Assembly (NCBI GenBank): GCA_022710975.1
Contig: JAKLGA010000012.1
Span: 1-64,000, forward strand
Source of the DNA: Myxococcota bacterium
Lineage (GTDB): Bacteria > Myxococcota > B64-G9
Length of the DNA: 64,000 nucleotides
Direction of reading: 5' to 3'
In this document: positions 1 through 64,000 of the stretch, piece by piece
How positions within the stretch are numbered: position 1 is the first letter of the stretch
Layout of the letters: every line of letters begins with the position of its first letter
Program-made: the position numbers and the translations under genes
The notes under the pieces: generated by a model
What the model was told of the DNA's origin: nothing
What the model saw: only the letters and a program-made list of their open reading frames with translations
Database searches by the model: none

Positions 1-1
1 C

Positions 2-253
2 TCGTACGGGGCCATCACGGTCATGGTGCTGCCCGAGGAGGCGGAGATCGTGGTGCTGGCGGCCCAGCTCGGGACGCTGCACCTGACGCTGCGCAACCCC
101 GAGGACATCGGCGGCGAGGAGGAGCGGGCGCGGGCCACCATCGAGACGCTGCTGACCGGCGAGCGCGTCAAGGCCCTCAAGCGGCAGCGCGAGCAGACCA
201 TCCAGGTCATCCGCCTGCCCACCGGCGGCGGCGGGAGCGGCGGCGCGAACTGA
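2..253 (+). CDS. cpaB: Flp/Tad pilus assembly protein CpaB (RcpC), C-terminal end only
   Basis: Only the last 83 residues are in the window; the start lies upstream. The segment TVMVLPEEAEIVVLAAQLG followed by a short L-T-L-RNPED stretch matches the end of the CpaB/RcpC family, in which a periplasmic SAF/beta-clip protein helps position the Tad secretin. The protein then ends in a charged helix (about residues 37-70) and a Gly-rich tail. TadB and TadC follow 82 bp downstream on the same strand, which supports a Tad locus. The usual secretin (CpaC), TadZ and the CpaF ATPase are not between CpaB and TadB, so they must lie upstream or elsewhere. Family assignment is fairly secure; the gene is partial because of the window edge, not because it is broken. 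Confidence 0.8.
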   Translation, partial: SYGAITVMVLPEEAEIVVLAAQLGTLHLTLRNPEDIGGEEERARATIETLLTGERVKALKRQREQTIQVIRLPTGGGGSGGAN

Positions 254-335
254 CGCGGCGCGGACCTGCGGGCGACCGACCGGGATCCGCGCCAGGTCGA
301 GGTGGACGCGCGGGCGCGGTGAGAGGAGCGGCGGC

Positions 336-1193
336 ATGGATCTTCTGTTCAACAAGGGCCTGACGATGCTGGTGACGATGGGGGCGGTGTTCATGTTCGC
401 CCTCGTCTTCCTGAGCATCCTCAGCCGCGCCTTCGAGCAGTACCAGGAGAAGTACGTCGTCAAGTCGATGAACGACCTGTCGGACATGTTCCTGTTCATC
501 GACGGCCGCCAGTTGCTGATCATGAACATCTGCATCGCGGCCTTCTTCGTGCTGCTCGGGCTGCTCTTCTTCGGGCTCTTCTTCACCATCATCCTGGCCG
601 TCGTGGGATTCTTCATCCCCGGCATCCTGGTGCGTTTCTTCCGCTACCGTCGGCTGAAGAAGTTCAACGTCCAGCTGGTGGACTCCCTGAGCGCCATGTC
701 CAACGCCTTCAAGGCGGGCCTGAGCTTCCCGCAGGCCATCGAGCACGTGGGTCAGGAGTCCCAGCCGCCGCTGTCGCAGGAGTTCCAGCTCTTCGTGCGC
801 GAGGTCAAGCTCGGGGTGCCGCTCGACGACGCCCTGAACGCCATGGCGGGGCGGGTCAACAGCGAGGACCTGGACCTGGTGGTCACCGCCACGGTCATCT
901 CCCGCCAGCTCGGCGGAAACATGGCCGAGATGTTCGAGACCATCGCGGCCACCATCCGCGAGCGCTTCCGGCTGGAGGGCAAGATCCGCGCCCTCACCTC
1001 CCAGGGCAAGCTGCAGGGCTGGATCGTGGCCGCCCTGCCGCTGGTGCTTGGCCTGGTGCTGAACTACATGCGACCGGATCTGATGCAGCCGATGTTCGAG
1101 CACTGGTTCGGCTACGTGATGATCATCTTGATCATCATCTCCGAGTCGCTGGGGATCTGGATCATCCAGAAGATCGTGAACATCAACGTGTAG
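336..1193 (+). CDS. tadB: TadB, inner-membrane platform protein of the Tad pilus
   Basis: A 285-residue membrane protein with a type II secretion F domain at about residues 115-245 (VQLVDSLSAMSNAFKAG, then a Leu/Val-rich repeat region ending LTSQGKLQGW). Membrane segments are visible at about 10-31, 60-98, 219-235 and 259-281. TadB pairs with TadC to form the platform that couples the cytoplasmic CpaF ATPase to assembly of Flp pilin. The start is set by GAGAGGAG seven bases ahead of the ATG. The TGA/TAG to ATG gap to TadC is only 16 bp, so the two are one transcript. The Q-A-I-E-H-V and G-x-M-A-E-M-F motifs are typical for TadB and argue against a type IVa PilC or GspF protein, which has the domain duplicated. 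Confidence 0.9.
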   Translation: MDLLFNKGLTMLVTMGAVFMFALVFLSILSRAFEQYQEKYVVKSMNDLSDMFLFIDGRQLLIMNICIAAFFVLLGLLFFGLFFTIILAVVGFFIPGILVRFFRYRRLKKFNVQLVDSLSAMSNAFKAGLSFPQAIEHVGQESQPPLSQEFQLFVREVKLGVPLDDALNAMAGRVNSEDLDLVVTATVISRQLGGNMAEMFETIAATIRERFRLEGKIRALTSQGKLQGWIVAALPLVLGLVLNYMRPDLMQPMFEHWFGYVMIILIIISESLGIWIIQKIVNINV

Positions 1194-1209
1194 GCGCGGG
1201 AGGACCGCG

Positions 1210-2124
1210 ATGGACAACGATCTGCTCGGCGGAATCTACACGTTCCTGACCTTCCTGGGCATCCTGGGAGGCGGGTTCTTCCTGGTCTACGGCCTGTGGG
1301 AAGTGGCGGTGAAGCGCTTCCTCAGCGAGGCCCAGGAGCTCGAGGAGCGCTCGCTGATCAAGGCGCTGCGCAAGGTCATCCTGAGGAAGCTCGCGGTCAT
1401 CAACCGCCGCTTCATCTGGCCCAAGTACGAGAAACGCATCAGCCGCCGGACGATGAACGCGGGCGGGCTGGACGGGCTGACCGCCGAGGAGTTCATGGCC
1501 CTGCAGGAGGTGGCCTGTGTCGGCTTCCTGGTCTTCGGCGCGGTCATGATCAACTTCATGCGCGGCTCGATGGGCATGGACCTGGGCTGGTCCTGGCTGG
1601 TGGCCTTCGCCCTGCTCGGCGTCTTCTACCCGGAGATCTGGTTGCGCGATCAGGTGGTCAAGCGCCACTTCAAGATCACCCGCGAGCTGCCCTACAACCT
1701 GGACCTGTTGACGCTGTCCGTGGAGGCCGGTCTGGACTTCCAGGCGGCGGTGGACACGGTGGTGAAGAAGGGCCGCCAGGGCCCGCTGACCGGTGAGTTC
1801 GCTCTGATGCTGCGGGAGATGCGCATGGGCAAGACGCGCCAGGAGGCCCTGCGGGGCATCTCGGAGCGGGTCGGCCTGGCCCCGCTCAGCAGCTTCGTGT
1901 CCGCGCTCATCCAGGCGGACCGCATGGGCACCAGCCTGGGCAAGGTGCTGCGCATCCAGTCCACCCAGCTTCGCATCGAGCGCACGCAGCGGGCGGAGAA
2001 GCTGGCCAACGAGGCGCCGGTGAAGATGCTGTTCCCGCTCATCGCGTGCATCTTCCCGACCGTGTTCCTGGTGCTCTTCGCCCCGATCATCTTCCAGTTC
2101 GTGTTCGGTAACATTGGTGGCTGA
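1210..2124 (+). CDS. tadC: TadC, second inner-membrane platform protein of the Tad pilus
   Basis: A 304-residue partner of TadB with a single type II secretion F domain at about residues 158-285. Hallmarks seen are ELPYNLDLLTLSVEAGLDF at about 159-177 and the end motif ANEAPVKMLFPL before the last membrane span (about 270-296). An N-terminal span lies at about 9-28 and a further pair at about 100-140. GGGAGGAC precedes the ATG. In known Tad systems TadB and TadC form a heteromeric inner-membrane platform. The next gene is an FHA protein rather than the TPR protein TadD, although TPR-like regions do occur in the two FHA proteins that follow. Confidence 0.9.
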   Translation: MDNDLLGGIYTFLTFLGILGGGFFLVYGLWEVAVKRFLSEAQELEERSLIKALRKVILRKLAVINRRFIWPKYEKRISRRTMNAGGLDGLTAEEFMALQEVACVGFLVFGAVMINFMRGSMGMDLGWSWLVAFALLGVFYPEIWLRDQVVKRHFKITRELPYNLDLLTLSVEAGLDFQAAVDTVVKKGRQGPLTGEFALMLREMRMGKTRQEALRGISERVGLAPLSSFVSALIQADRMGTSLGKVLRIQSTQLRIERTQRAEKLANEAPVKMLFPLIACIFPTVFLVLFAPIIFQFVFGNIGG

Positions 2125-2178
2125 GAGGTGCGTGCAGCGGCGCGCGGGCGAGCGTGAGGGCGCGCGCATCCGAGGAGC

Positions 2179-3729
2179 GTGGCGGTGGGCTTCAGCCTGA
2201 AAATCCTGCAAGGGCCCGAACAGGGACGGACTTTCCAGTTCGACCGCATCCAGATCACGGTGGGGCGGACCGTGGACAACGACGTGGTCCTGCCGGATCC
2301 GGGCATCTCCCGGCAGCACCTGAGCATCCGCGACAAGGGCGGCGCCTACATCGTCAAGGACCTCAACAGCTCCAACGGCACCCTGCTCAACGGCCAGCGC
2401 ATCACCGAGGAGGTCCTCAAGCCTGGCGATCAGATCAAGGCCGGGGGCGCGCTGATCCTGTTCGAGGGACCGGTCGGCGCGGAGAAGGCCGAGCGGCCCG
2501 CGCGCAAGGAGTCTCGGCCGGCCCCGCGGGGAGCGGCCAAGGGGAGGGAGGCGTCCCCCGCGGCGCCCAAGGAGCGCGGCGGAGGCCAGGTCAAGGTGCG
2601 TGTGGGGCGCGGGGCCGAGGCCCGCGGCGCCCGTCCTCCGGAGCCCGAGCTGCCTGCCGCCAAGCCGGCGGCGGGCAAGGCCGTGGTGCGCTCGGCGGGC
2701 ATTCGCAAGAAGACCCCCGAGCCCGAACCCGCGGCCCCGGCCGCCGAGGAGAAGAAGGGCGGCGGCGCGCGGGGCCGGCCCGGCGCCGGCGGCCGGCCGG
2801 GCAAGCGACCCAAGGGGCTGAGCGGCCTGATCATGCGCGGCAAGGAACGCTTCCTGGCGCTCCCCAAGCGCATGCGGATCATCGTCCTGACGTGCGTGGG
2901 GGTGTTTGTCCTGCTGGGCCTGATCGCCATCCTGCGCGGCGGCCAGCAGGTGGTGCAGAGCGTCTCCTGGTACGACGAGGAGATCTTCGAGCCCGGCGAG
3001 ATGATCAGCGAGGAGGAGTACGCCTGGTATGGCCTCGGACCCGACGTGACCTACAACTGCCTGTACAGCGCCAACTTCGGGTTCAAGTACGCCTCCGGCC
3101 GGGCCACCCTGGTGTACTACGCGGCCGGGGTGAGCACGAAGACCGAGGTGGCCCTGGTGCTGAACAAGGTGGAGTTCGCCTACGCGCCGGTCACCCTCGA
3201 CGGCATCTCGGACGCCCTCGTGGTCACGCTGCCGCGCAAGCACCTGCTCGAGAACCAGATGAACACCCTGCAGTTCATCAACAAGAACAACCAGGCCGAT
3301 CCTGACGCGCAGGACCCCTGGTCGGTGTCGGTCGCGCCCATCGACGAGCAACCGCTGCCCCAGCCGGATCGCAAGAAAGCCGAGGAGGCCTTCAACCACG
3401 CCAAGGAGCTCTACAAGCTGAAGGACGTGTCGCCCGCGAACACGTACCAGGCCTTGCTGTCCTACCAGCAGGCGCGGGACCTCCTGGAGCTGTTCCCGGA
3501 TGACAAGCGGCCCGACTTCTACCAGGAGGCCACGGACGACATCCGTCGCGCGGAGGAGGAGCTCGCCCGGAAGTACAAGGACATGACCTTCCGGGCCCAG
3601 CAGCTCGAGGAGTTCGGGCGCCTCAAGGAGGCCCAGGAGATGTTCCGCCAGTGCATGCTCACCTTCCCGAACCAGAGCGACTGGCGGCACCAGGAGTGCA
3701 AGGGCGCCTTCGATCAGTTCGAGAAGTGA
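2179..3729 (+). CDS. FHA-domain membrane protein downstream of tadC
   Basis: A 516-residue protein starting at a GTG with GAGGAG just upstream. An FHA phosphothreonine-binding domain fills about residues 6-96 (GRTVDNDVVLPDPGISRQHL and later LNSSNGTLLNG, with the Gly-Arg, Ser-x-x-His and Asn-Gly ligand residues all kept). A long Ala/Pro/Lys/Arg-rich linker runs to about 225, then one membrane span at about 232-252 (IIVLTCVGVFVLLGLIAIL). The remaining 260 residues should face the periplasm and end in a helical region resembling TPR repeats. The topology puts the FHA domain in the cytoplasm, where it could read Ser/Thr kinase phosphorylation. It lies 54 bp after tadC, so a role in regulating or scaffolding the Tad machine is inferred. 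No enzyme motif is seen. Confidence 0.8.
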   Translation: MAVGFSLKILQGPEQGRTFQFDRIQITVGRTVDNDVVLPDPGISRQHLSIRDKGGAYIVKDLNSSNGTLLNGQRITEEVLKPGDQIKAGGALILFEGPVGAEKAERPARKESRPAPRGAAKGREASPAAPKERGGGQVKVRVGRGAEARGARPPEPELPAAKPAAGKAVVRSAGIRKKTPEPEPAAPAAEEKKGGGARGRPGAGGRPGKRPKGLSGLIMRGKERFLALPKRMRIIVLTCVGVFVLLGLIAILRGGQQVVQSVSWYDEEIFEPGEMISEEEYAWYGLGPDVTYNCLYSANFGFKYASGRATLVYYAAGVSTKTEVALVLNKVEFAYAPVTLDGISDALVVTLPRKHLLENQMNTLQFINKNNQADPDAQDPWSVSVAPIDEQPLPQPDRKKAEEAFNHAKELYKLKDVSPANTYQALLSYQQARDLLELFPDDKRPDFYQEATDDIRRAEEELARKYKDMTFRAQQLEEFGRLKEAQEMFRQCMLTFPNQSDWRHQECKGAFDQFEK

Positions 3730-3759
3730 GGCGCAGGCCTCAAGCCACGGAGTCGTTGG

Positions 3760-6654
3760 ATGCCGCTCGGCGACGGTCACAAGCGAACCCCCCCCCGCCC
3801 CTCGGACGAGGAGCCGGTGGAGGACGCCATCTCCGACGATGACATCATCGAGGAGCTCGATGACGAACCCGCCGAGGATGCCATCTCCGACGGCGACATC
3901 CTCGAGGAGCTCGACGACGAGCCGGGCGACGATGCGCAAGAGCAGAGCACGGGCCGTCACCTGCTGCCGCCGGAGGGTGCGCCGGCCGCCGGGTCGCAGC
4001 CCGAGGCATCGCTCGACGCGGTGGAACCTCCGCCCGATCTCGATGCGATCCAGTGCCCGGTGACCCAGGAGGTCGAGTCGCCGTTGCCGTCCGAGGAGAC
4101 GACCGATCCCCGGTCGGCGGCGGCCGTGCGCGAGCAGACCGCGCCCCAGAGGCCGGCCCCTGCCTGGGACGAAGCGACCAACCAGGGAACGCCCAAGGGT
4201 GCCCGCACCGCCGCGCCGGAGCCAGAGCCGGAGCCCGAACCGGAGGCTGCGCCCGAAGACGGGGACCTGGATCGTCTGGCCGCGGCCCTGCCCCGCCGAC
4301 GGGCGACCATGCCGCTGGCCGGTCCACCGCTGGGTGGCCTGGCGCGGGATGCCGGGCCTGAGCCCGTGTCCGCCGACCCCCTGATGCCCGAGGATCTCTC
4401 CGACGAGCCCGAGCCGGAGCCCAGGTCCGAGACGGTGCCCGAACCGGAGCCCGAAGCCGAGCCCGAGCCAGAGCCCGAATCCGAATCCGAATCCGAGGCC
4501 GAGGCCGCGCTCGCGCCGGGAGAGGACTTCGAGCCGACACCCGAGCCAGAGCCTGTGACCCATCGGCCCGCGCGGAGCCGTCGCCGGCGGCCCGCCCCGG
4601 CGGGGCCGGCGGCCAGCGCCGGGGATGAAGCCGAATCCGAGCCCGAGGTCGAGCCGGCGGACGAGGCGGTCGCCAGCCCCGCGCCGCTGGACCCCGACTT
4701 CAACGCGGAGCCCAAGCCCCTGGCGGGGTCCGGCCAGGCGCCGCGCCACAAGGCCGCCGGCGGTCGCTCCTGGGCCGAGGAGCCCGAGAAGGAATCACCC
4801 GCGGACGAGGTGGCCGCGTTCGCCCAGGCGACCTCCGGGCTGAACGAGGCCACCCGCGTGGAGCCCTTCAACCCCGATCCGCCGCCGGCCAGCGAGAAGA
4901 CCCTCATCTTCGGGCAGGGTGACCAGGAGGGCGCGCCCGAGCCAGCCTACCTGGTGATCGTGTCCGGGGATGAAGAGGGCCGCGAAGTGGAGATCACCCG
5001 GCCCGAGATCACGCTCGGACGGGGGCCGGACAACGATCTGGTGTTCCCGGACATCGCGTGCTCGCGCCGGCACGCGAAGATCGTGCAGGAGGGGGACGAG
5101 TACTTCGTCGAGGACATGGGCTCGGGCAACGGCACCCTGCTCAACGGAAAGAAGATCAAGCGCGCCAGGCTGGAGGAGGGCGATCGCGTCGAGATCGGCA
5201 ACACGGCGGTCGAGTTCCACCTGCCACCGGCCGCGGCCTCCGCCGGGCGCGACGACGCCGAAGCCGACGAGTCCGACGAGGTGGACGAGGCGGACGCCGC
5301 CCCTCGCGCCCACGGGCGCACGACCATCACCGGCGCCGTCCTCCCGGAGAGCGCAGGCACGGCTGGTCCGCTGGCGCGCCTCCTGGCCGATCCGCGCCGG
5401 CGCCGGCTGGTCGTGGTCGGCGGAGGGGCCCTGGTCGGGCTGATCGTGATCATGATGATCGTGCGCCTGTTCATGCCCACGCCGCCCCGGGAGCCGACCC
5501 CGGAGGAGCTCGAGCGCAAGGCCCGCATGGAGGCCAAGCGCCAGCTCGATCTGCACATGGATGACGCCAAGGCCGCGGTCCAGGCCAAGAAGTGGCGCGA
5601 GGCGCTCGCCGCCGTGCAGGCGGCCGAGGAGATCGATCCCGAGCACCCCATGGTGGTGAGCTACAAGAGCAACATCCAGCTCGAGATGTCCTCGGCCAGC
5701 GCGATGTCCATGGCGCGCATGCACATGGAGTCCAAGGAGTGGGACAAGGCCATGGGTGCCTTGCAGGGCGTCTCGATGGAGAGCGAGCTCAAGGAGCAGG
5801 CCGCCGCGCTGAAGAAGGAACTCGATGCGCACCTGCTGGACGACATGCTCCTCCAGGGCCAGAAGATGATGGAGGCCAAGCAGTACAACCAGGCCATCCT
5901 CAAGTTCGACGAGGTGCTGCGCCACAGCCCCGGCAACGAGGAGGCGCTGGTGGCCAAGCGCATGGCGGAGGAGGCCGTGGACAAAGAGCAGCGGCGCCCG
6001 CCCGTCAACTCTGGCGGGAAGCGCCGCAGGCGGGTCACCAACCCGGAGCCGCGCCCCGGCGCTGGGCTGACCGGCCAGGCGCTGGCACTGTACAAGAACG
6101 GCGAGGTGGACCGGGCCATCGACAAGGCCGAGAACGGCGGCGCCTCGGGGGAGGAGCTGTCGCGGCTTCGCCAGTTCCAGACCGCCTACAGCAAGGCCAT
6201 GGAGGCGGCCAAGAACTCGGGCCAGCCCGGCCAGGCGGTGGATGCCTTGCTCAAGGCCTACGCGCTGGACAAGAAGATCGCCGGCGGCCAGGGCGAGTAC
6301 CGGCGAATCCTGTCCGAGAAGCTGGCCAAGGCTTACATGGTCAAGGGCGTGGACGCGCACACCGGCCGTCGGCTGCCCGAGGCGTACAAGGCCTACCGCT
6401 CCGCCCTGCAGTACGATTCCAGCCTGCCCAAGGTGAAGGAGCGGCTGGAGGATCTCAAGCGGGAGGCCAAGAAGCTGTATGAAGAGGCGTACGTGATCAA
6501 GTCCACGAATCAGGACGTGGCCATCGGCAAGCTCAAGACCGCCATCCAGATCGTCCCGCCCGACGAGATCTACTACGGCAAGGCCAAGAAGCTGCTCAAC
6601 AGCCTCCAGGGAGAGGCCGACGGCGCTCCCGACAGCGGCGGAGAGGGCTTCTAG
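3760..6654 (+). CDS. Large FHA-domain membrane protein with acidic N-terminus and TPR-like C-terminus
   Basis: 964 residues. The first 390 are low complexity, rich in Glu, Pro, Asp and Ala, with runs of EPEPEP, and begin with an imperfect 18-residue tandem repeat (EDAISDDDIIEELDDEP and a second copy). A complete FHA domain follows at about 398-488 (TLGRGPDNDLVFPDIACSRR, then MGSGNGTLLNGKKI). One membrane span sits at about 548-570 (VVVGGGALVGLIVIMMIV). Residues 573-954 form Lys/Glu/Ala-rich helices consistent with TPR repeats, probably periplasmic. It follows the previous FHA gene by 30 bp and has the same build (FHA in the cytoplasm, one span, helical outside part), so the pair probably arose by duplication and acts together with the Tad operon. 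The acidic N-terminus has no recognisable fold. Confidence 0.8.
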   Translation: MPLGDGHKRTPPRPSDEEPVEDAISDDDIIEELDDEPAEDAISDGDILEELDDEPGDDAQEQSTGRHLLPPEGAPAAGSQPEASLDAVEPPPDLDAIQCPVTQEVESPLPSEETTDPRSAAAVREQTAPQRPAPAWDEATNQGTPKGARTAAPEPEPEPEPEAAPEDGDLDRLAAALPRRRATMPLAGPPLGGLARDAGPEPVSADPLMPEDLSDEPEPEPRSETVPEPEPEAEPEPEPESESESEAEAALAPGEDFEPTPEPEPVTHRPARSRRRRPAPAGPAASAGDEAESEPEVEPADEAVASPAPLDPDFNAEPKPLAGSGQAPRHKAAGGRSWAEEPEKESPADEVAAFAQATSGLNEATRVEPFNPDPPPASEKTLIFGQGDQEGAPEPAYLVIVSGDEEGREVEITRPEITLGRGPDNDLVFPDIACSRRHAKIVQEGDEYFVEDMGSGNGTLLNGKKIKRARLEEGDRVEIGNTAVEFHLPPAAASAGRDDAEADESDEVDEADAAPRAHGRTTITGAVLPESAGTAGPLARLLADPRRRRLVVVGGGALVGLIVIMMIVRLFMPTPPREPTPEELERKARMEAKRQLDLHMDDAKAAVQAKKWREALAAVQAAEEIDPEHPMVVSYKSNIQLEMSSASAMSMARMHMESKEWDKAMGALQGVSMESELKEQAAALKKELDAHLLDDMLLQGQKMMEAKQYNQAILKFDEVLRHSPGNEEALVAKRMAEEAVDKEQRRPPVNSGGKRRRRVTNPEPRPGAGLTGQALALYKNGEVDRAIDKAENGGASGEELSRLRQFQTAYSKAMEAAKNSGQPGQAVDALLKAYALDKKIAGGQGEYRRILSEKLAKAYMVKGVDAHTGRRLPEAYKAYRSALQYDSSLPKVKERLEDLKREAKKLYEEAYVIKSTNQDVAIGKLKTAIQIVPPDEIYYGKAKKLLNSLQGEADGAPDSGGEGF

Positions 6655-6675
6655 GCTCGTTCCCACGACCGCAGC

Positions 6676-6697
6676 CGCGTGTCTGTGCTGACACGCG
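6676..6697. promoter_or_regulatory. Perfect palindrome, candidate enhancer (UAS) site
   Basis: CGCGTGTC and GACACGCG form a perfect 8-bp inverted repeat separated by six bases. It is 115 bp upstream of the -24/-12 element at 6812 and about 150 bp upstream of the expected transcription start, which is the usual distance for an NtrC-type activator site. It has no T-run after it, so it is a poor terminator candidate even though it follows the FHA gene by 21 bp. Confidence 0.45.
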
Positions 6698-6811
6698 CCG
6701 CTCCCGTTCTGTACCATCCGCGCTGCGCGCTCCAGCGGGGCTCCCGCCCGAGGTCGTGCGTTTCCAGGTGGTTCGCGCCCCTGCCCGCGTGCCATCGCCC
6801 CCGGGGACGCC

Positions 6812-6827
6812 TGGCACGGAAGTCGCA
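6812..6827 (+). promoter_or_regulatory. Sigma-54 type -24/-12 promoter for the TPR lipoprotein
   Basis: TGGCACGGAAGTCGCA matches the sigma-54 consensus (TGGCACG, four bases, TTGCA) at every key position except one T. The invariant GG and GC dinucleotides are exactly 10 bases apart. The start codon of the downstream gene is at 6878, leaving a leader of about 40 bases with a GGAGG ribosome site. Confidence 0.7.
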
Positions 6828-6877
6828 ACTCCACCGGCCAGGTAACCAAGCCCCACCAGGGGCAGGAGGTCGGAGCC

Positions 6878-7849
6878 ATGCTGCGTACTTCGTCTCGCTG
6901 GGTGTGGTTCGTGGTGCTGTGCGGGCTGCCGTTCGTGGCGTCGGCCTGCCAGCGGGAGGCGCCTCCGTCCGAGCCGGCGGACGCCGGCGCGGATCTGGCG
7001 GCCGCGGTCACCACCGACCTGGTCGCTGGACCGGCCGACGCCGGCGCCGCGGTGGAGCTCGCCCAGCCTGCCGTGCCGTCCGGGGAGCTGCCGGGCGAGA
7101 GCCCGCCGGAAGCGCCCGAGGGCGCGGCCCTCGAGTTCGCCTTCCCGCACGTGGATCCGGAGCCGGTCGATCACCTGGCGGCGGCGCGGTCCGCCCGGGA
7201 GCTCGGGGACCAGGCCGCGGCCATGCTGGAGCTCGAGAAGGCGCTGCACGACGATCCGGCCAACTTCACCGCCGCGTTGCTGCTCGGCCAGAGCGCGGCC
7301 GCCAGCGGGCGGCCCCAGCTGGCCACCGACGCCTGGCTGTTCGCGGCCGGGCTCCGGCCGGCCGAGGACGAGCCCTGGCTGGAGCTCGCCGGCCTGATGC
7401 TCGCCCGCGGCGATCTGGCCGAGGCTGAGCAGCTCGTCCGCAGGGCGCTGCTGCTCCGGCCCGAGCGCGCGCGCGGGCACAACCTGCTCGGGCGGATCTG
7501 GCTGGCGCGCTCGCACTGGGAGCGGGCCATCGCGGCCTTCGAGCGCGCCCTCGAGCTCGCCCCGGCCAGCCTGTATGCGCGCAACAACCTCGGCCTGGCG
7601 CTGCTGCGCAAGCGGGACTTCCAGCGTGCGGTGGAGGTGCTCCAGCCCCTGGGTGACCAGGACCGCGCGACCGCCTTCATGCTGAACAACCTGGGCCTGG
7701 CCTACGAGGGTCTCGGGCGCCTGCCGGACGCCTCGGCGACCTATCGCCAGGCCCTGGAGCGCGCGCCCGGCTACCTCAAGGCCAGGCTCAACCTGGCGCG
7801 CCTGACCGAGCTCGCCCAGCGCCTAGAGCCCGGCGAGGCCGGGGAATGA
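6878..7849 (+). CDS. TPR-repeat lipoprotein
   Basis: A 323-residue protein with a signal peptide ending in the lipobox A-S-A-C (Cys near residue 24), followed by an Ala/Pro/Glu-rich linker to about residue 95. From there to about 310 the sequence is built of TPR helices; the clearest units are around 190-290 (ERARGHNLLGRIWLARSHW; LYARNNLGLALLRKRDF; MLNNLGLAYEGLGRLPDAS). TPR lipoproteins of this size act as assembly or docking factors at the outer membrane. It stands alone between the Tad/FHA cluster and PBP1A and has its own sigma-54 type promoter, which suggests regulated expression. It could be the TadD-like pilotin missing from the Tad cluster, but that is only a guess from position. Confidence 0.75.
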   Translation: MLRTSSRWVWFVVLCGLPFVASACQREAPPSEPADAGADLAAAVTTDLVAGPADAGAAVELAQPAVPSGELPGESPPEAPEGAALEFAFPHVDPEPVDHLAAARSARELGDQAAAMLELEKALHDDPANFTAALLLGQSAAASGRPQLATDAWLFAAGLRPAEDEPWLELAGLMLARGDLAEAEQLVRRALLLRPERARGHNLLGRIWLARSHWERAIAAFERALELAPASLYARNNLGLALLRKRDFQRAVEVLQPLGDQDRATAFMLNNLGLAYEGLGRLPDASATYRQALERAPGYLKARLNLARLTELAQRLEPGEAGE

Positions 7850-7875
7850 TCCCGGCCAGGGCGGTGGCCTCCGCG

Positions 7876-7901
7876 GCGGGCCCGTAGTACGATGGGCCCG
7901 C
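7876..7901. promoter_or_regulatory. Inverted repeat upstream of the PBP1A gene
   Basis: GCGGGCCC and GGGCCCGC form a perfect 8-bp inverted repeat around a 10-base centre that contains TACGAT, a possible -10 element. There is no T-run, so it is more likely an operator or a structured leader than a terminator. It is 40 bp ahead of the start at 7942. Confidence 0.3.
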
Positions 7902-7941
7902 GGTCGCTCCCCCCGGAGCGGCTGTCGGCCTGGGAGCGGCC

Positions 7942-10434
7942 ATGGAAACCCCGAATCGAGCACCCTCGCACCCTCGTCGATCCTGGCTGGCCGGGCTGGA
8001 GAGAGGCCTGGTGGTCCTGGCGCTGTGCGTCCTGGTGGGCGGCCTGGTGTGCGTCGGCGTGCTGTTCTTCGTGCGCGCCGGCCTGCCGGACATCCGCGGC
8101 CTGGCCGACTACCGGCCGCCGCAGGTCAGCCGCCTGGTGGACGTCAAGGGACGGGTGGTGGCGGAACTGTTCGAGGAGAAGCGCACGCTGGTGGACCTGG
8201 CTCGCGTGCCCGCGCACGTGCGCCACGCCTTCCTGGCCGCCGAGGACGCCGACTTCTACAACCACCCGGGCATGGACTGGACGGGCATCGCCCGGGCGAT
8301 GCTGAAGAACCTGCTGCAGGGCCGCCTGGCCCAGGGCGGCAGCACCATCACCCAGCAGGTGGCCAAGAACCTGGTGGTCGGCCCGGAGCGAACGATGTGG
8401 CGTAAGGTGCGCGAGCTGCTGGTCGCGCTCCGGCTCGAGTCCTTCCTGGGCAAGGACGACATCCTGTCGCTGTACCTGAACGAGATCTACTTCGGCCATA
8501 GCTGCTACGGCATCCAGGAGGCCAGCCGCTTCTACTTCGGCAAGGACGTGGCCGAGCTGGGCGCGGGCGAGGCCGCGGTGCTGGCCGCGCTGCCCAAGTC
8601 ACCCACCTACTACTCGCCGATCAAGCACCCCGAGCACGCCCGGAAGCGCCGGGACTGGGTGCTCGGCCAGATGTCCGCCCACCATTGGTTGAGCCCCGAG
8701 GCGGCCGCGGCGGCCCAGGCCGCGCCCCTGGTGGTGGTTGGCCAGGCTCCGGACTTCTTCGAGCTGGCACCCTACTACGCCGAGCACTGCCGTCGAATGC
8801 TGGAGGAGCGCCTGGGCCGGGAGCGGCTCTACCAGGGCGCCTACCGGGTCGAGCTGGCCCTCGACCTCGATCAGCAGCGTCTGGCCCAGGCCGTGGTGGC
8901 GCGGGGGTTGCGCGCCGTCGATCGGAGGCACGGCTGGCGCGGTCCGCTGGGCCGGGTGGAGCAGGCGCACCTCGACGGCCTGCGCGCCAGGCTGCGCGCC
9001 GAGCTCGAGGCGGGCAAGGTCTGGACGCTGGTGCGTGTCGAGCGGGACAGCCAGGCGCCGCCCGAGCGCCGCTGGCGGGCGCGGGCCGTGGAGTCCGTGC
9101 CGGGAGCCTGGCTGCAGACGCCGGTGGTGGCCCTGACGGGAGAGGGGCCGGCGGCCGTGGCGCGGGTCGATCTCGGCTCGCGCGTGGTCGAGCTGACGCT
9201 GGATCAGGTGAGCTGGGCCCGCGCCTTCGCGCCCACGCGCGTCACCCCGGCGCCGACCTCGGTGCGCGAGGTGCTGGCGGTGGGCGACGTCGTCGAGGTG
9301 GAGCTCGGCCCTCAGGGCGCCGCCGGGCCGCTGGCCCGGCTCAGCCAGCCGCCGCTGGTCCAGGGCTCGCTGGTGGCCGTCGAACCCGCCACCCACCGGG
9401 TGCTGGCGCTGGTGGGCGGCAGCGACTTCCGCCTGTCCTCGCTGGTGCGCGCCGCTCAGAGCGTGCGCCAGCCGGGCTCTGCCTTCAAGCCCTTCGTGTA
9501 CGCCAGCGCCCTGCAACAGCGCTTGATCACCCCTGCCAGCGTGCTGATGGACACGCCCGAGGTGTACCGCGAGAGCCTGCAGCGCAGCGCCTGGAAGCCG
9601 CAGAACTTCGAGCGCGTGTTCCTCGGTCCGGTGAGCGCCCGTTACGCGCTGGCGCACTCGATCAACACCGTGGCGGTGAAGCTGGCGTACGACGCCAAGC
9701 CGGAGAGCATCGTGCGGCTGGCGCAGGCGCTGGGCGTGCGCAGCAAGCTGCACCCCAACCTTTCGCTGGCCCTGGGCGCGTCCGAGGTCTCGCTGCTCGA
9801 GCTCACCAACGCCTACGCGGCCTTCGCCGACCAGGGGCGCGTGGCCGAGCCCGTCTTCATCACCCGCATCCTGGACGCCGCCGGGGCCGAGCTGCCGCTG
9901 GCGCCCGCCGACAGCCACCAGGCGCTCTCGCCGGCCGAAGCCTACGTGCTGACCTCGATGCTGCGCGCGGTGATCGAGGAGGGCACGGGCCAGCGCGCGC
10001 GCGCCCTCGGGCGTCCACTGGCGGGCAAGACCGGGACCGCCAACGAGCACCGGGACGCCTGGTTCGTGGGGTACTGCCCGGAGCTGGCCGTCGGGGTGTG
10101 GGTGGGCTTCGACGATCACTCCCCGCTCGGGGGGTGGGCCCAGGGCGCCGCCGCCGCCCTGCCTGCCTGGATCGAGTTCGTCGGGGGGGCGTTGCGCGAT
10201 ACCCCGCCCCGCGAGTTCTCCGTCCCCGGCGACGTGCTGTTCGTGCGGGTCGATCCGCAGAACGGTCTGCTGGCCCCGCCGGGCATGGTCGGGGCGCGTT
10301 TCGAGCCGTTCATCGAGGGAACCGAGCCACGCGCGCTGTCCGCCCGCGTGGTGGAGGGACAACCGGAGGGCGAGGACGGGCCGAGCCCGCTTCCGCTGCC
10401 GACCGACCGGCTGCCCAAGGAGCTATTCCAGTGA
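7942..10434 (+). CDS. mrcA: Penicillin-binding protein 1A, bifunctional peptidoglycan glycosyltransferase/transpeptidase
   Basis: 830 residues with an N-terminal membrane anchor at about 20-45. The glycosyltransferase 51 domain follows, with EDADFYNHPGMDW (catalytic Glu about residue 101), GGSTITQQVAKNL, and KDDILSLYLNEIYFG. After an OB-like insert comes the transpeptidase: SAFK with the acylated Ser near 513, S-I-N near 573-575, and KTGT near 696-699. All catalytic motifs are intact, so it should polymerise lipid II glycan and cross-link it in the periplasm. The length is normal for PBP1A. The stop overlaps the next start (GTGA), so the downstream VCBS-like protein is translationally coupled to it. 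Confidence 0.93.
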   Translation: METPNRAPSHPRRSWLAGLERGLVVLALCVLVGGLVCVGVLFFVRAGLPDIRGLADYRPPQVSRLVDVKGRVVAELFEEKRTLVDLARVPAHVRHAFLAAEDADFYNHPGMDWTGIARAMLKNLLQGRLAQGGSTITQQVAKNLVVGPERTMWRKVRELLVALRLESFLGKDDILSLYLNEIYFGHSCYGIQEASRFYFGKDVAELGAGEAAVLAALPKSPTYYSPIKHPEHARKRRDWVLGQMSAHHWLSPEAAAAAQAAPLVVVGQAPDFFELAPYYAEHCRRMLEERLGRERLYQGAYRVELALDLDQQRLAQAVVARGLRAVDRRHGWRGPLGRVEQAHLDGLRARLRAELEAGKVWTLVRVERDSQAPPERRWRARAVESVPGAWLQTPVVALTGEGPAAVARVDLGSRVVELTLDQVSWARAFAPTRVTPAPTSVREVLAVGDVVEVELGPQGAAGPLARLSQPPLVQGSLVAVEPATHRVLALVGGSDFRLSSLVRAAQSVRQPGSAFKPFVYASALQQRLITPASVLMDTPEVYRESLQRSAWKPQNFERVFLGPVSARYALAHSINTVAVKLAYDAKPESIVRLAQALGVRSKLHPNLSLALGASEVSLLELTNAYAAFADQGRVAEPVFITRILDAAGAELPLAPADSHQALSPAEAYVLTSMLRAVIEEGTGQRARALGRPLAGKTGTANEHRDAWFVGYCPELAVGVWVGFDDHSPLGGWAQGAAAALPAWIEFVGGALRDTPPREFSVPGDVLFVRVDPQNGLLAPPGMVGARFEPFIEGTEPRALSARVVEGQPEGEDGPSPLPLPTDRLPKELFQ

Positions 10435-11846
10435 GAGCGAGCCTCTGCCTGTACGCAGCGCTCCTCGCCTGGCTGCCGGCCAGCGCCAGGACCGGCGCCG
10501 AGGCGCCGGCCTTGCAGCGGGTGGCCGACGAGCTCGGAGCGCAGCTCGCAGCCCGCCTGCAGGCCGAGACCCTGGACGCCCCCGTGGTGGCGCTGGTGGT
10601 GGCCGGAGACGCCTCGGTCCTGGGCCAGGCTGGCCGGCTGGCCCAGGAGCTGGAGCGCCTGCTCGTCTTCCGCCTGTCGGCGCGGCCCGCGGTCCTGCGC
10701 GTGGAGCCGGTGTCCGCGGAGGCCGGAGAGGCGGGCCTGGAGCGCGCCCGGGCGGCCGGAGCGAGCTGGGTGTTGCGCTGCGCCGTGGGCACCTCGGGCG
10801 CCAAGCTGGTCGCCACCTGCGACCTGGTGCCGCTGCACACGCCCTTCTGGGACAGGCTGGTCGATCCCCTGCCGCGCGGCGCGTTGCACCACGTGTTCGC
10901 CGGCGCCGAGATCGACGACGAGGTGCGCCTGCTCCTGGGGCTCACGCGGGCGCCGCCGCCCCTGGGGAGCTGGCACCTGGAGGAGGTGCTGGTCGTTCCG
11001 CGGCGGATCCTGGACGCGGGCCTGGGGGATCTCGACGGCGTGTCGGGCGGAGAGCTGGTCGTGTTGTACGAGGACGCCCTGGAAGTATTCAGCCTGCAGA
11101 CGGGCCGCGCCCGGCGCCTGACCACGTACGGCCTGGGCGGTGTGCCGGCCGAACCGGTGCGCACCCGCGATCCCTCCGGCAGCCTGGTGGTCGTGGACTT
11201 CAACCGGGACGGCCGCTACGAGGTGCTGTTCAAGCTGTTCGGCCGCCGCTGGGGGGAGCTGCTCACCTGGAGCGGCGCGAAGCTCGTGCCGATCAGGCGA
11301 CTGGCCCGCCTGCCGCTGTGCCTGGTGCAGCTCGAGCGCCGGCCGACGCTGCTCACGGCCGTGCCCGAGGCGGGCACCAACCGGTTGGCTCCAGAGCTGG
11401 AGCTCGCCGACATCAACTCGGAGGCAGGCCGGGCCTTGACGCTGCCCGGACCGTTCGTCGCCTTGCGCTGCCACCAGGCCGAGGACGGAAGCCTGACCAT
11501 CGCCCTGGTGGATGGCGCCCGCGCAGTGCAGCGGCTCTCGCTGGGCGGCCAGCTCGAACCCGTGACCGCCGACGCCGGCGCGGGCATGGCGCTCGTGGAC
11601 CTGGACATGGATGGAGATCCGGAGAGCGTGCTCTCCGAGCCGGTCTGGCCGGGCGAGCCTGATGGCGTGCGCGTCCTGGCGAGCGTCCGCGGCGGTGGAC
11701 AACCGCTGTGGCGCTCGCGGGACATCATCGGGTCCATCGTGGCGATCAGCGGTGGCGATCCGCGCGGGGATGGAAAGCAGCAGGCCGTGCTGGTGTCGGT
11801 CGAGCCCGGCGGGCAGGCCAGCCGCGTGTACCTGCTGGGGCGTTGA
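10431..11846 (+). CDS. Secreted protein with VCBS/FG-GAP-like repeats
   Basis: The GTG start at 10431 overlaps the PBP1A stop, giving 471 residues. A signal peptide is clear (LCLYAALLAWLPASA) and lacks a lipobox Cys. The C-terminal half carries Asp-rich turns typical of VCBS/FG-GAP propeller repeats: LGDLDGVSGGELVVLY, VVVDFNRDGRYEVLFKL, ADINSEAGRAL and ALVDLDMDGDPESVL. The N-terminal 170 residues look like a separate alpha/beta domain that might bind or sense something in the envelope. No enzyme motif is seen. Coupling to PBP1A suggests it helps or monitors peptidoglycan synthesis in the periplasm, which is inference only. Confidence 0.7.
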   Translation: MRASLCLYAALLAWLPASARTGAEAPALQRVADELGAQLAARLQAETLDAPVVALVVAGDASVLGQAGRLAQELERLLVFRLSARPAVLRVEPVSAEAGEAGLERARAAGASWVLRCAVGTSGAKLVATCDLVPLHTPFWDRLVDPLPRGALHHVFAGAEIDDEVRLLLGLTRAPPPLGSWHLEEVLVVPRRILDAGLGDLDGVSGGELVVLYEDALEVFSLQTGRARRLTTYGLGGVPAEPVRTRDPSGSLVVVDFNRDGRYEVLFKLFGRRWGELLTWSGAKLVPIRRLARLPLCLVQLERRPTLLTAVPEAGTNRLAPELELADINSEAGRALTLPGPFVALRCHQAEDGSLTIALVDGARAVQRLSLGGQLEPVTADAGAGMALVDLDMDGDPESVLSEPVWPGEPDGVRVLASVRGGGQPLWRSRDIIGSIVAISGGDPRGDGKQQAVLVSVEPGGQASRVYLLGR

Positions 11847-11870
11847 GCGCGGACGGTGCGGGAGGCGAGC

Positions 11871-13403
11871 ATGCAGGCGCATTCTGGGTTTCACTGGGCG
11901 CTGATCCTGTCGGCGTGTGTGGCGCTGGGCGCGTCCGCGGCGGCGGCAGCTTCCCGCAAGCCCTACGGCGGCACGGTGGTCCTGCCTCGCCTGGAGGAGC
12001 TGACCACCACCGATCCCGCCAGGCTGGAGACGGATCTCGAGCTCGAGGTGGCCCGGCAGCTGCACGAGACGCTCCTGCGTTGCCCGGCGCAGGGCGCGCT
12101 GCAACCCGGCCTGGCCATCGCCGCGCCGCGGGTGTCGGACGACGGGCTGGAGGTGACCGTGCAGCTCCGTCCCGACGCCGTCTTCCAGGATGGCACGGCG
12201 GTGACGGCCGAGGAGCTGGTGGCTGCCTGGGAGCGCTTGCTGCGACCCGAGACCGGCTCGCGCCACTGGTGGCTGCTGGCCCCCGTGCGCGGCGCGCTCG
12301 GCTTCAGGCGCGGCAAGCTCAACCGCGTCACCGGGCTCGAACGGGTGAACCGGCTGAGCGTGAGGCTGCGCCTCGAGGCACCCATGCCTGGCTTCCTGGG
12401 GGCGCTGTGCGCTGTGCCGACCGCGCCGTTGCCGCTGCGAGTCCTGCAGCGCACGGGCGACCCCGCCGCTCACCCAGTCGGCAGCGGCCCGTTCCAGCTG
12501 GCCGAGGCGGCCGCCGACGGCGGCCTGGGCCTGCGCCCCTTCACAGGGCACTGGCGAGGGCGACCTTTCCTCGACAGCCTGGCCTTCCAGCCCTTCGCCA
12601 GCCACCGCGACGCCGCCCTGGCGTTCGAGCTCGGCCGCGTGCACCTGCTGCGCGAGGCGCCCCTGCAGCGGCGGACGGGCCAGGCCTTCGAGGGTTCCAT
12701 GGCCGCGCAGGTCGCCTTCCTGGTCATCCAGCGCGGGCGGCTGCAGGGCGCGCCCGAGGGACTCCGTCAGGCCATCGAGGCCGCGCTCGACCGGCGCTCG
12801 CTGGCCGAGTACCTGCTCGGTGACGCGGGCCGACCGACCGACGAGGCGCTGAGCCTGGAGGCGGGCGAGCCAGCCCCGGTCCGCACCGACCTGCCCGCCG
12901 CGCGCGCCTACTTCCAGAAGCTGACCCTGCAGCGCCTGGGCATGCCGGTCATGCTCGAGTTCCTGGTGCGCGCCTGGCGGCCGCTCGAGCGGGCCGTGGC
13001 CGAGCGCGTGCAGGTCAACCTGCTGGACGCGGGCGTGTCCGTGGCGGTCGTGCCGCTGGAGCGCGAGGCGTACGCCGGGCGGCTGGCCGAGGGGCGGTAC
13101 GATCTGCGGCTGGAGACGCCGCTGCCGCTGGTGCGCGATCCCGAGCTCCAGCTGATCGGGCTGGTGGCCCAGGCCCAGGGCGACGAGGCCGTGGCGGACG
13201 TGCTGCGCACCACCGCCGGCATGCCCGGCGGCCCCAGCCGCGCGGGCCTGATCCGCGAGCGAGCCCGCCACCCGCGACTGCTGCCCGACTGGGTGCCTCT
13301 GTTCGTGTACGGACCGCGCGAGGCCCGGCACCCCGCCTTGCGAGACCTGCAGCGCGATGCCAGCGGCAGCCTCGACTGGGCCGACGCCTGGCTGGCGGAG
13401 TGA
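11871..13403 (+). CDS. Family 5 extracellular solute-binding protein (peptide/nickel type)
   Basis: 510 residues from the ATG at 11871, chosen because GGGAGG lies just ahead; a GTG at 11856 is in frame but without a site. Signal peptide to about residue 26, no lipobox. The SBP_bac_5 fold is shown by ETLLRCPAQGALQPGLA, VTVQLRPDAVFQDGTAVTAEEL and WERLLRPETGS, and by the far C-terminal DWVPLFVYGPREARH. These proteins bind oligopeptides, nickel or similar ligands in the periplasm and hand them to an ABC permease. No permease or ATPase gene is nearby; instead a sensor kinase begins 15 bp downstream. That suggests ligand sensing rather than, or besides, uptake. Confidence 0.82.
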   Translation: MQAHSGFHWALILSACVALGASAAAAASRKPYGGTVVLPRLEELTTTDPARLETDLELEVARQLHETLLRCPAQGALQPGLAIAAPRVSDDGLEVTVQLRPDAVFQDGTAVTAEELVAAWERLLRPETGSRHWWLLAPVRGALGFRRGKLNRVTGLERVNRLSVRLRLEAPMPGFLGALCAVPTAPLPLRVLQRTGDPAAHPVGSGPFQLAEAAADGGLGLRPFTGHWRGRPFLDSLAFQPFASHRDAALAFELGRVHLLREAPLQRRTGQAFEGSMAAQVAFLVIQRGRLQGAPEGLRQAIEAALDRRSLAEYLLGDAGRPTDEALSLEAGEPAPVRTDLPAARAYFQKLTLQRLGMPVMLEFLVRAWRPLERAVAERVQVNLLDAGVSVAVVPLEREAYAGRLAEGRYDLRLETPLPLVRDPELQLIGLVAQAQGDEAVADVLRTTAGMPGGPSRAGLIRERARHPRLLPDWVPLFVYGPREARHPALRDLQRDASGSLDWADAWLAE

Positions 13404-13417
13404 GGGGAGGGGAGCAC

Positions 13418-15118
13418 GTGCGACTCGGCGTCAAACTCTCCCTCGCCTTCCTGGCCGTGGCGCTGATCCCGGCGGGTGGCATCCTGTTCTCCACCTGGAG
13501 CTCGCTGGCCGAGCGCTTCGACGAAGAGCACCAGAGGCGCCTGGACGGCATCCACGCCGGCCTGCTGGACGAGGTGGCGCGCATGGGCGAGCGGCTGCAG
13601 GCCAAGCTCCAGGCCCTGGGCGAGACCGAGGAGGTCGAGCGCATCCTGGTGGACATGGTGCGCGGCCAGCTCGATCGGCGCGCGCTGGTGCCGCGGGCGG
13701 CGGCCTGGATGCGCACCTACGAGCTCGATCTCCTCAGCCTGCTGGACAGCGGCGGCACGGTGCTGTCTTGCGGCCACCTGCCCGCCCGCTACGGCGGCGT
13801 CGACCCGGCCTCGGTCAGCCTGGCCAGCGAGGAGAGTCCGCGGCCGCAGGTCATCCCGGCGCAGGTGCTGCGCCAGGGGACGATCCGGGAGGTGCTGGCC
13901 ATCGCCCTGGGGCACCGACGGAGGTTCAACGAGGCGGAGGTGCTGGTGGTGGGCGGCACCATCCTGGACGAGGGCTTCGCCACGCACCTGGAGAAACTGT
14001 CGGGCGCCGCGATTCGCATCGTGGACGCCGCGGGCAAGCCCGTGGCCCTGGGCGCGTCCGCCGGACAGGTCGGGCCGGGCGCCTGGCAAGCCGGGCCCGG
14101 GATGCGGCGCGTGGCGCTCTCGTCCGCCTTCGTGGAGGTGAGCGTCTCCCGGGCCGAGCTCGAGGCTGCCCAGCAGCGCTTCGCCATCGCGTCGGCCCTG
14201 GCGGCCGGCGCCTCGGTGCTGCTGTCCTTCCTGCTGGGGTTGGTGTGGGCGCGGCGCATCACCCGTCCCGTCCAGGCCCTGGTGGGCGGCGCCCGGGCCG
14301 TGGCGAGGGGCGAGCTCGAGTCGAGGGTCGAGGGCACGTACCAGGCGGAGATGGGGGAGCTCGTGCGGGCCTTCAACCGCATGATGGAGGAGCTGTCCAC
14401 CTACCAGCGGCGGCTGATCCGCGCGGAGCGAGTGGCCGCGTGGCAGGAGATCGCGCGGCGCATCGCCCACGAGATCAAGAACCCCCTGTCCCCGATCCAG
14501 GTGTCCATCGAGACCATGCGCAAGGCCTACTCGTCGAACCACCCCGACTTCGCCGAGATCTTCGAGGAGTCCACCCAGGCCATCCAGGAAGAGGTGGCGG
14601 CGCTCAAGCGCATCGTCACGGAGTTCTCGGAGTTCGCGCGCATGCCCAAGCCCAGCCCGGTCCGGCAGCCCCTCCACCCGGTAGTGGAGTGCGCGGTGAG
14701 CCTCTACCGCAACCAGGCCGCCGGGGTGGAGCTGCTCTACGAGCCGGCCGCGGAGTTGCCCGAGCTGCCCATCGATCGCGAGCAGCTCGGGCGCGTGCTG
14801 GGGAACGTGTTGACCAACGCGGTGCAGGCCATCACGCCGCCCGGGCGGGTCGTGGTCAGCACGGCCCGCGAGGGAGACGGCGTCGTCATTCGCATCAGCG
14901 ACACGGGGCGCGGCATGTCACCCGAGGTGCTGGCCAAGGTGTTCACGCCTTACTTCACCACGCGGCAAGACGGCACCGGCCTGGGGCTGGCCATCGTGCA
15001 ACGCATCCTCGAGGAGCACGGCGGCAACATCGAGATCGAATCGCAGGTCGGACGCGGCAGCGTGGTCAGCATCCTGCTGCCCCTCGAGTCGCCAGCCGAT
15101 CACCCGAGCACGAGCTGA
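13418..15118 (+). CDS. NtrY-like sensor histidine kinase
   Basis: 566 residues from the GTG at 13418, preferred over the GTG at 13400 because GAGGGGAGGGGAG sits directly before it. Layout: membrane span at about 5-25, a periplasmic sensor region of about 225 residues, a second span near 255-278, HAMP at about 279-331, HisKA with the phospho-accepting His near 351 (RIAHEIKNPLSPIQ), and an HATPase domain with NVLTNAVQAI, DTGRGM and GTGLGLAI. The HEIKNPLSPIQ stretch and HAMP order are typical of the NtrY group. No response regulator is adjacent, so its partner is unknown. It is in one operon with the solute-binding protein, whose ligand may be sensed through the large periplasmic part. Confidence 0.88.
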   Translation: MRLGVKLSLAFLAVALIPAGGILFSTWSSLAERFDEEHQRRLDGIHAGLLDEVARMGERLQAKLQALGETEEVERILVDMVRGQLDRRALVPRAAAWMRTYELDLLSLLDSGGTVLSCGHLPARYGGVDPASVSLASEESPRPQVIPAQVLRQGTIREVLAIALGHRRRFNEAEVLVVGGTILDEGFATHLEKLSGAAIRIVDAAGKPVALGASAGQVGPGAWQAGPGMRRVALSSAFVEVSVSRAELEAAQQRFAIASALAAGASVLLSFLLGLVWARRITRPVQALVGGARAVARGELESRVEGTYQAEMGELVRAFNRMMEELSTYQRRLIRAERVAAWQEIARRIAHEIKNPLSPIQVSIETMRKAYSSNHPDFAEIFEESTQAIQEEVAALKRIVTEFSEFARMPKPSPVRQPLHPVVECAVSLYRNQAAGVELLYEPAAELPELPIDREQLGRVLGNVLTNAVQAITPPGRVVVSTAREGDGVVIRISDTGRGMSPEVLAKVFTPYFTTRQDGTGLGLAIVQRILEEHGGNIEIESQVGRGSVVSILLPLESPADHPSTS

Positions 15119-15137
15119 TGCGCGACGCGCACTTTTT

Positions 15138-15167
15138 TTGTTTGCATGCGCGCGGTTCTGCTATCAT
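15138..15167 (+). promoter_or_regulatory. Possible sigma-70 promoter for the Lys-rich protein
   Basis: TTGTTT (15138-15143) and TATCAT (15162-15167) are separated by 18 bases, in an unusually T-rich patch for this GC-rich window. The start codon follows about 50 bases later. Confidence 0.4.
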
Positions 15168-15218
15168 GTGCCAGGCCACGAAGACAGGCCGACGAACAAC
15201 GGGAAGGGAGGAAGACCG

Positions 15219-15377
15219 ATGCCGTGCTGCCAGCCGAAGAAGAAGGTGATCAAGAAGAAGGTCGTGCGCAAGGCCGCCAAGAAGCCCGGGAAGAAGGCCG
15301 CCAAGAAGAAGGCCAAGAAGGTCGTGCGCAAGCCCGCCAAGAAGGCCAAGAAGGCCAAGAAGCGGGGCAAGAAGTAG
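15219..15377 (+). CDS. Small Lys/Ala-rich basic protein (histone H1-like tail)
   Basis: 52 residues from the ATG at 15219, with AAGGGAGGAAG upstream. After MPCCQP the sequence is almost entirely Lys, Ala, Val, Arg and Pro, with KKVVRKAAKKPGKKAAKK and PAKKAKKAKK units like those of bacterial histone H1-type proteins and eukaryotic H1 tails. The likely role is binding nucleic acid or another polyanion. The two adjacent Cys near the N-terminus are unusual for such proteins and might bind metal or form disulfides. It has its own promoter-like and terminator-like elements, so it seems to be a single-gene unit. The very low complexity means the reading frame rests mainly on the ribosome site and composition. 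Confidence 0.65.
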   Translation: MPCCQPKKKVIKKKVVRKAAKKPGKKAAKKKAKKVVRKPAKKAKKAKKRGKK

Positions 15378-15478
15378 CTCCGGCGGGTTCGTGTTCGCGG
15401 GCCCAGGCTAGCTCAAGCGCCACGAAGACAGGGGCGTGAAGAAGGCCAGACCGGATGATTCGAGTTTCGGGCCCCGCG

Positions 15479-15518
15479 AGGCGCCTCGATCCGCAAGGAT
15501 CGGGGCGCTTCGTGTTTT
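15479..15518 (+). terminator. Rho-independent terminator
   Basis: A 14-bp stem (15479-15492 with 15497-15510, mostly perfect with G-T pairs) closed by the tetraloop GCAA and followed by CGTGTTTT. It lies 100 bp after the Lys-rich gene and 83 bp before the DsbA-like gene. Confidence 0.65.
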
Positions 15519-15600
15519 CGGCCGGTTGATCTCCGATGCAGTTCGTGCGAAGAAACCCTCGGCGCAGATCGTCGAACCGCAGCGAGCGCGGGAGCTGAGC

Positions 15601-16470
15601 ATGAGACGGCAGGTGTGCCTCTGGGCCGGGCTGATCGCCTTGAGCTGGTCGGCGACCGTCGCGGGCGCCGGACCGTTCCCCTGGGCGCGGGTGCCCGACG
15701 TGCGCGTCGACGACTTCCGGCCCGACTTCCTGGAGCGGGTGGCCAGGCGCCTCGAGAGCCTGCCCTGCTACGGCCGCTGCCAGGGGTCGATCGCCGCCTG
15801 CCTGCAGATCGTGCCGGTCCATCCCACCGCGGCGCGGCTGGCGCGTGATGTGCTGCTGCTGATGGCCCAGGAGTCCACCGACGCGGACGTGGTCAAGTGG
15901 ATCGAGACCCGACGTGCCATGGCGCACCCCAAGCCCGAGGATATGCGCGACTTCCAGCTGGATGGGCAGAAGCCACTCGGACCGGCGGACGCGCCCGTCG
16001 TGGTGGTCGAGTTCTCGGACTTCGAGTGCCCGTTCTGCTCGCAGATCGTGCCGATCCTCGAGCAACTGGCGCGGACGCACGGCAAGGTCAGGCTGTACGC
16101 CAAGCAGTTCCCGATCAAGGGCCATGCCCATGCGCTGGGAGCCGCCAAGGCATGCGTGGCCTCCGATCGCTTCGGGAAGTTCTGGGAGTACTGTCCGCGG
16201 CTGTGGGAGCTGCGCGCCGACCTGTCCGAGGAGAGGCTGGTCAAGCTGGCCGTCGAGCTGGGCATGGAAGCGGCGGCCTTCCGCGCGGCCATGGGCTCCG
16301 AGGAGGTGCTCAACCGCATCGCCGACGAGAAGCTCGAGGGGCTGAAGAACCGCGTCCAGGGCACTCCGGCCATCTTCGTCAACGGCAAGGAGTTCCTGCT
16401 GCAGCCCTCCCCCCGGTTGCTCAAGGATCGCATCGACGAGGAGCTGGACATCCTGCAGGGCCGGGACTGA
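15601..16470 (+). CDS. DsbA-like thioredoxin-fold protein with CcmH-like N-terminal Cys motif
   Basis: 289 residues from the ATG at 15601 (GGGAG upstream). A signal peptide ends near residue 23. At residues 56-67 a Cys-rich motif (PCYGRCQGSIAAC) is followed by a helical stretch ending VVKWIETRR, much like the CcmH haem-lyase redox domain that presents the apocytochrome Cys pair. From about 110 there is a thioredoxin_4/DsbA domain with the active site CPFC at 143-146 and the cis-Pro loop GTPAIFVNG near 255. It should be a periplasmic thiol oxidoreductase. Given the very large demand for cytochrome c in this genome, a role in keeping CxxCH thiols reduced or in disulfide formation is likely, but the direction of the reaction cannot be told. 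Confidence 0.8.
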   Translation: MRRQVCLWAGLIALSWSATVAGAGPFPWARVPDVRVDDFRPDFLERVARRLESLPCYGRCQGSIAACLQIVPVHPTAARLARDVLLLMAQESTDADVVKWIETRRAMAHPKPEDMRDFQLDGQKPLGPADAPVVVVEFSDFECPFCSQIVPILEQLARTHGKVRLYAKQFPIKGHAHALGAAKACVASDRFGKFWEYCPRLWELRADLSEERLVKLAVELGMEAAAFRAAMGSEEVLNRIADEKLEGLKNRVQGTPAIFVNGKEFLLQPSPRLLKDRIDEELDILQGRD

Positions 16471-16483
16471 CCCCGGCCGCGGC

Positions 16484-18433
16484 TCACTTGACCGGCGTGG
16501 CCTTGAGCGCCGCCTTGCCGTTCTTCACGTAGACCTGGAAGCGGACCGACGCGCAGCGGTAGCGCGACTTGAGCTCGGCGGTGTTCGCCTTGAGCTTCTC
16601 GGCGAACTTCTCGTACGTCAGCCCGGCCGTCGGTTCGCCGCACTGCTTCTTGGTCTGCAGGAAGAGCTCGAAGGTCTCCTTGAAGTGGGCATCCTCGGAG
16701 CCGGCTCCGCCGCCCAGCCCCGAGATGGCCGCCGACCTGGGCGGCGGCAAGGCCACGCCGCCACGCGACGGCTCGGCCGAGGCCGAGTCGGAGGCTTGCT
16801 TGAGCAGCTCGTCCGGGATCTGGGCCACCACGGTGGCGTCGGGACGGTAGTCGGAGGAACGCACGTCCTCCTCCTCCTCGCCGCCGTCGAGCTGACCCAT
16901 CTGGCTGGGGTCGAAGGCCATCGGGGCGGTGGTGGGAGGCGGCACCGCCGTGCGCGCTGCCGGGGCGGGGCGCGGCGGTGGGGGGGGCAAGTCCGGCCGG
17001 AAGGCCGCGGGTGGCGGCGCCTGGGACACCTCGCTGGTCGCGTCTTCGTCCCCCTCAGGACCGCCGAAGAAGTTGGCCAGGTCGGTGGGCATGGATACGC
17101 GGGGGCCCTTGCCTCCGCCCTCGGCCGTGGGCACCGGTCGGGGCGGCGCGGCCGCGGGCACGGGCCGCGGTGGCGTCTCGACCGGGGGCGGCGCCACGGG
17201 GCGCGGGGCGGGTCGCGCGGGTTCGGGCATCGGCGCCCTCATGATCTGCTCCAGATCCCCGGTGCTCATCTCGGGCGCCGGGGTGGGCTGGGCCGGGGCC
17301 TTGCCGAGGATCTGGGAGACGGTGGCGGCGGGCCTGACCGGACTCGCTCCCCTGCCCTGGTCTGCCAGCCGCTTGAGGTTGCGCGCCAGCTCCTGGTAGG
17401 TGCCGGTGAAGCCGTCCTCGTCGAGCATGTAGCCGCTCTGCTCCTGCATCAGGTTCATGGCATCGAGCAGCCGCTGGGCCTGGTTGTCCTTCTTCGAGCC
17501 GCCGAGCAGGAACGCCAGGGCCAGCCCGAGGATCAGCAGGGCGCCAGCGCCGTAGAGGATCTTCGCCTGGGCCTCATGGAAGGCCGCGAGCTGGGTCGCC
17601 ACGGGCGCCACCACCGCCAGGTGGATCTCATCCGAGTCGGACGGCAGGCGCAGGCTGCGCGCCAGGAAGGCCTGGTTGGTCAGGTCGGCGAACATCGGCA
17701 AGGGCTCGGTGGGGTTGCCAAAGGCTATCGGCGCGTCCGCGTTCAACAGCGGCGCCAGCGCCGCCGTGGTGGCCTCGTCCAGGGTCGAGGCATAGGGCTT
17801 CTGCCGCAGGAAGATGGCCACCTCGAGGCCCACGTAGCTCCCCAGCAGCTTGAGGTCGTCCACGGTGATCTCGCGCTGGGACACCAGGCAGCCGGCGATC
17901 TTGCCGCGCTCGTCGAGCAGGGGCGCGGCCGCCATCTGCTGCAGCTTGCCGTCCAGCTCCAGGATGCCGTCGCGGCTGACGCCCTGGAGGCACTCGGCCA
18001 CCGGCGGCAGGCCACGCATGCTCTGCAACTTGGCCTCGCCGGGTGCCTGGACCAGCAGGCGGCCGTCGGGCCCGAGCAGCTCGAGCGCGGGGATCTTGAG
18101 CTTCGCCTGGAGATCGTTGACCAGGGGCTGGAGCTGCTCCTGGGCCGGTTTCAGGGCCTGGGCGAGGGCGTCGTCTGCCAGGCCCTCGCTCGCCGGCAGC
18201 TTCCCGAGCGCCGCGCCCAGGGCTTCGTTACGGCTCTCCGTGCTCAACTTCTGCAGGAGGGCGAAGGCCGAGGTGCGCAGGCCATCGAGCACCGCGTTCT
18301 CACCGGTCGCCAGGCGGGCCTTGGCCATGGCCGGCAGCTGGGCCGCGGGGAGCGCGCCCAGGCCAAACATGGCGCCGCCCGCCGCAAGGCCCACCAGGAG
18401 CACGACGATGATGATTGCCTTGATTCGTCCCAT
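16484..18433 (-). CDS. MXAN_5187-like two-span membrane protein with Pro-rich linker
   Basis: 649 residues. A membrane span at about 5-27 is followed by a periplasmic region of about 260 residues with dCACHE-like sensor character, a second span near 291-311 (GALLILGLALAFLLGG), then a cytoplasmic Pro/Ala-rich linker of about 230 residues. The last 85 residues form a compact conserved domain (KETFELFLQTKKQCGEP, YEKFAEKLKANTAELK, VRFQVYVKNGKAALKATPVK) that I recognise as the C-terminal domain named after Myxococcus MXAN_5187. Its function is not established. The build resembles a receptor lacking a kinase or methyl-accepting output. The gene follows the cupredoxin-like gene by 35 bp and shares its promoter. 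Confidence 0.7.
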   Translation of the reverse strand: MGRIKAIIIVVLLVGLAAGGAMFGLGALPAAQLPAMAKARLATGENAVLDGLRTSAFALLQKLSTESRNEALGAALGKLPASEGLADDALAQALKPAQEQLQPLVNDLQAKLKIPALELLGPDGRLLVQAPGEAKLQSMRGLPPVAECLQGVSRDGILELDGKLQQMAAAPLLDERGKIAGCLVSQREITVDDLKLLGSYVGLEVAIFLRQKPYASTLDEATTAALAPLLNADAPIAFGNPTEPLPMFADLTNQAFLARSLRLPSDSDEIHLAVVAPVATQLAAFHEAQAKILYGAGALLILGLALAFLLGGSKKDNQAQRLLDAMNLMQEQSGYMLDEDGFTGTYQELARNLKRLADQGRGASPVRPAATVSQILGKAPAQPTPAPEMSTGDLEQIMRAPMPEPARPAPRPVAPPPVETPPRPVPAAAPPRPVPTAEGGGKGPRVSMPTDLANFFGGPEGDEDATSEVSQAPPPAAFRPDLPPPPPRPAPAARTAVPPPTTAPMAFDPSQMGQLDGGEEEEDVRSSDYRPDATVVAQIPDELLKQASDSASAEPSRGGVALPPPRSAAISGLGGGAGSEDAHFKETFELFLQTKKQCGEPTAGLTYEKFAEKLKANTAELKSRYRCASVRFQVYVKNGKAALKATPVK

Positions 18434-18468
18434 GTGAAGAACCCTTCTCCCCTCCGCCGGCGGCGGCT

Positions 18469-19503
18469 CTACTCGGTCTCGATCTCGATCTCGGGCTCCA
18501 CGTCCTTGAAGGCCGGCTCCGCCTCTGGCTTCTTGGGCTTGTCAGGCTTGGACTTGGGTTTGGGCTTGTCGGCCTCGGCCGGCTTGGGCTTGTCGGCCGC
18601 GACCGGCTTGGGCTTGTCGGCCTCGACCGGCTTGGGCTTGTCGGCCTCGGCCGGCCTGGGCTTGTCGGCCGCGACGGGTTTGGGCTTGTCGGCCGCGACG
18701 GGTTTGGGCTTGTCGGCCGCGACCGGTTTTGGCTTGTCGACCTCGACCGGTCTGGGCTTGTCGGCCTCGGCCGGCGCGGGCTTGGCCTCCTCGGGCGCCT
18801 GCCCGCTGGGTCGGTCGCCCTCGACGGCCGGGCCGGCGGCTTGACCCGCGGCCAGCTCGAGGCGTGCGGTGCCGAGGTTGATGATCTCGACTTCGCGCTC
18901 GAGCTGCCAGGCGCCACCCACGTACACCCGGGCGGTGTACGTGCCGGCCGGCACGTTGGTGAAGGCGAACTTGTCGCCGTCCTCGACCCGGGTCAGCAGG
19001 GGGCTCGGGGCGACCACGATGCGGGCCTGCATGAACGGGTAGCTCTCGCAGGTCAGCTCGTGCGTCCCCGGCAGATCGAGGGTGAGCTGCTTGGCCTCGC
19101 CGGCGTCCAGCTTCTCCAGGCCCAGGGGCTCCGGGCCGCCCGCGGCCTTGCAGCGGTACACGCGGTCATCGAGGTTCCTGAGCAGCACCCTGCTGCCCTT
19201 GGGGACGACCAGCGTGGCAGGCCAGATGCCGTAGCCCTCGAAGCGTAGCTCGGGCGGCGCGGCCGTGGCATCGAGCTTGATCTCGGCCGCGGCAGACCCC
19301 TCGAGGACCACGGACGGGATCTCCCGGGCGGCCGAGGGCGCGGGGATCGGGCCCAAGCGCCAGAAGCAGGTCGCGGCCTGGTCGGTCGGGGTGGGCGCGG
19401 GCGCAGGCAAGACCACGGTCCCGCGCAGGTTGCCTCCGGCCAAGGAGAGGGCCGGCCAGATCACACACACGGCCACCACCAGCAAGGCTTCCGGTCGTCT
19501 CAT
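18469..19503 (-). CDS. Secreted cupredoxin-like protein with DKPKP repeat tail
   Basis: 344 residues. Signal peptide to about 22 (VVAVCVIWPALSLAGG). Residues 85-165 resemble the cupredoxin-like plastocyanin fold used for secreted carrier proteins: VVPKGSRVLLRNLDDRVYR, then LPGTHELTCESYPFMQARIVV. A Cys and candidate His-poor site make copper binding uncertain. The next 50 residues form a beta-sandwich carboxypeptidase-like repeat (FTNVPAGTYTARVYVGG). From about 230 to 318 come nine near-identical 8-residue units of the DKPKPVAA type, then a KPKSKPDKPKKP stretch and an acidic end. The repeat tail may span peptidoglycan or act as a flexible spacer. It is the first gene of a two-gene transcript. 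Confidence 0.6.
   Translation of the reverse strand: MRRPEALLVVAVCVIWPALSLAGGNLRGTVVLPAPAPTPTDQAATCFWRLGPIPAPSAAREIPSVVLEGSAAAEIKLDATAAPPELRFEGYGIWPATLVVPKGSRVLLRNLDDRVYRCKAAGGPEPLGLEKLDAGEAKQLTLDLPGTHELTCESYPFMQARIVVAPSPLLTRVEDGDKFAFTNVPAGTYTARVYVGGAWQLEREVEIINLGTARLELAAGQAAGPAVEGDRPSGQAPEEAKPAPAEADKPRPVEVDKPKPVAADKPKPVAADKPKPVAADKPRPAEADKPKPVEADKPKPVAADKPKPAEADKPKPKSKPDKPKKPEAEPAFKDVEPEIEIETE
18561..18776 (-). repeat. 24-bp tandem repeat, nine units, in the cupredoxin-like gene
   Basis: Nine in-register 24-base units (plus-strand starts 18561, 18585, 18609 and so on to 18753) encode the eight-residue DKPKP(V/A)(A/E)A motif. Units differ mostly at third positions and in Val/Ala and Ala/Glu choices, so the array is likely to vary in copy number between strains. 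Confidence 0.8.
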
Positions 19504-19554
19504 CGGACACCTTCCGTCTCTGCGCCCAGCGGGCAGACCGCCATCCGCCAGGAC

Positions 19555-19583
19555 ACAATAGGCAAATCATGGTCAGATGTCAA
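19555..19583 (-). promoter_or_regulatory. Strong sigma-70 promoter for the cupredoxin-like/MXAN_5187-like pair
   Basis: On the minus strand a perfect TTGACA (19583-19578) is followed after exactly 17 bases by TATTGT (19560-19555). The leader to the ATG at 19503 is about 45 bases and contains GGAAGG. Confidence 0.7.
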
Positions 19584-19664
19584 CCAATTGTAAACAAGGA
19601 GGTTTTTCGCGCCGGTGGGGCCCGCGGTTGACTCGCGGGACAGGCCCAGGTAGACCCGCATTCT

Positions 19665-20540
19665 ATGCCTCTTCTCTGGAGAGACTGGCTGGCGCTCGCC
19701 AGGCCGCGGCACTGGGTGAAGAACCTCTTCGTCCTGGCCCCCCTGCTGTTCGCGCGACACCTGTTCGACTGGGACCTGTGGCTGCGGGCCCTGGCCGCCG
19801 CGGCGCTGTTCAGCGCCATGTCCTCCGCGGTGTACGCCTTCAACGATGCCCTGGACGTCGAGCGGGATCGGTCCCACCCCCTCAAGCGCGGCCGGCCGAT
19901 CGCCGCGGGTCGCATCTCGGTGCGCACGGCCTTCGTCGCCGCTGGGGGGCTGGCCCTGGCCGCCGTCCTGGCGGGGCTCTCCCTGGGAGCCGGGTTCGTC
20001 CTGGTCGGTCTCGGGTACCTCGGGCTCAACGCGATCTACTCCCTCTGGCTCAAGCGGGTCGCCTTCTTGGACGTGGCGTGCATCGCCACGGGCTTCCTGC
20101 TGCGGGTCGTGGGTGGGGCGCTGGCCATCGAGGCGGCGATCTCCGCCTGGGTGGTGGTCTGCACCTTCGGCCTGGCCAGCTTGCTGGGCCTGGGCAAGCG
20201 ACGCCACGAGCTGGTGAGCCTCGGGGACAGCTCGGTCGACACGCGGCCCGCGCTGCTGGGCTACTCGCGCAGATCGTTGCGGGTGGCGGAGTGGGTGCTG
20301 GTGGTGGTGACCGTGGCGGCCTACGCCGCCTACACCCTCGCGCCAGGCACGCTGGCGAAGTTCGGGCACGCCCGCCTGCTCCTGACGGTGCCCTTCCCCC
20401 TGGCCGGGATGTTGCGCTACCTGCAGCTCGTGGAGACGCGCCGCGATGCCTCCCCCACGGAGGCGCTGGTCACCGATCTGCCCACCTGGTTGAACCTGGC
20501 CGCCTGGGTGGTGGCCGTGGTGATCGCCCTCTACGGCTGA
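19665..20540 (+). CDS. UbiA-family prenyltransferase, decaprenyl-phosphate phosphoribosyltransferase type
   Basis: 291 residues with about eight or nine membrane spans. The motif NDALDVERDRSHP followed by KRGRPIAAG gives the Asp-rich metal/diphosphate site, and a second conserved loop (YSLWLKRVAFLDV) precedes GFLLRVVGG. This combination, with RPRHWVKNLFVLAPLLFA at the N-terminus, matches the branch that transfers 5-phosphoribosyl diphosphate to polyprenyl phosphate in the first step of making a ribose- or arabinose-type lipid donor for envelope glycans. Ubiquinone or haem A biosynthesis enzymes of the same superfamily lack that N-terminal pattern. It is convergent with the LpxH-like gene, overlapping it by 10 bp. 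Substrate choice is inferred from sequence resemblance. Confidence 0.75.
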   Translation: MPLLWRDWLALARPRHWVKNLFVLAPLLFARHLFDWDLWLRALAAAALFSAMSSAVYAFNDALDVERDRSHPLKRGRPIAAGRISVRTAFVAAGGLALAAVLAGLSLGAGFVLVGLGYLGLNAIYSLWLKRVAFLDVACIATGFLLRVVGGALAIEAAISAWVVVCTFGLASLLGLGKRRHELVSLGDSSVDTRPALLGYSRRSLRVAEWVLVVVTVAAYAAYTLAPGTLAKFGHARLLLTVPFPLAGMLRYLQLVETRRDASPTEALVTDLPTWLNLAAWVVAVVIALYG

Positions 20541-21283
20541 AGCCGGCAGGTGTGCGCGGCGAGCAGCCGTCCGGCGGGGAAGCTGCGCAGCCGCGCTGCG
20601 CCCGCCTCGAGCTCGAGGTAGCTGCCGCCCGCGCGGGCCTGCCCGGGGTTGGCCAGCAGCCCTTCGGGCCAGGGCTCGAGCAGCCCCACGTGGGTGTGGG
20701 CGAACAGCACCGTGTCCAGCCCCCCGGCCCGGAGCGCCCGCAGGGCCCTGCGGCGCAGCCAGGTGGCCTCGCCCGTGCGGCCGGGCCACCTCCCCCGCCG
20801 GCTCGCGGCGGCGAAGGACAGGGCGAAGCGAAACAGGGCCGACTCGGGCAGCCAGCGATCGCGCAGTTGGCGCACGGGCGTGGACTGCAGCGCGGCCCGC
20901 AGCAGGCGGGTCCCCAGATCGAACGGGCTCATGCGGTCGCCGTGCAGCAGCCAGCAGCGCTGGCCTGCCAGCTCGAGGGCGGCCGGGCCGGAGTGCAGGC
21001 GCGCTCCCCGCAGGCCGGTGGCCGTGGCGGGCAGGTCGAAGTCGTGGTTGCCCTCGAAGACGTGCAGCCCGGGCAGCCCTTCCAGGGCCTCCAGGAAGGG
21101 GGCGTACTCGGCCAGGGCCGCGCGGTTCGGACCGGCCAGGTACTCGAACATGTCCCCCAGCAGCACCAGGCCGGCGAGCTGCCCGCGCTCTGCCGCGAGG
21201 AAGCGCACCAGCTCGGCCTGGGCCGGATCCGCCCGGCCGCGCAGGTGGGCGTCGGCCAGCACGAGCACGCGCCCGGTGCTCAT
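20531..21283 (-). CDS. lpxH: LpxH-like calcineurin-type metallophosphoesterase
   Basis: 250 residues from the ATG at 21283, which overlaps the trmB stop as ATGA. The five calcineurin-type metal motifs are present: DAHL near residue 9, GDMFEY near 38, GNHDFD near 71, HGDRM near 108 and FAHTH near 195. The GDMFEYLAGPN and GNHDF segments and the length fit UDP-2,3-diacylglucosamine hydrolase (LpxH), which makes lipid X in lipid A synthesis at the inner membrane. The distal region is divergent, so a general phosphoesterase is possible. Coupling to trmB is probably convenience, while the neighbouring polyprenyl transferase also concerns the envelope. Confidence 0.7.
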   Translation of the reverse strand: MSTGRVLVLADAHLRGRADPAQAELVRFLAAERGQLAGLVLLGDMFEYLAGPNRAALAEYAPFLEALEGLPGLHVFEGNHDFDLPATATGLRGARLHSGPAALELAGQRCWLLHGDRMSPFDLGTRLLRAALQSTPVRQLRDRWLPESALFRFALSFAAASRRGRWPGRTGEATWLRRRALRALRAGGLDTVLFAHTHVGLLEPWPEGLLANPGQARAGGSYLELEAGAARLRSFPAGRLLAAHTCRLQP

Positions 21284-21900
21284 GGCGCCTCGCCCGGCAG
21301 GCGGCGGAAGGCCAGCCGGGTGACCGGGATGCCCTGGCGGGCGCAGCGGCGCCCGCGGTGGGAGAGCACCCCACCCAGCTCCTCGGCCAGGAAGTGCTCG
21401 GCGTCCAGGGGCGCGAAGACCGGGTGAGCTCCGAAGGCGGCCGTGGCCTCGTCGGCCAGGGCGGGCACGTCGGTCTGGAAGTAGAGCCAGCCACCCGGCC
21501 GGAGCAGGGCGGCCAGCAGGCCGACCGTCTCGAGCTGCACCAGGCGGCGTTTGTGGTGGCGTTTCTTCCACCAGGGGTCGGGGTGGAGGATGGTGAAGCC
21601 GGTCACGCTGCCGGGCGGGAACAGATCGGGCAGATCCTGCTGCAGGTCGCACCACACCGCCCGCAGGTTGGGTAGCGCATGCCGCGTGATCTCCTCACGC
21701 AGGTGGGCGATCCACTTGCGCCGGGCCTCGAGGGCCAGGAAGTCGGTGCCGGGCAGCAGCCGGGCGCGCTCCAGGACGAAGGCGCCGCGTCCGCATCCGA
21801 GATCCACCTCGAGCGGTGCGCGGCGGCCGAACTCCGCGGCCCAGTCGGCGGGCGGAGGCGCGGTGTCTCCGATCGCGATGCGGCGCTTGAGCGACAGCAT
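21280..21900 (-). CDS. trmB: tRNA (guanine-N7-)-methyltransferase TrmB
   Basis: 206 residues, the usual length. The S-adenosylmethionine motif is VDLGCGRGAF near residues 32-41. The diagnostic TrmB motif HPDPWWKKRHHKRR is near 105-118, with TDVPALADEA near 143. It methylates G46 in the variable loop of tRNAs in the cytoplasm. A ribosome site AGGAG precedes the ATG. The downstream LpxH-like gene starts inside its stop codon, so the two are co-translated. Confidence 0.93.
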   Translation of the reverse strand: MLSLKRRIAIGDTAPPPADWAAEFGRRAPLEVDLGCGRGAFVLERARLLPGTDFLALEARRKWIAHLREEITRHALPNLRAVWCDLQQDLPDLFPPGSVTGFTILHPDPWWKKRHHKRRLVQLETVGLLAALLRPGGWLYFQTDVPALADEATAAFGAHPVFAPLDAEHFLAEELGGVLSHRGRRCARQGIPVTRLAFRRLPGEAP

Positions 21901-21916
21901 GCCTGCTCCTGGCCGC

Positions 21917-21946
21917 GTTGTAGCGACCGCCGGTCGTGCCTGTCAA
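21917..21946 (-). promoter_or_regulatory. Sigma-70 promoter for trmB
   Basis: TTGACA (minus strand, 21946-21941), an 18-base spacer and TACAAC (21922-21917). The expected start site is about 10 bases ahead of the trmB ATG, just before the AGGAG. Confidence 0.6.
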
Positions 21947-21970
21947 GGTCCGCGCCCCTCGGTCGGCTGT

Positions 21971-22004
21971 CCTAGGGCGTTCGTCCTAGGTCGCTCGGCC
22001 TAGA
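21971..22004. repeat. Three CCTAG direct repeats with 14-bp period, candidate regulator sites
   Basis: CCTAGG at 21971 and 21985 and CCTAGA at 21999 start exactly 14 bases apart, each followed by a conserved CG two bases on. The array ends 12 bp ahead of the putative -35 of the Flp pilin gene and lies 25 bp behind the trmB -35, so it could serve either promoter. Confidence 0.5.
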
Positions 22005-22016
22005 ACGCCTGCCCGA

Positions 22017-22045
22017 TTGTCGCAGCGCGGGTCGGGCGGTACCTT
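22017..22045 (+). promoter_or_regulatory. Possible sigma-70 promoter for the Flp-type pilin
   Basis: TTGTCG and TACCTT separated by 17 bases, immediately downstream of the CCTAG repeats. The pilin ATG is at 22123, giving a leader of about 70 bases. Confidence 0.4.
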
Positions 22046-22122
22046 GGGAGCCGAGACGAACCCCGGGGCGTTCTTTGGGCAGGGTCGGAACGGAGCAGGC
22101 CGGAGACGGCCAGGAGGACGCC

Positions 22123-22365
22123 ATGCTCACGAGGCACCGTCGGGGTCAGGGCATGACCGAGTACATCATCATCGTCGCGCTCATCGCCATCGCCGCGATC
22201 GGCGTCGTGTCGCTGTTCGGCGACAACATCCGCCTGCTGTTCGCCACCTCGACGAACTCGCTGGCGGGCAACGAGAACGCCAAGACCAACACCAAGCAGG
22301 CGACCAAGAAGCTGACTCGCCACAAGAGCCTGAAGGACTACGCCGAGGGCAACAAGCCCGGCTGA
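22123..22365 (+). CDS. flp: Flp/TadE-type prepilin
   Basis: 80 residues from the ATG at 22123, set by CAGGAGGA eight bases upstream. The short basic leader MLTRHRRG is followed by QGMTEYIIIVALIAIAAIGVV, a class IV prepilin site with Glu at +5 and Tyr at +6, then one hydrophobic helix and a hydrophilic tail. Cleavage after Gly8 by a TadV/CpaA-type prepilin peptidase is expected. This is the structural subunit class handled by the Tad machine, whose TadB and TadC are encoded 20 kb upstream in this window. The tail of about 40 residues is Asn/Lys/Thr-rich. Because it lies outside the Tad operon it may be the main pilin or an alternative one. Confidence 0.82.
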   Translation: MLTRHRRGQGMTEYIIIVALIAIAAIGVVSLFGDNIRLLFATSTNSLAGNENAKTNTKQATKKLTRHKSLKDYAEGNKPG

Positions 22366-22392
22366 CGGGAGGAGGGGGAGGAGGACCGCGGG

Positions 22393-23931
22393 TCAGGCGC
22401 CTGCGCGCGCCAGGCGCGCGGCCAGCAGCTCGTAGTTGAAGTTGACCACCTTGAAGCGCGCGCTGCCCTTCTCCTTGGCCACGAGCTCCTCGATGGCCTC
22501 CAGCGGTTTGCGCGAGTGCATCTTGTCCAGGGCGAAGATGATCGCGAAGCGCACGTTCTCGTTCTGATCGCCGAGCAGCCCGATGAGCGGGTCCAGGGCC
22601 TTCTTGTCGCCCAGCCGGCCGAGCTCGTAGGCGGCCTTCTCGCGCACCGGCACCGCGGGATCCTTCAGCTTGCCGATCCAGCAGTCCACGCTGTCCTTGC
22701 AAGCCGCGTAGGTCTCCAGGCGCTTGATCGTGTCCTGGTAGGCCGGGCTGAGGATGTTCTCCTTCTGCGCCTCGGACAGCTCCTTGATCTTGGGGAGCGC
22801 CACGTCGGTGCCCAGGTTGCCGACAGCCTCGATCAGCGGCACGCGGTTGCGCGGATGCTCGCCCTTCTCGATGTACTTCCACATGGAGTCGATGGCGGCG
22901 CGGTCGGACATGAGGTTGAGGGCGTTGGCGCACACGGTGCGCACGTCCCAAAACTCCTTCTCCAGGAACTTGACCACCACGGGCACGCCGCGCGGATCGC
23001 CGATGGAGCCGAGCGAGTTGATGACGCGGGTCATGACCAGCATCTGGTTCGTCTCGGCCTCCCACTTCATGACCTTGTCTGACAGCTTGAGCAGGGGCTC
23101 GACCGCCAGCGGGCTGCCGATGTCGCCCAGCACCTTGGCCGCGTTGCTCTCCAGGGCGCCCGCCAGCACCTCGGGGTTCTCCTCGGTGATGCGCTTGGCG
23201 TCGGGGTTCTCTCCGTTCATGGTCTTGACCAGGAGATCGACGGCGGGCTCGCCGATGCGCACCAGGGCCAGGCCCGCGTGGGCGAAGAACATGGCCTTCT
23301 CCTGGTAGAGCGCCTCGACCAGGGCGGGCACCGACTTCGGATCGGCGATCTCGCCGAGCGCGAACACAGCGTTGGCGCGGATGATCTGGTGAGCGCTCTT
23401 GTCCTTGAGGATGGACAGCAGCTCGTCCGTGGCCTCGGTCGCCTTGAGCACGCCGAGCGACCGCATGGCCGACCGCCGGACGTTCTCTTCCTTGGTGGAC
23501 CGCATCAGCCGCAGCAGCGGCTCCACCGCCTGTTTGTCGCCGAGCAGGGCGAGCGCGGAGGCGATCTTCTGGTTGGCCCGGTTGGTGGCCTTGGCCTTCT
23601 TGCCGTCCTTGTCGGGCCCGGTGGTGTAGTCCAGGGCCTCGAGCATCGGCTTGAGGGCCTCCTTGTACTGCCACTTGCCGAAGATCTCGGCGATGTTCTC
23701 GCGGTTCTTGGGGTTGTCCGCGGACGCCTTGAACACCTCGAGCAGCCTGGGCGCCGCCTTGACGTCACCGAGCGCCTTGAGTTCCTCGATGGCCCGCTCC
23801 TGCTGCTCGGCATCCGCGAGCGCCTCTGCCCAGCACCCGGGATCCTGCCCAGGCTTGCACTTCTTCTGGCAGCCCGCCAGGCCGAGCGCCAGGACCGCCA
23901 CCGCGACGACGCCGATTCGGAACAGCCTCAT
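22393..23931 (-). CDS. HEAT-repeat lipoprotein
   Basis: 512 residues with a lipoprotein signal (VLALGLAGC, Cys near 21). From about residue 30 to the end the sequence is an array of HEAT/PBS-lyase-type helical repeats, e.g. AVEPLLRLMRSTKEENVRR, ATDELLSILKDKSAHQIIR, SVPALVEALYQEKA and ALDPLIGLLGDQNENVRF. Two extra Cys pairs occur near 25-33 and 427-433. HEAT solenoids act as protein scaffolds; here it should sit in the periplasm tethered to a membrane. It is divergent from a second HEAT protein, and its tail converges on the pilin gene. A weak promoter candidate (TTGACT, 16 bases, TGTATT on the minus strand) lies around 23985-24012. Confidence 0.8.
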   Translation of the reverse strand: MRLFRIGVVAVAVLALGLAGCQKKCKPGQDPGCWAEALADAEQQERAIEELKALGDVKAAPRLLEVFKASADNPKNRENIAEIFGKWQYKEALKPMLEALDYTTGPDKDGKKAKATNRANQKIASALALLGDKQAVEPLLRLMRSTKEENVRRSAMRSLGVLKATEATDELLSILKDKSAHQIIRANAVFALGEIADPKSVPALVEALYQEKAMFFAHAGLALVRIGEPAVDLLVKTMNGENPDAKRITEENPEVLAGALESNAAKVLGDIGSPLAVEPLLKLSDKVMKWEAETNQMLVMTRVINSLGSIGDPRGVPVVVKFLEKEFWDVRTVCANALNLMSDRAAIDSMWKYIEKGEHPRNRVPLIEAVGNLGTDVALPKIKELSEAQKENILSPAYQDTIKRLETYAACKDSVDCWIGKLKDPAVPVREKAAYELGRLGDKKALDPLIGLLGDQNENVRFAIIFALDKMHSRKPLEAIEELVAKEKGSARFKVVNFNYELLAARLARAGA

Positions 23932-24026
23932 GAAGGACCCCCTGTCGAAGGGTTCGTGGTCGATCTTCCGATTATGGAATCAGGGAATACATCTGGCCAG
24001 GCGGGTGAGTCAACAGGAAAAAAATC

Positions 24027-24055
24027 TTGAGACGACCGGCGCCCTGTGGTAAACA
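24027..24055 (+). promoter_or_regulatory. Possible sigma-70 promoter giving a near-leaderless HEAT-protein transcript
   Basis: TTGAGA (24027-24032), 17 bases, TAAACA (24050-24055). The expected transcription start is near 24062, only five bases before the ATG at 24067. This argues against the in-frame GTG at 24046, which would fall inside the promoter. Confidence 0.45.
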
Positions 24056-24066
24056 CGATCTCCTGG

Positions 24067-25134
24067 ATGGTGCGCCATTTGTGGAATCCGGTCCGGACCC
24101 GGACCGCGGCCGTGGCCCTGCTGATCGCCTTGTGGGCGGCGGGGGGGGCCCCGGCCCGGGTGGCGGCCGCGCCGGAGGAGGACAAGGTCGCCTTCCTGGC
24201 GCTCAAGCTCAAGGACGCCTCGAGTTTCAAGATCCGGCTGAAGGCGGCGGTCATGCTGGGCCGCCTGGCGGACGCCCGCGCCGTGGAGCCCCTGGTGCGG
24301 GCCCTGCGGGACGAGAGCTACGTGGTGAGGGGCGCCGCCGCGCGCGCGCTCGGCAACCTGGGGCTGCCGATGGCCGCCGGTTCGGTGGAGTCCATCTTCA
24401 AGCTGGTGGACGACGAGGAGCCGTTCGTCCAGCAGGAGGCCCGTCAGGCGCTGATGCGCCTGGTGGGCGACGAGTCCCTGGACCAGTTCGTCTCCGTGCT
24501 GCAGGGCGATCGGCCCAACGCGCGCATGACCGCGGTCCAGGTGCTGGCCACCCGCGAGGCGCCCGCCGCACGCGACGCCTTGCTGCTGGCCCTGGGCGAC
24601 GAGGACGAGGAGGTCCGGGCCGAGGCCGTGCTGGCGATCCAGCGGCTCGAGCGCTCCCAGTTGCTCGCCCTGCTGCGCCTCGGCCTGGCCCGCAAGGACG
24701 CCTACCGGGTCCAGGCCGCCGCGGCCCAGATGATCGGCGAGCTCAAGATGACCGAGGCGATGAGCGATCTGTCGGGCCTGCTGGTGGCGGACGACGCGGT
24801 GCCCGAGGTCAAGAAGGAGGCCGCCCGGGCCCTGACCGGCATGAAGCAGCTCCTGGACGTGCCCGCCCTGGTGGCGCAGCTCCAGTCGGCCGATCGGCGG
24901 GTCCAGAGCCAGGCCATCCAGCTGCTCGGCCTGCACGGTGGACGCGAGTCGGTGGACGCCCTGCTGAACCTCCTCAAGCACGAGGACCCGTTCGTGCGCC
25001 AGCGCGCCGTGTTCGCGCTGGGCGACGCCGGCGACTCGCGCGCCATCCCCGCCCTCGAGTACCTGCTGAAGAACGAAACCGATGCCCGCTTCCGGCAGCT
25101 CATCGAACGCACGCTGCGCAAGCTGCGTCCCTGA
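24067..25134 (+). CDS. Secreted HEAT-repeat protein
   Basis: About 355 residues from the ATG at 24067. A long signal peptide (AAVALLIALWAAGGAPARVAA) leads into about ten HEAT/PBS-lyase repeats: RLKAAVMLGRLADARAVEP, VVRGAAARALGNLGLP, FVQQEARQALMRLVGDE and so on to FVRQRAVFALGDAGDSRAI. No lipobox Cys is present, unlike the divergent HEAT lipoprotein, so it should be free in the periplasm or exported. No enzyme motif is seen. No good ribosome site precedes any candidate start; the ATG was chosen because of the promoter position. The two divergent HEAT genes may form a pair in one envelope function. Confidence 0.75.
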   Translation: MVRHLWNPVRTRTAAVALLIALWAAGGAPARVAAAPEEDKVAFLALKLKDASSFKIRLKAAVMLGRLADARAVEPLVRALRDESYVVRGAAARALGNLGLPMAAGSVESIFKLVDDEEPFVQQEARQALMRLVGDESLDQFVSVLQGDRPNARMTAVQVLATREAPAARDALLLALGDEDEEVRAEAVLAIQRLERSQLLALLRLGLARKDAYRVQAAAAQMIGELKMTEAMSDLSGLLVADDAVPEVKKEAARALTGMKQLLDVPALVAQLQSADRRVQSQAIQLLGLHGGRESVDALLNLLKHEDPFVRQRAVFALGDAGDSRAIPALEYLLKNETDARFRQLIERTLRKLRP

Positions 25135-25157
25135 CCGCTCGTCGCCCTGCAGAGCGG
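25135..25157. terminator. Weak hairpin between convergent genes
   Basis: CCGCTC and GAGCGG pair across an 11-base loop in the 35-bp gap between the HEAT gene and the 112-residue gene. No T-run is present on either strand, so termination would need Rho or other help. Confidence 0.25.
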
Positions 25158-25169
25158 GGCGCCTGTCGG

Positions 25170-25508
25170 CTACTTCTTGATCTTCAGGCGGCGGGCCAGG
25201 TCGAACAGGCGGCCGCTGGTCAGCGCCTCGAGGTGGGCCCGGTAGCCCTTGTCCTCCTTGCGCGCCTTGCCCATGCGGGCTTCGACCAGCGCGTCGACCA
25301 TCTTGTCGCGACCGCCGAACTTGGCCTGGATGGTCTTCTCGCGCTCCAGCAGGCTGATCAGCTTGCGGTTGCTCTGGGCCTTGAGCAGCTTCTTGAACTG
25401 CTCCTTGGTCGTTTCGGCCGGCCGCTTGAGCAGCGCCAGCAGCTCCTCGATCAGCTTGTCCTTGGAGCCGAACTTGTCCTTGACCAACTGCAACGGGCTC
25501 TTCTTCAT
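25170..25508 (-). CDS. Small basic helical protein of unknown function
   Basis: 112 residues, Lys/Leu-rich and probably all helical, without a signal peptide. It contains an internal duplication: KFGSKDKLIEELLALL near residues 13-28 and KFGGRDKMVDALVEA near 63-77. Between them is a segment with ERE and NRKL that could pack against the repeats. I do not recognise the family. A cytoplasmic role is likely. It is divergent from the amidase gene. GGTGAGGTGAC upstream of the ATG provides a weak ribosome site. Confidence 0.65.
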   Translation of the reverse strand: MKKSPLQLVKDKFGSKDKLIEELLALLKRPAETTKEQFKKLLKAQSNRKLISLLEREKTIQAKFGGRDKMVDALVEARMGKARKEDKGYRAHLEALTSGRLFDLARRLKIKK

Positions 25509-25641
25509 GGCGTCACCTCACCAAGCTCCGGGCCGACGGTCCTCCGTCGACGCGGGCGCTCCGGATAACATATCCCCCGGGGAGGTGCAAGGAAAAAGAG
25601 CCCTTGCGCGTGGCTTGTCCGGTCCGTCGAAGCCGGGTAGC

Positions 25642-26700
25642 ATGCGGCTGATGGCCTGCACCCCCCGCCCGTGCCTGACCGCGCTGCGCCTCGCCCTGGG
25701 GCTGGCGCTGCTCCTGGGGGGCCTCGCCGCGCGCGCGGACGAGGCCCGGGCGGCCCCGCCCGAGGTCAGCCGCGACGGGGCGGTGGTGTGGCCTCGGGTC
25801 GGGCAGGCGGCGCTGCTGGACGGCCCGGCCTGCCCGGGAGAGCCCCGGGCGCGGGGCGAGCTGGTCCCCGGCCTGGTGCCGGACGACCTGCGCCTCGAGC
25901 TGCGCGAGCGCTTCCCCGAGCTGCGGCCGGATGCCAGGGGCGGCGCGGCGGACGGGCGCGTCGAGGTGCCTACCGCAGAGCGCCTGGTGGTCGTGCTGGA
26001 CCCTGGGCACGGGGGCAAGGAGGCGGGCGCCAAGGGCGTCAGCGGCGGGCGGGAGAAGGAGCTCGTCCTGCGCCTGGCCCGGATGCTGCAGGCGGAGCTC
26101 GAGCGCCTGCCCGGTGTCGAGGTGGTGCTGACGCGCGTGGAGGACGAGCACGTGCCGCTATGGGACCGGGTCACGCTGGCGGAGCAGGCCGGCGCCGATC
26201 TGTTCGTCAGCGTGCACGTCAACGCCTTCGTGCGGTCCTCGCTGACCGGGGTGGAGACCTTCTTCCACGCCGTGGAGGCCTCCAACGCCGAGGCCCGTCG
26301 GGTGGCCGAGGCGGAGAACGCAGCCGACCGGCGCGAGCGGCCGGGGCAGGCGGATCCGGTCCTGTCCATCCTGGCCGACATGCAGAAGGCGGAGACGCTG
26401 CGCGACTCGAGCCGCCTGGCGCACCTGGTGCAAGAGGAGCTCGTGCAGGCGCTGGGCTTCCGCAACCTGGGGGTGCAGCAGGCCGACTTCGTGGTGCTTC
26501 GCAGCCCCCGGGTCCCGGCCGTGCTGCTCGAGCTCGGCTTCGTCACCAACCGCAAGGAGGAGCGGGCGCTGCGCAGCCCGAAGGTCCAGCAGGCCATGGC
26601 CCAGGCCGTGGGCCGAGCCGTGACGCGCTACCGCGAGCTCCTGGTCCGCAAGCGCAGCCTGGCCGGGCCGGCGGGCGACGGCGCGGGGGCGGCGCCTTGA
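25642..26700 (+). CDS. N-acetylmuramoyl-L-alanine amidase (Amidase_3)
   Basis: 352 residues from the ATG at 25642, with another in-frame ATG nine bases on. Signal peptide to about 30 (ALRLALGLALLLGGLAARA). The Amidase_3 domain spans about 112-335 and has the zinc ligands in DPGHGGKEAG (His), GREKELVLRLA (Glu) and FVSVHVNAFV (His), plus the catalytic Glu in VLLELGFVTN. It should cleave the amide between MurNAc and the stem peptide in the periplasm. No AMIN or SPOR targeting domain is seen. The stop overlaps a TTG that probably starts rdgB, so the two are coupled. Confidence 0.88.
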   Translation: MRLMACTPRPCLTALRLALGLALLLGGLAARADEARAAPPEVSRDGAVVWPRVGQAALLDGPACPGEPRARGELVPGLVPDDLRLELRERFPELRPDARGGAADGRVEVPTAERLVVVLDPGHGGKEAGAKGVSGGREKELVLRLARMLQAELERLPGVEVVLTRVEDEHVPLWDRVTLAEQAGADLFVSVHVNAFVRSSLTGVETFFHAVEASNAEARRVAEAENAADRRERPGQADPVLSILADMQKAETLRDSSRLAHLVQEELVQALGFRNLGVQQADFVVLRSPRVPAVLLELGFVTNRKEERALRSPKVQQAMAQAVGRAVTRYRELLVRKRSLAGPAGDGAGAAP

Positions 26701-27320
26701 GCCCCCCCGGCGTGCGCCTGGTGGTGGCCAGCCGCAACCGCGGCAAGGTCGAGGAGGTGCGCCGGCTGCTGTCCCAGCTCGGGCTCGAGGTGCGCTCCCT
26801 GGACGAGGCGGGGGTGGCGCCCGGGCTGGAGCTGCCCGAGCCGCACGAGACCTTCGCCGAGAACGCCCTGTCCAAGGCGCGCGCACTGCAGGGGCTGCTG
26901 GGTGGCTGGGCCCTGGGGGATGACTCGGGCCTCGAGGTGGACGCCCTGGGCGGCGCGCCCGGCGTGCGCTCGGCCCGCTTCGCCGGGGTCGAGGGCGCGG
27001 GCCGCGACGCGGCCAACAACGCCAAGCTGTTGCAGGCCCTCCAGGGGATCGAGGCCAGACGGCGCACCGCCCGCTTCGTCTGCTGCCTGGCCCTGGTGGG
27101 GCCCTCCAGCGAGCTGCTCACCGCCCGCGGCACCTGCGAGGGCGTGATCCTCGAGAGCCCCCGCGGCCAGACCGGCTTCGGCTACGACCCGCTCTTCCTG
27201 CCGGCCGGCTGCACGCTGACCATGGCCGAGCTCGGGCTGGACGAGAAGAACCGCCTGTCCCACCGCGGCCAGGCCCTGCAGCGCCTCTACCAGGCGCTTC
27301 GTGCGAGGTTGGGGCCATGA
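26697..27320 (+). CDS. rdgB: RdgB/HAM1 family non-canonical purine NTP pyrophosphatase
   Basis: About 207 residues if started at the TTG overlapping the amidase stop, or 202 from the GTG at 26712, which gives the more typical family start MRLVVASRN. Motifs: SRNRGKVEEVRRLL, the substrate-binding ETFAENALSKA, the DDSGLEVDALGG active site, GFGYDPLF and the final LSHRGQAL. The enzyme hydrolyses dITP, XTP and related nucleotides to monophosphates and keeps the DNA precursor pool clean in the cytoplasm. Its stop overlaps the start of the propeller lipoprotein (ATGA). Confidence 0.9.
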   Translation: MSPPGVRLVVASRNRGKVEEVRRLLSQLGLEVRSLDEAGVAPGLELPEPHETFAENALSKARALQGLLGGWALGDDSGLEVDALGGAPGVRSARFAGVEGAGRDAANNAKLLQALQGIEARRRTARFVCCLALVGPSSELLTARGTCEGVILESPRGQTGFGYDPLFLPAGCTLTMAELGLDEKNRLSHRGQALQRLYQALRARLGP

Positions 27321-29911
27321 GACTCACCTGCCTGGCCTGGAGCGCCTTCGCCCTCGCGTGCCTGGGCTGCGACTTCTCGCCGGGTCTGGGGGACGGCTAT
27401 CCGGCCTGCGTCGACGGCGCCTGCCTGCGCGCGGGCTGCGAGTGCCTGGGGGGCCAGGTGTGCGTGCCCCAGGATCCGCGGGAGGGCCCGGAGGCCTGCC
27501 AGCCGACCGCCTGCGAAGAAGGCGAGTCCTGCGACGACGGGGATGCCTGCACCCTCGCAGAGCGATGCGCTGCGGGCCAGTGTCAGGGTGGCACCCAGGT
27601 CGACTGCGATGACCAGGACGCCTGCACCCAGGACGGCTGCGATTCGTTCACCGGATGCACCCATGACGCCATCACCGGTCTGCCGGCCGAGGGCCCGCCG
27701 GGTGACCCGGGCTGCGCGAACCTCCTGGACGACGACTGCGATGGGCAGACCGACGGCCTGGATCCGGGGTGCGTGGCGTGCTCCGAGGACAGCGAGTGCG
27801 AGGACCTGGACCCATGCACGCAGGACTCCTGCACCGGCGGGGCGTGTGCGAACCTTCCCGCCGGGGACGGCCAGGCCTGCGACGACAGCGACGGGTGCAC
27901 GGCGGGAGAGACCTGCCTGGAGGGAGATTGTCAGGGAGGCTCGCTCCGGGACGTCGACGGGGACGGCTACGCGGACATCCAGTGTGGCGGGGACGACTGC
28001 GATGACCAGCTCGGCGCGGTGAACCCCGGGAGCCCGGAGGTGGGGCCGGGCTCCTCGGCCTGCGCCGACGGCCTGGACAACGACTGTGACGGCGCGGTGG
28101 ACTACGCCGATCCGAGCTGCCAGGGCGGGCCACCGGCCGGCCCGCTGTGCGGCCCGCTGGGCTGGTGCTGGGAGAACCCGTTGCCCCAGGGCAACGATCT
28201 ACTCGGGGTGTGGGGCCAGGGCGCCCAGGCCTGGGGCGTGGGCCCGAACGGGATCATCGTCCGCTTCGACGCGGCGGGGCTCGCGCTCGAGCCGCTCGAC
28301 CGCTTCGACGACCTGCGCGCCATCCACGGCGAGGGGAGCACTCTGGTCACCGTGGGCGGAAACCGAGCCTACCAGCGGGTCGCCGGGGACTGGATCGGCG
28401 TGGTCTTCGAGCAGAGCGTCGAGGCCTTCTTCGACGTGTGGGTGGAGGCGGGAGGCGTCCTCTGGCTGGCCGGCCGCGAGGGCGCGGTGTGGCGCTTCGA
28501 GTCCAACACCGGCGCGCCCTTCCCACCGCCCAGCGGCGCGGACGTGCTGGCCGTCTCGGCCGTCGAGGGTATCCCCTGGGCCGCCGACTCCGTGGGCGCG
28601 CGGTTCCGCTGGGCGGGGAGCGCCTGGGAGGACACGGCGGTCGACACCGACGGCCTGGTGATGCTCGATCTGGCCGCCTTCCGGAACACGCAGCCGCAAC
28701 CGGAGACCGAGGCGCTGGCGATCGGCGGCGGGGGGCGCGTCGAGGTCTACCGCGAGGGGGTCTGGAACGCCCAGCTCGACCTCGCCCCCGAGCTGTACGG
28801 CCTGTTCTGGGATCCCGGCGCGGGCGGCCTGGTGGCCGGGGACGGCGTCCTCTACGTGCAGGACGATCCGCTCTCGGGCCAGTGGCAGCCGCAGCTCGGG
28901 GCAGTGGGCGAGGCCTACCGGGGGGTGTGGAGCCAGCTCGGTCCGGACGGCGTGAAGGACGGGGTGATCGCGGTCGGCCTGCGGGGCGCCCTGTACGGCA
29001 AGGCGGGCACCACGGCGCTGTCGGTCACCCGGCGGTTCCAGGAGGATCTGCACGCGGTCTCATGCGTGCCGGGCCGGAGCTGGGCGGTCGGCTCCGGGGG
29101 CAGGCTGGTCGAGATCACCGTGGACGAGAACGGCGTGGAGAGCTGGGCAGCGGTCCAGCATCAAGGCGTGGAGCTCCACGGGGTGTGGGGGGGCGAGACC
29201 GGCGCGGCCTGGGCGGTGGGGGCGGGCGGCGCCATCTTCCGCATGGAGCTGCCCGCCTATGTCCAGGAGGACTCCGGGGTGGCGATCACCCTGCGGGCCG
29301 TGGTGGGGATCCCCGACGCAGCCGGCGGTGCAGCCGAGCTCTGGGCGGTGGGGAACGGCGGGACCGTGCTGCGGCGCCTGGGCGAGACCTGGACGCCCGT
29401 GGAGAAGTCCACCGTCGCGAACCTGCACGCCGCGGCAGCGTTCGGCAGCGAGGTCTGGGCGGTCGGGGACGAGGGCGTGGTGCTGCGCTGTTCAGGCGCG
29501 ACCTGCACGCGGGTCGCTGCCCTGACCAGCCTCGAAGGGACGCCGGCCCAGCTTCGCGCCGTGGTCATGGCCTCGGCGGAGGAGGGCTACGCCGGGGCCG
29601 AGGACGGGACGATCTACCGCTACGCGACGGGCCCTGGCTGGCACCTGCATCTGCAGCCTGTGCCTGGGCGACCCATCTGGGCCCTGACCGCCCGCTACAT
29701 CGAGGGCGCGGGCTGGGACTGGTGGGCGGTCGGCGACCACGGGCTGGCGCTGAACCTGTCGCCGATCGGCATGCAGGGCTGGCACCAGGTGCAGATCGGC
29801 GCCAACGTGGACCTCCGCGGGCTGTGCGCCTGGACCCCGGCGAACCAGAGCGGCGCCCCGCCCAGCCTGCGCGCGGTGGGAGCAGGCGGGGCCGTCCTGA
29901 TTCAGCGCTAG
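27317..29911 (+). CDS. Cys-rich lipoprotein with a predicted beta-propeller
   Basis: 864 residues, ATG overlapping the rdgB stop. Lipobox LACLGC places the lipidated Cys near residue 18. Residues 20-285 are rich in Cys and Asp with repeats such as CDDGDACTLAERC and DACTQDGCDS, and calcium-loop segments DVDGDGYADIQC and CADGLDNDCDGAVDY of the MopE type. From about 285 to the end there are at least nine copies of a motif like xWAVGxxGxVxR (for example LWAVGNGGTVLRR and VWAVGDEGVVLRC), which should form a beta-propeller related to Ycf48/BNR-type repeats. It is likely displayed on the outer membrane. Such proteins are common in Myxococcota; ligand unknown. Confidence 0.75.
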   Translation: MRLTCLAWSAFALACLGCDFSPGLGDGYPACVDGACLRAGCECLGGQVCVPQDPREGPEACQPTACEEGESCDDGDACTLAERCAAGQCQGGTQVDCDDQDACTQDGCDSFTGCTHDAITGLPAEGPPGDPGCANLLDDDCDGQTDGLDPGCVACSEDSECEDLDPCTQDSCTGGACANLPAGDGQACDDSDGCTAGETCLEGDCQGGSLRDVDGDGYADIQCGGDDCDDQLGAVNPGSPEVGPGSSACADGLDNDCDGAVDYADPSCQGGPPAGPLCGPLGWCWENPLPQGNDLLGVWGQGAQAWGVGPNGIIVRFDAAGLALEPLDRFDDLRAIHGEGSTLVTVGGNRAYQRVAGDWIGVVFEQSVEAFFDVWVEAGGVLWLAGREGAVWRFESNTGAPFPPPSGADVLAVSAVEGIPWAADSVGARFRWAGSAWEDTAVDTDGLVMLDLAAFRNTQPQPETEALAIGGGGRVEVYREGVWNAQLDLAPELYGLFWDPGAGGLVAGDGVLYVQDDPLSGQWQPQLGAVGEAYRGVWSQLGPDGVKDGVIAVGLRGALYGKAGTTALSVTRRFQEDLHAVSCVPGRSWAVGSGGRLVEITVDENGVESWAAVQHQGVELHGVWGGETGAAWAVGAGGAIFRMELPAYVQEDSGVAITLRAVVGIPDAAGGAAELWAVGNGGTVLRRLGETWTPVEKSTVANLHAAAAFGSEVWAVGDEGVVLRCSGATCTRVAALTSLEGTPAQLRAVVMASAEEGYAGAEDGTIYRYATGPGWHLHLQPVPGRPIWALTARYIEGAGWDWWAVGDHGLALNLSPIGMQGWHQVQIGANVDLRGLCAWTPANQSGAPPSLRAVGAGGAVLIQR

Positions 29912-29924
29912 GGCGCGGATCGGC

Positions 29925-30662
29925 TCAGGCCGCCAGCGCCCGGCGGAGCGCGCGGGCGGTCGCCCACAGCGGCAGGGCCGCGAACGCGACCAGGACCGCG
30001 AGGTGCAGCAGGAGCCAGGCGGGCTCCTCGGCCGGGCCGTGCGCCCCGGCGCCCGCGCTGGCGTGGAACAGCGGGTTCAACCACAGGAGCGCCCGGCCCC
30101 AGGGAGGCAGGGCCTCCAGCGGGAACCAGGCACCCGACAGCGCCAGGCAGGGCAGGACCACCCCCGCCAGGAACGCGCGCAGATCCTCCGGCCCGCGGGC
30201 CAGCGCGGTCGTCCACAGCGCCAACGAGGCCATGGCGAGCCCCCCCAGCACCCCGAAGGCCAGCGACCGCGCGAGCTCGCCCCCGCCGAGCCAGCCCAGG
30301 CCGCCCGCGATCGCCGCCAGCAGGCCTGCGCACAGGCCCGCGCGCAGGGCGGCGAACAGCAGCTCGGCGGCGAGCAGCTCGGGCAGACCGAGGGGGGAGG
30401 CCAGCGCGCTCTCCCCCACCGGGCCCGCGCGCAGCCGGCGGTGGGCGCCCAGGCTGCCCTCGAGCGCGGCCACGAGCGCCGCGGCCGCCACCAGGAGCCC
30501 GGCCGCGTGGCGGGCCGGCGCGACCCCCCCCGCGCTCGCCAGGCCGAGCCCCAGCAGGCAGGCCGCCGGCAGGGCCAGATCCATGGCCAGGGCGCTGCCC
30601 GCCCTGCGCCGGTAGACGCGCAGGTGGCGCCCCAGCAGGCTGCCCGCGCCTCGCCAGCTCAC
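29925..30662 (-). CDS. ABC-2 type transporter permease
   Basis: 245 residues from a GTG overlapping the stop of the ATPase gene (GTGA). Six membrane spans are visible, the first near 24-45, with the typical ABC-2 end AGVVLPCLALSGAWFPLEALP then LLWLNPLFHASAG, a pattern seen in NodJ and drug or polysaccharide exporters. The Ala/Leu content is extreme. It should export a hydrophobic or polymer substrate across the inner membrane with the ATPase encoded just upstream. Substrate cannot be told. It ends 14 bp before the convergent propeller lipoprotein. Confidence 0.8.
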   Translation of the reverse strand: MSWRGAGSLLGRHLRVYRRRAGSALAMDLALPAACLLGLGLASAGGVAPARHAAGLLVAAAALVAALEGSLGAHRRLRAGPVGESALASPLGLPELLAAELLFAALRAGLCAGLLAAIAGGLGWLGGGELARSLAFGVLGGLAMASLALWTTALARGPEDLRAFLAGVVLPCLALSGAWFPLEALPPWGRALLWLNPLFHASAGAGAHGPAEEPAWLLLHLAVLVAFAALPLWATARALRRALAA

Positions 30663-31597
30663 GTCCGCGCCTCCCGCCCGCGCAGCGCCCGCAAGGCGTC
30701 GGCCAGGCTGGCGCGCCGCGTGGTCACGGCGAAGCCGCGCAGGTGCGCGCGCTCGAGCAGCGCGCCCGGGAACATCTCCCCGGCCGGGGAGAAGCACAGC
30801 ACCGCGCCCTCGCGGCGCTCGAGGCGCGCCCCGGCCGGGATGGACTCGGCCAGGAAGGAGTCCAGGTCCTCGCGCGGCCGGCCGTCCAGGGGGCGGAGCT
30901 CCACCACCTCGCCGCCGGCGTGACGGGCCACCAGCTCGGGTGGACTGCCCTCGTCGAGCACCCGGCCGCGCTCCAGGAGCAGCAGCCGGCCGCACAGCAG
31001 ACAGGCCTCCTCGGGGCTCGGGGTGGCCAGCAGCATGGGCAGGCCCTGGGCCCGCAGCGCCTGCAGCCGCCCCCACACGAAGCGCTGGGCGGCGGGCTCG
31101 AGCCCGGCGGCGGGCTCGTCCAGCACCAGCAGCTCGGGTCGCTGGATGAGCGCCCGGGCGAGCTGCAGCCGGCGCCGCCCCTCGGCGCCCAGGCTCCCGG
31201 GCCGCTCGGCGGCCCGCTCCTTCAGGCCGGCGAAGGCCACCAGCTCCCCGGCCCGGCGCCGGGCCTCCGGGCCGGGCAGGCCGTGGTAACGGCCGAACAC
31301 CCACAGGTTCTCGAGCGCGGTCAGCTCGTCGTCCAGCGTGTCCCCCGGCGGGACCCAGCCCACCCGCCGGCGGAGCTCGCGGCCGTGGGTGCGGGCGTCC
31401 CTGCCGAGGATCTTGAGCTGGCCGCCCTGCAGGGGGGTGCGGCCGGCCAGCAGCCCGGTCAGGCAGCTCTTGCCCGCACCGGCATGGCCGAGCAGCCCCA
31501 GGCACTCCCCGGCGTGGAGGTCGAAGGACACGCCGCGCAGGGCCTCGGTCGCGCCGAAGCCCTGCTGCACGTCCCGGGCGATGACCAGCTCTTCCAT
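30659..31597 (-). CDS. ABC-2 transporter ATPase with degenerate motifs
   Basis: 312 residues. Walker A is GHAGAGKS (near residues 38-45) and Walker B LLVLDEPAAGLEP (near 158-170), both functional-looking. However three other conserved sites differ: the Q-loop reads VPPGDTLDDE (no Gln), the signature reads LGAEGRRRL instead of LSGG(Q/M), and the H-switch is replaced by LLATPSPEEA (no His). A C-terminal extension of about 85 residues carries a regulatory domain common in NodI/DrrA-type ATPases. ATP binding is expected but hydrolysis may be slow or need the partner. Its start lies directly beyond the tRNA terminator. Confidence 0.82.
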   Translation of the reverse strand: MEELVIARDVQQGFGATEALRGVSFDLHAGECLGLLGHAGAGKSCLTGLLAGRTPLQGGQLKILGRDARTHGRELRRRVGWVPPGDTLDDELTALENLWVFGRYHGLPGPEARRRAGELVAFAGLKERAAERPGSLGAEGRRRLQLARALIQRPELLVLDEPAAGLEPAAQRFVWGRLQALRAQGLPMLLATPSPEEACLLCGRLLLLERGRVLDEGSPPELVARHAGGEVVELRPLDGRPREDLDSFLAESIPAGARLERREGAVLCFSPAGEMFPGALLERAHLRGFAVTTRRASLADALRALRGREART

Positions 31598-31603
31598 GGC
31601 GCA

Positions 31604-31639
31604 GAAAGAAAAGCCCGGCGACCTGTCTGGCCGCCGGGC
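31604..31639 (-). terminator. Rho-independent terminator of the tRNA-Lys gene
   Basis: On the minus strand an 11-bp stem (31639-31629 with 31623-31613, one G-T pair) with a five-base loop is followed by TTTTCTTT. It is 13 bp after the tRNA end and seven bp before the ATPase start, so read-through would be needed for the ABC genes unless they have another promoter. Confidence 0.85.
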
Positions 31640-31651
31640 CGCTCCCTTCGA

Positions 31652-31724
31652 TGGGTCGTAAAGGACTTGAACCTTTGGCCCGCGGATTAAGAGTCCGCTG
31701 CTCTACCAGCTGAGCTAACGACCC
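31652..31724 (-). tRNA. tRNA-Lys (anticodon CTT)
   Basis: A complete 73-base cloverleaf on the minus strand. Acceptor GGGTCGT pairs with ACGACCC, with discriminator A at 31652. The D arm is GCTC-AGCTGGTA-GAGC. The anticodon stem GCGGA/TCCGC holds the loop CTCTTAA, with anticodon CTT at 31691-31689. The T arm is AAAGG-TTCAAGT-CCTTT. The 3' CCA is not encoded. Confidence 0.96.
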
Positions 31725-31742
31725 ACGCTCGAGCCGACCGTC

Positions 31743-31771
31743 TTTTTGCCAGCTTTCGCGCGGTGTGTCAA
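31743..31771 (-). promoter_or_regulatory. Possible promoter of tRNA-Lys
   Basis: A perfect TTGACA (31771-31766, minus strand) is followed after 17 bases by CAAAAA, a poor -10, which places the start about 10 bases before the tRNA. The -35 is strong; the -10 is uncertain. Confidence 0.4.
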
Positions 31772-31847
31772 CCATCGATTGTCATCTCGCGCCGGAGGCG
31801 TGGATGGGTTAGGATGTCCCCGCGCCGATCGCCAAGGAGGTCCTCGC

Positions 31848-33152
31848 ATGCTCTGTCGCGTCGCGTTCGGTCTGGGGCTGACCGCCTGCCTGGCTGCCTG
31901 CGGACCGGACCAGCCTGGCGCACACCCGGCCCTGGCGCCGCTCGGACAGTCGATCATCAACGGCGAGCCCGACGCCAACCCGGCGCACCAGGCGGTGGTG
32001 TCCCTGCACATGAGCGGGGCCATGTGCAGCGGCACGCTGATCTCCCCGCGGGTGGTGCTCACCGCGGCCCACTGCGTGGTGGACGCGAACGGCGTCGACG
32101 TGCGCTTCGGAGCCAGCGCCTTCGCCGGCACGGCGATCGAGGCGTCGGATTGGGTGCACCATCCCCTGTACAACGGACGCCAGCTGTCGAACGACATCGC
32201 CCTGGTGCGCCTGTCCGAGCCGGCGCCCGAGGGCGTGGTGCCCATCCCTCACCTGACCAGCGAGCTCGCGCTCACCCAGGCCGACCTGGGCGCAGAGCTC
32301 GAGTTCGTCGGTTACGGGGAGGACGAGCTCGGCATCGCCGGGACCAAGCTCACGGTGAGGAACCAGCTCGACTGGTTGTGCGACAGCGATCGCTCCTGTT
32401 ACTTCGAGGGGCAGGGCATGCGGGTGTGGGCCGCCAAGTACACCCTGTGCCACGACATGAACCCCGGCGGGACCTGCTCGGGCGACAGCGGCGGTCCTGC
32501 CTTCCTGTTCCGAGGGGGCCAGGAGTACGTGGTCGGGGTGACCTCCTACGGCGGCGACGAGACCTGCACCACGTATGGCTGCAGCACCAAGGTGGATCGG
32601 TTCCAGGCCTTCATCGAGGACTTCCTCGGTCTGCCCGAGGGGAGCCCGTGCGACGCGACGTCGGTGTGTGGCTCGGGCTTCTGCTCCGACGGTTTCTGCT
32701 GCGATCTGGAGTGCGGCAGCCGCTGCCTGCGCTGCGATCTGCCGGGCAGCGAGGGCCGCTGCTCCCCGCTCGAGGACGGCGCCGACTGCTCCAACGGCAA
32801 CGCCTGCGACGGCGCGGAGAGCTGCGTGGCGGGGAGCTGCGAGGCGGGCGCGCCGCTCGCGTGCGCGGACGAGATCGCCTGCACCCGCGATCTGTGCGAC
32901 CCGGAGCTGGGCTGCGTGTTCCGGCCCTCCGAGCAGGACTGCTGGGACGACAACGCGTGCACCCAGGACACCTGCGACCCGCAGGCCGGCTGCACCAACC
33001 CGCCGGTCGAGGACGGCACCCCGTGCGAGCTGGACAAGGTGTGCCGGTCGGCCAGGTGCGTGTCGAACAGCAGCGGCTGCGCCAGCGCCGGCCCGGGCGG
33101 GCTGGGGCTGCTGGCGCTGGCCTTCGGCCTGCTGCGCTACCGCCGCCGGTAG
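31848..33152 (+). CDS. Trypsin-like serine protease with Cys-rich repeats and MYXO-CTERM tail
   Basis: 434 residues from the ATG at 31848 (AAGGAGG upstream). Lipoprotein signal CLAACG, with Cys near 18. A trypsin domain at about 40-265 starts from IINGEPDANPAHQ and has the catalytic triad in LTAAHC (His), LSNDIALVRL (Asp) and CSGDSGGPAF (Ser). Residues 267-400 are Cys-rich repeats (CGSGFCSDGFCCDLECGSRC, DGADCSNGNACDGAESC and others). The end GCASAGPGGLGLL followed by a hydrophobic stretch and RYRRR is a MYXO-CTERM-type sorting signal, which in Myxococcota is processed by a myxosortase to surface-anchor the protein. A secreted or cell-surface protease is expected. It overlaps the convergent FHA gene by 16 bp. 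Confidence 0.9.
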   Translation: MLCRVAFGLGLTACLAACGPDQPGAHPALAPLGQSIINGEPDANPAHQAVVSLHMSGAMCSGTLISPRVVLTAAHCVVDANGVDVRFGASAFAGTAIEASDWVHHPLYNGRQLSNDIALVRLSEPAPEGVVPIPHLTSELALTQADLGAELEFVGYGEDELGIAGTKLTVRNQLDWLCDSDRSCYFEGQGMRVWAAKYTLCHDMNPGGTCSGDSGGPAFLFRGGQEYVVGVTSYGGDETCTTYGCSTKVDRFQAFIEDFLGLPEGSPCDATSVCGSGFCSDGFCCDLECGSRCLRCDLPGSEGRCSPLEDGADCSNGNACDGAESCVAGSCEAGAPLACADEIACTRDLCDPELGCVFRPSEQDCWDDNACTQDTCDPQAGCTNPPVEDGTPCELDKVCRSARCVSNSSGCASAGPGGLGLLALAFGLLRYRRR

Positions 33153-33532
33153 ACCAGGACCACGTTCCCGATCTGGAGGGTGTCGCCGTCGCGCAGGCTG
33201 GCGGAGTGGATCTTCACCCCGTTCAGGAACACCCCGTTGCGGCTGCCGGCGTCCTCGCAGGCGTGCCCCTCGGGGACGGCCCGGATGATCAGGTGGCGCC
33301 GGGAGATCTCGGTCGAGGCCAGGGGGATGTCGGACTCCAGGGAACGGCCGAGGACGACCTGGTCCTTCTGCAGCACCAGCAGGCGCGGCGCGCCCGGCCC
33401 CTCCACCTGCTGCAGGTAGCTGGGCCGGTGGCCGAGCAGCGAGGGATCGCGGATCGCCGGGATGGCGGAGGAGTTGGTCACCTCGTCCCAGGCGTCTTGG
33501 GGCTTCCCGTCGCGTTCATCGTCGTCGTGCAT
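33137..33532 (-). CDS. Small FHA-domain protein
   Basis: 131 residues. The FHA domain fills about 50-128: VVLGRSLESDIPLASTEISR, RHLIIRAV, then AGSRNGVFLNGVKI, with the Gly-Arg, Ser-Arg-Arg-His and Asn-Gly residues all present. The N-terminus (about 45 residues) is acidic and contains possible Thr/Ser phospho-sites (DEVTNSSAIP), as in GarA/OdhI-type proteins where a phosphorylated tail binds the protein's own FHA domain. It is cytoplasmic and has no membrane span, unlike the two FHA proteins near the Tad genes. Confidence 0.8.
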   Translation of the reverse strand: MHDDDERDGKPQDAWDEVTNSSAIPAIRDPSLLGHRPSYLQQVEGPGAPRLLVLQKDQVVLGRSLESDIPLASTEISRRHLIIRAVPEGHACEDAGSRNGVFLNGVKIHSASLRDGDTLQIGNVVLVYRRR

Positions 33533-33609
33533 GCCGGCTTCCGCCCTCGCGCGGCCCGAGCCTGTGGCCTCCTGTGTCGCACGCGGGAGCGGCGGGTGTC
33601 AAGCCGCGG

Positions 33610-33639
33610 TTGTGCGTGGGCGCGGCCGTCTGCTACAGT
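33610..33639 (+). promoter_or_regulatory. Possible sigma-70 promoter for pgm
   Basis: TTGTGC (33610-33615), 18 bases, TACAGT (33634-33639). The start codon is at 33667 with AGGGAGG between them. Confidence 0.45.
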
Positions 33640-33666
33640 CGGCGCATCTAGCCAGGGAGGTCTCGC

Positions 33667-35310
33667 ATGGCTCCGCACCCGCTCGCCGGAAAGCCCGCCC
33701 CACGGGAGATGCTGGAGAACATCCCGCGCCTGGTGGCCGCCTACTTCCTGGAGAAGCCCGATCCCGCCGAGGTCGGCCAGCGCATCGCCTTCGGCACCTC
33801 GGGCCACCGCGGCTGCCCGACCAAGGGCAGCTTCAACGAGGGCCACATCCTGGCCATCGCCCAGGCCATCTGCGAGGTGCGCGCCGCGCGCGGGGTGCAG
33901 GGCCCGCTGTTCGTGGGCATGGACACCCACGCGCTCAGCGAGCCGGCCTTGGCCTCGGCGCTCGAGGTGTTCGCCGCGAACGGCGTGCAGACGTTCATCC
34001 AGCGGGGCCTGCGCGCCACACCCACGCCGGTCGTCTCGCACGCCATCCTGACCCACAACCGGAAGCGGCCGCCGCAGCTCGCCGACGGCGTGGTGATCAC
34101 CCCCTCCCACAACCCGCCCGCCGACGGCGGCTTCAAGTACAACCCCGTCGAGGGTGGCCCGGCCGACTCGGCCACCACCACGGCCATCGAGCAGCGCGCC
34201 AACCGCCTGCTGGCCGACGGCCTGCGCGAGGTGAAGCGCGTCCCCTTCTCCCGCGCGCTCAAGGCGGCCACCACCCACGAGCACGACTACGTCGCTCCGT
34301 ACGTGGAGGATCTGGGCCACGTGCTCGACCTGGCGGCGGTGGCCCGGGCCAAGGTGAAGATCGGCGTGGACCCGCTGGGCGGCTCGAGCCTGGACTACTG
34401 GGAGCCCATCGCCAGCCGCTACGGGCTGGACATCGAGGTGGTCAACCGCCGGGTGGATCCGACCTTCGGCTTCATGACCGTGGACAAGGACGGCAAGATC
34501 CGCATGGACTGCTCGTCTCCCTGGGCCATGGCCGGACTGATCGGCCTGAAGGATCGCTTCGACGTGGCCGTGGGCACCGATCCCGACGCGGACCGGCACG
34601 GCGTCGTCACCCGCTCGGCCGGCCTGCTGAACCCCAACCATTACCTGGCGGCCGCCATCTGGTACCTGTTCCAGCACCGGCCGAACTGGCGGCCCGACGC
34701 GGCCGTGGGCAAGACCCTGGTCTCCTCGTCGATGATCGACCGGGTGGCCAGGCACCTGGGCCGGCGGCTGGCCGAGGTGCCGGTGGGCTTCAAGTTCTTC
34801 GTGGACGGGCTGCTGGATGGTTCGTTCGGCTTCGGCGGCGAGGAGAGCGCCGGGGCCTCGTTCCTGCGCCTGGACGGCTCGGTGTGGACGACCGACAAGG
34901 ACGGCCTGCTGCTCGCGCTGCTGGCCGCGGAGATCACCGCGGTCAGCGGCCACGACCCCGGCGTGCTGTACCGCGAGCTGGTCGGCCGCTTCGGAGAGCC
35001 GCTGTACGAGCGCATGGACGCCGCGGCCAGCCCGGCCGAGAAGGAGCGGCTCAAGAAACTGTCGCCCGAGATGGTGTCCGCCAGCGAGCTGGCCGGCGAG
35101 CCCATCTTGGAGAAGCTCACCCACGCCCCGCACAACCGGGCCGCCATCGGGGGGCTGAAGGTGGTGACGGAGAACGGCTGGTTCGCCGCGCGCCCCTCGG
35201 GCACCGAGGACGTGTACAAGATCTACGCCGAGAGCTTCCGTGGCCCGGAGCACCTCGCCCGCATCCAGCGGGAGGCCCAGGCGATCGTCTCCCGCGCCAT
35301 CGCGAGGTAG
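33667..35310 (+). CDS. pgm: Phosphoglucomutase (alpha-D-glucose phosphate-specific)
   Basis: 547 residues, the same length as the enterobacterial enzyme. Motifs in order: [16 protein letters not shown], the phosphoserine loop [17 protein letters not shown] near 142-158, the metal site [11 protein letters not shown] near 304-314, the substrate loop [12 protein letters not shown] near 395 and the C-terminal [13 protein letters not shown] near 508. It interconverts glucose 1-phosphate and glucose 6-phosphate in the cytoplasm for glycogen, trehalose and envelope sugar metabolism. AGGGAGG precedes the ATG. All catalytic parts are intact. Confidence 0.95.
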
Positions 35311-35322
35311 GCCCGCGCGCGG

Positions 35323-36918
35323 TCAGCCGGGGTCGGCGTCCGTGCCCGTGCTGTGGCCGCAGTCCTCCCCCACCAGCAGCGGTGGATCGTCCGGGTGGCT
35401 GGCCAGCCAGGGCCCCTGATCCGTGCGGGCCAGGGTGGCGCGCACCTCGTCCAGGTAGCCGTCGGCGGTCCCCAGGAAGTCCTGGAAGGCCTGCATGGTC
35501 AGCAGGAACAGGACCAGCTTGTCCATGGCCAGCCCGCCCTGGCGGGCCAGCGCCAGGAGCTTGAGGAACAGGTCGCGCTTGGCCCGATCGCGCCCGAGCA
35601 AAAAGCGCCGCAGCACCGTGGCCGACGTGGTGACCTTCTCGAGCAGAGGCACCGAGTCGACCGCCTCGCGGCGGAAGCCGCCCGCGCCGAACAGCCGCAG
35701 CGCCCGGGCGCGGAACGATTCGGTGGAGAAAAGCGCCCGCAGCGTCTGGAAGTACTTCTCCAGCAGCTCTCGCTGTCCCATGCGGTAGTAGTGCACGCAG
35801 GGGAACATGCCGTTCCTGTACTCGGCCGGCAGGCTGCCCAGCCGCCCGGCCTTCGCCAGGCGCGCGTGGATCGGCGAGCCGGGCGAGACCGACAGCACGT
35901 TCAGCATGGGGTAGACGATGTCGTTCGCCTCGACGAACTCCCGGATCCGATCGAAGGCCGAGAGCTCGTCGGCGTCGAAGCCCACCACGAAGGAGGCCAG
36001 CACGTGCATGCCCTGGGCGTGGATCCTGCGCACCACCTCTGCGTAGCGGCTGAGGTGGTCCTGGTTCTTGCGGAAGCCGCCCATCACGGCCGGGTTGAGC
36101 GACTCGAAGCCGATCAGGATGGAGATGCAGCCCGCCTCCGCCATGGCCTGGAGCAGGTCCGGCTGGTCGGCGATGTCGATGCCGGTCTGGCACACCCAGG
36201 AGATGCCCAGGCCCCGGAGCTGCCCGACCAGCTCGCGGGCGTAGCCCTTGCGCAGGGCGAAGTTGTCGGCCACGAAGAACAGCCGCTTCAGCGGCGCGGC
36301 GCGGATCTCACGCACCACGTCCTCGGGCGCGCGCAGTCGCATCTTGCGCCCGAACATGGTGTGCACCATGCAGAAGGCGCAGTCGAAGGGACAGCCCCGC
36401 GAGGTCTCGACCCCCACGGACATCATCTGCCGCTTGTCCAGTAGCTCCCAGCGGGGCGGCGGGCTGGTGTGGAAGGGGGGCGGGGCGTCAGCGCGGTAGA
36501 CGCGCTGCAGGCGGCCCACGGCCGCGTCGGCCAGCAGCCGCGGCCAGGTCTCCTCGGCCTCGCCCACCACCACGCTGTCGGCGTGCTGCAGGGCCTCCTC
36601 GACCATGAAGGTGACGTAGGAGCCGCCCAGGACCACCTTCGCGCCCCGCGCGCGGTAGAGCGCGGCCAGCTCGTAGGCCCGCCCGGAGGTGGCCGACAGG
36701 GTGGTGATGCCGGCCAGCGCGGGCACCTCGGCGGGCAGGGGGTCGGTCTCGTCGTCGATGATGCGGACCTGCCAGGAGGGCGGGGTGAGCGCGGCCAGCA
36801 GCGGGAGCTGCAGCGGCACCTGCATCTTCTGACGGCCGAGCAGCCGGGCCATCTCCGCCTGGGCGGCGTAGTGCTTGAAGCGGTAGCGCGGGTTGATGAG
36901 GTGCAGGCGCCTCGGCAT
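35323..36918 (-). CDS. B12-binding-type radical SAM protein
   Basis: 531 residues from the ATG at 36918. The N-terminal 135 residues resemble the cobalamin-binding fold found in BchE/HpnR-like enzymes (ALYRARGAKVVLGGSYVTFM, VVVGEAEETWP) but without an obvious DxHxxG, so base-off cobalamin binding by a His is not assured. The radical SAM core has CPFDCAFC with Cys at 176, 180 and 183, followed by ISWVCQTGIDIADQPDLL and GFESLNPAVMGGFRKN. The C-terminal 150 residues look like the DUF4070 extension. Such proteins methylate or rearrange lipids, tetrapyrroles or antibiotics; the substrate here is unknown. The promoter-like element would put transcription start at or next to the ATG, so the mRNA may be leaderless. 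Confidence 0.82.
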   Translation of the reverse strand: MPRRLHLINPRYRFKHYAAQAEMARLLGRQKMQVPLQLPLLAALTPPSWQVRIIDDETDPLPAEVPALAGITTLSATSGRAYELAALYRARGAKVVLGGSYVTFMVEEALQHADSVVVGEAEETWPRLLADAAVGRLQRVYRADAPPPFHTSPPPRWELLDKRQMMSVGVETSRGCPFDCAFCMVHTMFGRKMRLRAPEDVVREIRAAPLKRLFFVADNFALRKGYARELVGQLRGLGISWVCQTGIDIADQPDLLQAMAEAGCISILIGFESLNPAVMGGFRKNQDHLSRYAEVVRRIHAQGMHVLASFVVGFDADELSAFDRIREFVEANDIVYPMLNVLSVSPGSPIHARLAKAGRLGSLPAEYRNGMFPCVHYYRMGQRELLEKYFQTLRALFSTESFRARALRLFGAGGFRREAVDSVPLLEKVTTSATVLRRFLLGRDRAKRDLFLKLLALARQGGLAMDKLVLFLLTMQAFQDFLGTADGYLDEVRATLARTDQGPWLASHPDDPPLLVGEDCGHSTGTDADPG

Positions 36919-36923
36919 GCGCG

Positions 36924-36953
36924 TAGTCAGCACGAGCCCGCGGCCCATGTCAA
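36924..36953 (-). promoter_or_regulatory. Possible promoter giving a leaderless radical SAM mRNA
   Basis: Perfect TTGACA (36953-36948, minus strand), 18 bases, TGACTA (36929-36924). The expected start site coincides with the ATG at 36918, and no ribosome site precedes that ATG. Confidence 0.4.
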
Positions 36954-36981
36954 CCGGAGACGCGCAGGGGCGCGCCCGCGC

Positions 36982-37019
36982 TCCGGATTCGCGCCGAAGA
37001 TCCGGATTGACTTCCGGAT
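36982..37019. promoter_or_regulatory. Three TCCGGAT boxes over the resB promoter
   Basis: TCCGGAT occurs at 36982, 37001 and 37013, all in the same orientation; the middle copy is part of the palindrome ATCCGGAT. The second box overlaps the -35 and the third lies in the spacer, the positions expected for a repressor operator. Confidence 0.5.
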
Positions 37020-37035
37020 AGTGATTGTCCATATT
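37007..37035 (+). promoter_or_regulatory. Sigma-70 promoter for resB-ccsA
   Basis: TTGACT (37007-37012), 17 bases, CATATT (37030-37035). The ResB start is at 37076 with GGAGGAG in the leader. Confidence 0.55.
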
Positions 37036-37075
37036 CTGGCGGTCGGGCCGGGGGCGCGGAGGAGAAGCACACGGC

Positions 37076-38707
37076 ATGGCGGACGAGGCGAGCGCAGCGG
37101 CTGGCATAGAGGGCAGCGGGAACGCCGAGCGGCCGGGGCTGGCCCGGGGGTTCGTCCTCCTGGCCGCCGGGTTCCTGGCCGGCACCCTGCTGCAGCACCT
37201 GCTCGAGCTGCTGCTGGGCGGGCCCGCCGCGGCCAGGGCCTGGGTCGTCCCGGGCGGACTGCTGTGCTTCGTCCTGGCGGTGGCCGCCGGCCTGCACCCC
37301 CGCGCCCACGGGCTCCTGGCCTCCAACCGCTTCTCGGTGCCGGTGCTGCTCTGGCTGACGGCCCTGGCCGCGCTCGGCACGGTCATCCTCCAGGGCCTCG
37401 ACCCGGCCCAGGTGCACGAGGTGTACGGCTGGGCCGCGCGGCTCATCCTGGGGCTCTACCTGCACGAGGTCTTCCAGTCGCTGGGCTTCGCCGTGGTGCT
37501 CGGGCTGGGCGCGGCGGGCCTGGCGCTGACCATCGCGCGCCGGAAGCCGCTCACCTGGCGGCGGGCCGGCGCCGTCCTGGCCCACCTGGGGATCCTGCTG
37601 ATCCTCGCGGGCGCGGCCGCGGGGGCGCTGTGGGGCGCCAAGGGCCGGCTGAACCTGCGCGAGGGCCAGGTGGCGGAGCACTTCACGGTGCAGCGCGACG
37701 GGCGCGCACAGCGGCTGCCGCTCGGCTTCCAGCTCCGGCTCGACGACTTCCGCCTGCTGGAGTACGACCCGCAGTGGCGGCTGATGGTCTTCGCCGTGCA
37801 CGGCGAGCGCGAGGAGCGCCTGCTCAGCGTGGATCCGGCCGATCCGCGGGAGGCGGCGGCGCTCCGCGAGTACGGGCTGGAGCTGCTGCGCCACCTGCCC
37901 GAGGGGCTGCCCGCGGCGGCGGCTCCGGCGCCCGCGGGGCCCGCGCACGTCCTGGTGGTGGGCGCCGCCCGCCTGCCGGTCGAGCCGGGCCAGACCTACG
38001 AGCTGCCGGAGGGGGCTGGCAGGCTCCAGGTGCTCAGGGCCTTCCACGACTTCGTGATCGACGCGGCCACCCGCCAGCCGCAGAACCGCTCCCCGCGGCC
38101 CGACAACCCGGCCCTCGAGGTGGCGCTGCTGGACGCCCAGGGCCGGGAGCAGAAGCGCACCTGGCTGTTCGCCAAGTTTCCGGCCTTCCAGCACCAGGCC
38201 GAGGCCGGCGCCGGCGGGCCCGCGCCCGTGTCCATCCAGTACGTGTTCACCCCGCCGGCCGGGGCGGCGCCGGCCGAGGGCCCCGTGGTCGAGCTCCGCC
38301 TGGGCGGGCTGCGGGAGCCCACCCGGCTCGGGCCGCGGCAGCCGATCCGCCTGGGCGGCGATCGGGTGCTGGTGCTGGCCCCCCGGGGCGGGGACATGGT
38401 GCGTGACTACCTGAGCGACGTGAGCGTGCTCGAGGGCGGCCAGCTCCGCCTGCAGCAGACCGTCGAGGTGAACCACCCGCTCGAGCACGGCGGCCTGGCC
38501 ATCTACCAGTCCGACTACCGCCCGGAGGATCTGGCCTTCTCGGGGTTCCAAGTCGTGCGCGACCCGGGCCTGCCGGCGGTCTACCTGGGCTTCGGGCTGA
38601 ACCTGGTGGGCGTGCTGCTGGTGGTGTTCTTCCCGCGCGGGCTGCCCTGGCGCCGCCGGGCTGCGGCCGGTGAGAGCGCGACCGGGGCCGCGGGAGGCGC
38701 CGCATGA
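37076..38707 (+). CDS. resB: ResB-like cytochrome c maturation protein (System II)
   Basis: 543 residues from the ATG at 37076, chosen for GGAGGAG upstream. Several membrane spans in the first 190 residues (AGFLAGTLLQHLLELLLGG, VPVLLWLTALAALGTVILQG, VLAHLGILLILAGAAAGAL), a large periplasmic part from about 190 to 500 and a last span near 500-520. The ResB signatures are LHLR-type text LNLREGQVAEHF, LGFQLRLDDFRLLEYD, EVNHPLEHGGLAIYQSDY and GFGLNLVGVLLVVFF. ResB and CcsA together deliver haem and attach it to CxxCH motifs in the periplasm. The pair is coupled by ATGA. The adjoining cytochrome genes, with about 50 haem sites, are the obvious clients. Confidence 0.85.
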   Translation: MADEASAAAGIEGSGNAERPGLARGFVLLAAGFLAGTLLQHLLELLLGGPAAARAWVVPGGLLCFVLAVAAGLHPRAHGLLASNRFSVPVLLWLTALAALGTVILQGLDPAQVHEVYGWAARLILGLYLHEVFQSLGFAVVLGLGAAGLALTIARRKPLTWRRAGAVLAHLGILLILAGAAAGALWGAKGRLNLREGQVAEHFTVQRDGRAQRLPLGFQLRLDDFRLLEYDPQWRLMVFAVHGEREERLLSVDPADPREAAALREYGLELLRHLPEGLPAAAAPAPAGPAHVLVVGAARLPVEPGQTYELPEGAGRLQVLRAFHDFVIDAATRQPQNRSPRPDNPALEVALLDAQGREQKRTWLFAKFPAFQHQAEAGAGGPAPVSIQYVFTPPAGAAPAEGPVVELRLGGLREPTRLGPRQPIRLGGDRVLVLAPRGGDMVRDYLSDVSVLEGGQLRLQQTVEVNHPLEHGGLAIYQSDYRPEDLAFSGFQVVRDPGLPAVYLGFGLNLVGVLLVVFFPRGLPWRRRAAAGESATGAAGGAA

Positions 38708-39531
38708 GCCACGCCTCGGTGCTCTTCCCGGCGCTCGCGGGCGGGCTGTACGCGCTGGCCGGGCTCGCGTACCTGGCCCTGTGGTGGCGCGCCAGCCGGG
38801 CGCTGCGCGCGCTGGCCAGCGCGACCTTCGCCGGCGCGCTGCTGATCAACCTGCTCCAGTTCGGCCTGCGCTGGGCGCAGGCGGGCCAGCCGCCCTTCAA
38901 GACGCTGTACGAGTCGCTGATCGTGGCCGCCGGGTGCCTCGCGCTGATCTACCTGGTGATCGAGCTGGTCTACCGGGCGCGCATCCTGGGCGCCCCGGCG
39001 GCCCTGGGCGCGGCGGTGATCATGCTGGTCGCGCTCCTGCGGGCGGATCGCGAGGCGGTCAACCTGCCGCCGGCCCTGCAGAGCCACTGGTTCATCCCGC
39101 ACGTGACCGTGTACTTCTTCGGCTACGCCAGCATCTTCCTGGCCGCCGTCGTGGCCGTGGTGTACCTGGTGCGCCCCGGGCCGATCGGGCAGCGGCGGCC
39201 CGATCTGACCGGCGGGAAGCCGATCGAGCTCAGCGCGTTGTTCGACGGGGCCGTGCGGTTCGGCTTCGCCCTGCTGACGGCCGGGATGCTGATGGGCGCC
39301 GCCTGGGCCAAGGTCGCCTGGGGCGACTACTGGGTCTGGGATCCCAAGGAGAACTGGTCGCTGGTCACCTGGCTGCTGTTCTGCGCCTACCTGCACCTGT
39401 ACTACTTCCACCACTGGCGCGGGCGGCGGCTGGCCATCCTGACCATCGCCGGCTTCGCCGCCATGGCCTTCACCTACCTGGGCATGCACCTGCTGCCCAC
39501 GGCGGCGCAGAGCATCCACGTCTACCAGTGA
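38704..39531 (+). CDS. ccsA: CcsA/ResC haem-handling protein of System II cytochrome c maturation
   Basis: 275 residues with about eight membrane spans and ATG overlapping the resB stop. The periplasmic haem-binding WWD motif is WGDYWVWDPKENWSLVTW near residues 206-223. His candidates for haem ligation occur in LQSHWFIPHVTVYFFGY near 118-135 and in GMHLLPTAA near the end. Length and motif order fit CcsA rather than the longer CcmF. With ResB it forms the CcsBA-type synthetase that exports haem and ligates it to apocytochromes. It ends 8 bp before the convergent response regulator gene. Confidence 0.92.
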   Translation: MSHASVLFPALAGGLYALAGLAYLALWWRASRALRALASATFAGALLINLLQFGLRWAQAGQPPFKTLYESLIVAAGCLALIYLVIELVYRARILGAPAALGAAVIMLVALLRADREAVNLPPALQSHWFIPHVTVYFFGYASIFLAAVVAVVYLVRPGPIGQRRPDLTGGKPIELSALFDGAVRFGFALLTAGMLMGAAWAKVAWGDYWVWDPKENWSLVTWLLFCAYLHLYYFHHWRGRRLAILTIAGFAAMAFTYLGMHLLPTAAQSIHVYQ

Positions 39532-39539
39532 GGGGGGCC

Positions 39540-40925
<1,386 letters not shown>

Positions 40926-40930
40926 GGGCC

Positions 40931-42133
40931 TCACGCGGCGCTCACGCGCGCCGCGTCCTCCGTCGTGCGCGCCGCGCAGTGATGCTCCGGGCTGGCCGGG
41001 AAGCCGATGTCCACGCTGGTGCCGCGCCCCAGGTGGCTGTCGAGGTGGATGCAGCCCCCGGCGCTCTCCACCAGGCGCTTGGAGATGGCCATGCCCAGGC
41101 CGGTGCCGCGGTGCTTGGTGGTGAAGAAGGGCTGGAACACCCTGGCCAGATCCTTCTCTGCGATGCCCACGCCGGTGTCGCTCACCCGGACGTGGACGCA
41201 GTCGGCCAGGTCGCGCCGCTCGCGGCGGGTCTCGACGCGCAGCCTCCCGCCCGCGGGCATGGCCTGGACCGCGTTGAGCAGCACGTTGAGCAGCACCTGC
41301 TGGACGGCCTGGGGATCCGCCTGCACGGGCGGCAGCTCGACCTCCGGCAGCACCTCGACGGCGATGTGCGCCTCCCGCACCTCGCGCTGCTGGCGGATGA
41401 GCCCCAGGGCCGAGGACACCTGCTGGTTCACGTCGCAGTGCGAGGGCGCGGGCCGGGAGGGCCGGCCATAGTCCAGCAGGTCCTCGACCGTCCTGTCCAG
41501 CCGTCCCAGGGTGGCCAGCATCTCGTCCATGATCTCGCGCCGGCCGGCCAGGGCCGGGTCGGCGCGCAGGATCTGCAGCGCCCCGGACAGCCCGGCCAGG
41601 GGATTCTTGATCTCGTGCGAGATGGCCGTCGCCAGCTCCCCCATGGTGGCCAGGCGATCGGCCCGGGTCATGCGTTCCTCGAAGGCCAGGTCGAGCCGCC
41701 GGCGGGTCTCCTGGAGGTTGTCCAGCATGTCGTTGAGCTGGGCCGCCAGATCGGCCACCTCGCGCGGGCCCTGCAGCTCGGCGCGGACGCCCAGGTCGCC
41801 CTGCGCCACCTGGCGCATGCTGCGCCACAGCCGCTGCGTGGGCCGGAGCAGCAACCTGCCCGACAGCAACCACAGGGCGCCGGCCAGCAGGGCCTGGGTG
41901 ACCGCCACGCTCAGCACCAGGTGCACCGAGCGCAGCCTGCGGGAGGCGGCCTCGTCGGCCCGGGCCTGCTCCAGCGCGGGTCCGGCCGGGGCGCCCTGGT
42001 GGAGCGCGAGGATGGTCTGCTCGTGTCGGTCCGCCAGCCGCTGGAAGACCACGTCGATCGAGGCCACCAGGGCGATGCTGGCCAGGGACGAGACGAGGAG
42101 CACGATCGCCAGCCTGGAACGAAGTGTACCCAT
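40931..42133 (-). CDS. Sensor histidine kinase, partner of the sigma-54 regulator
   Basis: 400 residues from the ATG at 42133 (AGGAGGAGC upstream). Two membrane spans, near 10-28 and 70-90, bracket a short periplasmic part of about 40 residues, so the signal may be read within or near the membrane. HAMP follows near 91-143. HisKA has the phospho-accepting His near 173 (SHEIKNPLAGL); HATPase motifs are NVLLNAVQAM, DTGVGIAEKD and GTGLGMAISK. The short sensor region and NtrB/ZraS-like core fit kinases that pair with NtrC-type regulators. It is divergent from the 15-haem gene across a 312-bp regulatory gap. Confidence 0.9.
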   Translation of the reverse strand: MGTLRSRLAIVLLVSSLASIALVASIDVVFQRLADRHEQTILALHQGAPAGPALEQARADEAASRRLRSVHLVLSVAVTQALLAGALWLLSGRLLLRPTQRLWRSMRQVAQGDLGVRAELQGPREVADLAAQLNDMLDNLQETRRRLDLAFEERMTRADRLATMGELATAISHEIKNPLAGLSGALQILRADPALAGRREIMDEMLATLGRLDRTVEDLLDYGRPSRPAPSHCDVNQQVSSALGLIRQQREVREAHIAVEVLPEVELPPVQADPQAVQQVLLNVLLNAVQAMPAGGRLRVETRRERRDLADCVHVRVSDTGVGIAEKDLARVFQPFFTTKHRGTGLGMAISKRLVESAGGCIHLDSHLGRGTSVDIGFPASPEHHCAARTTEDAARVSAA

Positions 42134-42170
42134 CCTGTGAGCTCCTCCTGTAACCAAGGAGAGTCTATTT

Positions 42171-42199
42171 ATCCTATGTTGTGCGGTGGGGGAGGTCAA
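42171..42199 (-). promoter_or_regulatory. Sigma-70 promoter of the kinase/regulator operon
   Basis: TTGACC (42199-42194, minus strand), 17 bases, TAGGAT (42176-42171). The leader of about 30 bases ends in AGGAGGAGC before the kinase ATG. Confidence 0.6.
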
Positions 42200-42205
42200 G
42201 CCCTG

Positions 42206-42285
42206 TTGGGTCAAATGGCCCATCTGGGTGGGGCATTTCACCCAACGGCAATCAGGATGGCTGTTTTCCTCATTTGGATGAAATG
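42206..42285. promoter_or_regulatory. Inverted-repeat array, candidate enhancer sites for the sigma-54 regulator
   Basis: TTGGGTCAAATG (42206-42217) and CATTTCACCCAA (42234-42245) are inverted copies with one mismatch. A second dyad, CATTTGGATGAAATG, lies at 42271-42285. The shared half-site is (T)(C/G)AAATG. Relative to the start expected from the -24/-12 element (about 42364) the dyads are centred near -138 and -86, the usual enhancer range. This is the only gap longer than 300 bases in the window (42134-42445) and no coding sequence was found in it. Confidence 0.6.
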
Positions 42286-42287
42286 AT

Positions 42288-42315
42288 TTGATTATTGATT
42301 CCAGTCAATTACAAT
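42288..42315 (+). promoter_or_regulatory. Possible sigma-70 promoter upstream of the 15-haem gene
   Basis: TTGATT (42288-42293), 16 bases, TACAAT (42310-42315), in the AT-rich part of the gap. It could give a basal transcript in addition to the sigma-54 one. Confidence 0.45.
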
Positions 42316-42337
42316 GGGTCTATCGGAGTCCAGAGCG

Positions 42338-42353
42338 TGGCTTGGGGTTTGCT
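42338..42353 (+). promoter_or_regulatory. Sigma-54 -24/-12 promoter of the 15-haem cytochrome gene
   Basis: TGGCTTGGGGTTTGCT has the GG (42339-42340) and GC (42351-42352) spaced by exactly 10 bases and full TGGC and TTGCT elements. It is 92 bp before the GTG start and on the same divergent gap as the sigma-54 activator genes. Confidence 0.75.
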
Positions 42354-42445
42354 ACGATGGCCTGCGCCCAGGGTCGGGCCGGCGCGAGACGGCCCCTGGA
42401 TTCATTCCCTGTCAAGGTTGCTGAAACCCGAGCGAGGAGCTGACC

Positions 42446-46252
<3,807 letters not shown>

Positions 46253-46255
46253 ACG

Positions 46256-47572
46256 CTACTCCCCCATGTCCCAGCGGCCTCCGCCGACACCGGCCCCGTC
46301 CGCGGGCAGGGCCTGGACGGCCGCGGGCGGGTAGGCCGCGCCGACGGGTCCGCCCCGGTAGTACTGCCCCTCGAGGGCGACCGTGTAGCGCACGCTCACG
46401 TCCGGGGCCGAGCCGATCAGGGACTGGCGGAAGCGGAGCTGCTTGCCCGGGGTGGGCAGGCGGTGGGCCCACTCCACCTCCTCCGCGCCCGCGCCAGCCT
46501 CGTCCAGCGCCAGGCTGCCGCCGGCCCAGGTGTAATCGAACACCGGCGGCAGGTGCAGGCTCACCTGCAGCTCGTCGAGCTGCCAGGAGGCCGCGGGCAG
46601 GATCAAGCTCAGGCGGCCCGACAGGTGGAAGGCGCCCGGCTGGTCCACCAGCACCAGCTCCAGGCGGCCGGACTGATCGCCCACCCGGGGCGGCGTCACC
46701 TCCAGCCTGAGCTCCCCGCCCTCCAGGCGGAAGGGCGCGCTGGCCCCGTTCAGGTAGATCTTCTCGACCTGCGTCCCGGCTGGCAGGCGGAAGGACAGCG
46801 GCTGCCGGCCCTCGAAGCGGAGCTGGTACTGCACCCGCGTGACGCGCCGGCCCTCGAGCGTGGTGACGCTGGAGGCGTGGGCCGCGGTGATGACCGACTC
46901 GACCGGCGGGCGCTCCGCGGGCGCCTCCACGACCCGCGCCTGGGCGCGCGGCGCCCAGCGCACCCGGAAGCGCTCACCCCGGGGGAACAGGCTGGCGCCC
47001 TCGGCGCCGCGCCGGGCCCCGTCGCCCAGCAGGCGGAAGAGGCCCTCGTCCCACTGGAGGTCCAGCCGGGTGAGCGCCGCATTGGCCACGCCCAGCTCGG
47101 CCAGCAGGCCCGCGCCCTCCGGCCGGGCCTGCACCAGGAGCCCCAGGTCGAAGGCGTAGCGCCCGGGGGCGCGGGTGAGGAAGGTGAGCGTCCCGCCGTC
47201 GTCCAGGAGCTCGCCGCCCTCGACCGCGGGCAGGGCCGACAGGTGCACCTCGGGCGCGAGCTTCAGCAGCGGCACCCGCACCCAGGCGTCGTCGGCCAGC
47301 ACCGCCAGCTCGACGTGGGCGCTGAGGTCGACCGCGTCCTCCAGCAGGCGGCCGCTCAGCACCAGGCGCGAGACGGCCGCGTCGAGCGGCGCGGGCGCGG
47401 GCCGCGGCGCCCTGGCCCGTTCGTTCTCGTGCACCAGCCGGAGCACCTCCTCCAGCGGCAGGCTGGCGCGGGCCGCGGCCGCGGGCGGATCGTCCTCGGC
47501 CCGGGCCGCGGGCGGGAGGCCGAGCAGCGTGAGGCACAGCGCGCAGGCGAGGACCTCGCGTTCAGGCCGCAT
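46256..47572 (-). CDS. Secreted protein of unknown function, last gene of the cytochrome operon
   Basis: 438 residues with a signal peptide to about 25 (LACALCLTLLGLPPAARA) and no lipobox. The sequence is mainly beta-strand-like (SGRLLEDAVDLSAHVELAVL, RVTRVQYQLRFEGRQPL, RLELVLVDQPGAFHLSGRL), suggesting two or three beta-sandwich domains of a periplasmic or surface protein. No Cys pairs or CxxCH are present. The ATG overlaps the CreD-like gene by 11 bp, so they are translated together and probably interact. It ends 3 bp before the convergent 15-haem gene. I do not recognise the family. Confidence 0.7.
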   Translation of the reverse strand: MRPEREVLACALCLTLLGLPPAARAEDDPPAAAARASLPLEEVLRLVHENERARAPRPAPAPLDAAVSRLVLSGRLLEDAVDLSAHVELAVLADDAWVRVPLLKLAPEVHLSALPAVEGGELLDDGGTLTFLTRAPGRYAFDLGLLVQARPEGAGLLAELGVANAALTRLDLQWDEGLFRLLGDGARRGAEGASLFPRGERFRVRWAPRAQARVVEAPAERPPVESVITAAHASSVTTLEGRRVTRVQYQLRFEGRQPLSFRLPAGTQVEKIYLNGASAPFRLEGGELRLEVTPPRVGDQSGRLELVLVDQPGAFHLSGRLSLILPAASWQLDELQVSLHLPPVFDYTWAGGSLALDEAGAGAEEVEWAHRLPTPGKQLRFRQSLIGSAPDVSVRYTVALEGQYYRGGPVGAAYPPAAVQALPADGAGVGGGRWDMGE

Positions 47573-48809
47573 GACCCACCTCCTGGCCTGCCTGCGGATC
47601 GAGCAGGCTGGCCACCAGCCGCCCGAAGGCCGGCCGGGCGGTGAACACCATGAGCGCGGCCACCAGACCGGCGATCTCCAGCGTGTAGATGAGGCCGGTG
47701 TAGCCGTCCAGCACGACCGCCACCGAGGGCACGCCCAGGAAGGCCGCCACCAGCGCCAGGCCGAGCAGGGCGGGCCTGCCGCCGAGCAGCAGGCGCAGGT
47801 AGCCGAAGAGCAGGCCGGAGACGGCCGCGAGCGAGAGCGCGAAGGCCAGGTAAAAGCTCAGGAAGGCCGCCAGGTAGGCGAGCAGCACGAAGAACAGCCC
47901 GTAGCCGGCGGCCAGCAGGTAGGCCTCCCACAGCTTGAAGGCGCGCCCGCGCGAGAGCCCCAGGGCCACCAGCCCGGCGAACAGCAGCAGGAAGGGCACC
48001 GGGCTGCGGGTCAACATCCTGGAGAGGAGCTGATCGTAGGCCTGCTCCGAGGGCAGGATCAGCCCGACCGGCACCCCGGACTCCAGCGAGCCGTAGCTCC
48101 AGGTCAGCGCCACCTGGTCCTCGCCCACCTCGGTCGAGGCCGCGGGCACCACCCCGGCCGGGTAGTCGTAGTTGGCTCCGCCCGAGGCGCGCAGCGCCAG
48201 CCTGAAGTCGTTCACCCGCAGCTCCGGGTCGAGCAGGTAGGTGAAGGAGTCGAGCCCCCGGCCCTTGAAGGCGATGTCGAAAGCGAGCCGCTGGCCCGGG
48301 GCCACCCGGCCGGTCCACACCAGGGCCGCCTGCTCCGCCAGATCGGCCGCGGTCGGCTTGCCGTCCACCAGGAACTGGAGGTCGGACAGCAGGATCTGGT
48401 TGCGTGGGGCCTCGATGGGGAAGACGAACACGAGGTCCACGTCCCGCGGCTCGGGGTTCTGCACCTCGTACCGGCCGCGGAAGGCGAAGTCGAAGCCGGA
48501 GAAGTACACCAGCCCGCGCTTCCGGTAGTTCATGCTCGCCTCGACGTCGACGTGCTGCTTGGCGAGCGGCAGCGGCTGGAGGGTGTTGAAGACCGCGCCG
48601 CTGCCCACGTAGCGCACCGACGGGGCCGGCTGGCGGATGGGCGCGCCCCAGCGGTCCATCACGTCTTGCCGCAGCTCGCTGTCGGCGAACGAGGTGCGGT
48701 CGGTGATCTGGGCGGACAGGACCACCGCCACCCCCAGCACGATGGCCAGGGAGCCGAACAGGTGGTGGCGGACGGGCACCACGAACAGCGCGCGCAGCAG
48801 GCGTCTCAC
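47562..48809 (-). CDS. CreD-like polytopic inner-membrane protein
   Basis: 415 residues from a GTG with AGGAGGAGG upstream. One span near 17-35, a periplasmic beta-rich domain of about 230 residues (MNYRKRGLVYFSGFDFAF, then PEPRDVDLVFVFPIE), and six spans after about 265. This topology and the text GYGLFFVLLAYLAAFLSFY resemble the CreD family of inner-membrane proteins, whose molecular role is poorly known. In this operon it could anchor or sense the state of the cytochrome complex. The call rests on topology and faint motif likeness and is less sure than its reality as a gene. Confidence 0.6.
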   Translation of the reverse strand: MRRLLRALFVVPVRHHLFGSLAIVLGVAVVLSAQITDRTSFADSELRQDVMDRWGAPIRQPAPSVRYVGSGAVFNTLQPLPLAKQHVDVEASMNYRKRGLVYFSGFDFAFRGRYEVQNPEPRDVDLVFVFPIEAPRNQILLSDLQFLVDGKPTAADLAEQAALVWTGRVAPGQRLAFDIAFKGRGLDSFTYLLDPELRVNDFRLALRASGGANYDYPAGVVPAASTEVGEDQVALTWSYGSLESGVPVGLILPSEQAYDQLLSRMLTRSPVPFLLLFAGLVALGLSRGRAFKLWEAYLLAAGYGLFFVLLAYLAAFLSFYLAFALSLAAVSGLLFGYLRLLLGGRPALLGLALVAAFLGVPSVAVVLDGYTGLIYTLEIAGLVAALMVFTARPAFGRLVASLLDPQAGQEVGHAA

Positions 48810-48939
48810 GACTTCCCTCCTCCTGGCCCGGCGGTTGGCGCGGCCCGGGCACCTGGCTCCAGGGTGGGGCCGGGCCGGGGAGGGGTGATGGCGGGGCGGA
48901 GGAGAATGTCAGGGGAATTTGTGCAGGAACCGTGCAGGC

Positions 48940-49797
48940 TCAGCGGCCGGCGTGGCAGGCGGCGCAGTAGCCGGCGCTGTGGCAGGCCAGGCAGCGCCCG
49001 TCCGCCCGGCCGGCGGTGGCCGCCAGGCCGTGGGTGGCGGCCCAGGCGCCCGCGTGGTTCAGCGGCTTGGTGGTCCGGTGGCAGTGCAGGCAGGTGCCGC
49101 TCTCGTGGCAGGTCTTGCAGGAGTCGCGATCCCAGCCGGCCGCGAGCCCGTGGGTGCGCATGCGCCAGATGGCCGTGTGGCTGGCGGGCTCCCGGGTCCG
49201 GTGGCAGGCCGCGCACTGGTCCGCGCGGTGGCACTGCTTGCAGCCCTGGCCGTGGGCGGCGTCCTCCAGCATGAGCGCGAGCCGGCCGTGGGCCTTGCCG
49301 AAGTCGGCCAGGGCGTGGCTGGCGGGCTTCACCCGGCGGGCGTCCTGGCCGTGGCACAGGGCGCACTCCTTGGCGCGCAGCGGCAGGCTGCGCTCGCGGT
49401 GACAGGCCTGGCAAGCGTCGAAGGCGCCGAAGGGCTCTCCGGCCACCTGGCGGTCCTCGAGGGTGGGCGCGTGACACTCCCGGCACTCGACGCGGGCGGC
49501 GTGGGGCCTGTGGGGGAAGGCCGCGCGCGACAGCGGGCGGGCCTCGGCGGGCAGCCTCCAGGGCGGCAGCGCGTCCTCGTGGCAGTCGGCGCAGCCCGCC
49601 TGCTTGAGCGCCGGCTCCTCGACCGCCGGGTCGTGGCACTGGGAGCACTCGGCGCCCTGCTCCAGGTGGAGCTTGTGCGAGAAGAGCCTGGCGGCCGGCG
49701 CCGGGGCGCCCTCGGCCGCCCCGTCGGCGGCCAGCACCGCGCCGGAGGCGGCCAGCAGGCCGGCCAGCAGGGCGAGGGTGGTCGTGCGCGTGCTCAT
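48940..49797 (-). CDS. 11-haem periplasmic c-type cytochrome
   Basis: 285 residues with a cleaved signal peptide to about 23 (LALLAGLLAASGAVLA) and no lipobox Cys. Eleven CxxCH motifs follow (CSQCH, CADCH, CRECH, CQACH, CALCH, CKQCH, CAACH, CKTCH, CLHCH, CLACH, CAACH), one per 22 residues on average, with many extra His for bis-His ligation, starting FSHKLHLEQGAECSQCH in the manner of cytochrome c7/c3. AGAGGAGACAGG precedes the ATG. It is 12 bp after the barrel gene, the position of the periplasmic OmaB-type subunit in porin-cytochrome operons, but has more haems. Confidence 0.92.
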   Translation of the reverse strand: MSTRTTTLALLAGLLAASGAVLAADGAAEGAPAPAARLFSHKLHLEQGAECSQCHDPAVEEPALKQAGCADCHEDALPPWRLPAEARPLSRAAFPHRPHAARVECRECHAPTLEDRQVAGEPFGAFDACQACHRERSLPLRAKECALCHGQDARRVKPASHALADFGKAHGRLALMLEDAAHGQGCKQCHRADQCAACHRTREPASHTAIWRMRTHGLAAGWDRDSCKTCHESGTCLHCHRTTKPLNHAGAWAATHGLAATAGRADGRCLACHSAGYCAACHAGR

Positions 49798-49809
49798 GGC
49801 CTGTCTCCT

Positions 49810-51252
49810 CTAGATCGACTGTCCCAGGGTGAGGGTCAGGATGTGCACGTCCCGATCGGTCCACTCGAGCTCGTAGCGCGCGCGCACGCTGAGCCAGCCC
49901 AGGGCCTTGAACCCGAGCTGGCCGTAGACCGTGCGCACGTCGGCCACCTCGCGCAGGTCGGCGAAGTAGTCGTACTTGAAGCGCTGGTAGTAGCTGCCGG
50001 CCTCCGCCTGCAGCCACGCCCCGTCGTAGCCGAGCGAGCCGCCGACCGCCGCGTGGTGGACGTCGGGCTGGGCGCTGCCGGGGAGGGTGAGGTGCTCCTC
50101 CAGGCTCAGGCTGGCGTACAGGCCCTGTACCCCCAGGTCGTGGGCCACCACCGCGGCGTACACGCGGGCCAGCGAGCGGTTGAAGGGGCCCTCGTCGCCC
50201 GACAGCACGTGCCGCCCGGCGAAGCCCAGGTGCAGGCCGAAGCGGCCGGCCTCGGTGCTGAAGTCCTTCCAGGCGTCCAGGCGCCAGCGCAGGTTCGGCA
50301 GGCTCTCGCCCAGGATGAGGTACAGGGGGTCCAGGCGCTCGCCGAGCTCGCGCAGCGTGGCGGGCTGGGCGTCCAGCCCGAGGTCCAGCCCGAGCTCCCA
50401 GGGCCGGTGCTCGAAACGCAGGTCCGCGCCCGCCAGCGCCAGCTGATCGTTCACCCCGCGCAGGCGGGCCTGGACCCGCAGCCTGTCCTCCAGCGCGTAG
50501 GCCAGCGTCAGGCCGTAGCCGTGGTCGGTGCGCTGCTCCCGCGCCACCTCGTCCGCGCTCAGCACGTCCTCGAGCTGGAGGCGGTAGTCGAGCTCGAGGC
50601 GCAGCCCCTCGAGGGGCCGGAGCACCAGGCCGGCCGAGCCCAGCCAGTCCTCGAACATCCCGGCCGACAGCTCGAAGAAGTGGACCGTGCGGCCCCCGAA
50701 GGCGAACACCTCCAGCAGCCGGCCGGCCGCGCGCACGTCCAGCGCCACCCCGTCGAAGGTGACGGCCGGGCCGTGCTCGCTGACCTGCCGCCCACCGCGG
50801 GCGAGCTTCAGCACGCCGTCCGAGAGGTACTCGGCCGAGAGCGTGTAGATGTCCCACCACACCCGCCGGTAGCCGGTCCACTCGGCCAGGGCCGTGGAGC
50901 GGCCGTCCTGGGTGTTCCCGTCCGCGTCCAGCCACAGCGCCCCCGACAGGTGGGCCTGGAAGTCGTCGTCTGGGGAGATCACCCCGCCGTCCAGGAACAG
51001 GCGCAGGTCGTGATCGCGCTCGTCGCCGATCGGATCGGAGCCGTAGGTCGTGGTGGCGCGGAAGCGGTACTGCTCCTGCGCCAGCAGCCAGAAGGCCCAG
51101 CGGGGCGGCGGCGCGAGCTCCTCGACGGCCTCGGCCGGCGCCCCGACGCCCGCCCCGGCTCCGGGTCCGGCCGGGGCGTCCTCGGCCCGCGCGGCCGGCG
51201 TCAGGGCCACGAGCAGGACCAGGCTCGACATGGAGGTTGCGATCGTGCGCAT
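49810..51252 (-). CDS. Outer-membrane beta-barrel, porin subunit of the cytochrome conduit
   Basis: 480 residues with a signal peptide to about 24. The rest shows alternating hydrophobic/polar strands throughout: HDLRLFLDGGVISPDDDFQAHL, LRLELDYRLQLEDVLSADEV, YGLTLAYALEDRLRVQARLR and the last strand LSVRARYELEWTDRDVHIL, ending in a short LTLGQSI rather than a terminal Phe. About 18 to 20 strands are suggested. It is encoded between a lipidated multihaem cytochrome and a periplasmic multihaem cytochrome, the same order as OmcB-OmbB-OmaB components, so a sheath for an electron wire through the outer membrane is the best reading. No sequence match to MtrB is obvious. Confidence 0.75.
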   Translation of the reverse strand: MRTIATSMSSLVLLVALTPAARAEDAPAGPGAGAGVGAPAEAVEELAPPPRWAFWLLAQEQYRFRATTTYGSDPIGDERDHDLRLFLDGGVISPDDDFQAHLSGALWLDADGNTQDGRSTALAEWTGYRRVWWDIYTLSAEYLSDGVLKLARGGRQVSEHGPAVTFDGVALDVRAAGRLLEVFAFGGRTVHFFELSAGMFEDWLGSAGLVLRPLEGLRLELDYRLQLEDVLSADEVAREQRTDHGYGLTLAYALEDRLRVQARLRGVNDQLALAGADLRFEHRPWELGLDLGLDAQPATLRELGERLDPLYLILGESLPNLRWRLDAWKDFSTEAGRFGLHLGFAGRHVLSGDEGPFNRSLARVYAAVVAHDLGVQGLYASLSLEEHLTLPGSAQPDVHHAAVGGSLGYDGAWLQAEAGSYYQRFKYDYFADLREVADVRTVYGQLGFKALGWLSVRARYELEWTDRDVHILTLTLGQSI

Positions 51253-51273
51253 GGGCTCGATTCTCCCGCGGGG

Positions 51274-54200
51274 TCAGTTCCAGAGGTAGCCGGAGTGCGT
51301 CTCGCCGTGGCAGGTGCCGGTGCAGCGCCCGCCGCTCCAGGTCATGGTCGGCGCGTTCACGTTCTTCGCGCCGTTCACGTGCAGGTCCGGGCCGACGATG
51401 GAGCTGGCGCCGTTGACCACCAGGCTGTGGCAGTCGTTGCAGCCGGAGCCCTCGTCCCAGATGTGCTTGTGGTGCTCCCCGCTCATGGCCTCGAAGTCGG
51501 CCTCGGCCGAGCCGCTGGCCGGGTGGCAGGCGCGGCAGGTGGTGATGGGGGTGGTGAAGTCGGCGGCGTTGCGGTTCACCCGCCCGGTGCCGTGGCAGTA
51601 GAGGTTGTTGCAGGCCGGGGCCGCGTAGGCGCCGGCCGGGCTCAGCCCGCCGGACAGGCGCACCTCGGACACCCCGGGGGTGGCGTCGAACATGTGCCCG
51701 GCCACCAGCAGGGCGGCCGGCTTCTGGTGGCACTGGACGCAGTCGTAGGCCGGGTGGGTGGTGCGGGTGACGTGCTCGCTGTGGGCGCCGACCGTCTGCA
51801 GGGCGCGGTCGGTGCGGTTGCGCAGATCCTCGGCCGGCGCACCGGTCTGGTTATCCAGCCCGCCGTGGCAGAAGGTGCAGTCGGTGCGCCAGCCAGCCGG
51901 GTGGCACTGGTCGCAGCCCTGGTTGGCGCCCCCCCCGTCCAGGCCCTGGCCGTGGCAGGTCCGGCAGTCCATCACCCCGAGCAGCGCGTCCGTGCCGTGC
52001 ACCAGCGGGCTGTCGTAGCCCAGCGGGTGGCCGCCGGAGGCCTGCACCTGGCCGTCGATGTGCAGCTCGGGCGCCAGGAACTGGTAGCCGGCCGCGATCA
52101 CCTCGGCGTGGCACACCTGGCACTGATCGTTGGTCGGGTGCCAGCCCCCGGGGGGCAGGCCGTGGCAGGTGCCGCAGGCGGCCTGGGTGCCATCGACGCG
52201 CGTCCAGGTGGGGTCCTGCAGGCTGCCGCCCTCGACCAGGCTGGCCCCGTGGCAGTACGTGCCGGCGCAGGTGGCGCCGTCCCAGGAGGCCTGGGCGCCG
52301 TCGGCCTGGGTGATGTCGCCCCAGGCGAGCTCGGCCGGGCGTGGGTCGATGTGCCCGGTGTCCAGGGCGTCGGCGTGGATCACGTGGCAGGCGCCGCAGG
52401 GGATGGCGCGGCGCCAGGACGAGGCCGACAGGTGGGCGGTGTGCGCGCCGACCCCGCGGATGGTCGGGTTGAGCGCGCCGGCCACGCCCTCGGGCGGAGC
52501 GCCGCTCTGGTTGTCCCGGCCGCCGTGGCAGAAGGTGCAGCTCGTGCGGAAGTTCGGGTGGCAGCCCTCGCAGCCCAGGCCCGACAGGCCGCCCTGCAGG
52601 TCCGCCCCGTGGCACACGGCGCAGTCGGCCGGGTGCAGGTCGTTGAAGTCCGCGCCGTGCTGGTCCGGGTCGGCGTAGCCGTCCGGGTGCGGCGAGCTGA
52701 GGTCCAGGTGGCCGTCCACGTGGCGCTCGGGCGCGGTGAAGCTGCGGTCGGCGGCCACCACCGCGCCGTGGCAGCGGTGGCAGTCCTGCGCCTGGGGGTG
52801 CGTGCCGCCGGGCGGCAGTCCGTGGCAGGTGCCGCAGGCGGCCTGGCTGCCGTCCACCACGGTCCAGGCGGGCTGGACGTTCGAGCCGTTCGGATCGGGG
52901 AGCGTGGCGCCGTGGCAGTACACCCCGCTGCAGGTGGTGCCGTCGAAGGCCGGTTCGGCCGCGCCGCTGGCGGCGAGCGGACCCCAGGTCAGCTCGGCCG
53001 GGGGGCTGGAGTCGTTGTGCCCGGCGTCCCCGACCTGCGCCGGCACCTGGTGGCACTCGCGGCAGGTCAGCGTGGCGTGCCAGTCCGAGGTCCCCAGGTG
53101 GGCGCGGTGGGCGCCCACGCCGCGGGCGGTGGTGTCCTGGCCGCCCTGCAGGTCCAGCGGCGGGGCGGCGCTGTCCGCGTCGCCGTGGCAGGAGTTGCAG
53201 GCCGTGGCCGAGGCCTCGACCAGGCCGTCGATGTGCCGGGCCGGATCGACCCAGCGCCGGCCCTCGGCGATCGCCCGGGTGTGGCACATCTCGCAGTTCG
53301 GGTTCTGCGGGTGGCCGCCGCCCGGGGGGAGCGCGTGGCACGAGCCGCAGGCCGACTGGGAGCCGTCCACCTGGGTCCAGCGGGGACTCGGGTGCGCGCC
53401 GCCGGCGGCGGCGATGGCCGCCCCGTGGCAGTACACGCCGCTGCAGGAGGTGCCGTCGTAGGCCGGCGCCGAGCCCCAGGCCGCGGCCAGCGCGCCCCAG
53501 GTGAGCTCGGCCGGGGGCTCCGAGTCGAGGTGGCCGGGGGCCTCCATGGTGGCGGGCACGCGGTGGCACTGGTCGCAGGCGAGCGGCGCGTGCCAGTCCG
53601 AGTAGCCCAGGTGGGCGCGGTGGGCGCCCACGCCGGGCGCCGTGGTGGCGGCGTTCCCGGAGAGATCCACGGGCGGCGCGGCGCTGAGCTCGTCGCCGTG
53701 GCACAGCGAGCAGCCCGCCGTGCCGGACACGTCCAGGTGGCCGTCGAGGTGCCTGCCCTTGACCAGGTCGATCGCGCCCGCCGCGGTGAGGGTGTCCGGG
53801 TGGCAATCCCGGCAGCTCGTCGAGGTCGGGTGGGGCGGGGGAGGGGGGAAGCCGTGGCAGCTCCCGCAGGTGATCTGGCTGCCGTCCACCTGGGTCCAGG
53901 CCGGCGCGGCGTGCAACCCGCCGTGGAGCGTGCCGCCGTGGCAGTAGGTGCTCGCGCAGCGCCCGGCGGCCCGGTCCCAGGCCGGGTTCGAGCTGCCCGT
54001 GGTGGCCAGGGCGCCGAAGGTCACCTCGGCCGGGCGCGGATCGACGTGCCTGGGCGCGTCGACCTGCGCGGGCACCACGTGGCACTCCGCGCACGCCAGG
54101 GCCCCGCGGATGCGGCCGTCGGTCAGGTGCACCTGGTGCGCTCCCACGCCGGGGTGGTCCACGGTGAGGTTGTCGTCCAGGTCGGACGGCGGCGCAGGGT

Positions 54201-54333
54201 TCTGCGCGCTGCCGTGGCAGCTCGAGCAGGTCACCTCGGGCAGACCCTGCCCGAGCTCGGGGTGATCGCAACCCGCGGGGGCCAGCCCGAGCGCACACGA
54301 CCAGAGCAGGGCATGGGTGCTCGTCAGCTTCAT
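51274..54333 (-). CDS. About 30-haem outer-membrane c-type cytochrome lipoprotein (CxxxxCH/CxxCH type)
   Basis: 1019 residues, ATG after GGAGGAG. Lipobox LAPAGC, Cys at 22. I count 24 CxxCH, five CxxxxCH (CASTYCH, CSGVYCH twice, CAGTYCH, CNNLYCH) and one CxxxCH (CTGTCH) motif, so up to 30 haems. The sequence falls into five related modules with the phrases GVGAHRAHL, PAELTWGALAA, a CxxxxCHG site, WTxVDGSQxxCGxCHxLPPGGxHP and a final CxxCH; this is the pattern known in Geobacter multihaem proteins as the CxxxxCH...CxxCH domain. First gene of a five-gene operon with barrel and periplasmic cytochrome. Likely the cell-surface end of an outer-membrane electron conduit. Confidence 0.9.
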   Translation of the reverse strand: MKLTSTHALLWSCALGLAPAGCDHPELGQGLPEVTCSSCHGSAQNPAPPSDLDDNLTVDHPGVGAHQVHLTDGRIRGALACAECHVVPAQVDAPRHVDPRPAEVTFGALATTGSSNPAWDRAAGRCASTYCHGGTLHGGLHAAPAWTQVDGSQITCGSCHGFPPPPPHPTSTSCRDCHPDTLTAAGAIDLVKGRHLDGHLDVSGTAGCSLCHGDELSAAPPVDLSGNAATTAPGVGAHRAHLGYSDWHAPLACDQCHRVPATMEAPGHLDSEPPAELTWGALAAAWGSAPAYDGTSCSGVYCHGAAIAAAGGAHPSPRWTQVDGSQSACGSCHALPPGGGHPQNPNCEMCHTRAIAEGRRWVDPARHIDGLVEASATACNSCHGDADSAAPPLDLQGGQDTTARGVGAHRAHLGTSDWHATLTCRECHQVPAQVGDAGHNDSSPPAELTWGPLAASGAAEPAFDGTTCSGVYCHGATLPDPNGSNVQPAWTVVDGSQAACGTCHGLPPGGTHPQAQDCHRCHGAVVAADRSFTAPERHVDGHLDLSSPHPDGYADPDQHGADFNDLHPADCAVCHGADLQGGLSGLGCEGCHPNFRTSCTFCHGGRDNQSGAPPEGVAGALNPTIRGVGAHTAHLSASSWRRAIPCGACHVIHADALDTGHIDPRPAELAWGDITQADGAQASWDGATCAGTYCHGASLVEGGSLQDPTWTRVDGTQAACGTCHGLPPGGWHPTNDQCQVCHAEVIAAGYQFLAPELHIDGQVQASGGHPLGYDSPLVHGTDALLGVMDCRTCHGQGLDGGGANQGCDQCHPAGWRTDCTFCHGGLDNQTGAPAEDLRNRTDRALQTVGAHSEHVTRTTHPAYDCVQCHQKPAALLVAGHMFDATPGVSEVRLSGGLSPAGAYAAPACNNLYCHGTGRVNRNAADFTTPITTCRACHPASGSAEADFEAMSGEHHKHIWDEGSGCNDCHSLVVNGASSIVGPDLHVNGAKNVNAPTMTWSGGRCTGTCHGETHSGYLWN

Positions 54334-54357
54334 GGAACTCCTCCAGCGTGACTCCCC

Positions 54358-54386
54358 TTTGTAGCAGGAAACCGAATTCGGATCAA
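54358..54386 (-). promoter_or_regulatory. Sigma-70 promoter of the porin-cytochrome operon
   Basis: TTGATC (54386-54381, minus strand), 17 bases, TACAAA (54363-54358). The leader is about 20 bases and includes GGAGGAG before the ATG at 54333. Confidence 0.55.
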
Positions 54387-54423
54387 TGGAATCCTTTTAG
54401 GTTTCTCTTGTGGTAATGGGGCG

Positions 54424-54452
54424 TTGACAGGCCTGCGAGCGCGGGCTAGAGT
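54424..54452 (+). promoter_or_regulatory. Strong sigma-70 promoter of the NapH-like gene
   Basis: Perfect TTGACA (54424-54429), 17 bases, TAGAGT (54447-54452). It is 38 bp away from the divergent cytochrome promoter, so one regulator bound between them could affect both. Confidence 0.65.
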
Positions 54453-54499
54453 GCCGCCCACCCGGGCGTTTCGCCGGGGCTGTCCGAGAGGTCCGGAGC

Positions 54500-55684
54500 A
54501 TGCGCGTCCTCCGCCGCACCGTCCAGCTCGCCTTCCTGGGCCTGACCGTGGCCGTGGGGCTGGGGGCGGCCATGGGCTGGCTGCAGGGCGCCAGCGTGGA
54601 GGGCTATTGCCCCATGGGCGGGCTGGCGGCCCTGCCCTCGGCCATCACGACCCAGCGCTTCTCCTGCTCCACCGGGGAGGCCAACTTCACCGCGCTGGCC
54701 GGACTGCTCGTGCTGGCGCTGCTCGCGCGCAAGTCCTTCTGCGCCTGGCTGTGTCCCCTGGGCACGCTGCTCGAGTGGCTCGGCCGCCTGGGCGCGCGCC
54801 TGCGGGGGCGTCGGGCCGCCTCCCCGGCCGTGGGCCTGCTCGCGCCCGCGCGCGCGCCGGACCGGCTGGCCCGCTGGCTGCGGCTCGGGGTGCTGGCCGC
54901 GATCGTGGCCGCGACCTACACCACCAGCGAGCTCGTCTTCCGGCCCTACTGCCCCTACTACAGCCTGACGTCGTTCCATGGCCATGACGTGGAGGCCTGG
55001 AGCTACGCCATCCTGGGCACGGTGCTGCTCGCGGCCCTGGTCTTGCCCATGGCCTGGTGCCGGTACCTGTGCCCGCTGGGCGGGGCGCTGTGGCCCTTCG
55101 CCCGGCTCGGGCGGCTGCGCGTGGCCCGCGAGGAGAGCGCCTGCACGGGTTGCGGGAAGTGCGACCGGGCCTGCCCGCACGGGCTGCGGCCGTCGGCCGC
55201 GGATGAGGTGCGCTCGGGGGAGTGCACGCTCTGCCTGGAGTGCCGCGCGGCCTGTCCGGAGCGGGGCGCCCTGGGTGTGCGCGCGGGCGCGCTCGGGGCC
55301 CGGCCGCGGGTGTCCGCCTGGGCGGTGCCCGGGTTGCTCGGCGGTCTGGCCGTCCTGGTGGTCGTGGCCAGCGGGCTGTGGTCCATGCCGTCCTACGCGC
55401 TCGACATCCCCGACGCCGCGCCGGCCGCCCGTCCGGCCGTGGTGAGCCTGGTGGTGGACGGGGTGCGCTGCGTGGACACCGCCCGCAAGGCGGTCGCCCA
55501 GCTCGAGCGGCTGCCGGGCGTCATCCGGGTGGTGGCCTACGCCGCGCGCCACACGCTCGAGGTGCACCACGACGGCGCCCGCCTGGATCGGGAGGCCATC
55601 CGCCGGGCCCTGGAGGCTCCGGTGATCGACCCGCAGAGCGGACAGATCCGCTTCCACGTCTACAAGGTGCTGGAGATCGAGTGA
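54500..55684 (+). CDS. NapH/NosR-type membrane ferredoxin with C-terminal HMA-like domain
   Basis: 394 residues. Membrane spans near 9-28, 68-85, 131-150, 172-192 and 272-295. Two CxxxCP motifs on the cytoplasmic side (FCAWLCPLG near 81 and WCRYLCPLG near 194) are typical of NapH/NosR quinol-linked proteins. Two [4Fe-4S] ferredoxin motifs follow: CTGCGKCDRACPHG and CTLCLECRAACPE. The last 75 residues resemble a heavy-metal-associated fold (LVVDGVRCVDTARKAV, LPGVIRVVAYAARHTLEV), with one Cys instead of CxxC. The protein could move electrons from quinol or a cytoplasmic donor to the periplasmic cytochromes. It is co-transcribed with the small lipoprotein 20 bp downstream. Confidence 0.85.
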   Translation: MRVLRRTVQLAFLGLTVAVGLGAAMGWLQGASVEGYCPMGGLAALPSAITTQRFSCSTGEANFTALAGLLVLALLARKSFCAWLCPLGTLLEWLGRLGARLRGRRAASPAVGLLAPARAPDRLARWLRLGVLAAIVAATYTTSELVFRPYCPYYSLTSFHGHDVEAWSYAILGTVLLAALVLPMAWCRYLCPLGGALWPFARLGRLRVAREESACTGCGKCDRACPHGLRPSAADEVRSGECTLCLECRAACPERGALGVRAGALGARPRVSAWAVPGLLGGLAVLVVVASGLWSMPSYALDIPDAAPAARPAVVSLVVDGVRCVDTARKAVAQLERLPGVIRVVAYAARHTLEVHHDGARLDREAIRRALEAPVIDPQSGQIRFHVYKVLEIE

Positions 55685-55704
55685 CTCCAAGGAGGAAGGC
55701 GACG

Positions 55705-56169
55705 ATGAAGAAGCTCATGTGGATCACCCTGGCAGGTCTTTTCGTCCTGGCGGCCTCCTGCGCCAAGCCCGAGGGCGTGGCCCCGGCCGGCGAGCCGGGC
55801 CAGGCTGCGCCGGCGGAGCCCGCCCAGCCGCAGCCGCCCGCGCCGGCCAAGGTCGAGTCCGCCCCCGCCCCGGCGGCCGAGACGGCCACCTTCGCGGTGC
55901 CCGGGCTGAACGCGGAGCTGGTGACGAAGCTGACCCAGGCGCTGGCGGACAAGCCGGGCGTGGTGTCCGCCAAGGCCGACGAGGCCGGCGGCACCTACGC
56001 GGTCAGCTTCACCCCGGGCCAGACCAGCCCGGACGCGCTGCTCAAGGCGCTGCAGGCGGTGAAGGCCGACTGCAGCCTGAAGGGCGTCGCGCCCGCGGCC
56101 GGCGACGACGGGGCCGCGCCGAAGCACGATTGCGGCGGCTGCCCCTACCACGACACCTGCGGGAAGTGA
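55705..56169 (+). CDS. Small lipoprotein with HMA-like fold and C-terminal Cys cluster
   Basis: 154 residues, ATG after AAGGAGGAAG. Lipobox VLAASC (Cys near 19), an Ala/Pro/Glu linker to about 58, then a ferredoxin-like alpha/beta domain (FAVPGLNAELVTKLTQAL, KPGVVSAKADEAGGTYAVSF, DALLKALQAV) that matches the heavy-metal-associated fold but lacks the CxxC metal site. The end has a Cys cluster HDCGGCPYHDTCGK that could bind metal or an iron-sulfur or haem cofactor. The same fold ends the preceding protein, so the two may interact or have exchanged the domain. Located in the periplasm, it may be a metal or electron carrier. Confidence 0.75.
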   Translation: MKKLMWITLAGLFVLAASCAKPEGVAPAGEPGQAAPAEPAQPQPPAPAKVESAPAPAAETATFAVPGLNAELVTKLTQALADKPGVVSAKADEAGGTYAVSFTPGQTSPDALLKALQAVKADCSLKGVAPAAGDDGAAPKHDCGGCPYHDTCGK

Positions 56170-56187
56170 CCCCCGCGGGCCGCGGCC

Positions 56188-57294
56188 TCACTGCGGCGAG
56201 GGCTGGGAGCTGCCCGGTGAGCCGGCCGCGAGCCGGCAGGCGGGTGGGCTGCCCCCGGCCCGCTCGCACACCCCCCCGAGCAGCGCCCGGGCCCTGGGGT
56301 GCCCGGGCCGCGCCTCCAGCACCTGGCCCAGGAGGGCGGCGGCCTCGGCCAGCCGCTGCAGCCGGGCCAGCGCCTCGGCCCGCAGCAGCCAGACCCGCGG
56401 GTTGGCGGGCTCGAGCCGCTGGACCTCGTCCAGGGCGCGCAGGGCCTCCTCCGGCTCCCCCGCGTGCAGGAGCTGGATGCCGAGGTTGATGCGCGGGGAG
56501 GGGAAGCGCGGCTCCAGCGCGGCCGCCACGCGGTAGCTGGCCAGGGCCTCGTCCGGCCGCCCGAGGCGCAGGAGTGCCACGCCCAGGTTGTTCCAGGCGC
56601 GGGCGAAGTCGGGCCGCACCAGGGTGGCCAGGCGGAACTGGCGCGCGATCTGCTCCCAGACCGCCTGGTCCGCCTGCCCGCGGGCCTGGCGCATGAGCTC
56701 GTAGCCGCGGTTGTTGTAGAAGTGGGCCGTGGCCTCCAGGTCATCCATGGCCCGGAACGTCACCCGCGCTCCCAGCCGCTGGCCGAACTCCAGGGCCAGC
56801 AGGCCCGTCTCCGTCTCCACCGCGGCCGTGACGTGGCCGGTCCGCACCAGCACGGGCCCGGCGGCGTGGGTCTGCTCCAGGCTGGCCGAGGCGTCCAGGA
56901 AGGTCGCCTCGAGCGCCAGGCCGCGCGCCAGCCCGACGTACACCGCGGCCAGCGACAGGCAGTTGCCCTGGCCCGCCGCGAGGGTCTCCTCGGCCGTGGC
57001 GGTCAGCCCCTCCGCGTAGCGCAGACCGAAGCCCGCGGGCGCGAACAGCGCGTCCCGGAGCGCCTGGGCCCGCTCCAGCCTGGTGCGGGCGAGCGCGGTC
57101 AGCTCACGGGCGCGGGCCTGCGCGGCCGGGCTCACCTGGTGCGGGCGGACCAGCTCCGCGGCCCGCACCTGGGGCAGCCGCGCGGCCACCAGCGCCCGCA
57201 GCTCCTCGAGCGTGGCGTCCCTGGGGTGGAGCGGCGCGCAGGCGGGCCCCAGCGCCAGGCACGTCAGCGAGAGGAGGAGGAGCCGGGTCGGCAT
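56188..57294 (-). CDS. Transglutaminase-like/TPR lipoprotein
   Basis: 368 residues from the ATG at 57294. Lipoprotein signal LALGPAC (Cys near 19). Residues 85-185 resemble a transglutaminase-like core: TLAAGQGNCLSLAAVYVGLAR gives the catalytic Cys and GHVTAAVETETGLLALEF the His and Asp-like region. From about 210 onward TPR repeats appear (AWNNLGVALLRLGRPDEAL, PRINLGIQLLHAGEPEEAL, VWLLRAEALARLQRLAEAA), about four units. Such lipoproteins may be proteases or cross-linking enzymes in the envelope, or lack activity. No SD sequence is strong. It is convergent with the small lipoprotein and divergent from the TonB-dependent receptor. Confidence 0.75.
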   Translation of the reverse strand: MPTRLLLLSLTCLALGPACAPLHPRDATLEELRALVAARLPQVRAAELVRPHQVSPAAQARARELTALARTRLERAQALRDALFAPAGFGLRYAEGLTATAEETLAAGQGNCLSLAAVYVGLARGLALEATFLDASASLEQTHAAGPVLVRTGHVTAAVETETGLLALEFGQRLGARVTFRAMDDLEATAHFYNNRGYELMRQARGQADQAVWEQIARQFRLATLVRPDFARAWNNLGVALLRLGRPDEALASYRVAAALEPRFPSPRINLGIQLLHAGEPEEALRALDEVQRLEPANPRVWLLRAEALARLQRLAEAAALLGQVLEARPGHPRARALLGGVCERAGGSPPACRLAAGSPGSSQPSPQ

Positions 57295-57355
57295 GCCCAG
57301 GATGCTAGCGCCTTCGCCTCCGGGATGCACCTCTGTGCGGACGGCGAGAAATCCT

Positions 57356-57385
57356 TTGCGTCCGTTTGGCACTTTCGCCTATGAT
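57356..57385 (+). promoter_or_regulatory. Possible sigma-70 promoter of the TonB-dependent receptor
   Basis: TTGCGT (57356-57361), 18 bases, TATGAT (57380-57385). The receptor start follows about 65 bases later. Confidence 0.35.
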
Positions 57386-57450
57386 GCGCCCGACCTCGGA
57401 GGCTCAAGGGTTGTGGAGGAGAGGCTTCTCTTTTCAGAGAGGTGAGGGAC

Positions 57451-60384
57451 ATGCGGACAGCGCACATCATTTCCTGGCGAACCTGTGTGGCGATGGCGGC
57501 CGTCCTCCTGCTGGCTGCCCCGACCCTGGCCTGGGGCCAGGATGAAGGTTCCGGGGAGGGCGGCACCGCGGCCGAGCCCGCGCCGGCGCCCGAGCCTGCG
57601 CCAGCGCCCGAGCCGGCGCCGGCACCCGAGCCCGCGCCAGCGCCCGAGCCGGCGGCCGAGCTCTCGCCCGAGGAGGCCGAGCTGGCCCGGCTGGCGGAGG
57701 AGATCCCGGAGATCGTGGTCACCGGCACCCGCATCGGGCGTGACAACCTCTCGGAGTTCGCCCACATCACCGTGGTGTCCGCCAAGGAGATCCAGAAGTC
57801 GGGCGTGACCACGGTGGACGAGCTGCTGACCACCATGCCGTCCGTCACCCTGCAGGGCCTGAACAAGCAGAACAACAACGGCGGCAACGGCCTGGCGTTC
57901 GTCGATCTCCGCAACCTGGGCGTGAGCCGCACCCTGGTGCTGGTCAACGGCCGGCGCTTCATCAAGTCCGGCAGCGGCGCGGCCGTGGACATGAACAACA
58001 TCCCCGTGTCGATGATCGACCGGGTCGAGGTGCTGCTGGACGGCGCCTCCGCGGCCTACGGCTCGGACGCCGTCGGCGGCGTCATCAACATCATCCTCAA
58101 GGACGACTTCCGCGGCTTCGAGGCCGCGGTCACGGGCGGCATCTCCACCTTCGGCGACGGCACGGCGCTCGACGTCTCGCTGACCGGCGGCGTGGGCGGG
58201 GAGCAGGGCAACGCGTCGGCCAACTTCACCTACACCCACGAGGGCCGGGTGGAGCAGAAGGACCGCGCCTGGGCGCATTACCCATCGCAGTGGGAGTGGG
58301 ACCAGGGCGACGGCTCGACCGGTTACCTGTTCGGCTCGGGCACCCACCCGGGCGGGCGCTACTACTGGATCGACCGGGACGGCAACTTCCAGGACAAGTT
58401 CGTCGATCCGGACGGCGGCCTGCACGACTTCAACGACGGCAGCCGCTACAACTTCGGCAACGACCAGTGGCTGACCGGCGACATGGAGCGCTTCTCCGCC
58501 ACCCTGTTCGGCAACTACTTCCTGAGCGAGAAGGTCAGCGCCTACCTCGAGGGCACGTACACCAACCGCTGGAGCCGCAACCAGCTCGCCCCGCAGCCCC
58601 TGGGCTTCGGCACCAACGCCTACCCCGAAGTGTTCATGCCCACGACCAACCCGTACATGCCCGCGGAGATGCGCGACTCGATCGACCCGGGCCTGGGCGG
58701 CGCCTGGATGCTGTTCCGCCCGACCCAGCTCGGCCGGCGCATCTACGACAACGACTCGGACACCTTCCGCCTGGTCACCGGCGTGAAGGGCGACATCATG
58801 AAGGACTTCGACTTCGACGTGTTCTTCAACTACGGCCACCACGGTAACTCCACCACCACCTACAACGCCATCAACCAGCGCCGCATGATCCAGACCACGG
58901 ACCCGGCCCTGTGCAACCAGTGGGACGCCCAGGCCGCTGGCTGCGTGGTAGGCAACTGGTTCGGCGAGGGCAACCTCAGCCGGGAGGTGCTCGACTACAT
59001 CCGCTACACCGACGTGGAGAGCACCTCCTGGGACATGTTCCAGGTGGCCGGCCAGATGACCTGGAAGTCGGGCCAGTACTTCGAGCTGCCCGGCGGCCCG
59101 CTGGGTGCCGCGATCGGCGTGGAGACCCGCAAGGAGTCCGGCTACAACCGGCCCAGCCCGATCACCCAGGGCGAGGAGTCCGGCGGCAACGGCCTGGATC
59201 CCACCGAGGGCTCCTACAACGCCCAGGAGGTGTTCGCCGAGGTGAGCCTGCCGCTGCTCGACGAGCTGCCGGCGGTGTACTCGCTGACGGTCGACCTGGC
59301 CGCGCGCTTCTCGCACTACAACACCTTCGGCAACGACCTCACCTACCGCGCGGGCCTGAGCTGGGCCCCGGTCGCGGACGTGCGCCTGCGCGGCGTGTTC
59401 TCCACCGCCTTCCGCGCGCCGGACATCGCCGATCTCTACGGCGGGGCGGCCGACTCCTACGAGGAGGTGGACGATCCGTGCAACGACTGGGGCGCCAGCA
59501 CCGATCCCAACATCCGCGCGAACTGCCAGGCCCAGGGCGTGCCCCAGGACTTCAACCAGAGCGACGCCGGTGGCTCCCAGATCCGCACCAACATCGGCGG
59601 CAACAAGGACCTGGACGCCGAGACCGCCATGGTGGCCAACGCGGGCCTGGTGTTCACCCCCACCTTCGGCGGGAGCTGGCTCAAGAACTTCTCGCTCACC
59701 TTCGACTTCTACTGGGTCAAGGTGGACAACGCCATCACCAACCCGAACCCCCAGTGGCTCCTCGACACCTGCTACAGCAGCGAGGGCATGAGCCACCCCA
59801 ACTGCCAGAAGATCATGGCGCGCAACTCCAGCAGCGTGATCACCTCGATGGAGGCGGCCCTGGAGAACATCGCCGAGATCGAGACCATGGGCTTCGACAT
59901 CACCCTGAACTACGGGCTGACCGGCGACCTGATCGGCGCCCCCAGGTGGCTGCGCCTCGACCTCGGCATCCACCTGAACTACCTGCTGGACTACACCGAG
60001 ATCGCCATGGGCGACACCATCGAGTACGCCGGCACCATCACCGCCGGGATGACCGGCGGCGCCTACTCCCACCTGCGCGGGGCCTTCACCTTCGCCATCT
60101 CGGGCGAGAGCTGGTCGGTCACCAACCGGGTGCGCTACATCGGCGGGGCGGACATCTTCGGGACCAGCGAGGAGAACGGCGACCTGACCCGCAAGGTCGA
60201 CGCCATCGCCTACTGGGACATCAACGCGCAGTACACCTGGGAGGGGCTGACCTTCATCGTGGGCCTGGACAACCTGATCGGCGCCGAGCCCCCGTACGTG
60301 CTCGAGGCCGGGCAGAACGCCAACGTGCAGACCTACGACTTCGTCGGCCGCTTCATCTACACCAAGATCGCCTACAAGTTCTGA
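57451..60384 (+). CDS. TonB-dependent outer-membrane receptor
   Basis: 977 residues from the ATG at 57451 (GGTGAGGG upstream; an in-frame GTG at 57442 is also possible). Signal peptide to about 29 (AAVLLLAAPTLAWGQ), then a Pro/Ala/Glu-rich linker with an 18-base repeat. A TonB box lies near 86-95 (EIVVTGTRIG). The plug domain spans about 95-225 (VDLRNLGVSRTLVLVNGRRF and VEVLLDGASAAYGSDAVGGV). The barrel runs to the C-terminal Phe (FIYTKIAYKF). Such receptors import siderophores, cobalamin, sugars or metals using TonB/ExbBD energy. Within the barrel a Cys pair region near 470-490 and 670-690 may form disulfides. Substrate unknown. Confidence 0.9.
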   Translation: MRTAHIISWRTCVAMAAVLLLAAPTLAWGQDEGSGEGGTAAEPAPAPEPAPAPEPAPAPEPAPAPEPAAELSPEEAELARLAEEIPEIVVTGTRIGRDNLSEFAHITVVSAKEIQKSGVTTVDELLTTMPSVTLQGLNKQNNNGGNGLAFVDLRNLGVSRTLVLVNGRRFIKSGSGAAVDMNNIPVSMIDRVEVLLDGASAAYGSDAVGGVINIILKDDFRGFEAAVTGGISTFGDGTALDVSLTGGVGGEQGNASANFTYTHEGRVEQKDRAWAHYPSQWEWDQGDGSTGYLFGSGTHPGGRYYWIDRDGNFQDKFVDPDGGLHDFNDGSRYNFGNDQWLTGDMERFSATLFGNYFLSEKVSAYLEGTYTNRWSRNQLAPQPLGFGTNAYPEVFMPTTNPYMPAEMRDSIDPGLGGAWMLFRPTQLGRRIYDNDSDTFRLVTGVKGDIMKDFDFDVFFNYGHHGNSTTTYNAINQRRMIQTTDPALCNQWDAQAAGCVVGNWFGEGNLSREVLDYIRYTDVESTSWDMFQVAGQMTWKSGQYFELPGGPLGAAIGVETRKESGYNRPSPITQGEESGGNGLDPTEGSYNAQEVFAEVSLPLLDELPAVYSLTVDLAARFSHYNTFGNDLTYRAGLSWAPVADVRLRGVFSTAFRAPDIADLYGGAADSYEEVDDPCNDWGASTDPNIRANCQAQGVPQDFNQSDAGGSQIRTNIGGNKDLDAETAMVANAGLVFTPTFGGSWLKNFSLTFDFYWVKVDNAITNPNPQWLLDTCYSSEGMSHPNCQKIMARNSSSVITSMEAALENIAEIETMGFDITLNYGLTGDLIGAPRWLRLDLGIHLNYLLDYTEIAMGDTIEYAGTITAGMTGGAYSHLRGAFTFAISGESWSVTNRVRYIGGADIFGTSEENGDLTRKVDAIAYWDINAQYTWEGLTFIVGLDNLIGAEPPYVLEAGQNANVQTYDFVGRFIYTKIAYKF
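57574..57645 (+). repeat. 18-bp tandem repeat (four units) encoding EPAPAP
   Basis: Four in-frame 18-base units starting at 57574, 57592, 57610 and 57628 encode E-P-A-P-A-P in the linker before the TonB box. Copy number could vary without breaking the frame. Confidence 0.75.
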
Positions 60385-60493
60385 GCCCGGCCCGAGCCCG
60401 CGGCTCCCGCGAGATCGAGGGGTCGGCCCGGCCAGCGAGCCGCTGGACGGGCGGCCCCTTGCCAGGCGAACGCCACCCGGCGAAACTGGGGGC

Positions 60494-62293
60494 GTGCGGA
60501 CTCCCCCTCGGCCCAGGTTGCCCGGGCTGGCGCCGGGCCTGGTCGTGCTCCTGCTCGCCGCGGGGTGCGCGGACGAGCGCTGCCCGTCGCACGCGCACCA
60601 GGCCTGCCGCGGGGGCGAGGCCTACTGGGTGGACGCCTGCGGCCAGCGCGAGGAGACCGTCGAGGAGTGCGAGTGCGGCTGCAACGGCTTCGGTCTGGCG
60701 TGCCTGATCTGCGGCTGCGAGCCGCGCTGCGAGGGCAGGCAGTGCGGCCCGGACGGCTGCGGCGGGCTCTGCCTGCCCGGCTGCCCGGTGGGCCAGGCCT
60801 GCGACCAGGAGCGCGGCACCTGCTTCAGCTGTGATCCCCAGTGCGCGGGGCGCACCTGCGGCCCGGACGGCTGCGGGCGGACCTGCGGCCCGGGCTGCGC
60901 GGCCGGGGAGCGCTGCGACGAGGAGGCCGGGCGCTGCGAGGTGGTGTGCGTCCCGGCTTGCGGGCAGAGGGTGTGCGGGGACGACGGCTGTGGCGGTTCG
61001 TGTGGCACCTGCCCGGCGAACTCGAGCTGCAGCGCCGCGGGCGACGGCTGCGTGTGCGTCGGTCCGGGCTGCGGCCTGGCCTGCTGCGCCGCCGGGGACG
61101 TGTGCGCAGCGCAGGGCTGCTGCTCGCCCGCCTGCGGCGGCCGGACGTGCGGGGACGATGGCTGCGGCGGGAGCTGCGGCGCCTGCCCCCAGGGCAGCGC
61201 CTGCGCCCCGGCCGGTGACGACTGCCTGTGCCCGGGGCCGTGGTGCGGGGAAGGCTGCTGCGCCGGCGGCGAGACCTGCTGGCTGGGCGCCTGCTGCCCG
61301 CCGGACTGCGCCGGCAAGCAGTGCGGGGACGACGGCTGCGGCGGGAGCTGCGGAGGCTGCAGCGCGGGCGAGATCTGCCAGGATGGGGCCTGCGCGTGCC
61401 TCTTCGAGGGTTGCGGCGAGGGCTGCTGCGGTGCAGGGGAGGTCTGCTGGCAGGCCTCCTGCTGCCTGCCGGACTGCGCTGACCGGGCCTGCGGCGACGA
61501 CGGCTGCGGCGCGGTGTGCGGCGCCTGCCCTGCCGGGGAGCTGTGCGACGAGGCGACCTCGACCTGCGCGCCGGGTGATCCGGGCTTGACCTGGGTGGCC
61601 TTCGCCGGGGACAGCTTCCTGATGGGGAGCCCGGAGGGGCAGGGCTCGCCCTACCAGGAGCCGCAGCACCAGGTGTGGCTGGCCCCCTTCGAGTTGACGC
61701 TCACCGAGGTGAGCGTGGCCCAGTACCGGCGCTGCTACCTGGCGGGCGGCTGCAGCCGGCCGGGCCTGGACGAGGGCAGCAACTGGGGCGTGGCCGGGCG
61801 CCAGGAGCATCCGGTGAACGCGATCGACTGGAGCCAGGCCGGGGCCTACTGCCGCTGGGCCGGTGGCCGGCTCCCGAGCGAGTCCGAGTGGGAGTACGCC
61901 GCGCGCAGCGGAGGGCGGGACCAGCGCTTCCCCTGGGGCAACGAGGGCCTGAGCTGCGTCGTGGCGGTGTACGACGACTGGCTGGGGGGAGCGACCCACC
62001 CTGGTTGCGGCCTGGGCGGGACCGACGCGATCTGCAGCCGGCCCAATGGTCGCTCCGCGCAAGGGCTATGCGATCTGCTGGGCAACGCCTGGGAGTGGGT
62101 GGGCGACAGCTGGCACGACAGCTACCTGGGCGCACCCGTGGACGGCAGCGCCTGGGACGACCTCGTCGAGCCCGAGTCGGTCATGCGCGGCGGCGGCTAC
62201 CAGAGCGGCGACACGGCCCTCGACGCCCGCTACCGGGGATACCAGGACCGGCTGGAACAGCAGCCCTGGACCGGGGTGCGCTGCGCCCGGTGA
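60494..62293 (+). CDS. Cys-rich lipoprotein with FGE/SUMF1-type domain
   Basis: 599 residues from a GTG. Lipobox LLAAGC (Cys near 25). Residues 30-360 are a chain of Cys-rich modules: six of the CGxDGCGxxCGxC type (for example CGDDGCGGSCGACP) alternating with GCCxxGExCxxxxCC units (such as GEGCCAGGETCW). From about 365 the formylglycine-generating-enzyme-like domain follows: FLMGSPEGQG, EVSVAQYRRC, HPVNAIDWSQAGAYCRWAGG, RLPSESEWEYAAR, CDLLGNAWEWVGDSW and the final GVRCAR. The copper-binding Cys pair of true FGE is not clear, so it may be a ligand-binding rather than catalytic member. It should be displayed on the cell surface. Confidence 0.8.
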   Translation: MRTPPRPRLPGLAPGLVVLLLAAGCADERCPSHAHQACRGGEAYWVDACGQREETVEECECGCNGFGLACLICGCEPRCEGRQCGPDGCGGLCLPGCPVGQACDQERGTCFSCDPQCAGRTCGPDGCGRTCGPGCAAGERCDEEAGRCEVVCVPACGQRVCGDDGCGGSCGTCPANSSCSAAGDGCVCVGPGCGLACCAAGDVCAAQGCCSPACGGRTCGDDGCGGSCGACPQGSACAPAGDDCLCPGPWCGEGCCAGGETCWLGACCPPDCAGKQCGDDGCGGSCGGCSAGEICQDGACACLFEGCGEGCCGAGEVCWQASCCLPDCADRACGDDGCGAVCGACPAGELCDEATSTCAPGDPGLTWVAFAGDSFLMGSPEGQGSPYQEPQHQVWLAPFELTLTEVSVAQYRRCYLAGGCSRPGLDEGSNWGVAGRQEHPVNAIDWSQAGAYCRWAGGRLPSESEWEYAARSGGRDQRFPWGNEGLSCVVAVYDDWLGGATHPGCGLGGTDAICSRPNGRSAQGLCDLLGNAWEWVGDSWHDSYLGAPVDGSAWDDLVEPESVMRGGGYQSGDTALDARYRGYQDRLEQQPWTGVRCAR

Positions 62294-62303
62294 GCCGGCG
62301 CGC

Positions 62304-63314
62304 TCAACGCACGCGCTCGGCGGCGCGCGCCATCAGCTCGGGCACGGGCAGGCTGTAGGGGCAGCGCTCGGTGCACTGGCCGCAGGCCTGGCAGTCGGTG
62401 AAGCGCTTGGACAGGGCGGCCAGCCGCGCGCGCGCCCAGTCCTCCAGCTCGTAGCGGGTGTAGTAGGCCTCGATGAGCAGCAGGAAGGGGATGTCCAGCC
62501 CGTTGGGGCAGGGCTTGCAGTAGCCGCAGCGCCGGCAGAACTCGCCCGCCCAGCGGGCGCACTCGGCCTCGAGCGCTTCGAGCTCGGCCGCGCCGAGCGG
62601 GCCCTCGGCCCGGCCGGCGGCCGCGTTCTCGCGCACCTGCTCCACGCCGTCCATGCCGGCCAGGACCACGTCCACGCCGAGCTCGAGCCCCCGGCGAAGC
62701 GCCGCCCGCGGCAGCTTCCCCAGCGCCCCGCCGCCGAGCGGCTTCATGGCCAGCACCCCGGCCCCCGCCGCCCGGGCCGCGGGCAGCACGTCCCCGCAGG
62801 CCTCGCTCTCCAGCGGGCTGAAGGGCAGCTGGACCGTGTCGAACCGCCCGCAGCCCAGGGCCCTGGCGAGCAGCGGCCGGCTGTGACCGGTCAGGCCCAC
62901 GAAGCGCACCTTGCCCTGGGCCCGGGCCGCCTCCAGCGCCTCGAGCGCTCCGCCGGGGGCCAGCACCTGGGTGAGCTGCTCCTCGCTCCCGGGGTTGTGC
63001 ACCTGGTACAGGTCGATGCAGTCGGTGCGCAGGGCCGCGAGGCTGGTCTCGATCTCGCGGGCCATGCCGGCCCGATCGCGGGCCATGGACTTCGTCGCCA
63101 GCACGACCTCGCGGCGGCGGCCCTGGAGCGCCCGGCCGAGCTTCTCCTCGCTGTCGGTGTACACCCGGGCCGAGTCGAACAGGGTGATGCCCTCCTCCAG
63201 CGCCGCGCGCACCACCCGCCCGGCCTCGCCCGCGTCGACCCCCTGGATGGGGATGCCGCCGAAGCCGATCACCGACACCTCGAGCTCCGTCCGTCCGAGT
63301 CGTGTGCGTCTCAT
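62304..63314 (-). CDS. Aldo/keto reductase with C-terminal ferredoxin domain
   Basis: 336 residues from the ATG at 63314. The AKR barrel (about 1-270) has the catalytic Asp and Tyr in FDSARVYTDSEEKLGRAL, the Lys in VVLATKSM and the His in LYQVHNPGSEEQ. After about 275 a double [4Fe-4S] motif follows: FCRRCGYCKPCPNG and DCQACGQCTERCPYS. This composition is known in a group of anaerobe and deltaproteobacterial oxidoreductases whose substrates are mostly unknown. The iron-sulfur part suggests electron transfer between NADPH and a ferredoxin. A palindrome GGCTAG-A-CTAGCC lies just upstream of the start. Confidence 0.88.
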   Translation of the reverse strand: MRRTRLGRTELEVSVIGFGGIPIQGVDAGEAGRVVRAALEEGITLFDSARVYTDSEEKLGRALQGRRREVVLATKSMARDRAGMAREIETSLAALRTDCIDLYQVHNPGSEEQLTQVLAPGGALEALEAARAQGKVRFVGLTGHSRPLLARALGCGRFDTVQLPFSPLESEACGDVLPAARAAGAGVLAMKPLGGGALGKLPRAALRRGLELGVDVVLAGMDGVEQVRENAAAGRAEGPLGAAELEALEAECARWAGEFCRRCGYCKPCPNGLDIPFLLLIEAYYTRYELEDWARARLAALSKRFTDCQACGQCTERCPYSLPVPELMARAAERVR

Positions 63315-63317
63315 GCC

Positions 63318-63330
63318 GGCTAGACTAGCC
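63318..63330. promoter_or_regulatory. 13-bp palindrome next to the aldo/keto reductase start
   Basis: GGCTAG and CTAGCC flank a single A, beginning four bases upstream of the ATG at 63314 on the minus strand. It may be an operator or a small hairpin masking the translation start. Confidence 0.35.
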
Positions 63331-63370
63331 AGCCCCCTGGGCCGGCGCAACTCGTAAACGGCAGGCGGTC

Positions 63371-63399
63371 TTGACCCTCGCTCCGCGGCGGGGTACGTT
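63371..63399 (+). promoter_or_regulatory. Sigma-70 promoter of the DHH phosphoesterase gene
   Basis: TTGACC (63371-63376), 17 bases, TACGTT (63394-63399). The ATG at 63430 is preceded by GTGGAGGT. Confidence 0.55.
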
Positions 63400-63429
63400 C
63401 CGCCTGCAAAGTAGCGTGGAGGTACGGTC

Positions 63430-64000
63430 ATGCGGCTGATCACCCGATCCGACTTCGATGGCCTGGCCTGCGCGGTCCTCCTGGAGGAGGTCGGCGTGGT
63501 GGACGACTACCTGTTCGTCCACCCCAAGGACGTGCAGGACGGCAAGGTCGAGGCCACCGAGAACGACGTGGTGGCCAACGTGCCCTTCATCGAGGGCTGC
63601 GGGCTGTGGTTCGATCACCACTCCAGCGAACGCGAGCGGCTGGAGATGAAGAGCCTGAAGTTCAAGGGCTCCTCCAAGCCCTCGCCCTCCTGCGCCCGGG
63701 TGATCTACGACTACTACGGCGGGGCCGCGAAGTTCGCCAAGTTCGACGAGTCGGGGCTGATGGACGCCGTCGACCGGTCCGACTCGGCCTACTGGACCAT
63801 CGACGACATCCTCCAGCCGCATGGCTGGGCGCTGCTGTCCTTCGTCATGGACGCCCGCTCGGGGCTGGGCCGGTTCAAGGACTACCGCATCTCCAACTAC
63901 GCGCTGATGAAGGACATGATCGGCTACTGCCGCCAGATGAGCCTGGAGCAGATCCTGGCGGTGCCGGACGTGGAGGAGCGCGTCAAGCGCTACCGGCAGC
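63430..64000 (+). CDS. DHH-family phosphoesterase (exopolyphosphatase-like), N-terminal part
   Basis: The window holds the first 190 residues; the gene runs off the end with no stop. MRLITRSDFDGLACAVLLEE carries the first DHH-type metal motif (SDFDG) and LWFDHHSSERER the DHH motif itself near residue 63. Between them HPKDVQDGKV and NDVVANVPF match the group often annotated as exopolyphosphatase in Geobacter and Myxococcota. The enzyme hydrolyses polyphosphate or short oligonucleotides or cyclic dinucleotides; which of these cannot be settled from half of the protein. GTGGAGGT upstream supports the start. Confidence 0.8.
   Translation, partial: MRLITRSDFDGLACAVLLEEVGVVDDYLFVHPKDVQDGKVEATENDVVANVPFIEGCGLWFDHHSSERERLEMKSLKFKGSSKPSPSCARVIYDYYGGAAKFAKFDESGLMDAVDRSDSAYWTIDDILQPHGWALLSFVMDARSGLGRFKDYRISNYALMKDMIGYCRQMSLEQILAVPDVEERVKRYRQ

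Follow-up and report, generated by a model that had tools for sequence, protein, structure and literature searches.

Genes 1 to 3 of five adjoining minus-strand ORFs very probably encode an outer-membrane porin-cytochrome conduit in an uncultured Myxococcota-type bacterium (positions 48940–54333 of the window, by which we mean the whole 64,000-nt stretch of DNA analyzed here), and genes 4 and 5 appear to form a separate module that adjoins it by chance (Table 1). The five ORFs at 46256–54333 are present as a preliminary description of this DNA had claimed, and both of its haem motif counts were reproduced: gene 1 encodes up to 30 (24 CxxCH, five CxxxxCH, and one CxxxCH) and gene 3 encodes 11, all CxxCH. 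The CxxCH pattern matched the window DNA 50 times against 2.7 expected, and shuffled proteins contained at most four (gene 1) and three (gene 3) motifs. The haem motif numbers of both genes are far above chance.

Table 1 Positions of the putative conduit genes and their neighbours in the window.
Feature	Position	Strand	Description
Gene 1	51274..54333	-	1019-aa multihaem cytochrome, probable lipoprotein; predicted surface-side partner
Gene 2	49810..51252	-	480-aa outer-membrane beta-barrel; 22 strands in the AlphaFold2 model; proposed conduit sheath
Gene 3	48940..49797	-	285-aa periplasmic 11-haem cytochrome; predicted transmembrane wire
Gene 4	47562..48809	-	CreD-like inner-membrane protein; opens the separate two-gene module, outside the conduit
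Gene 5	46256..47572	-	Secreted protein of no known family; adjoins gene 4 in relatives; outside the conduit
Convergent 15-haem cytochrome	42446..46252	+	Lipoprotein-like; three Big_2 Ig-like domains
Divergent NapH-like ferredoxin	54500..55684	+	Membrane ferredoxin (4Fe-4S); C-terminal HMA-like domain

Conservation and spread of the three-gene cassette

The barrel (gene 2) family occurs in nine of the 195 genomes of the phylum, each of a different genus, and was found in none of the eight other genomes of the window's own family. All nine barrel copies adjoin an 11-haem cytochrome together with a lipocytochrome of the CxxxxCH type (three of the nine loci are short contigs), and the complete surface cytochromes of these loci have about 19 to 30 motifs. 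When the phylum was searched with gene 3, the same nine genomes led with E-values of 1e-39 or better, and the next match stood at 1e-12; no second gene 3 homologue was found in the window's genome. Judged from this gene content, genes 1–3 are a conserved three-gene cassette.

The genes run barrel, periplasmic cytochrome, surface cytochrome in the other eight copies; the window alone has the order surface cytochrome, barrel, periplasmic cytochrome. The preliminary description had taken the order in the window to be that of the Geobacter complexes. In Geobacter, the published order is barrel, periplasmic, surface (ombB-omaB-omcB; PMC4245776), and it is matched by the eight relatives and not by the window, which is permuted. 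Since the published clusters and the eight relatives are barrel-first whereas the window is surface-first, the argument from gene order was wrong.

The GC3 of the cassette (0.97–0.98) resembles that of the neighbouring genes, and nothing in its base composition points to a foreign origin. As composition is uninformative on this point, transfer is argued from the patchy distribution, which suggests that the cassette has moved horizontally.

A two-gene form was observed at four other loci (L150:6204-8822, L151:3625-6215, L152:5041-7586, and L148:6339-8737), in which a barrel-like gene (455–490 aa) is followed by a 12–13-haem periplasmic cytochrome without a surface cytochrome. This form occurs in large Myxococcaceae-like genomes, presumably of aerobic bacteria, and in same-family relatives; the same-family genomes G005 and G006 have a 13-haem version of it instead of the cassette. 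The pair is followed in L150 and in L152 by a gene for a small lipoprotein, which has a Big_5 domain in L150.

Predicted components and the proposed electron path

Gene 1 matches TIGR01904 (CxxxxCH...CxxCH domain cytochromes) at 130 bits, against a curated cut-off of 27, and also PF09698 of Pfam. It is the sole TIGR01904 protein detected in its own genome, and none was found in the same-family genomes. Its signal peptide ends in APAGC, the lipobox (PAGC) being non-canonical, and its relatives have a signal peptide followed by a Cys at the equivalent place; the product is probably a lipoprotein. The residue after the lipid-Cys is Asp, at a position that is variable among the relatives; in E. 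coli, Asp at this place is an inner-membrane retention signal. Aligning gene 1 against itself produced no separate repeats under the settings applied, and its modular reading is therefore drawn from motif spacing and domain matches.

The product of gene 2 had been called an outer-membrane barrel, and modeling bore this out: AlphaFold2 on a seven-sequence alignment returned a 22-strand barrel (pLDDT 78, pTM 0.71), with pLDDT >90 in most strands. Barrels of 22 strands, such as those of TonB-dependent receptors, are wide enough for a protein domain. No Pfam or NCBIfam model matched gene 2, PF11854 (MtrB_PioB) matched none of the seven barrel family members, a sequence search of the PDB gave nothing meaningful, and plasmid records and viral contigs contained no match. 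Foldseek with the model retrieved generic porins, AlgE, and pilus ushers at TM scores of about 0.3–0.5, with no conduit barrel among the best 50 matches. Thus, neither sequence nor fold searches detected a relationship to a proven conduit barrel. Comparison by hhalign with the other barrel-like proteins of Myxococcota (L148 type) was also non-significant (probability 0.3%, E 0.21).

In an alignment of nine gene 3 sequences, all 11 haem sites are kept, one copy having CxxxCH as its last motif. Ten His residues outside the motifs are invariant (positions 41, 44, 96, 99, 161, 182, 207, 216, 248, and 256), as expected for the axial (distal) ligands of bis-histidine haems, a role predicted from the alignment. 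The C-terminal part contains three CxxCHxxxxCxxCH pairs, and the spacing of the last six haems is 9/32/9/32/9, within one residue, in all nine sequences; this regularity is a usable search signature. Profile homology of gene 3 to the 12–13-haem cytochromes of the two-gene loci runs from end to end (hhalign 99.85%, E 1e-30), so that the homologues lying beside barrel-like genes come from other families as well as from same-family genomes. It also matches the 333-aa chain A of 6r2q, which we take to be MtrA, at E 5e-6. The AlphaFold2 model of gene 3 alone (pLDDT 52) was too poor for measuring haem distances.

Taken together, the three-gene cassette, the barrel model, the ten invariant distal His residues, and the homology between gene 3 and the Pcc-type periplasmic cytochromes of Myxococcota uphold the earlier proposal of an outer-membrane electron conduit as far as genes 1–3 are concerned, and the same evidence supports well the Myxococcota-type host proposed with it. 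The gene 3 product, with its 11 haems, would sit inside the 22-strand barrel of gene 2 and carry electrons across the outer membrane. The gene 1 product, presumably exposed on the cell surface, would hold up to 30 further haems there and exchange electrons, in either direction, with a mineral, a second cell, or a soluble carrier. We infer the formation of a complex by the three products, the direction of electron flow, and the substrate.

A conduit that takes electrons in, by oxidizing a metal, a mineral, or a partner cell, would differ from the Geobacter-like reading only in direction. The sequence fixes no direction, and the high-haem conduits PCC3 and Uet have been linked to electron uptake (PMC5566968, PMC10734462). 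Nevertheless, the window's genome has NrfH/NrfA-like genes of anaerobic respiration, and the published Anaeromyxobacter Pcc clusters come from Fe(III) reducers (PMC4245776); we regard uptake as unlikely, though a reading to be taken seriously.

Genes 1–3 might instead serve as a periplasmic or surface electron store, a capacitor beside an unrelated porin, as the very large number of haems and the resemblance of the barrel fold to generic porins and ushers would allow. However, the barrel and the 11-haem cytochrome adjoin each other in every one of the nine genomes in which either is present, the Myxococcota relatives of gene 3 lie next to barrel-like genes even where there is no surface cytochrome, and the barrel is of a strand number that can hold a protein domain. 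These observations make a capacitor improbable and argue for the conduit.

The adjoining CreD-like module and other neighbours

Gene 4 itself matches PF06123 below the curated cut-off (E 0.12; 11.6 bits against 23). Of 13 members of its family, eight match PF06123 (best E 6e-16), and the family also matches NF008712. The CreD-like identity given to gene 4 therefore held, in the sense of a distant CreD homologue recognized via its family members. Relatives of gene 4 occur in 75 of the 195 genomes of the phylum, most at E <1e-90, and in the fetched flanks gene 5, whose family has no Pfam model, comes after gene 4 wherever the strong form of gene 4 is present and the flank is complete. The pair is also present in SAR324. 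No ORF with at least three CxxCH motifs was found in the fetched flanks (up to 20 kb) of the gene 4-5 pairs.

In the three relatives checked (L038, L039, and L043), a response regulator and a histidine kinase adjoin the pair; in E. coli, creBC adjoins creD. Gene 4 and its surroundings resemble creABCD of E. coli in these respects, the matches to PF06123 and NF008712 and the two-component pair nearby in relatives, but gene 4 is very divergent and its partner, gene 5, belongs to no known family. As far as gene content tells, genes 4 and 5 are outside the conduit and constitute their own conserved pair, widespread in Myxococcota; in terms of function, the pair is best read as a putative envelope-integrity module.

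Gene 4 was considered as a quinone-reactive haem b protein and rejected, because none of its His residues is positioned for haem b binding within the membrane. It has only four His residues, at 15, 16, 86, and 413, and lacks the two HX13H motifs that are a feature of the PCC3 inner-membrane protein. These four residues rule out a di-haem b protein of the kind proposed for PCC3.

The preliminary description had read the five genes as a single operon in which the CreD-like and beta-rich proteins were partners of the conduit. The spacing is tight within genes 1–3 (21 bp between genes 1 and 2, 12 bp between genes 2 and 3) and within genes 4 and 5 (an 11-bp overlap), but genes 3 and 4 are separated by 130 bp, and relatives show two separate units; on this comparative context, the five-gene operon was rejected. 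The co-occurrence of all five genes in related genomes was not observed either, since the gene 4-5 pair lies beside the conduit in one of the nine copies, that of the window, and the partnership claim fails on the conservation of the pair by itself, with no cytochromes nearby, in the phylum and in SAR324. That all five genes are one functional unit, with the CreD-like and beta-rich proteins assembling or anchoring the conduit, is highly improbable: the genes adjoin on the same strand and no terminator-like site was found in the 130-bp gap, so that co-transcription of genes 3 and 4 is possible in this organism, but the pair stands in dozens of Myxococcota genomes and SAR324 without such multihaem ORFs in its flanks, adjoins a two-component system in the relatives checked, is found at only that one conduit copy, and has in gene 4 too few His residues for the di-haem b role proposed for PCC3 (PMC5566968).

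The convergent 15-haem cytochrome is possibly an optional surface cytochrome of the conduit. In one relative (L070), the conduit has a homologue of it nearby, and close homologues occur in G183 (near the conduit) and in many Myxococcaceae-like genomes without a conduit. As a fixed partner it was rejected because of these many conduit-free genomes, which make it at most optional.

On the other side, at 54500–56169, the gene after the NapH-like ferredoxin encodes a small lipoprotein with CGGCPYHDTC at its end; together they are a possible quinol-linked donor. The ferredoxin is a candidate inner-membrane electron donor that could feed the conduit; its linkage to the conduit was seen in no relative among the loci checked, and an inner-membrane partner specific to the conduit could not be named with confidence. 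A cytochrome c assembly protein (PF01578) is encoded near the cytochrome genes, at 38704–39528. Elsewhere in the same genome (contig C2, L117:7972-12207), an NrfD-like membrane protein is fused to a 14-haem cytochrome, which is unusual, and adjoins an Fe-S protein.

Relationship to known conduits

Most likely, the locus is a known kind of conduit in a new form, a Myxococcota three-gene cassette with a barrel that matches no named family. The Anaeromyxobacter Pcc clusters (Group IV) consist of a porin and a periplasmic cytochrome of 12–14 haems and 338–344 aa, with no surface partner (PMC4245776). Gene 3 is homologous over its full length to the L148 cytochrome (345 aa, 12 haems, beside a 455-aa barrel-like gene); L148 is equated with Anaeromyxobacter Pcc solely on size, number of haems, and gene content, including the lack of a surface cytochrome beside it. 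Unlike the published clusters, the window has a surface cytochrome, with 30 motifs, and the L148-type barrel and gene 2 are not detectably homologous.

OmbB-OmaB-OmcB of Geobacter likewise combines a barrel, a periplasmic cytochrome, and a lipoprotein surface cytochrome, in an order common to the eight relatives, but its cytochromes have 8 and 12 haems against 11 and 30 motifs here, and the order in the window is permuted. PCC3, found in Gallionellaceae and other Proteobacteria, shares the combination of a porin with a high-haem extracellular cytochrome, of up to 35 haems (PMC10734462); it differs in its periplasmic cytochrome of 21–27 haems and in an inner-membrane protein with paired His residues that gene 4 does not have. 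The Uet pathway (UetJ, porin UetC) is similar by its description, a porin with an 11-haem cytochrome (PMC10734462), whereas its extracellular partner is a tetrahaem protein. MtrCAB of Shewanella has the same design, with the weak match of the gene 3 profile to chain A of 6r2q, but MtrB has 26 strands (PMC12133095) against 22 in the gene 2 model, which PF11854 does not match.

The haem counts, which the preliminary description had considered unusually high, are not exceptional: besides the 35 haems of PCC3, cytochromes with 24 and 49 haems adjoin an OmbB-like porin (PMC7399161), and a Desulfuromonas cytochrome has 86 haem motifs (PMC12133095). No description of the cassette of genes 1–3 was found in the open literature on Myxococcota conduits, of which our coverage is incomplete. 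Tentatively, and with rather more doubt than confidence, we propose that the cassette (barrel, 11-haem wire, and giant CxxxxCH lipocytochrome) may be an undescribed conduit class that was transferred among several Myxococcota families, has a barrel of an origin independent of MtrB/OmbB, and takes, in the window's lineage, the place of the two-gene 13-haem form of some same-family genomes.

Barrel-like genes paired with 12–13-haem cytochromes are common in the phylum, including Myxococcaceae-like genomes; to our knowledge, Myxococcaceae are not known for metal respiration. The cassette would add to these a defined three-gene conduit of Myxococcota, with about 41 haems and a compact barrel of 22 strands that has no named relatives.
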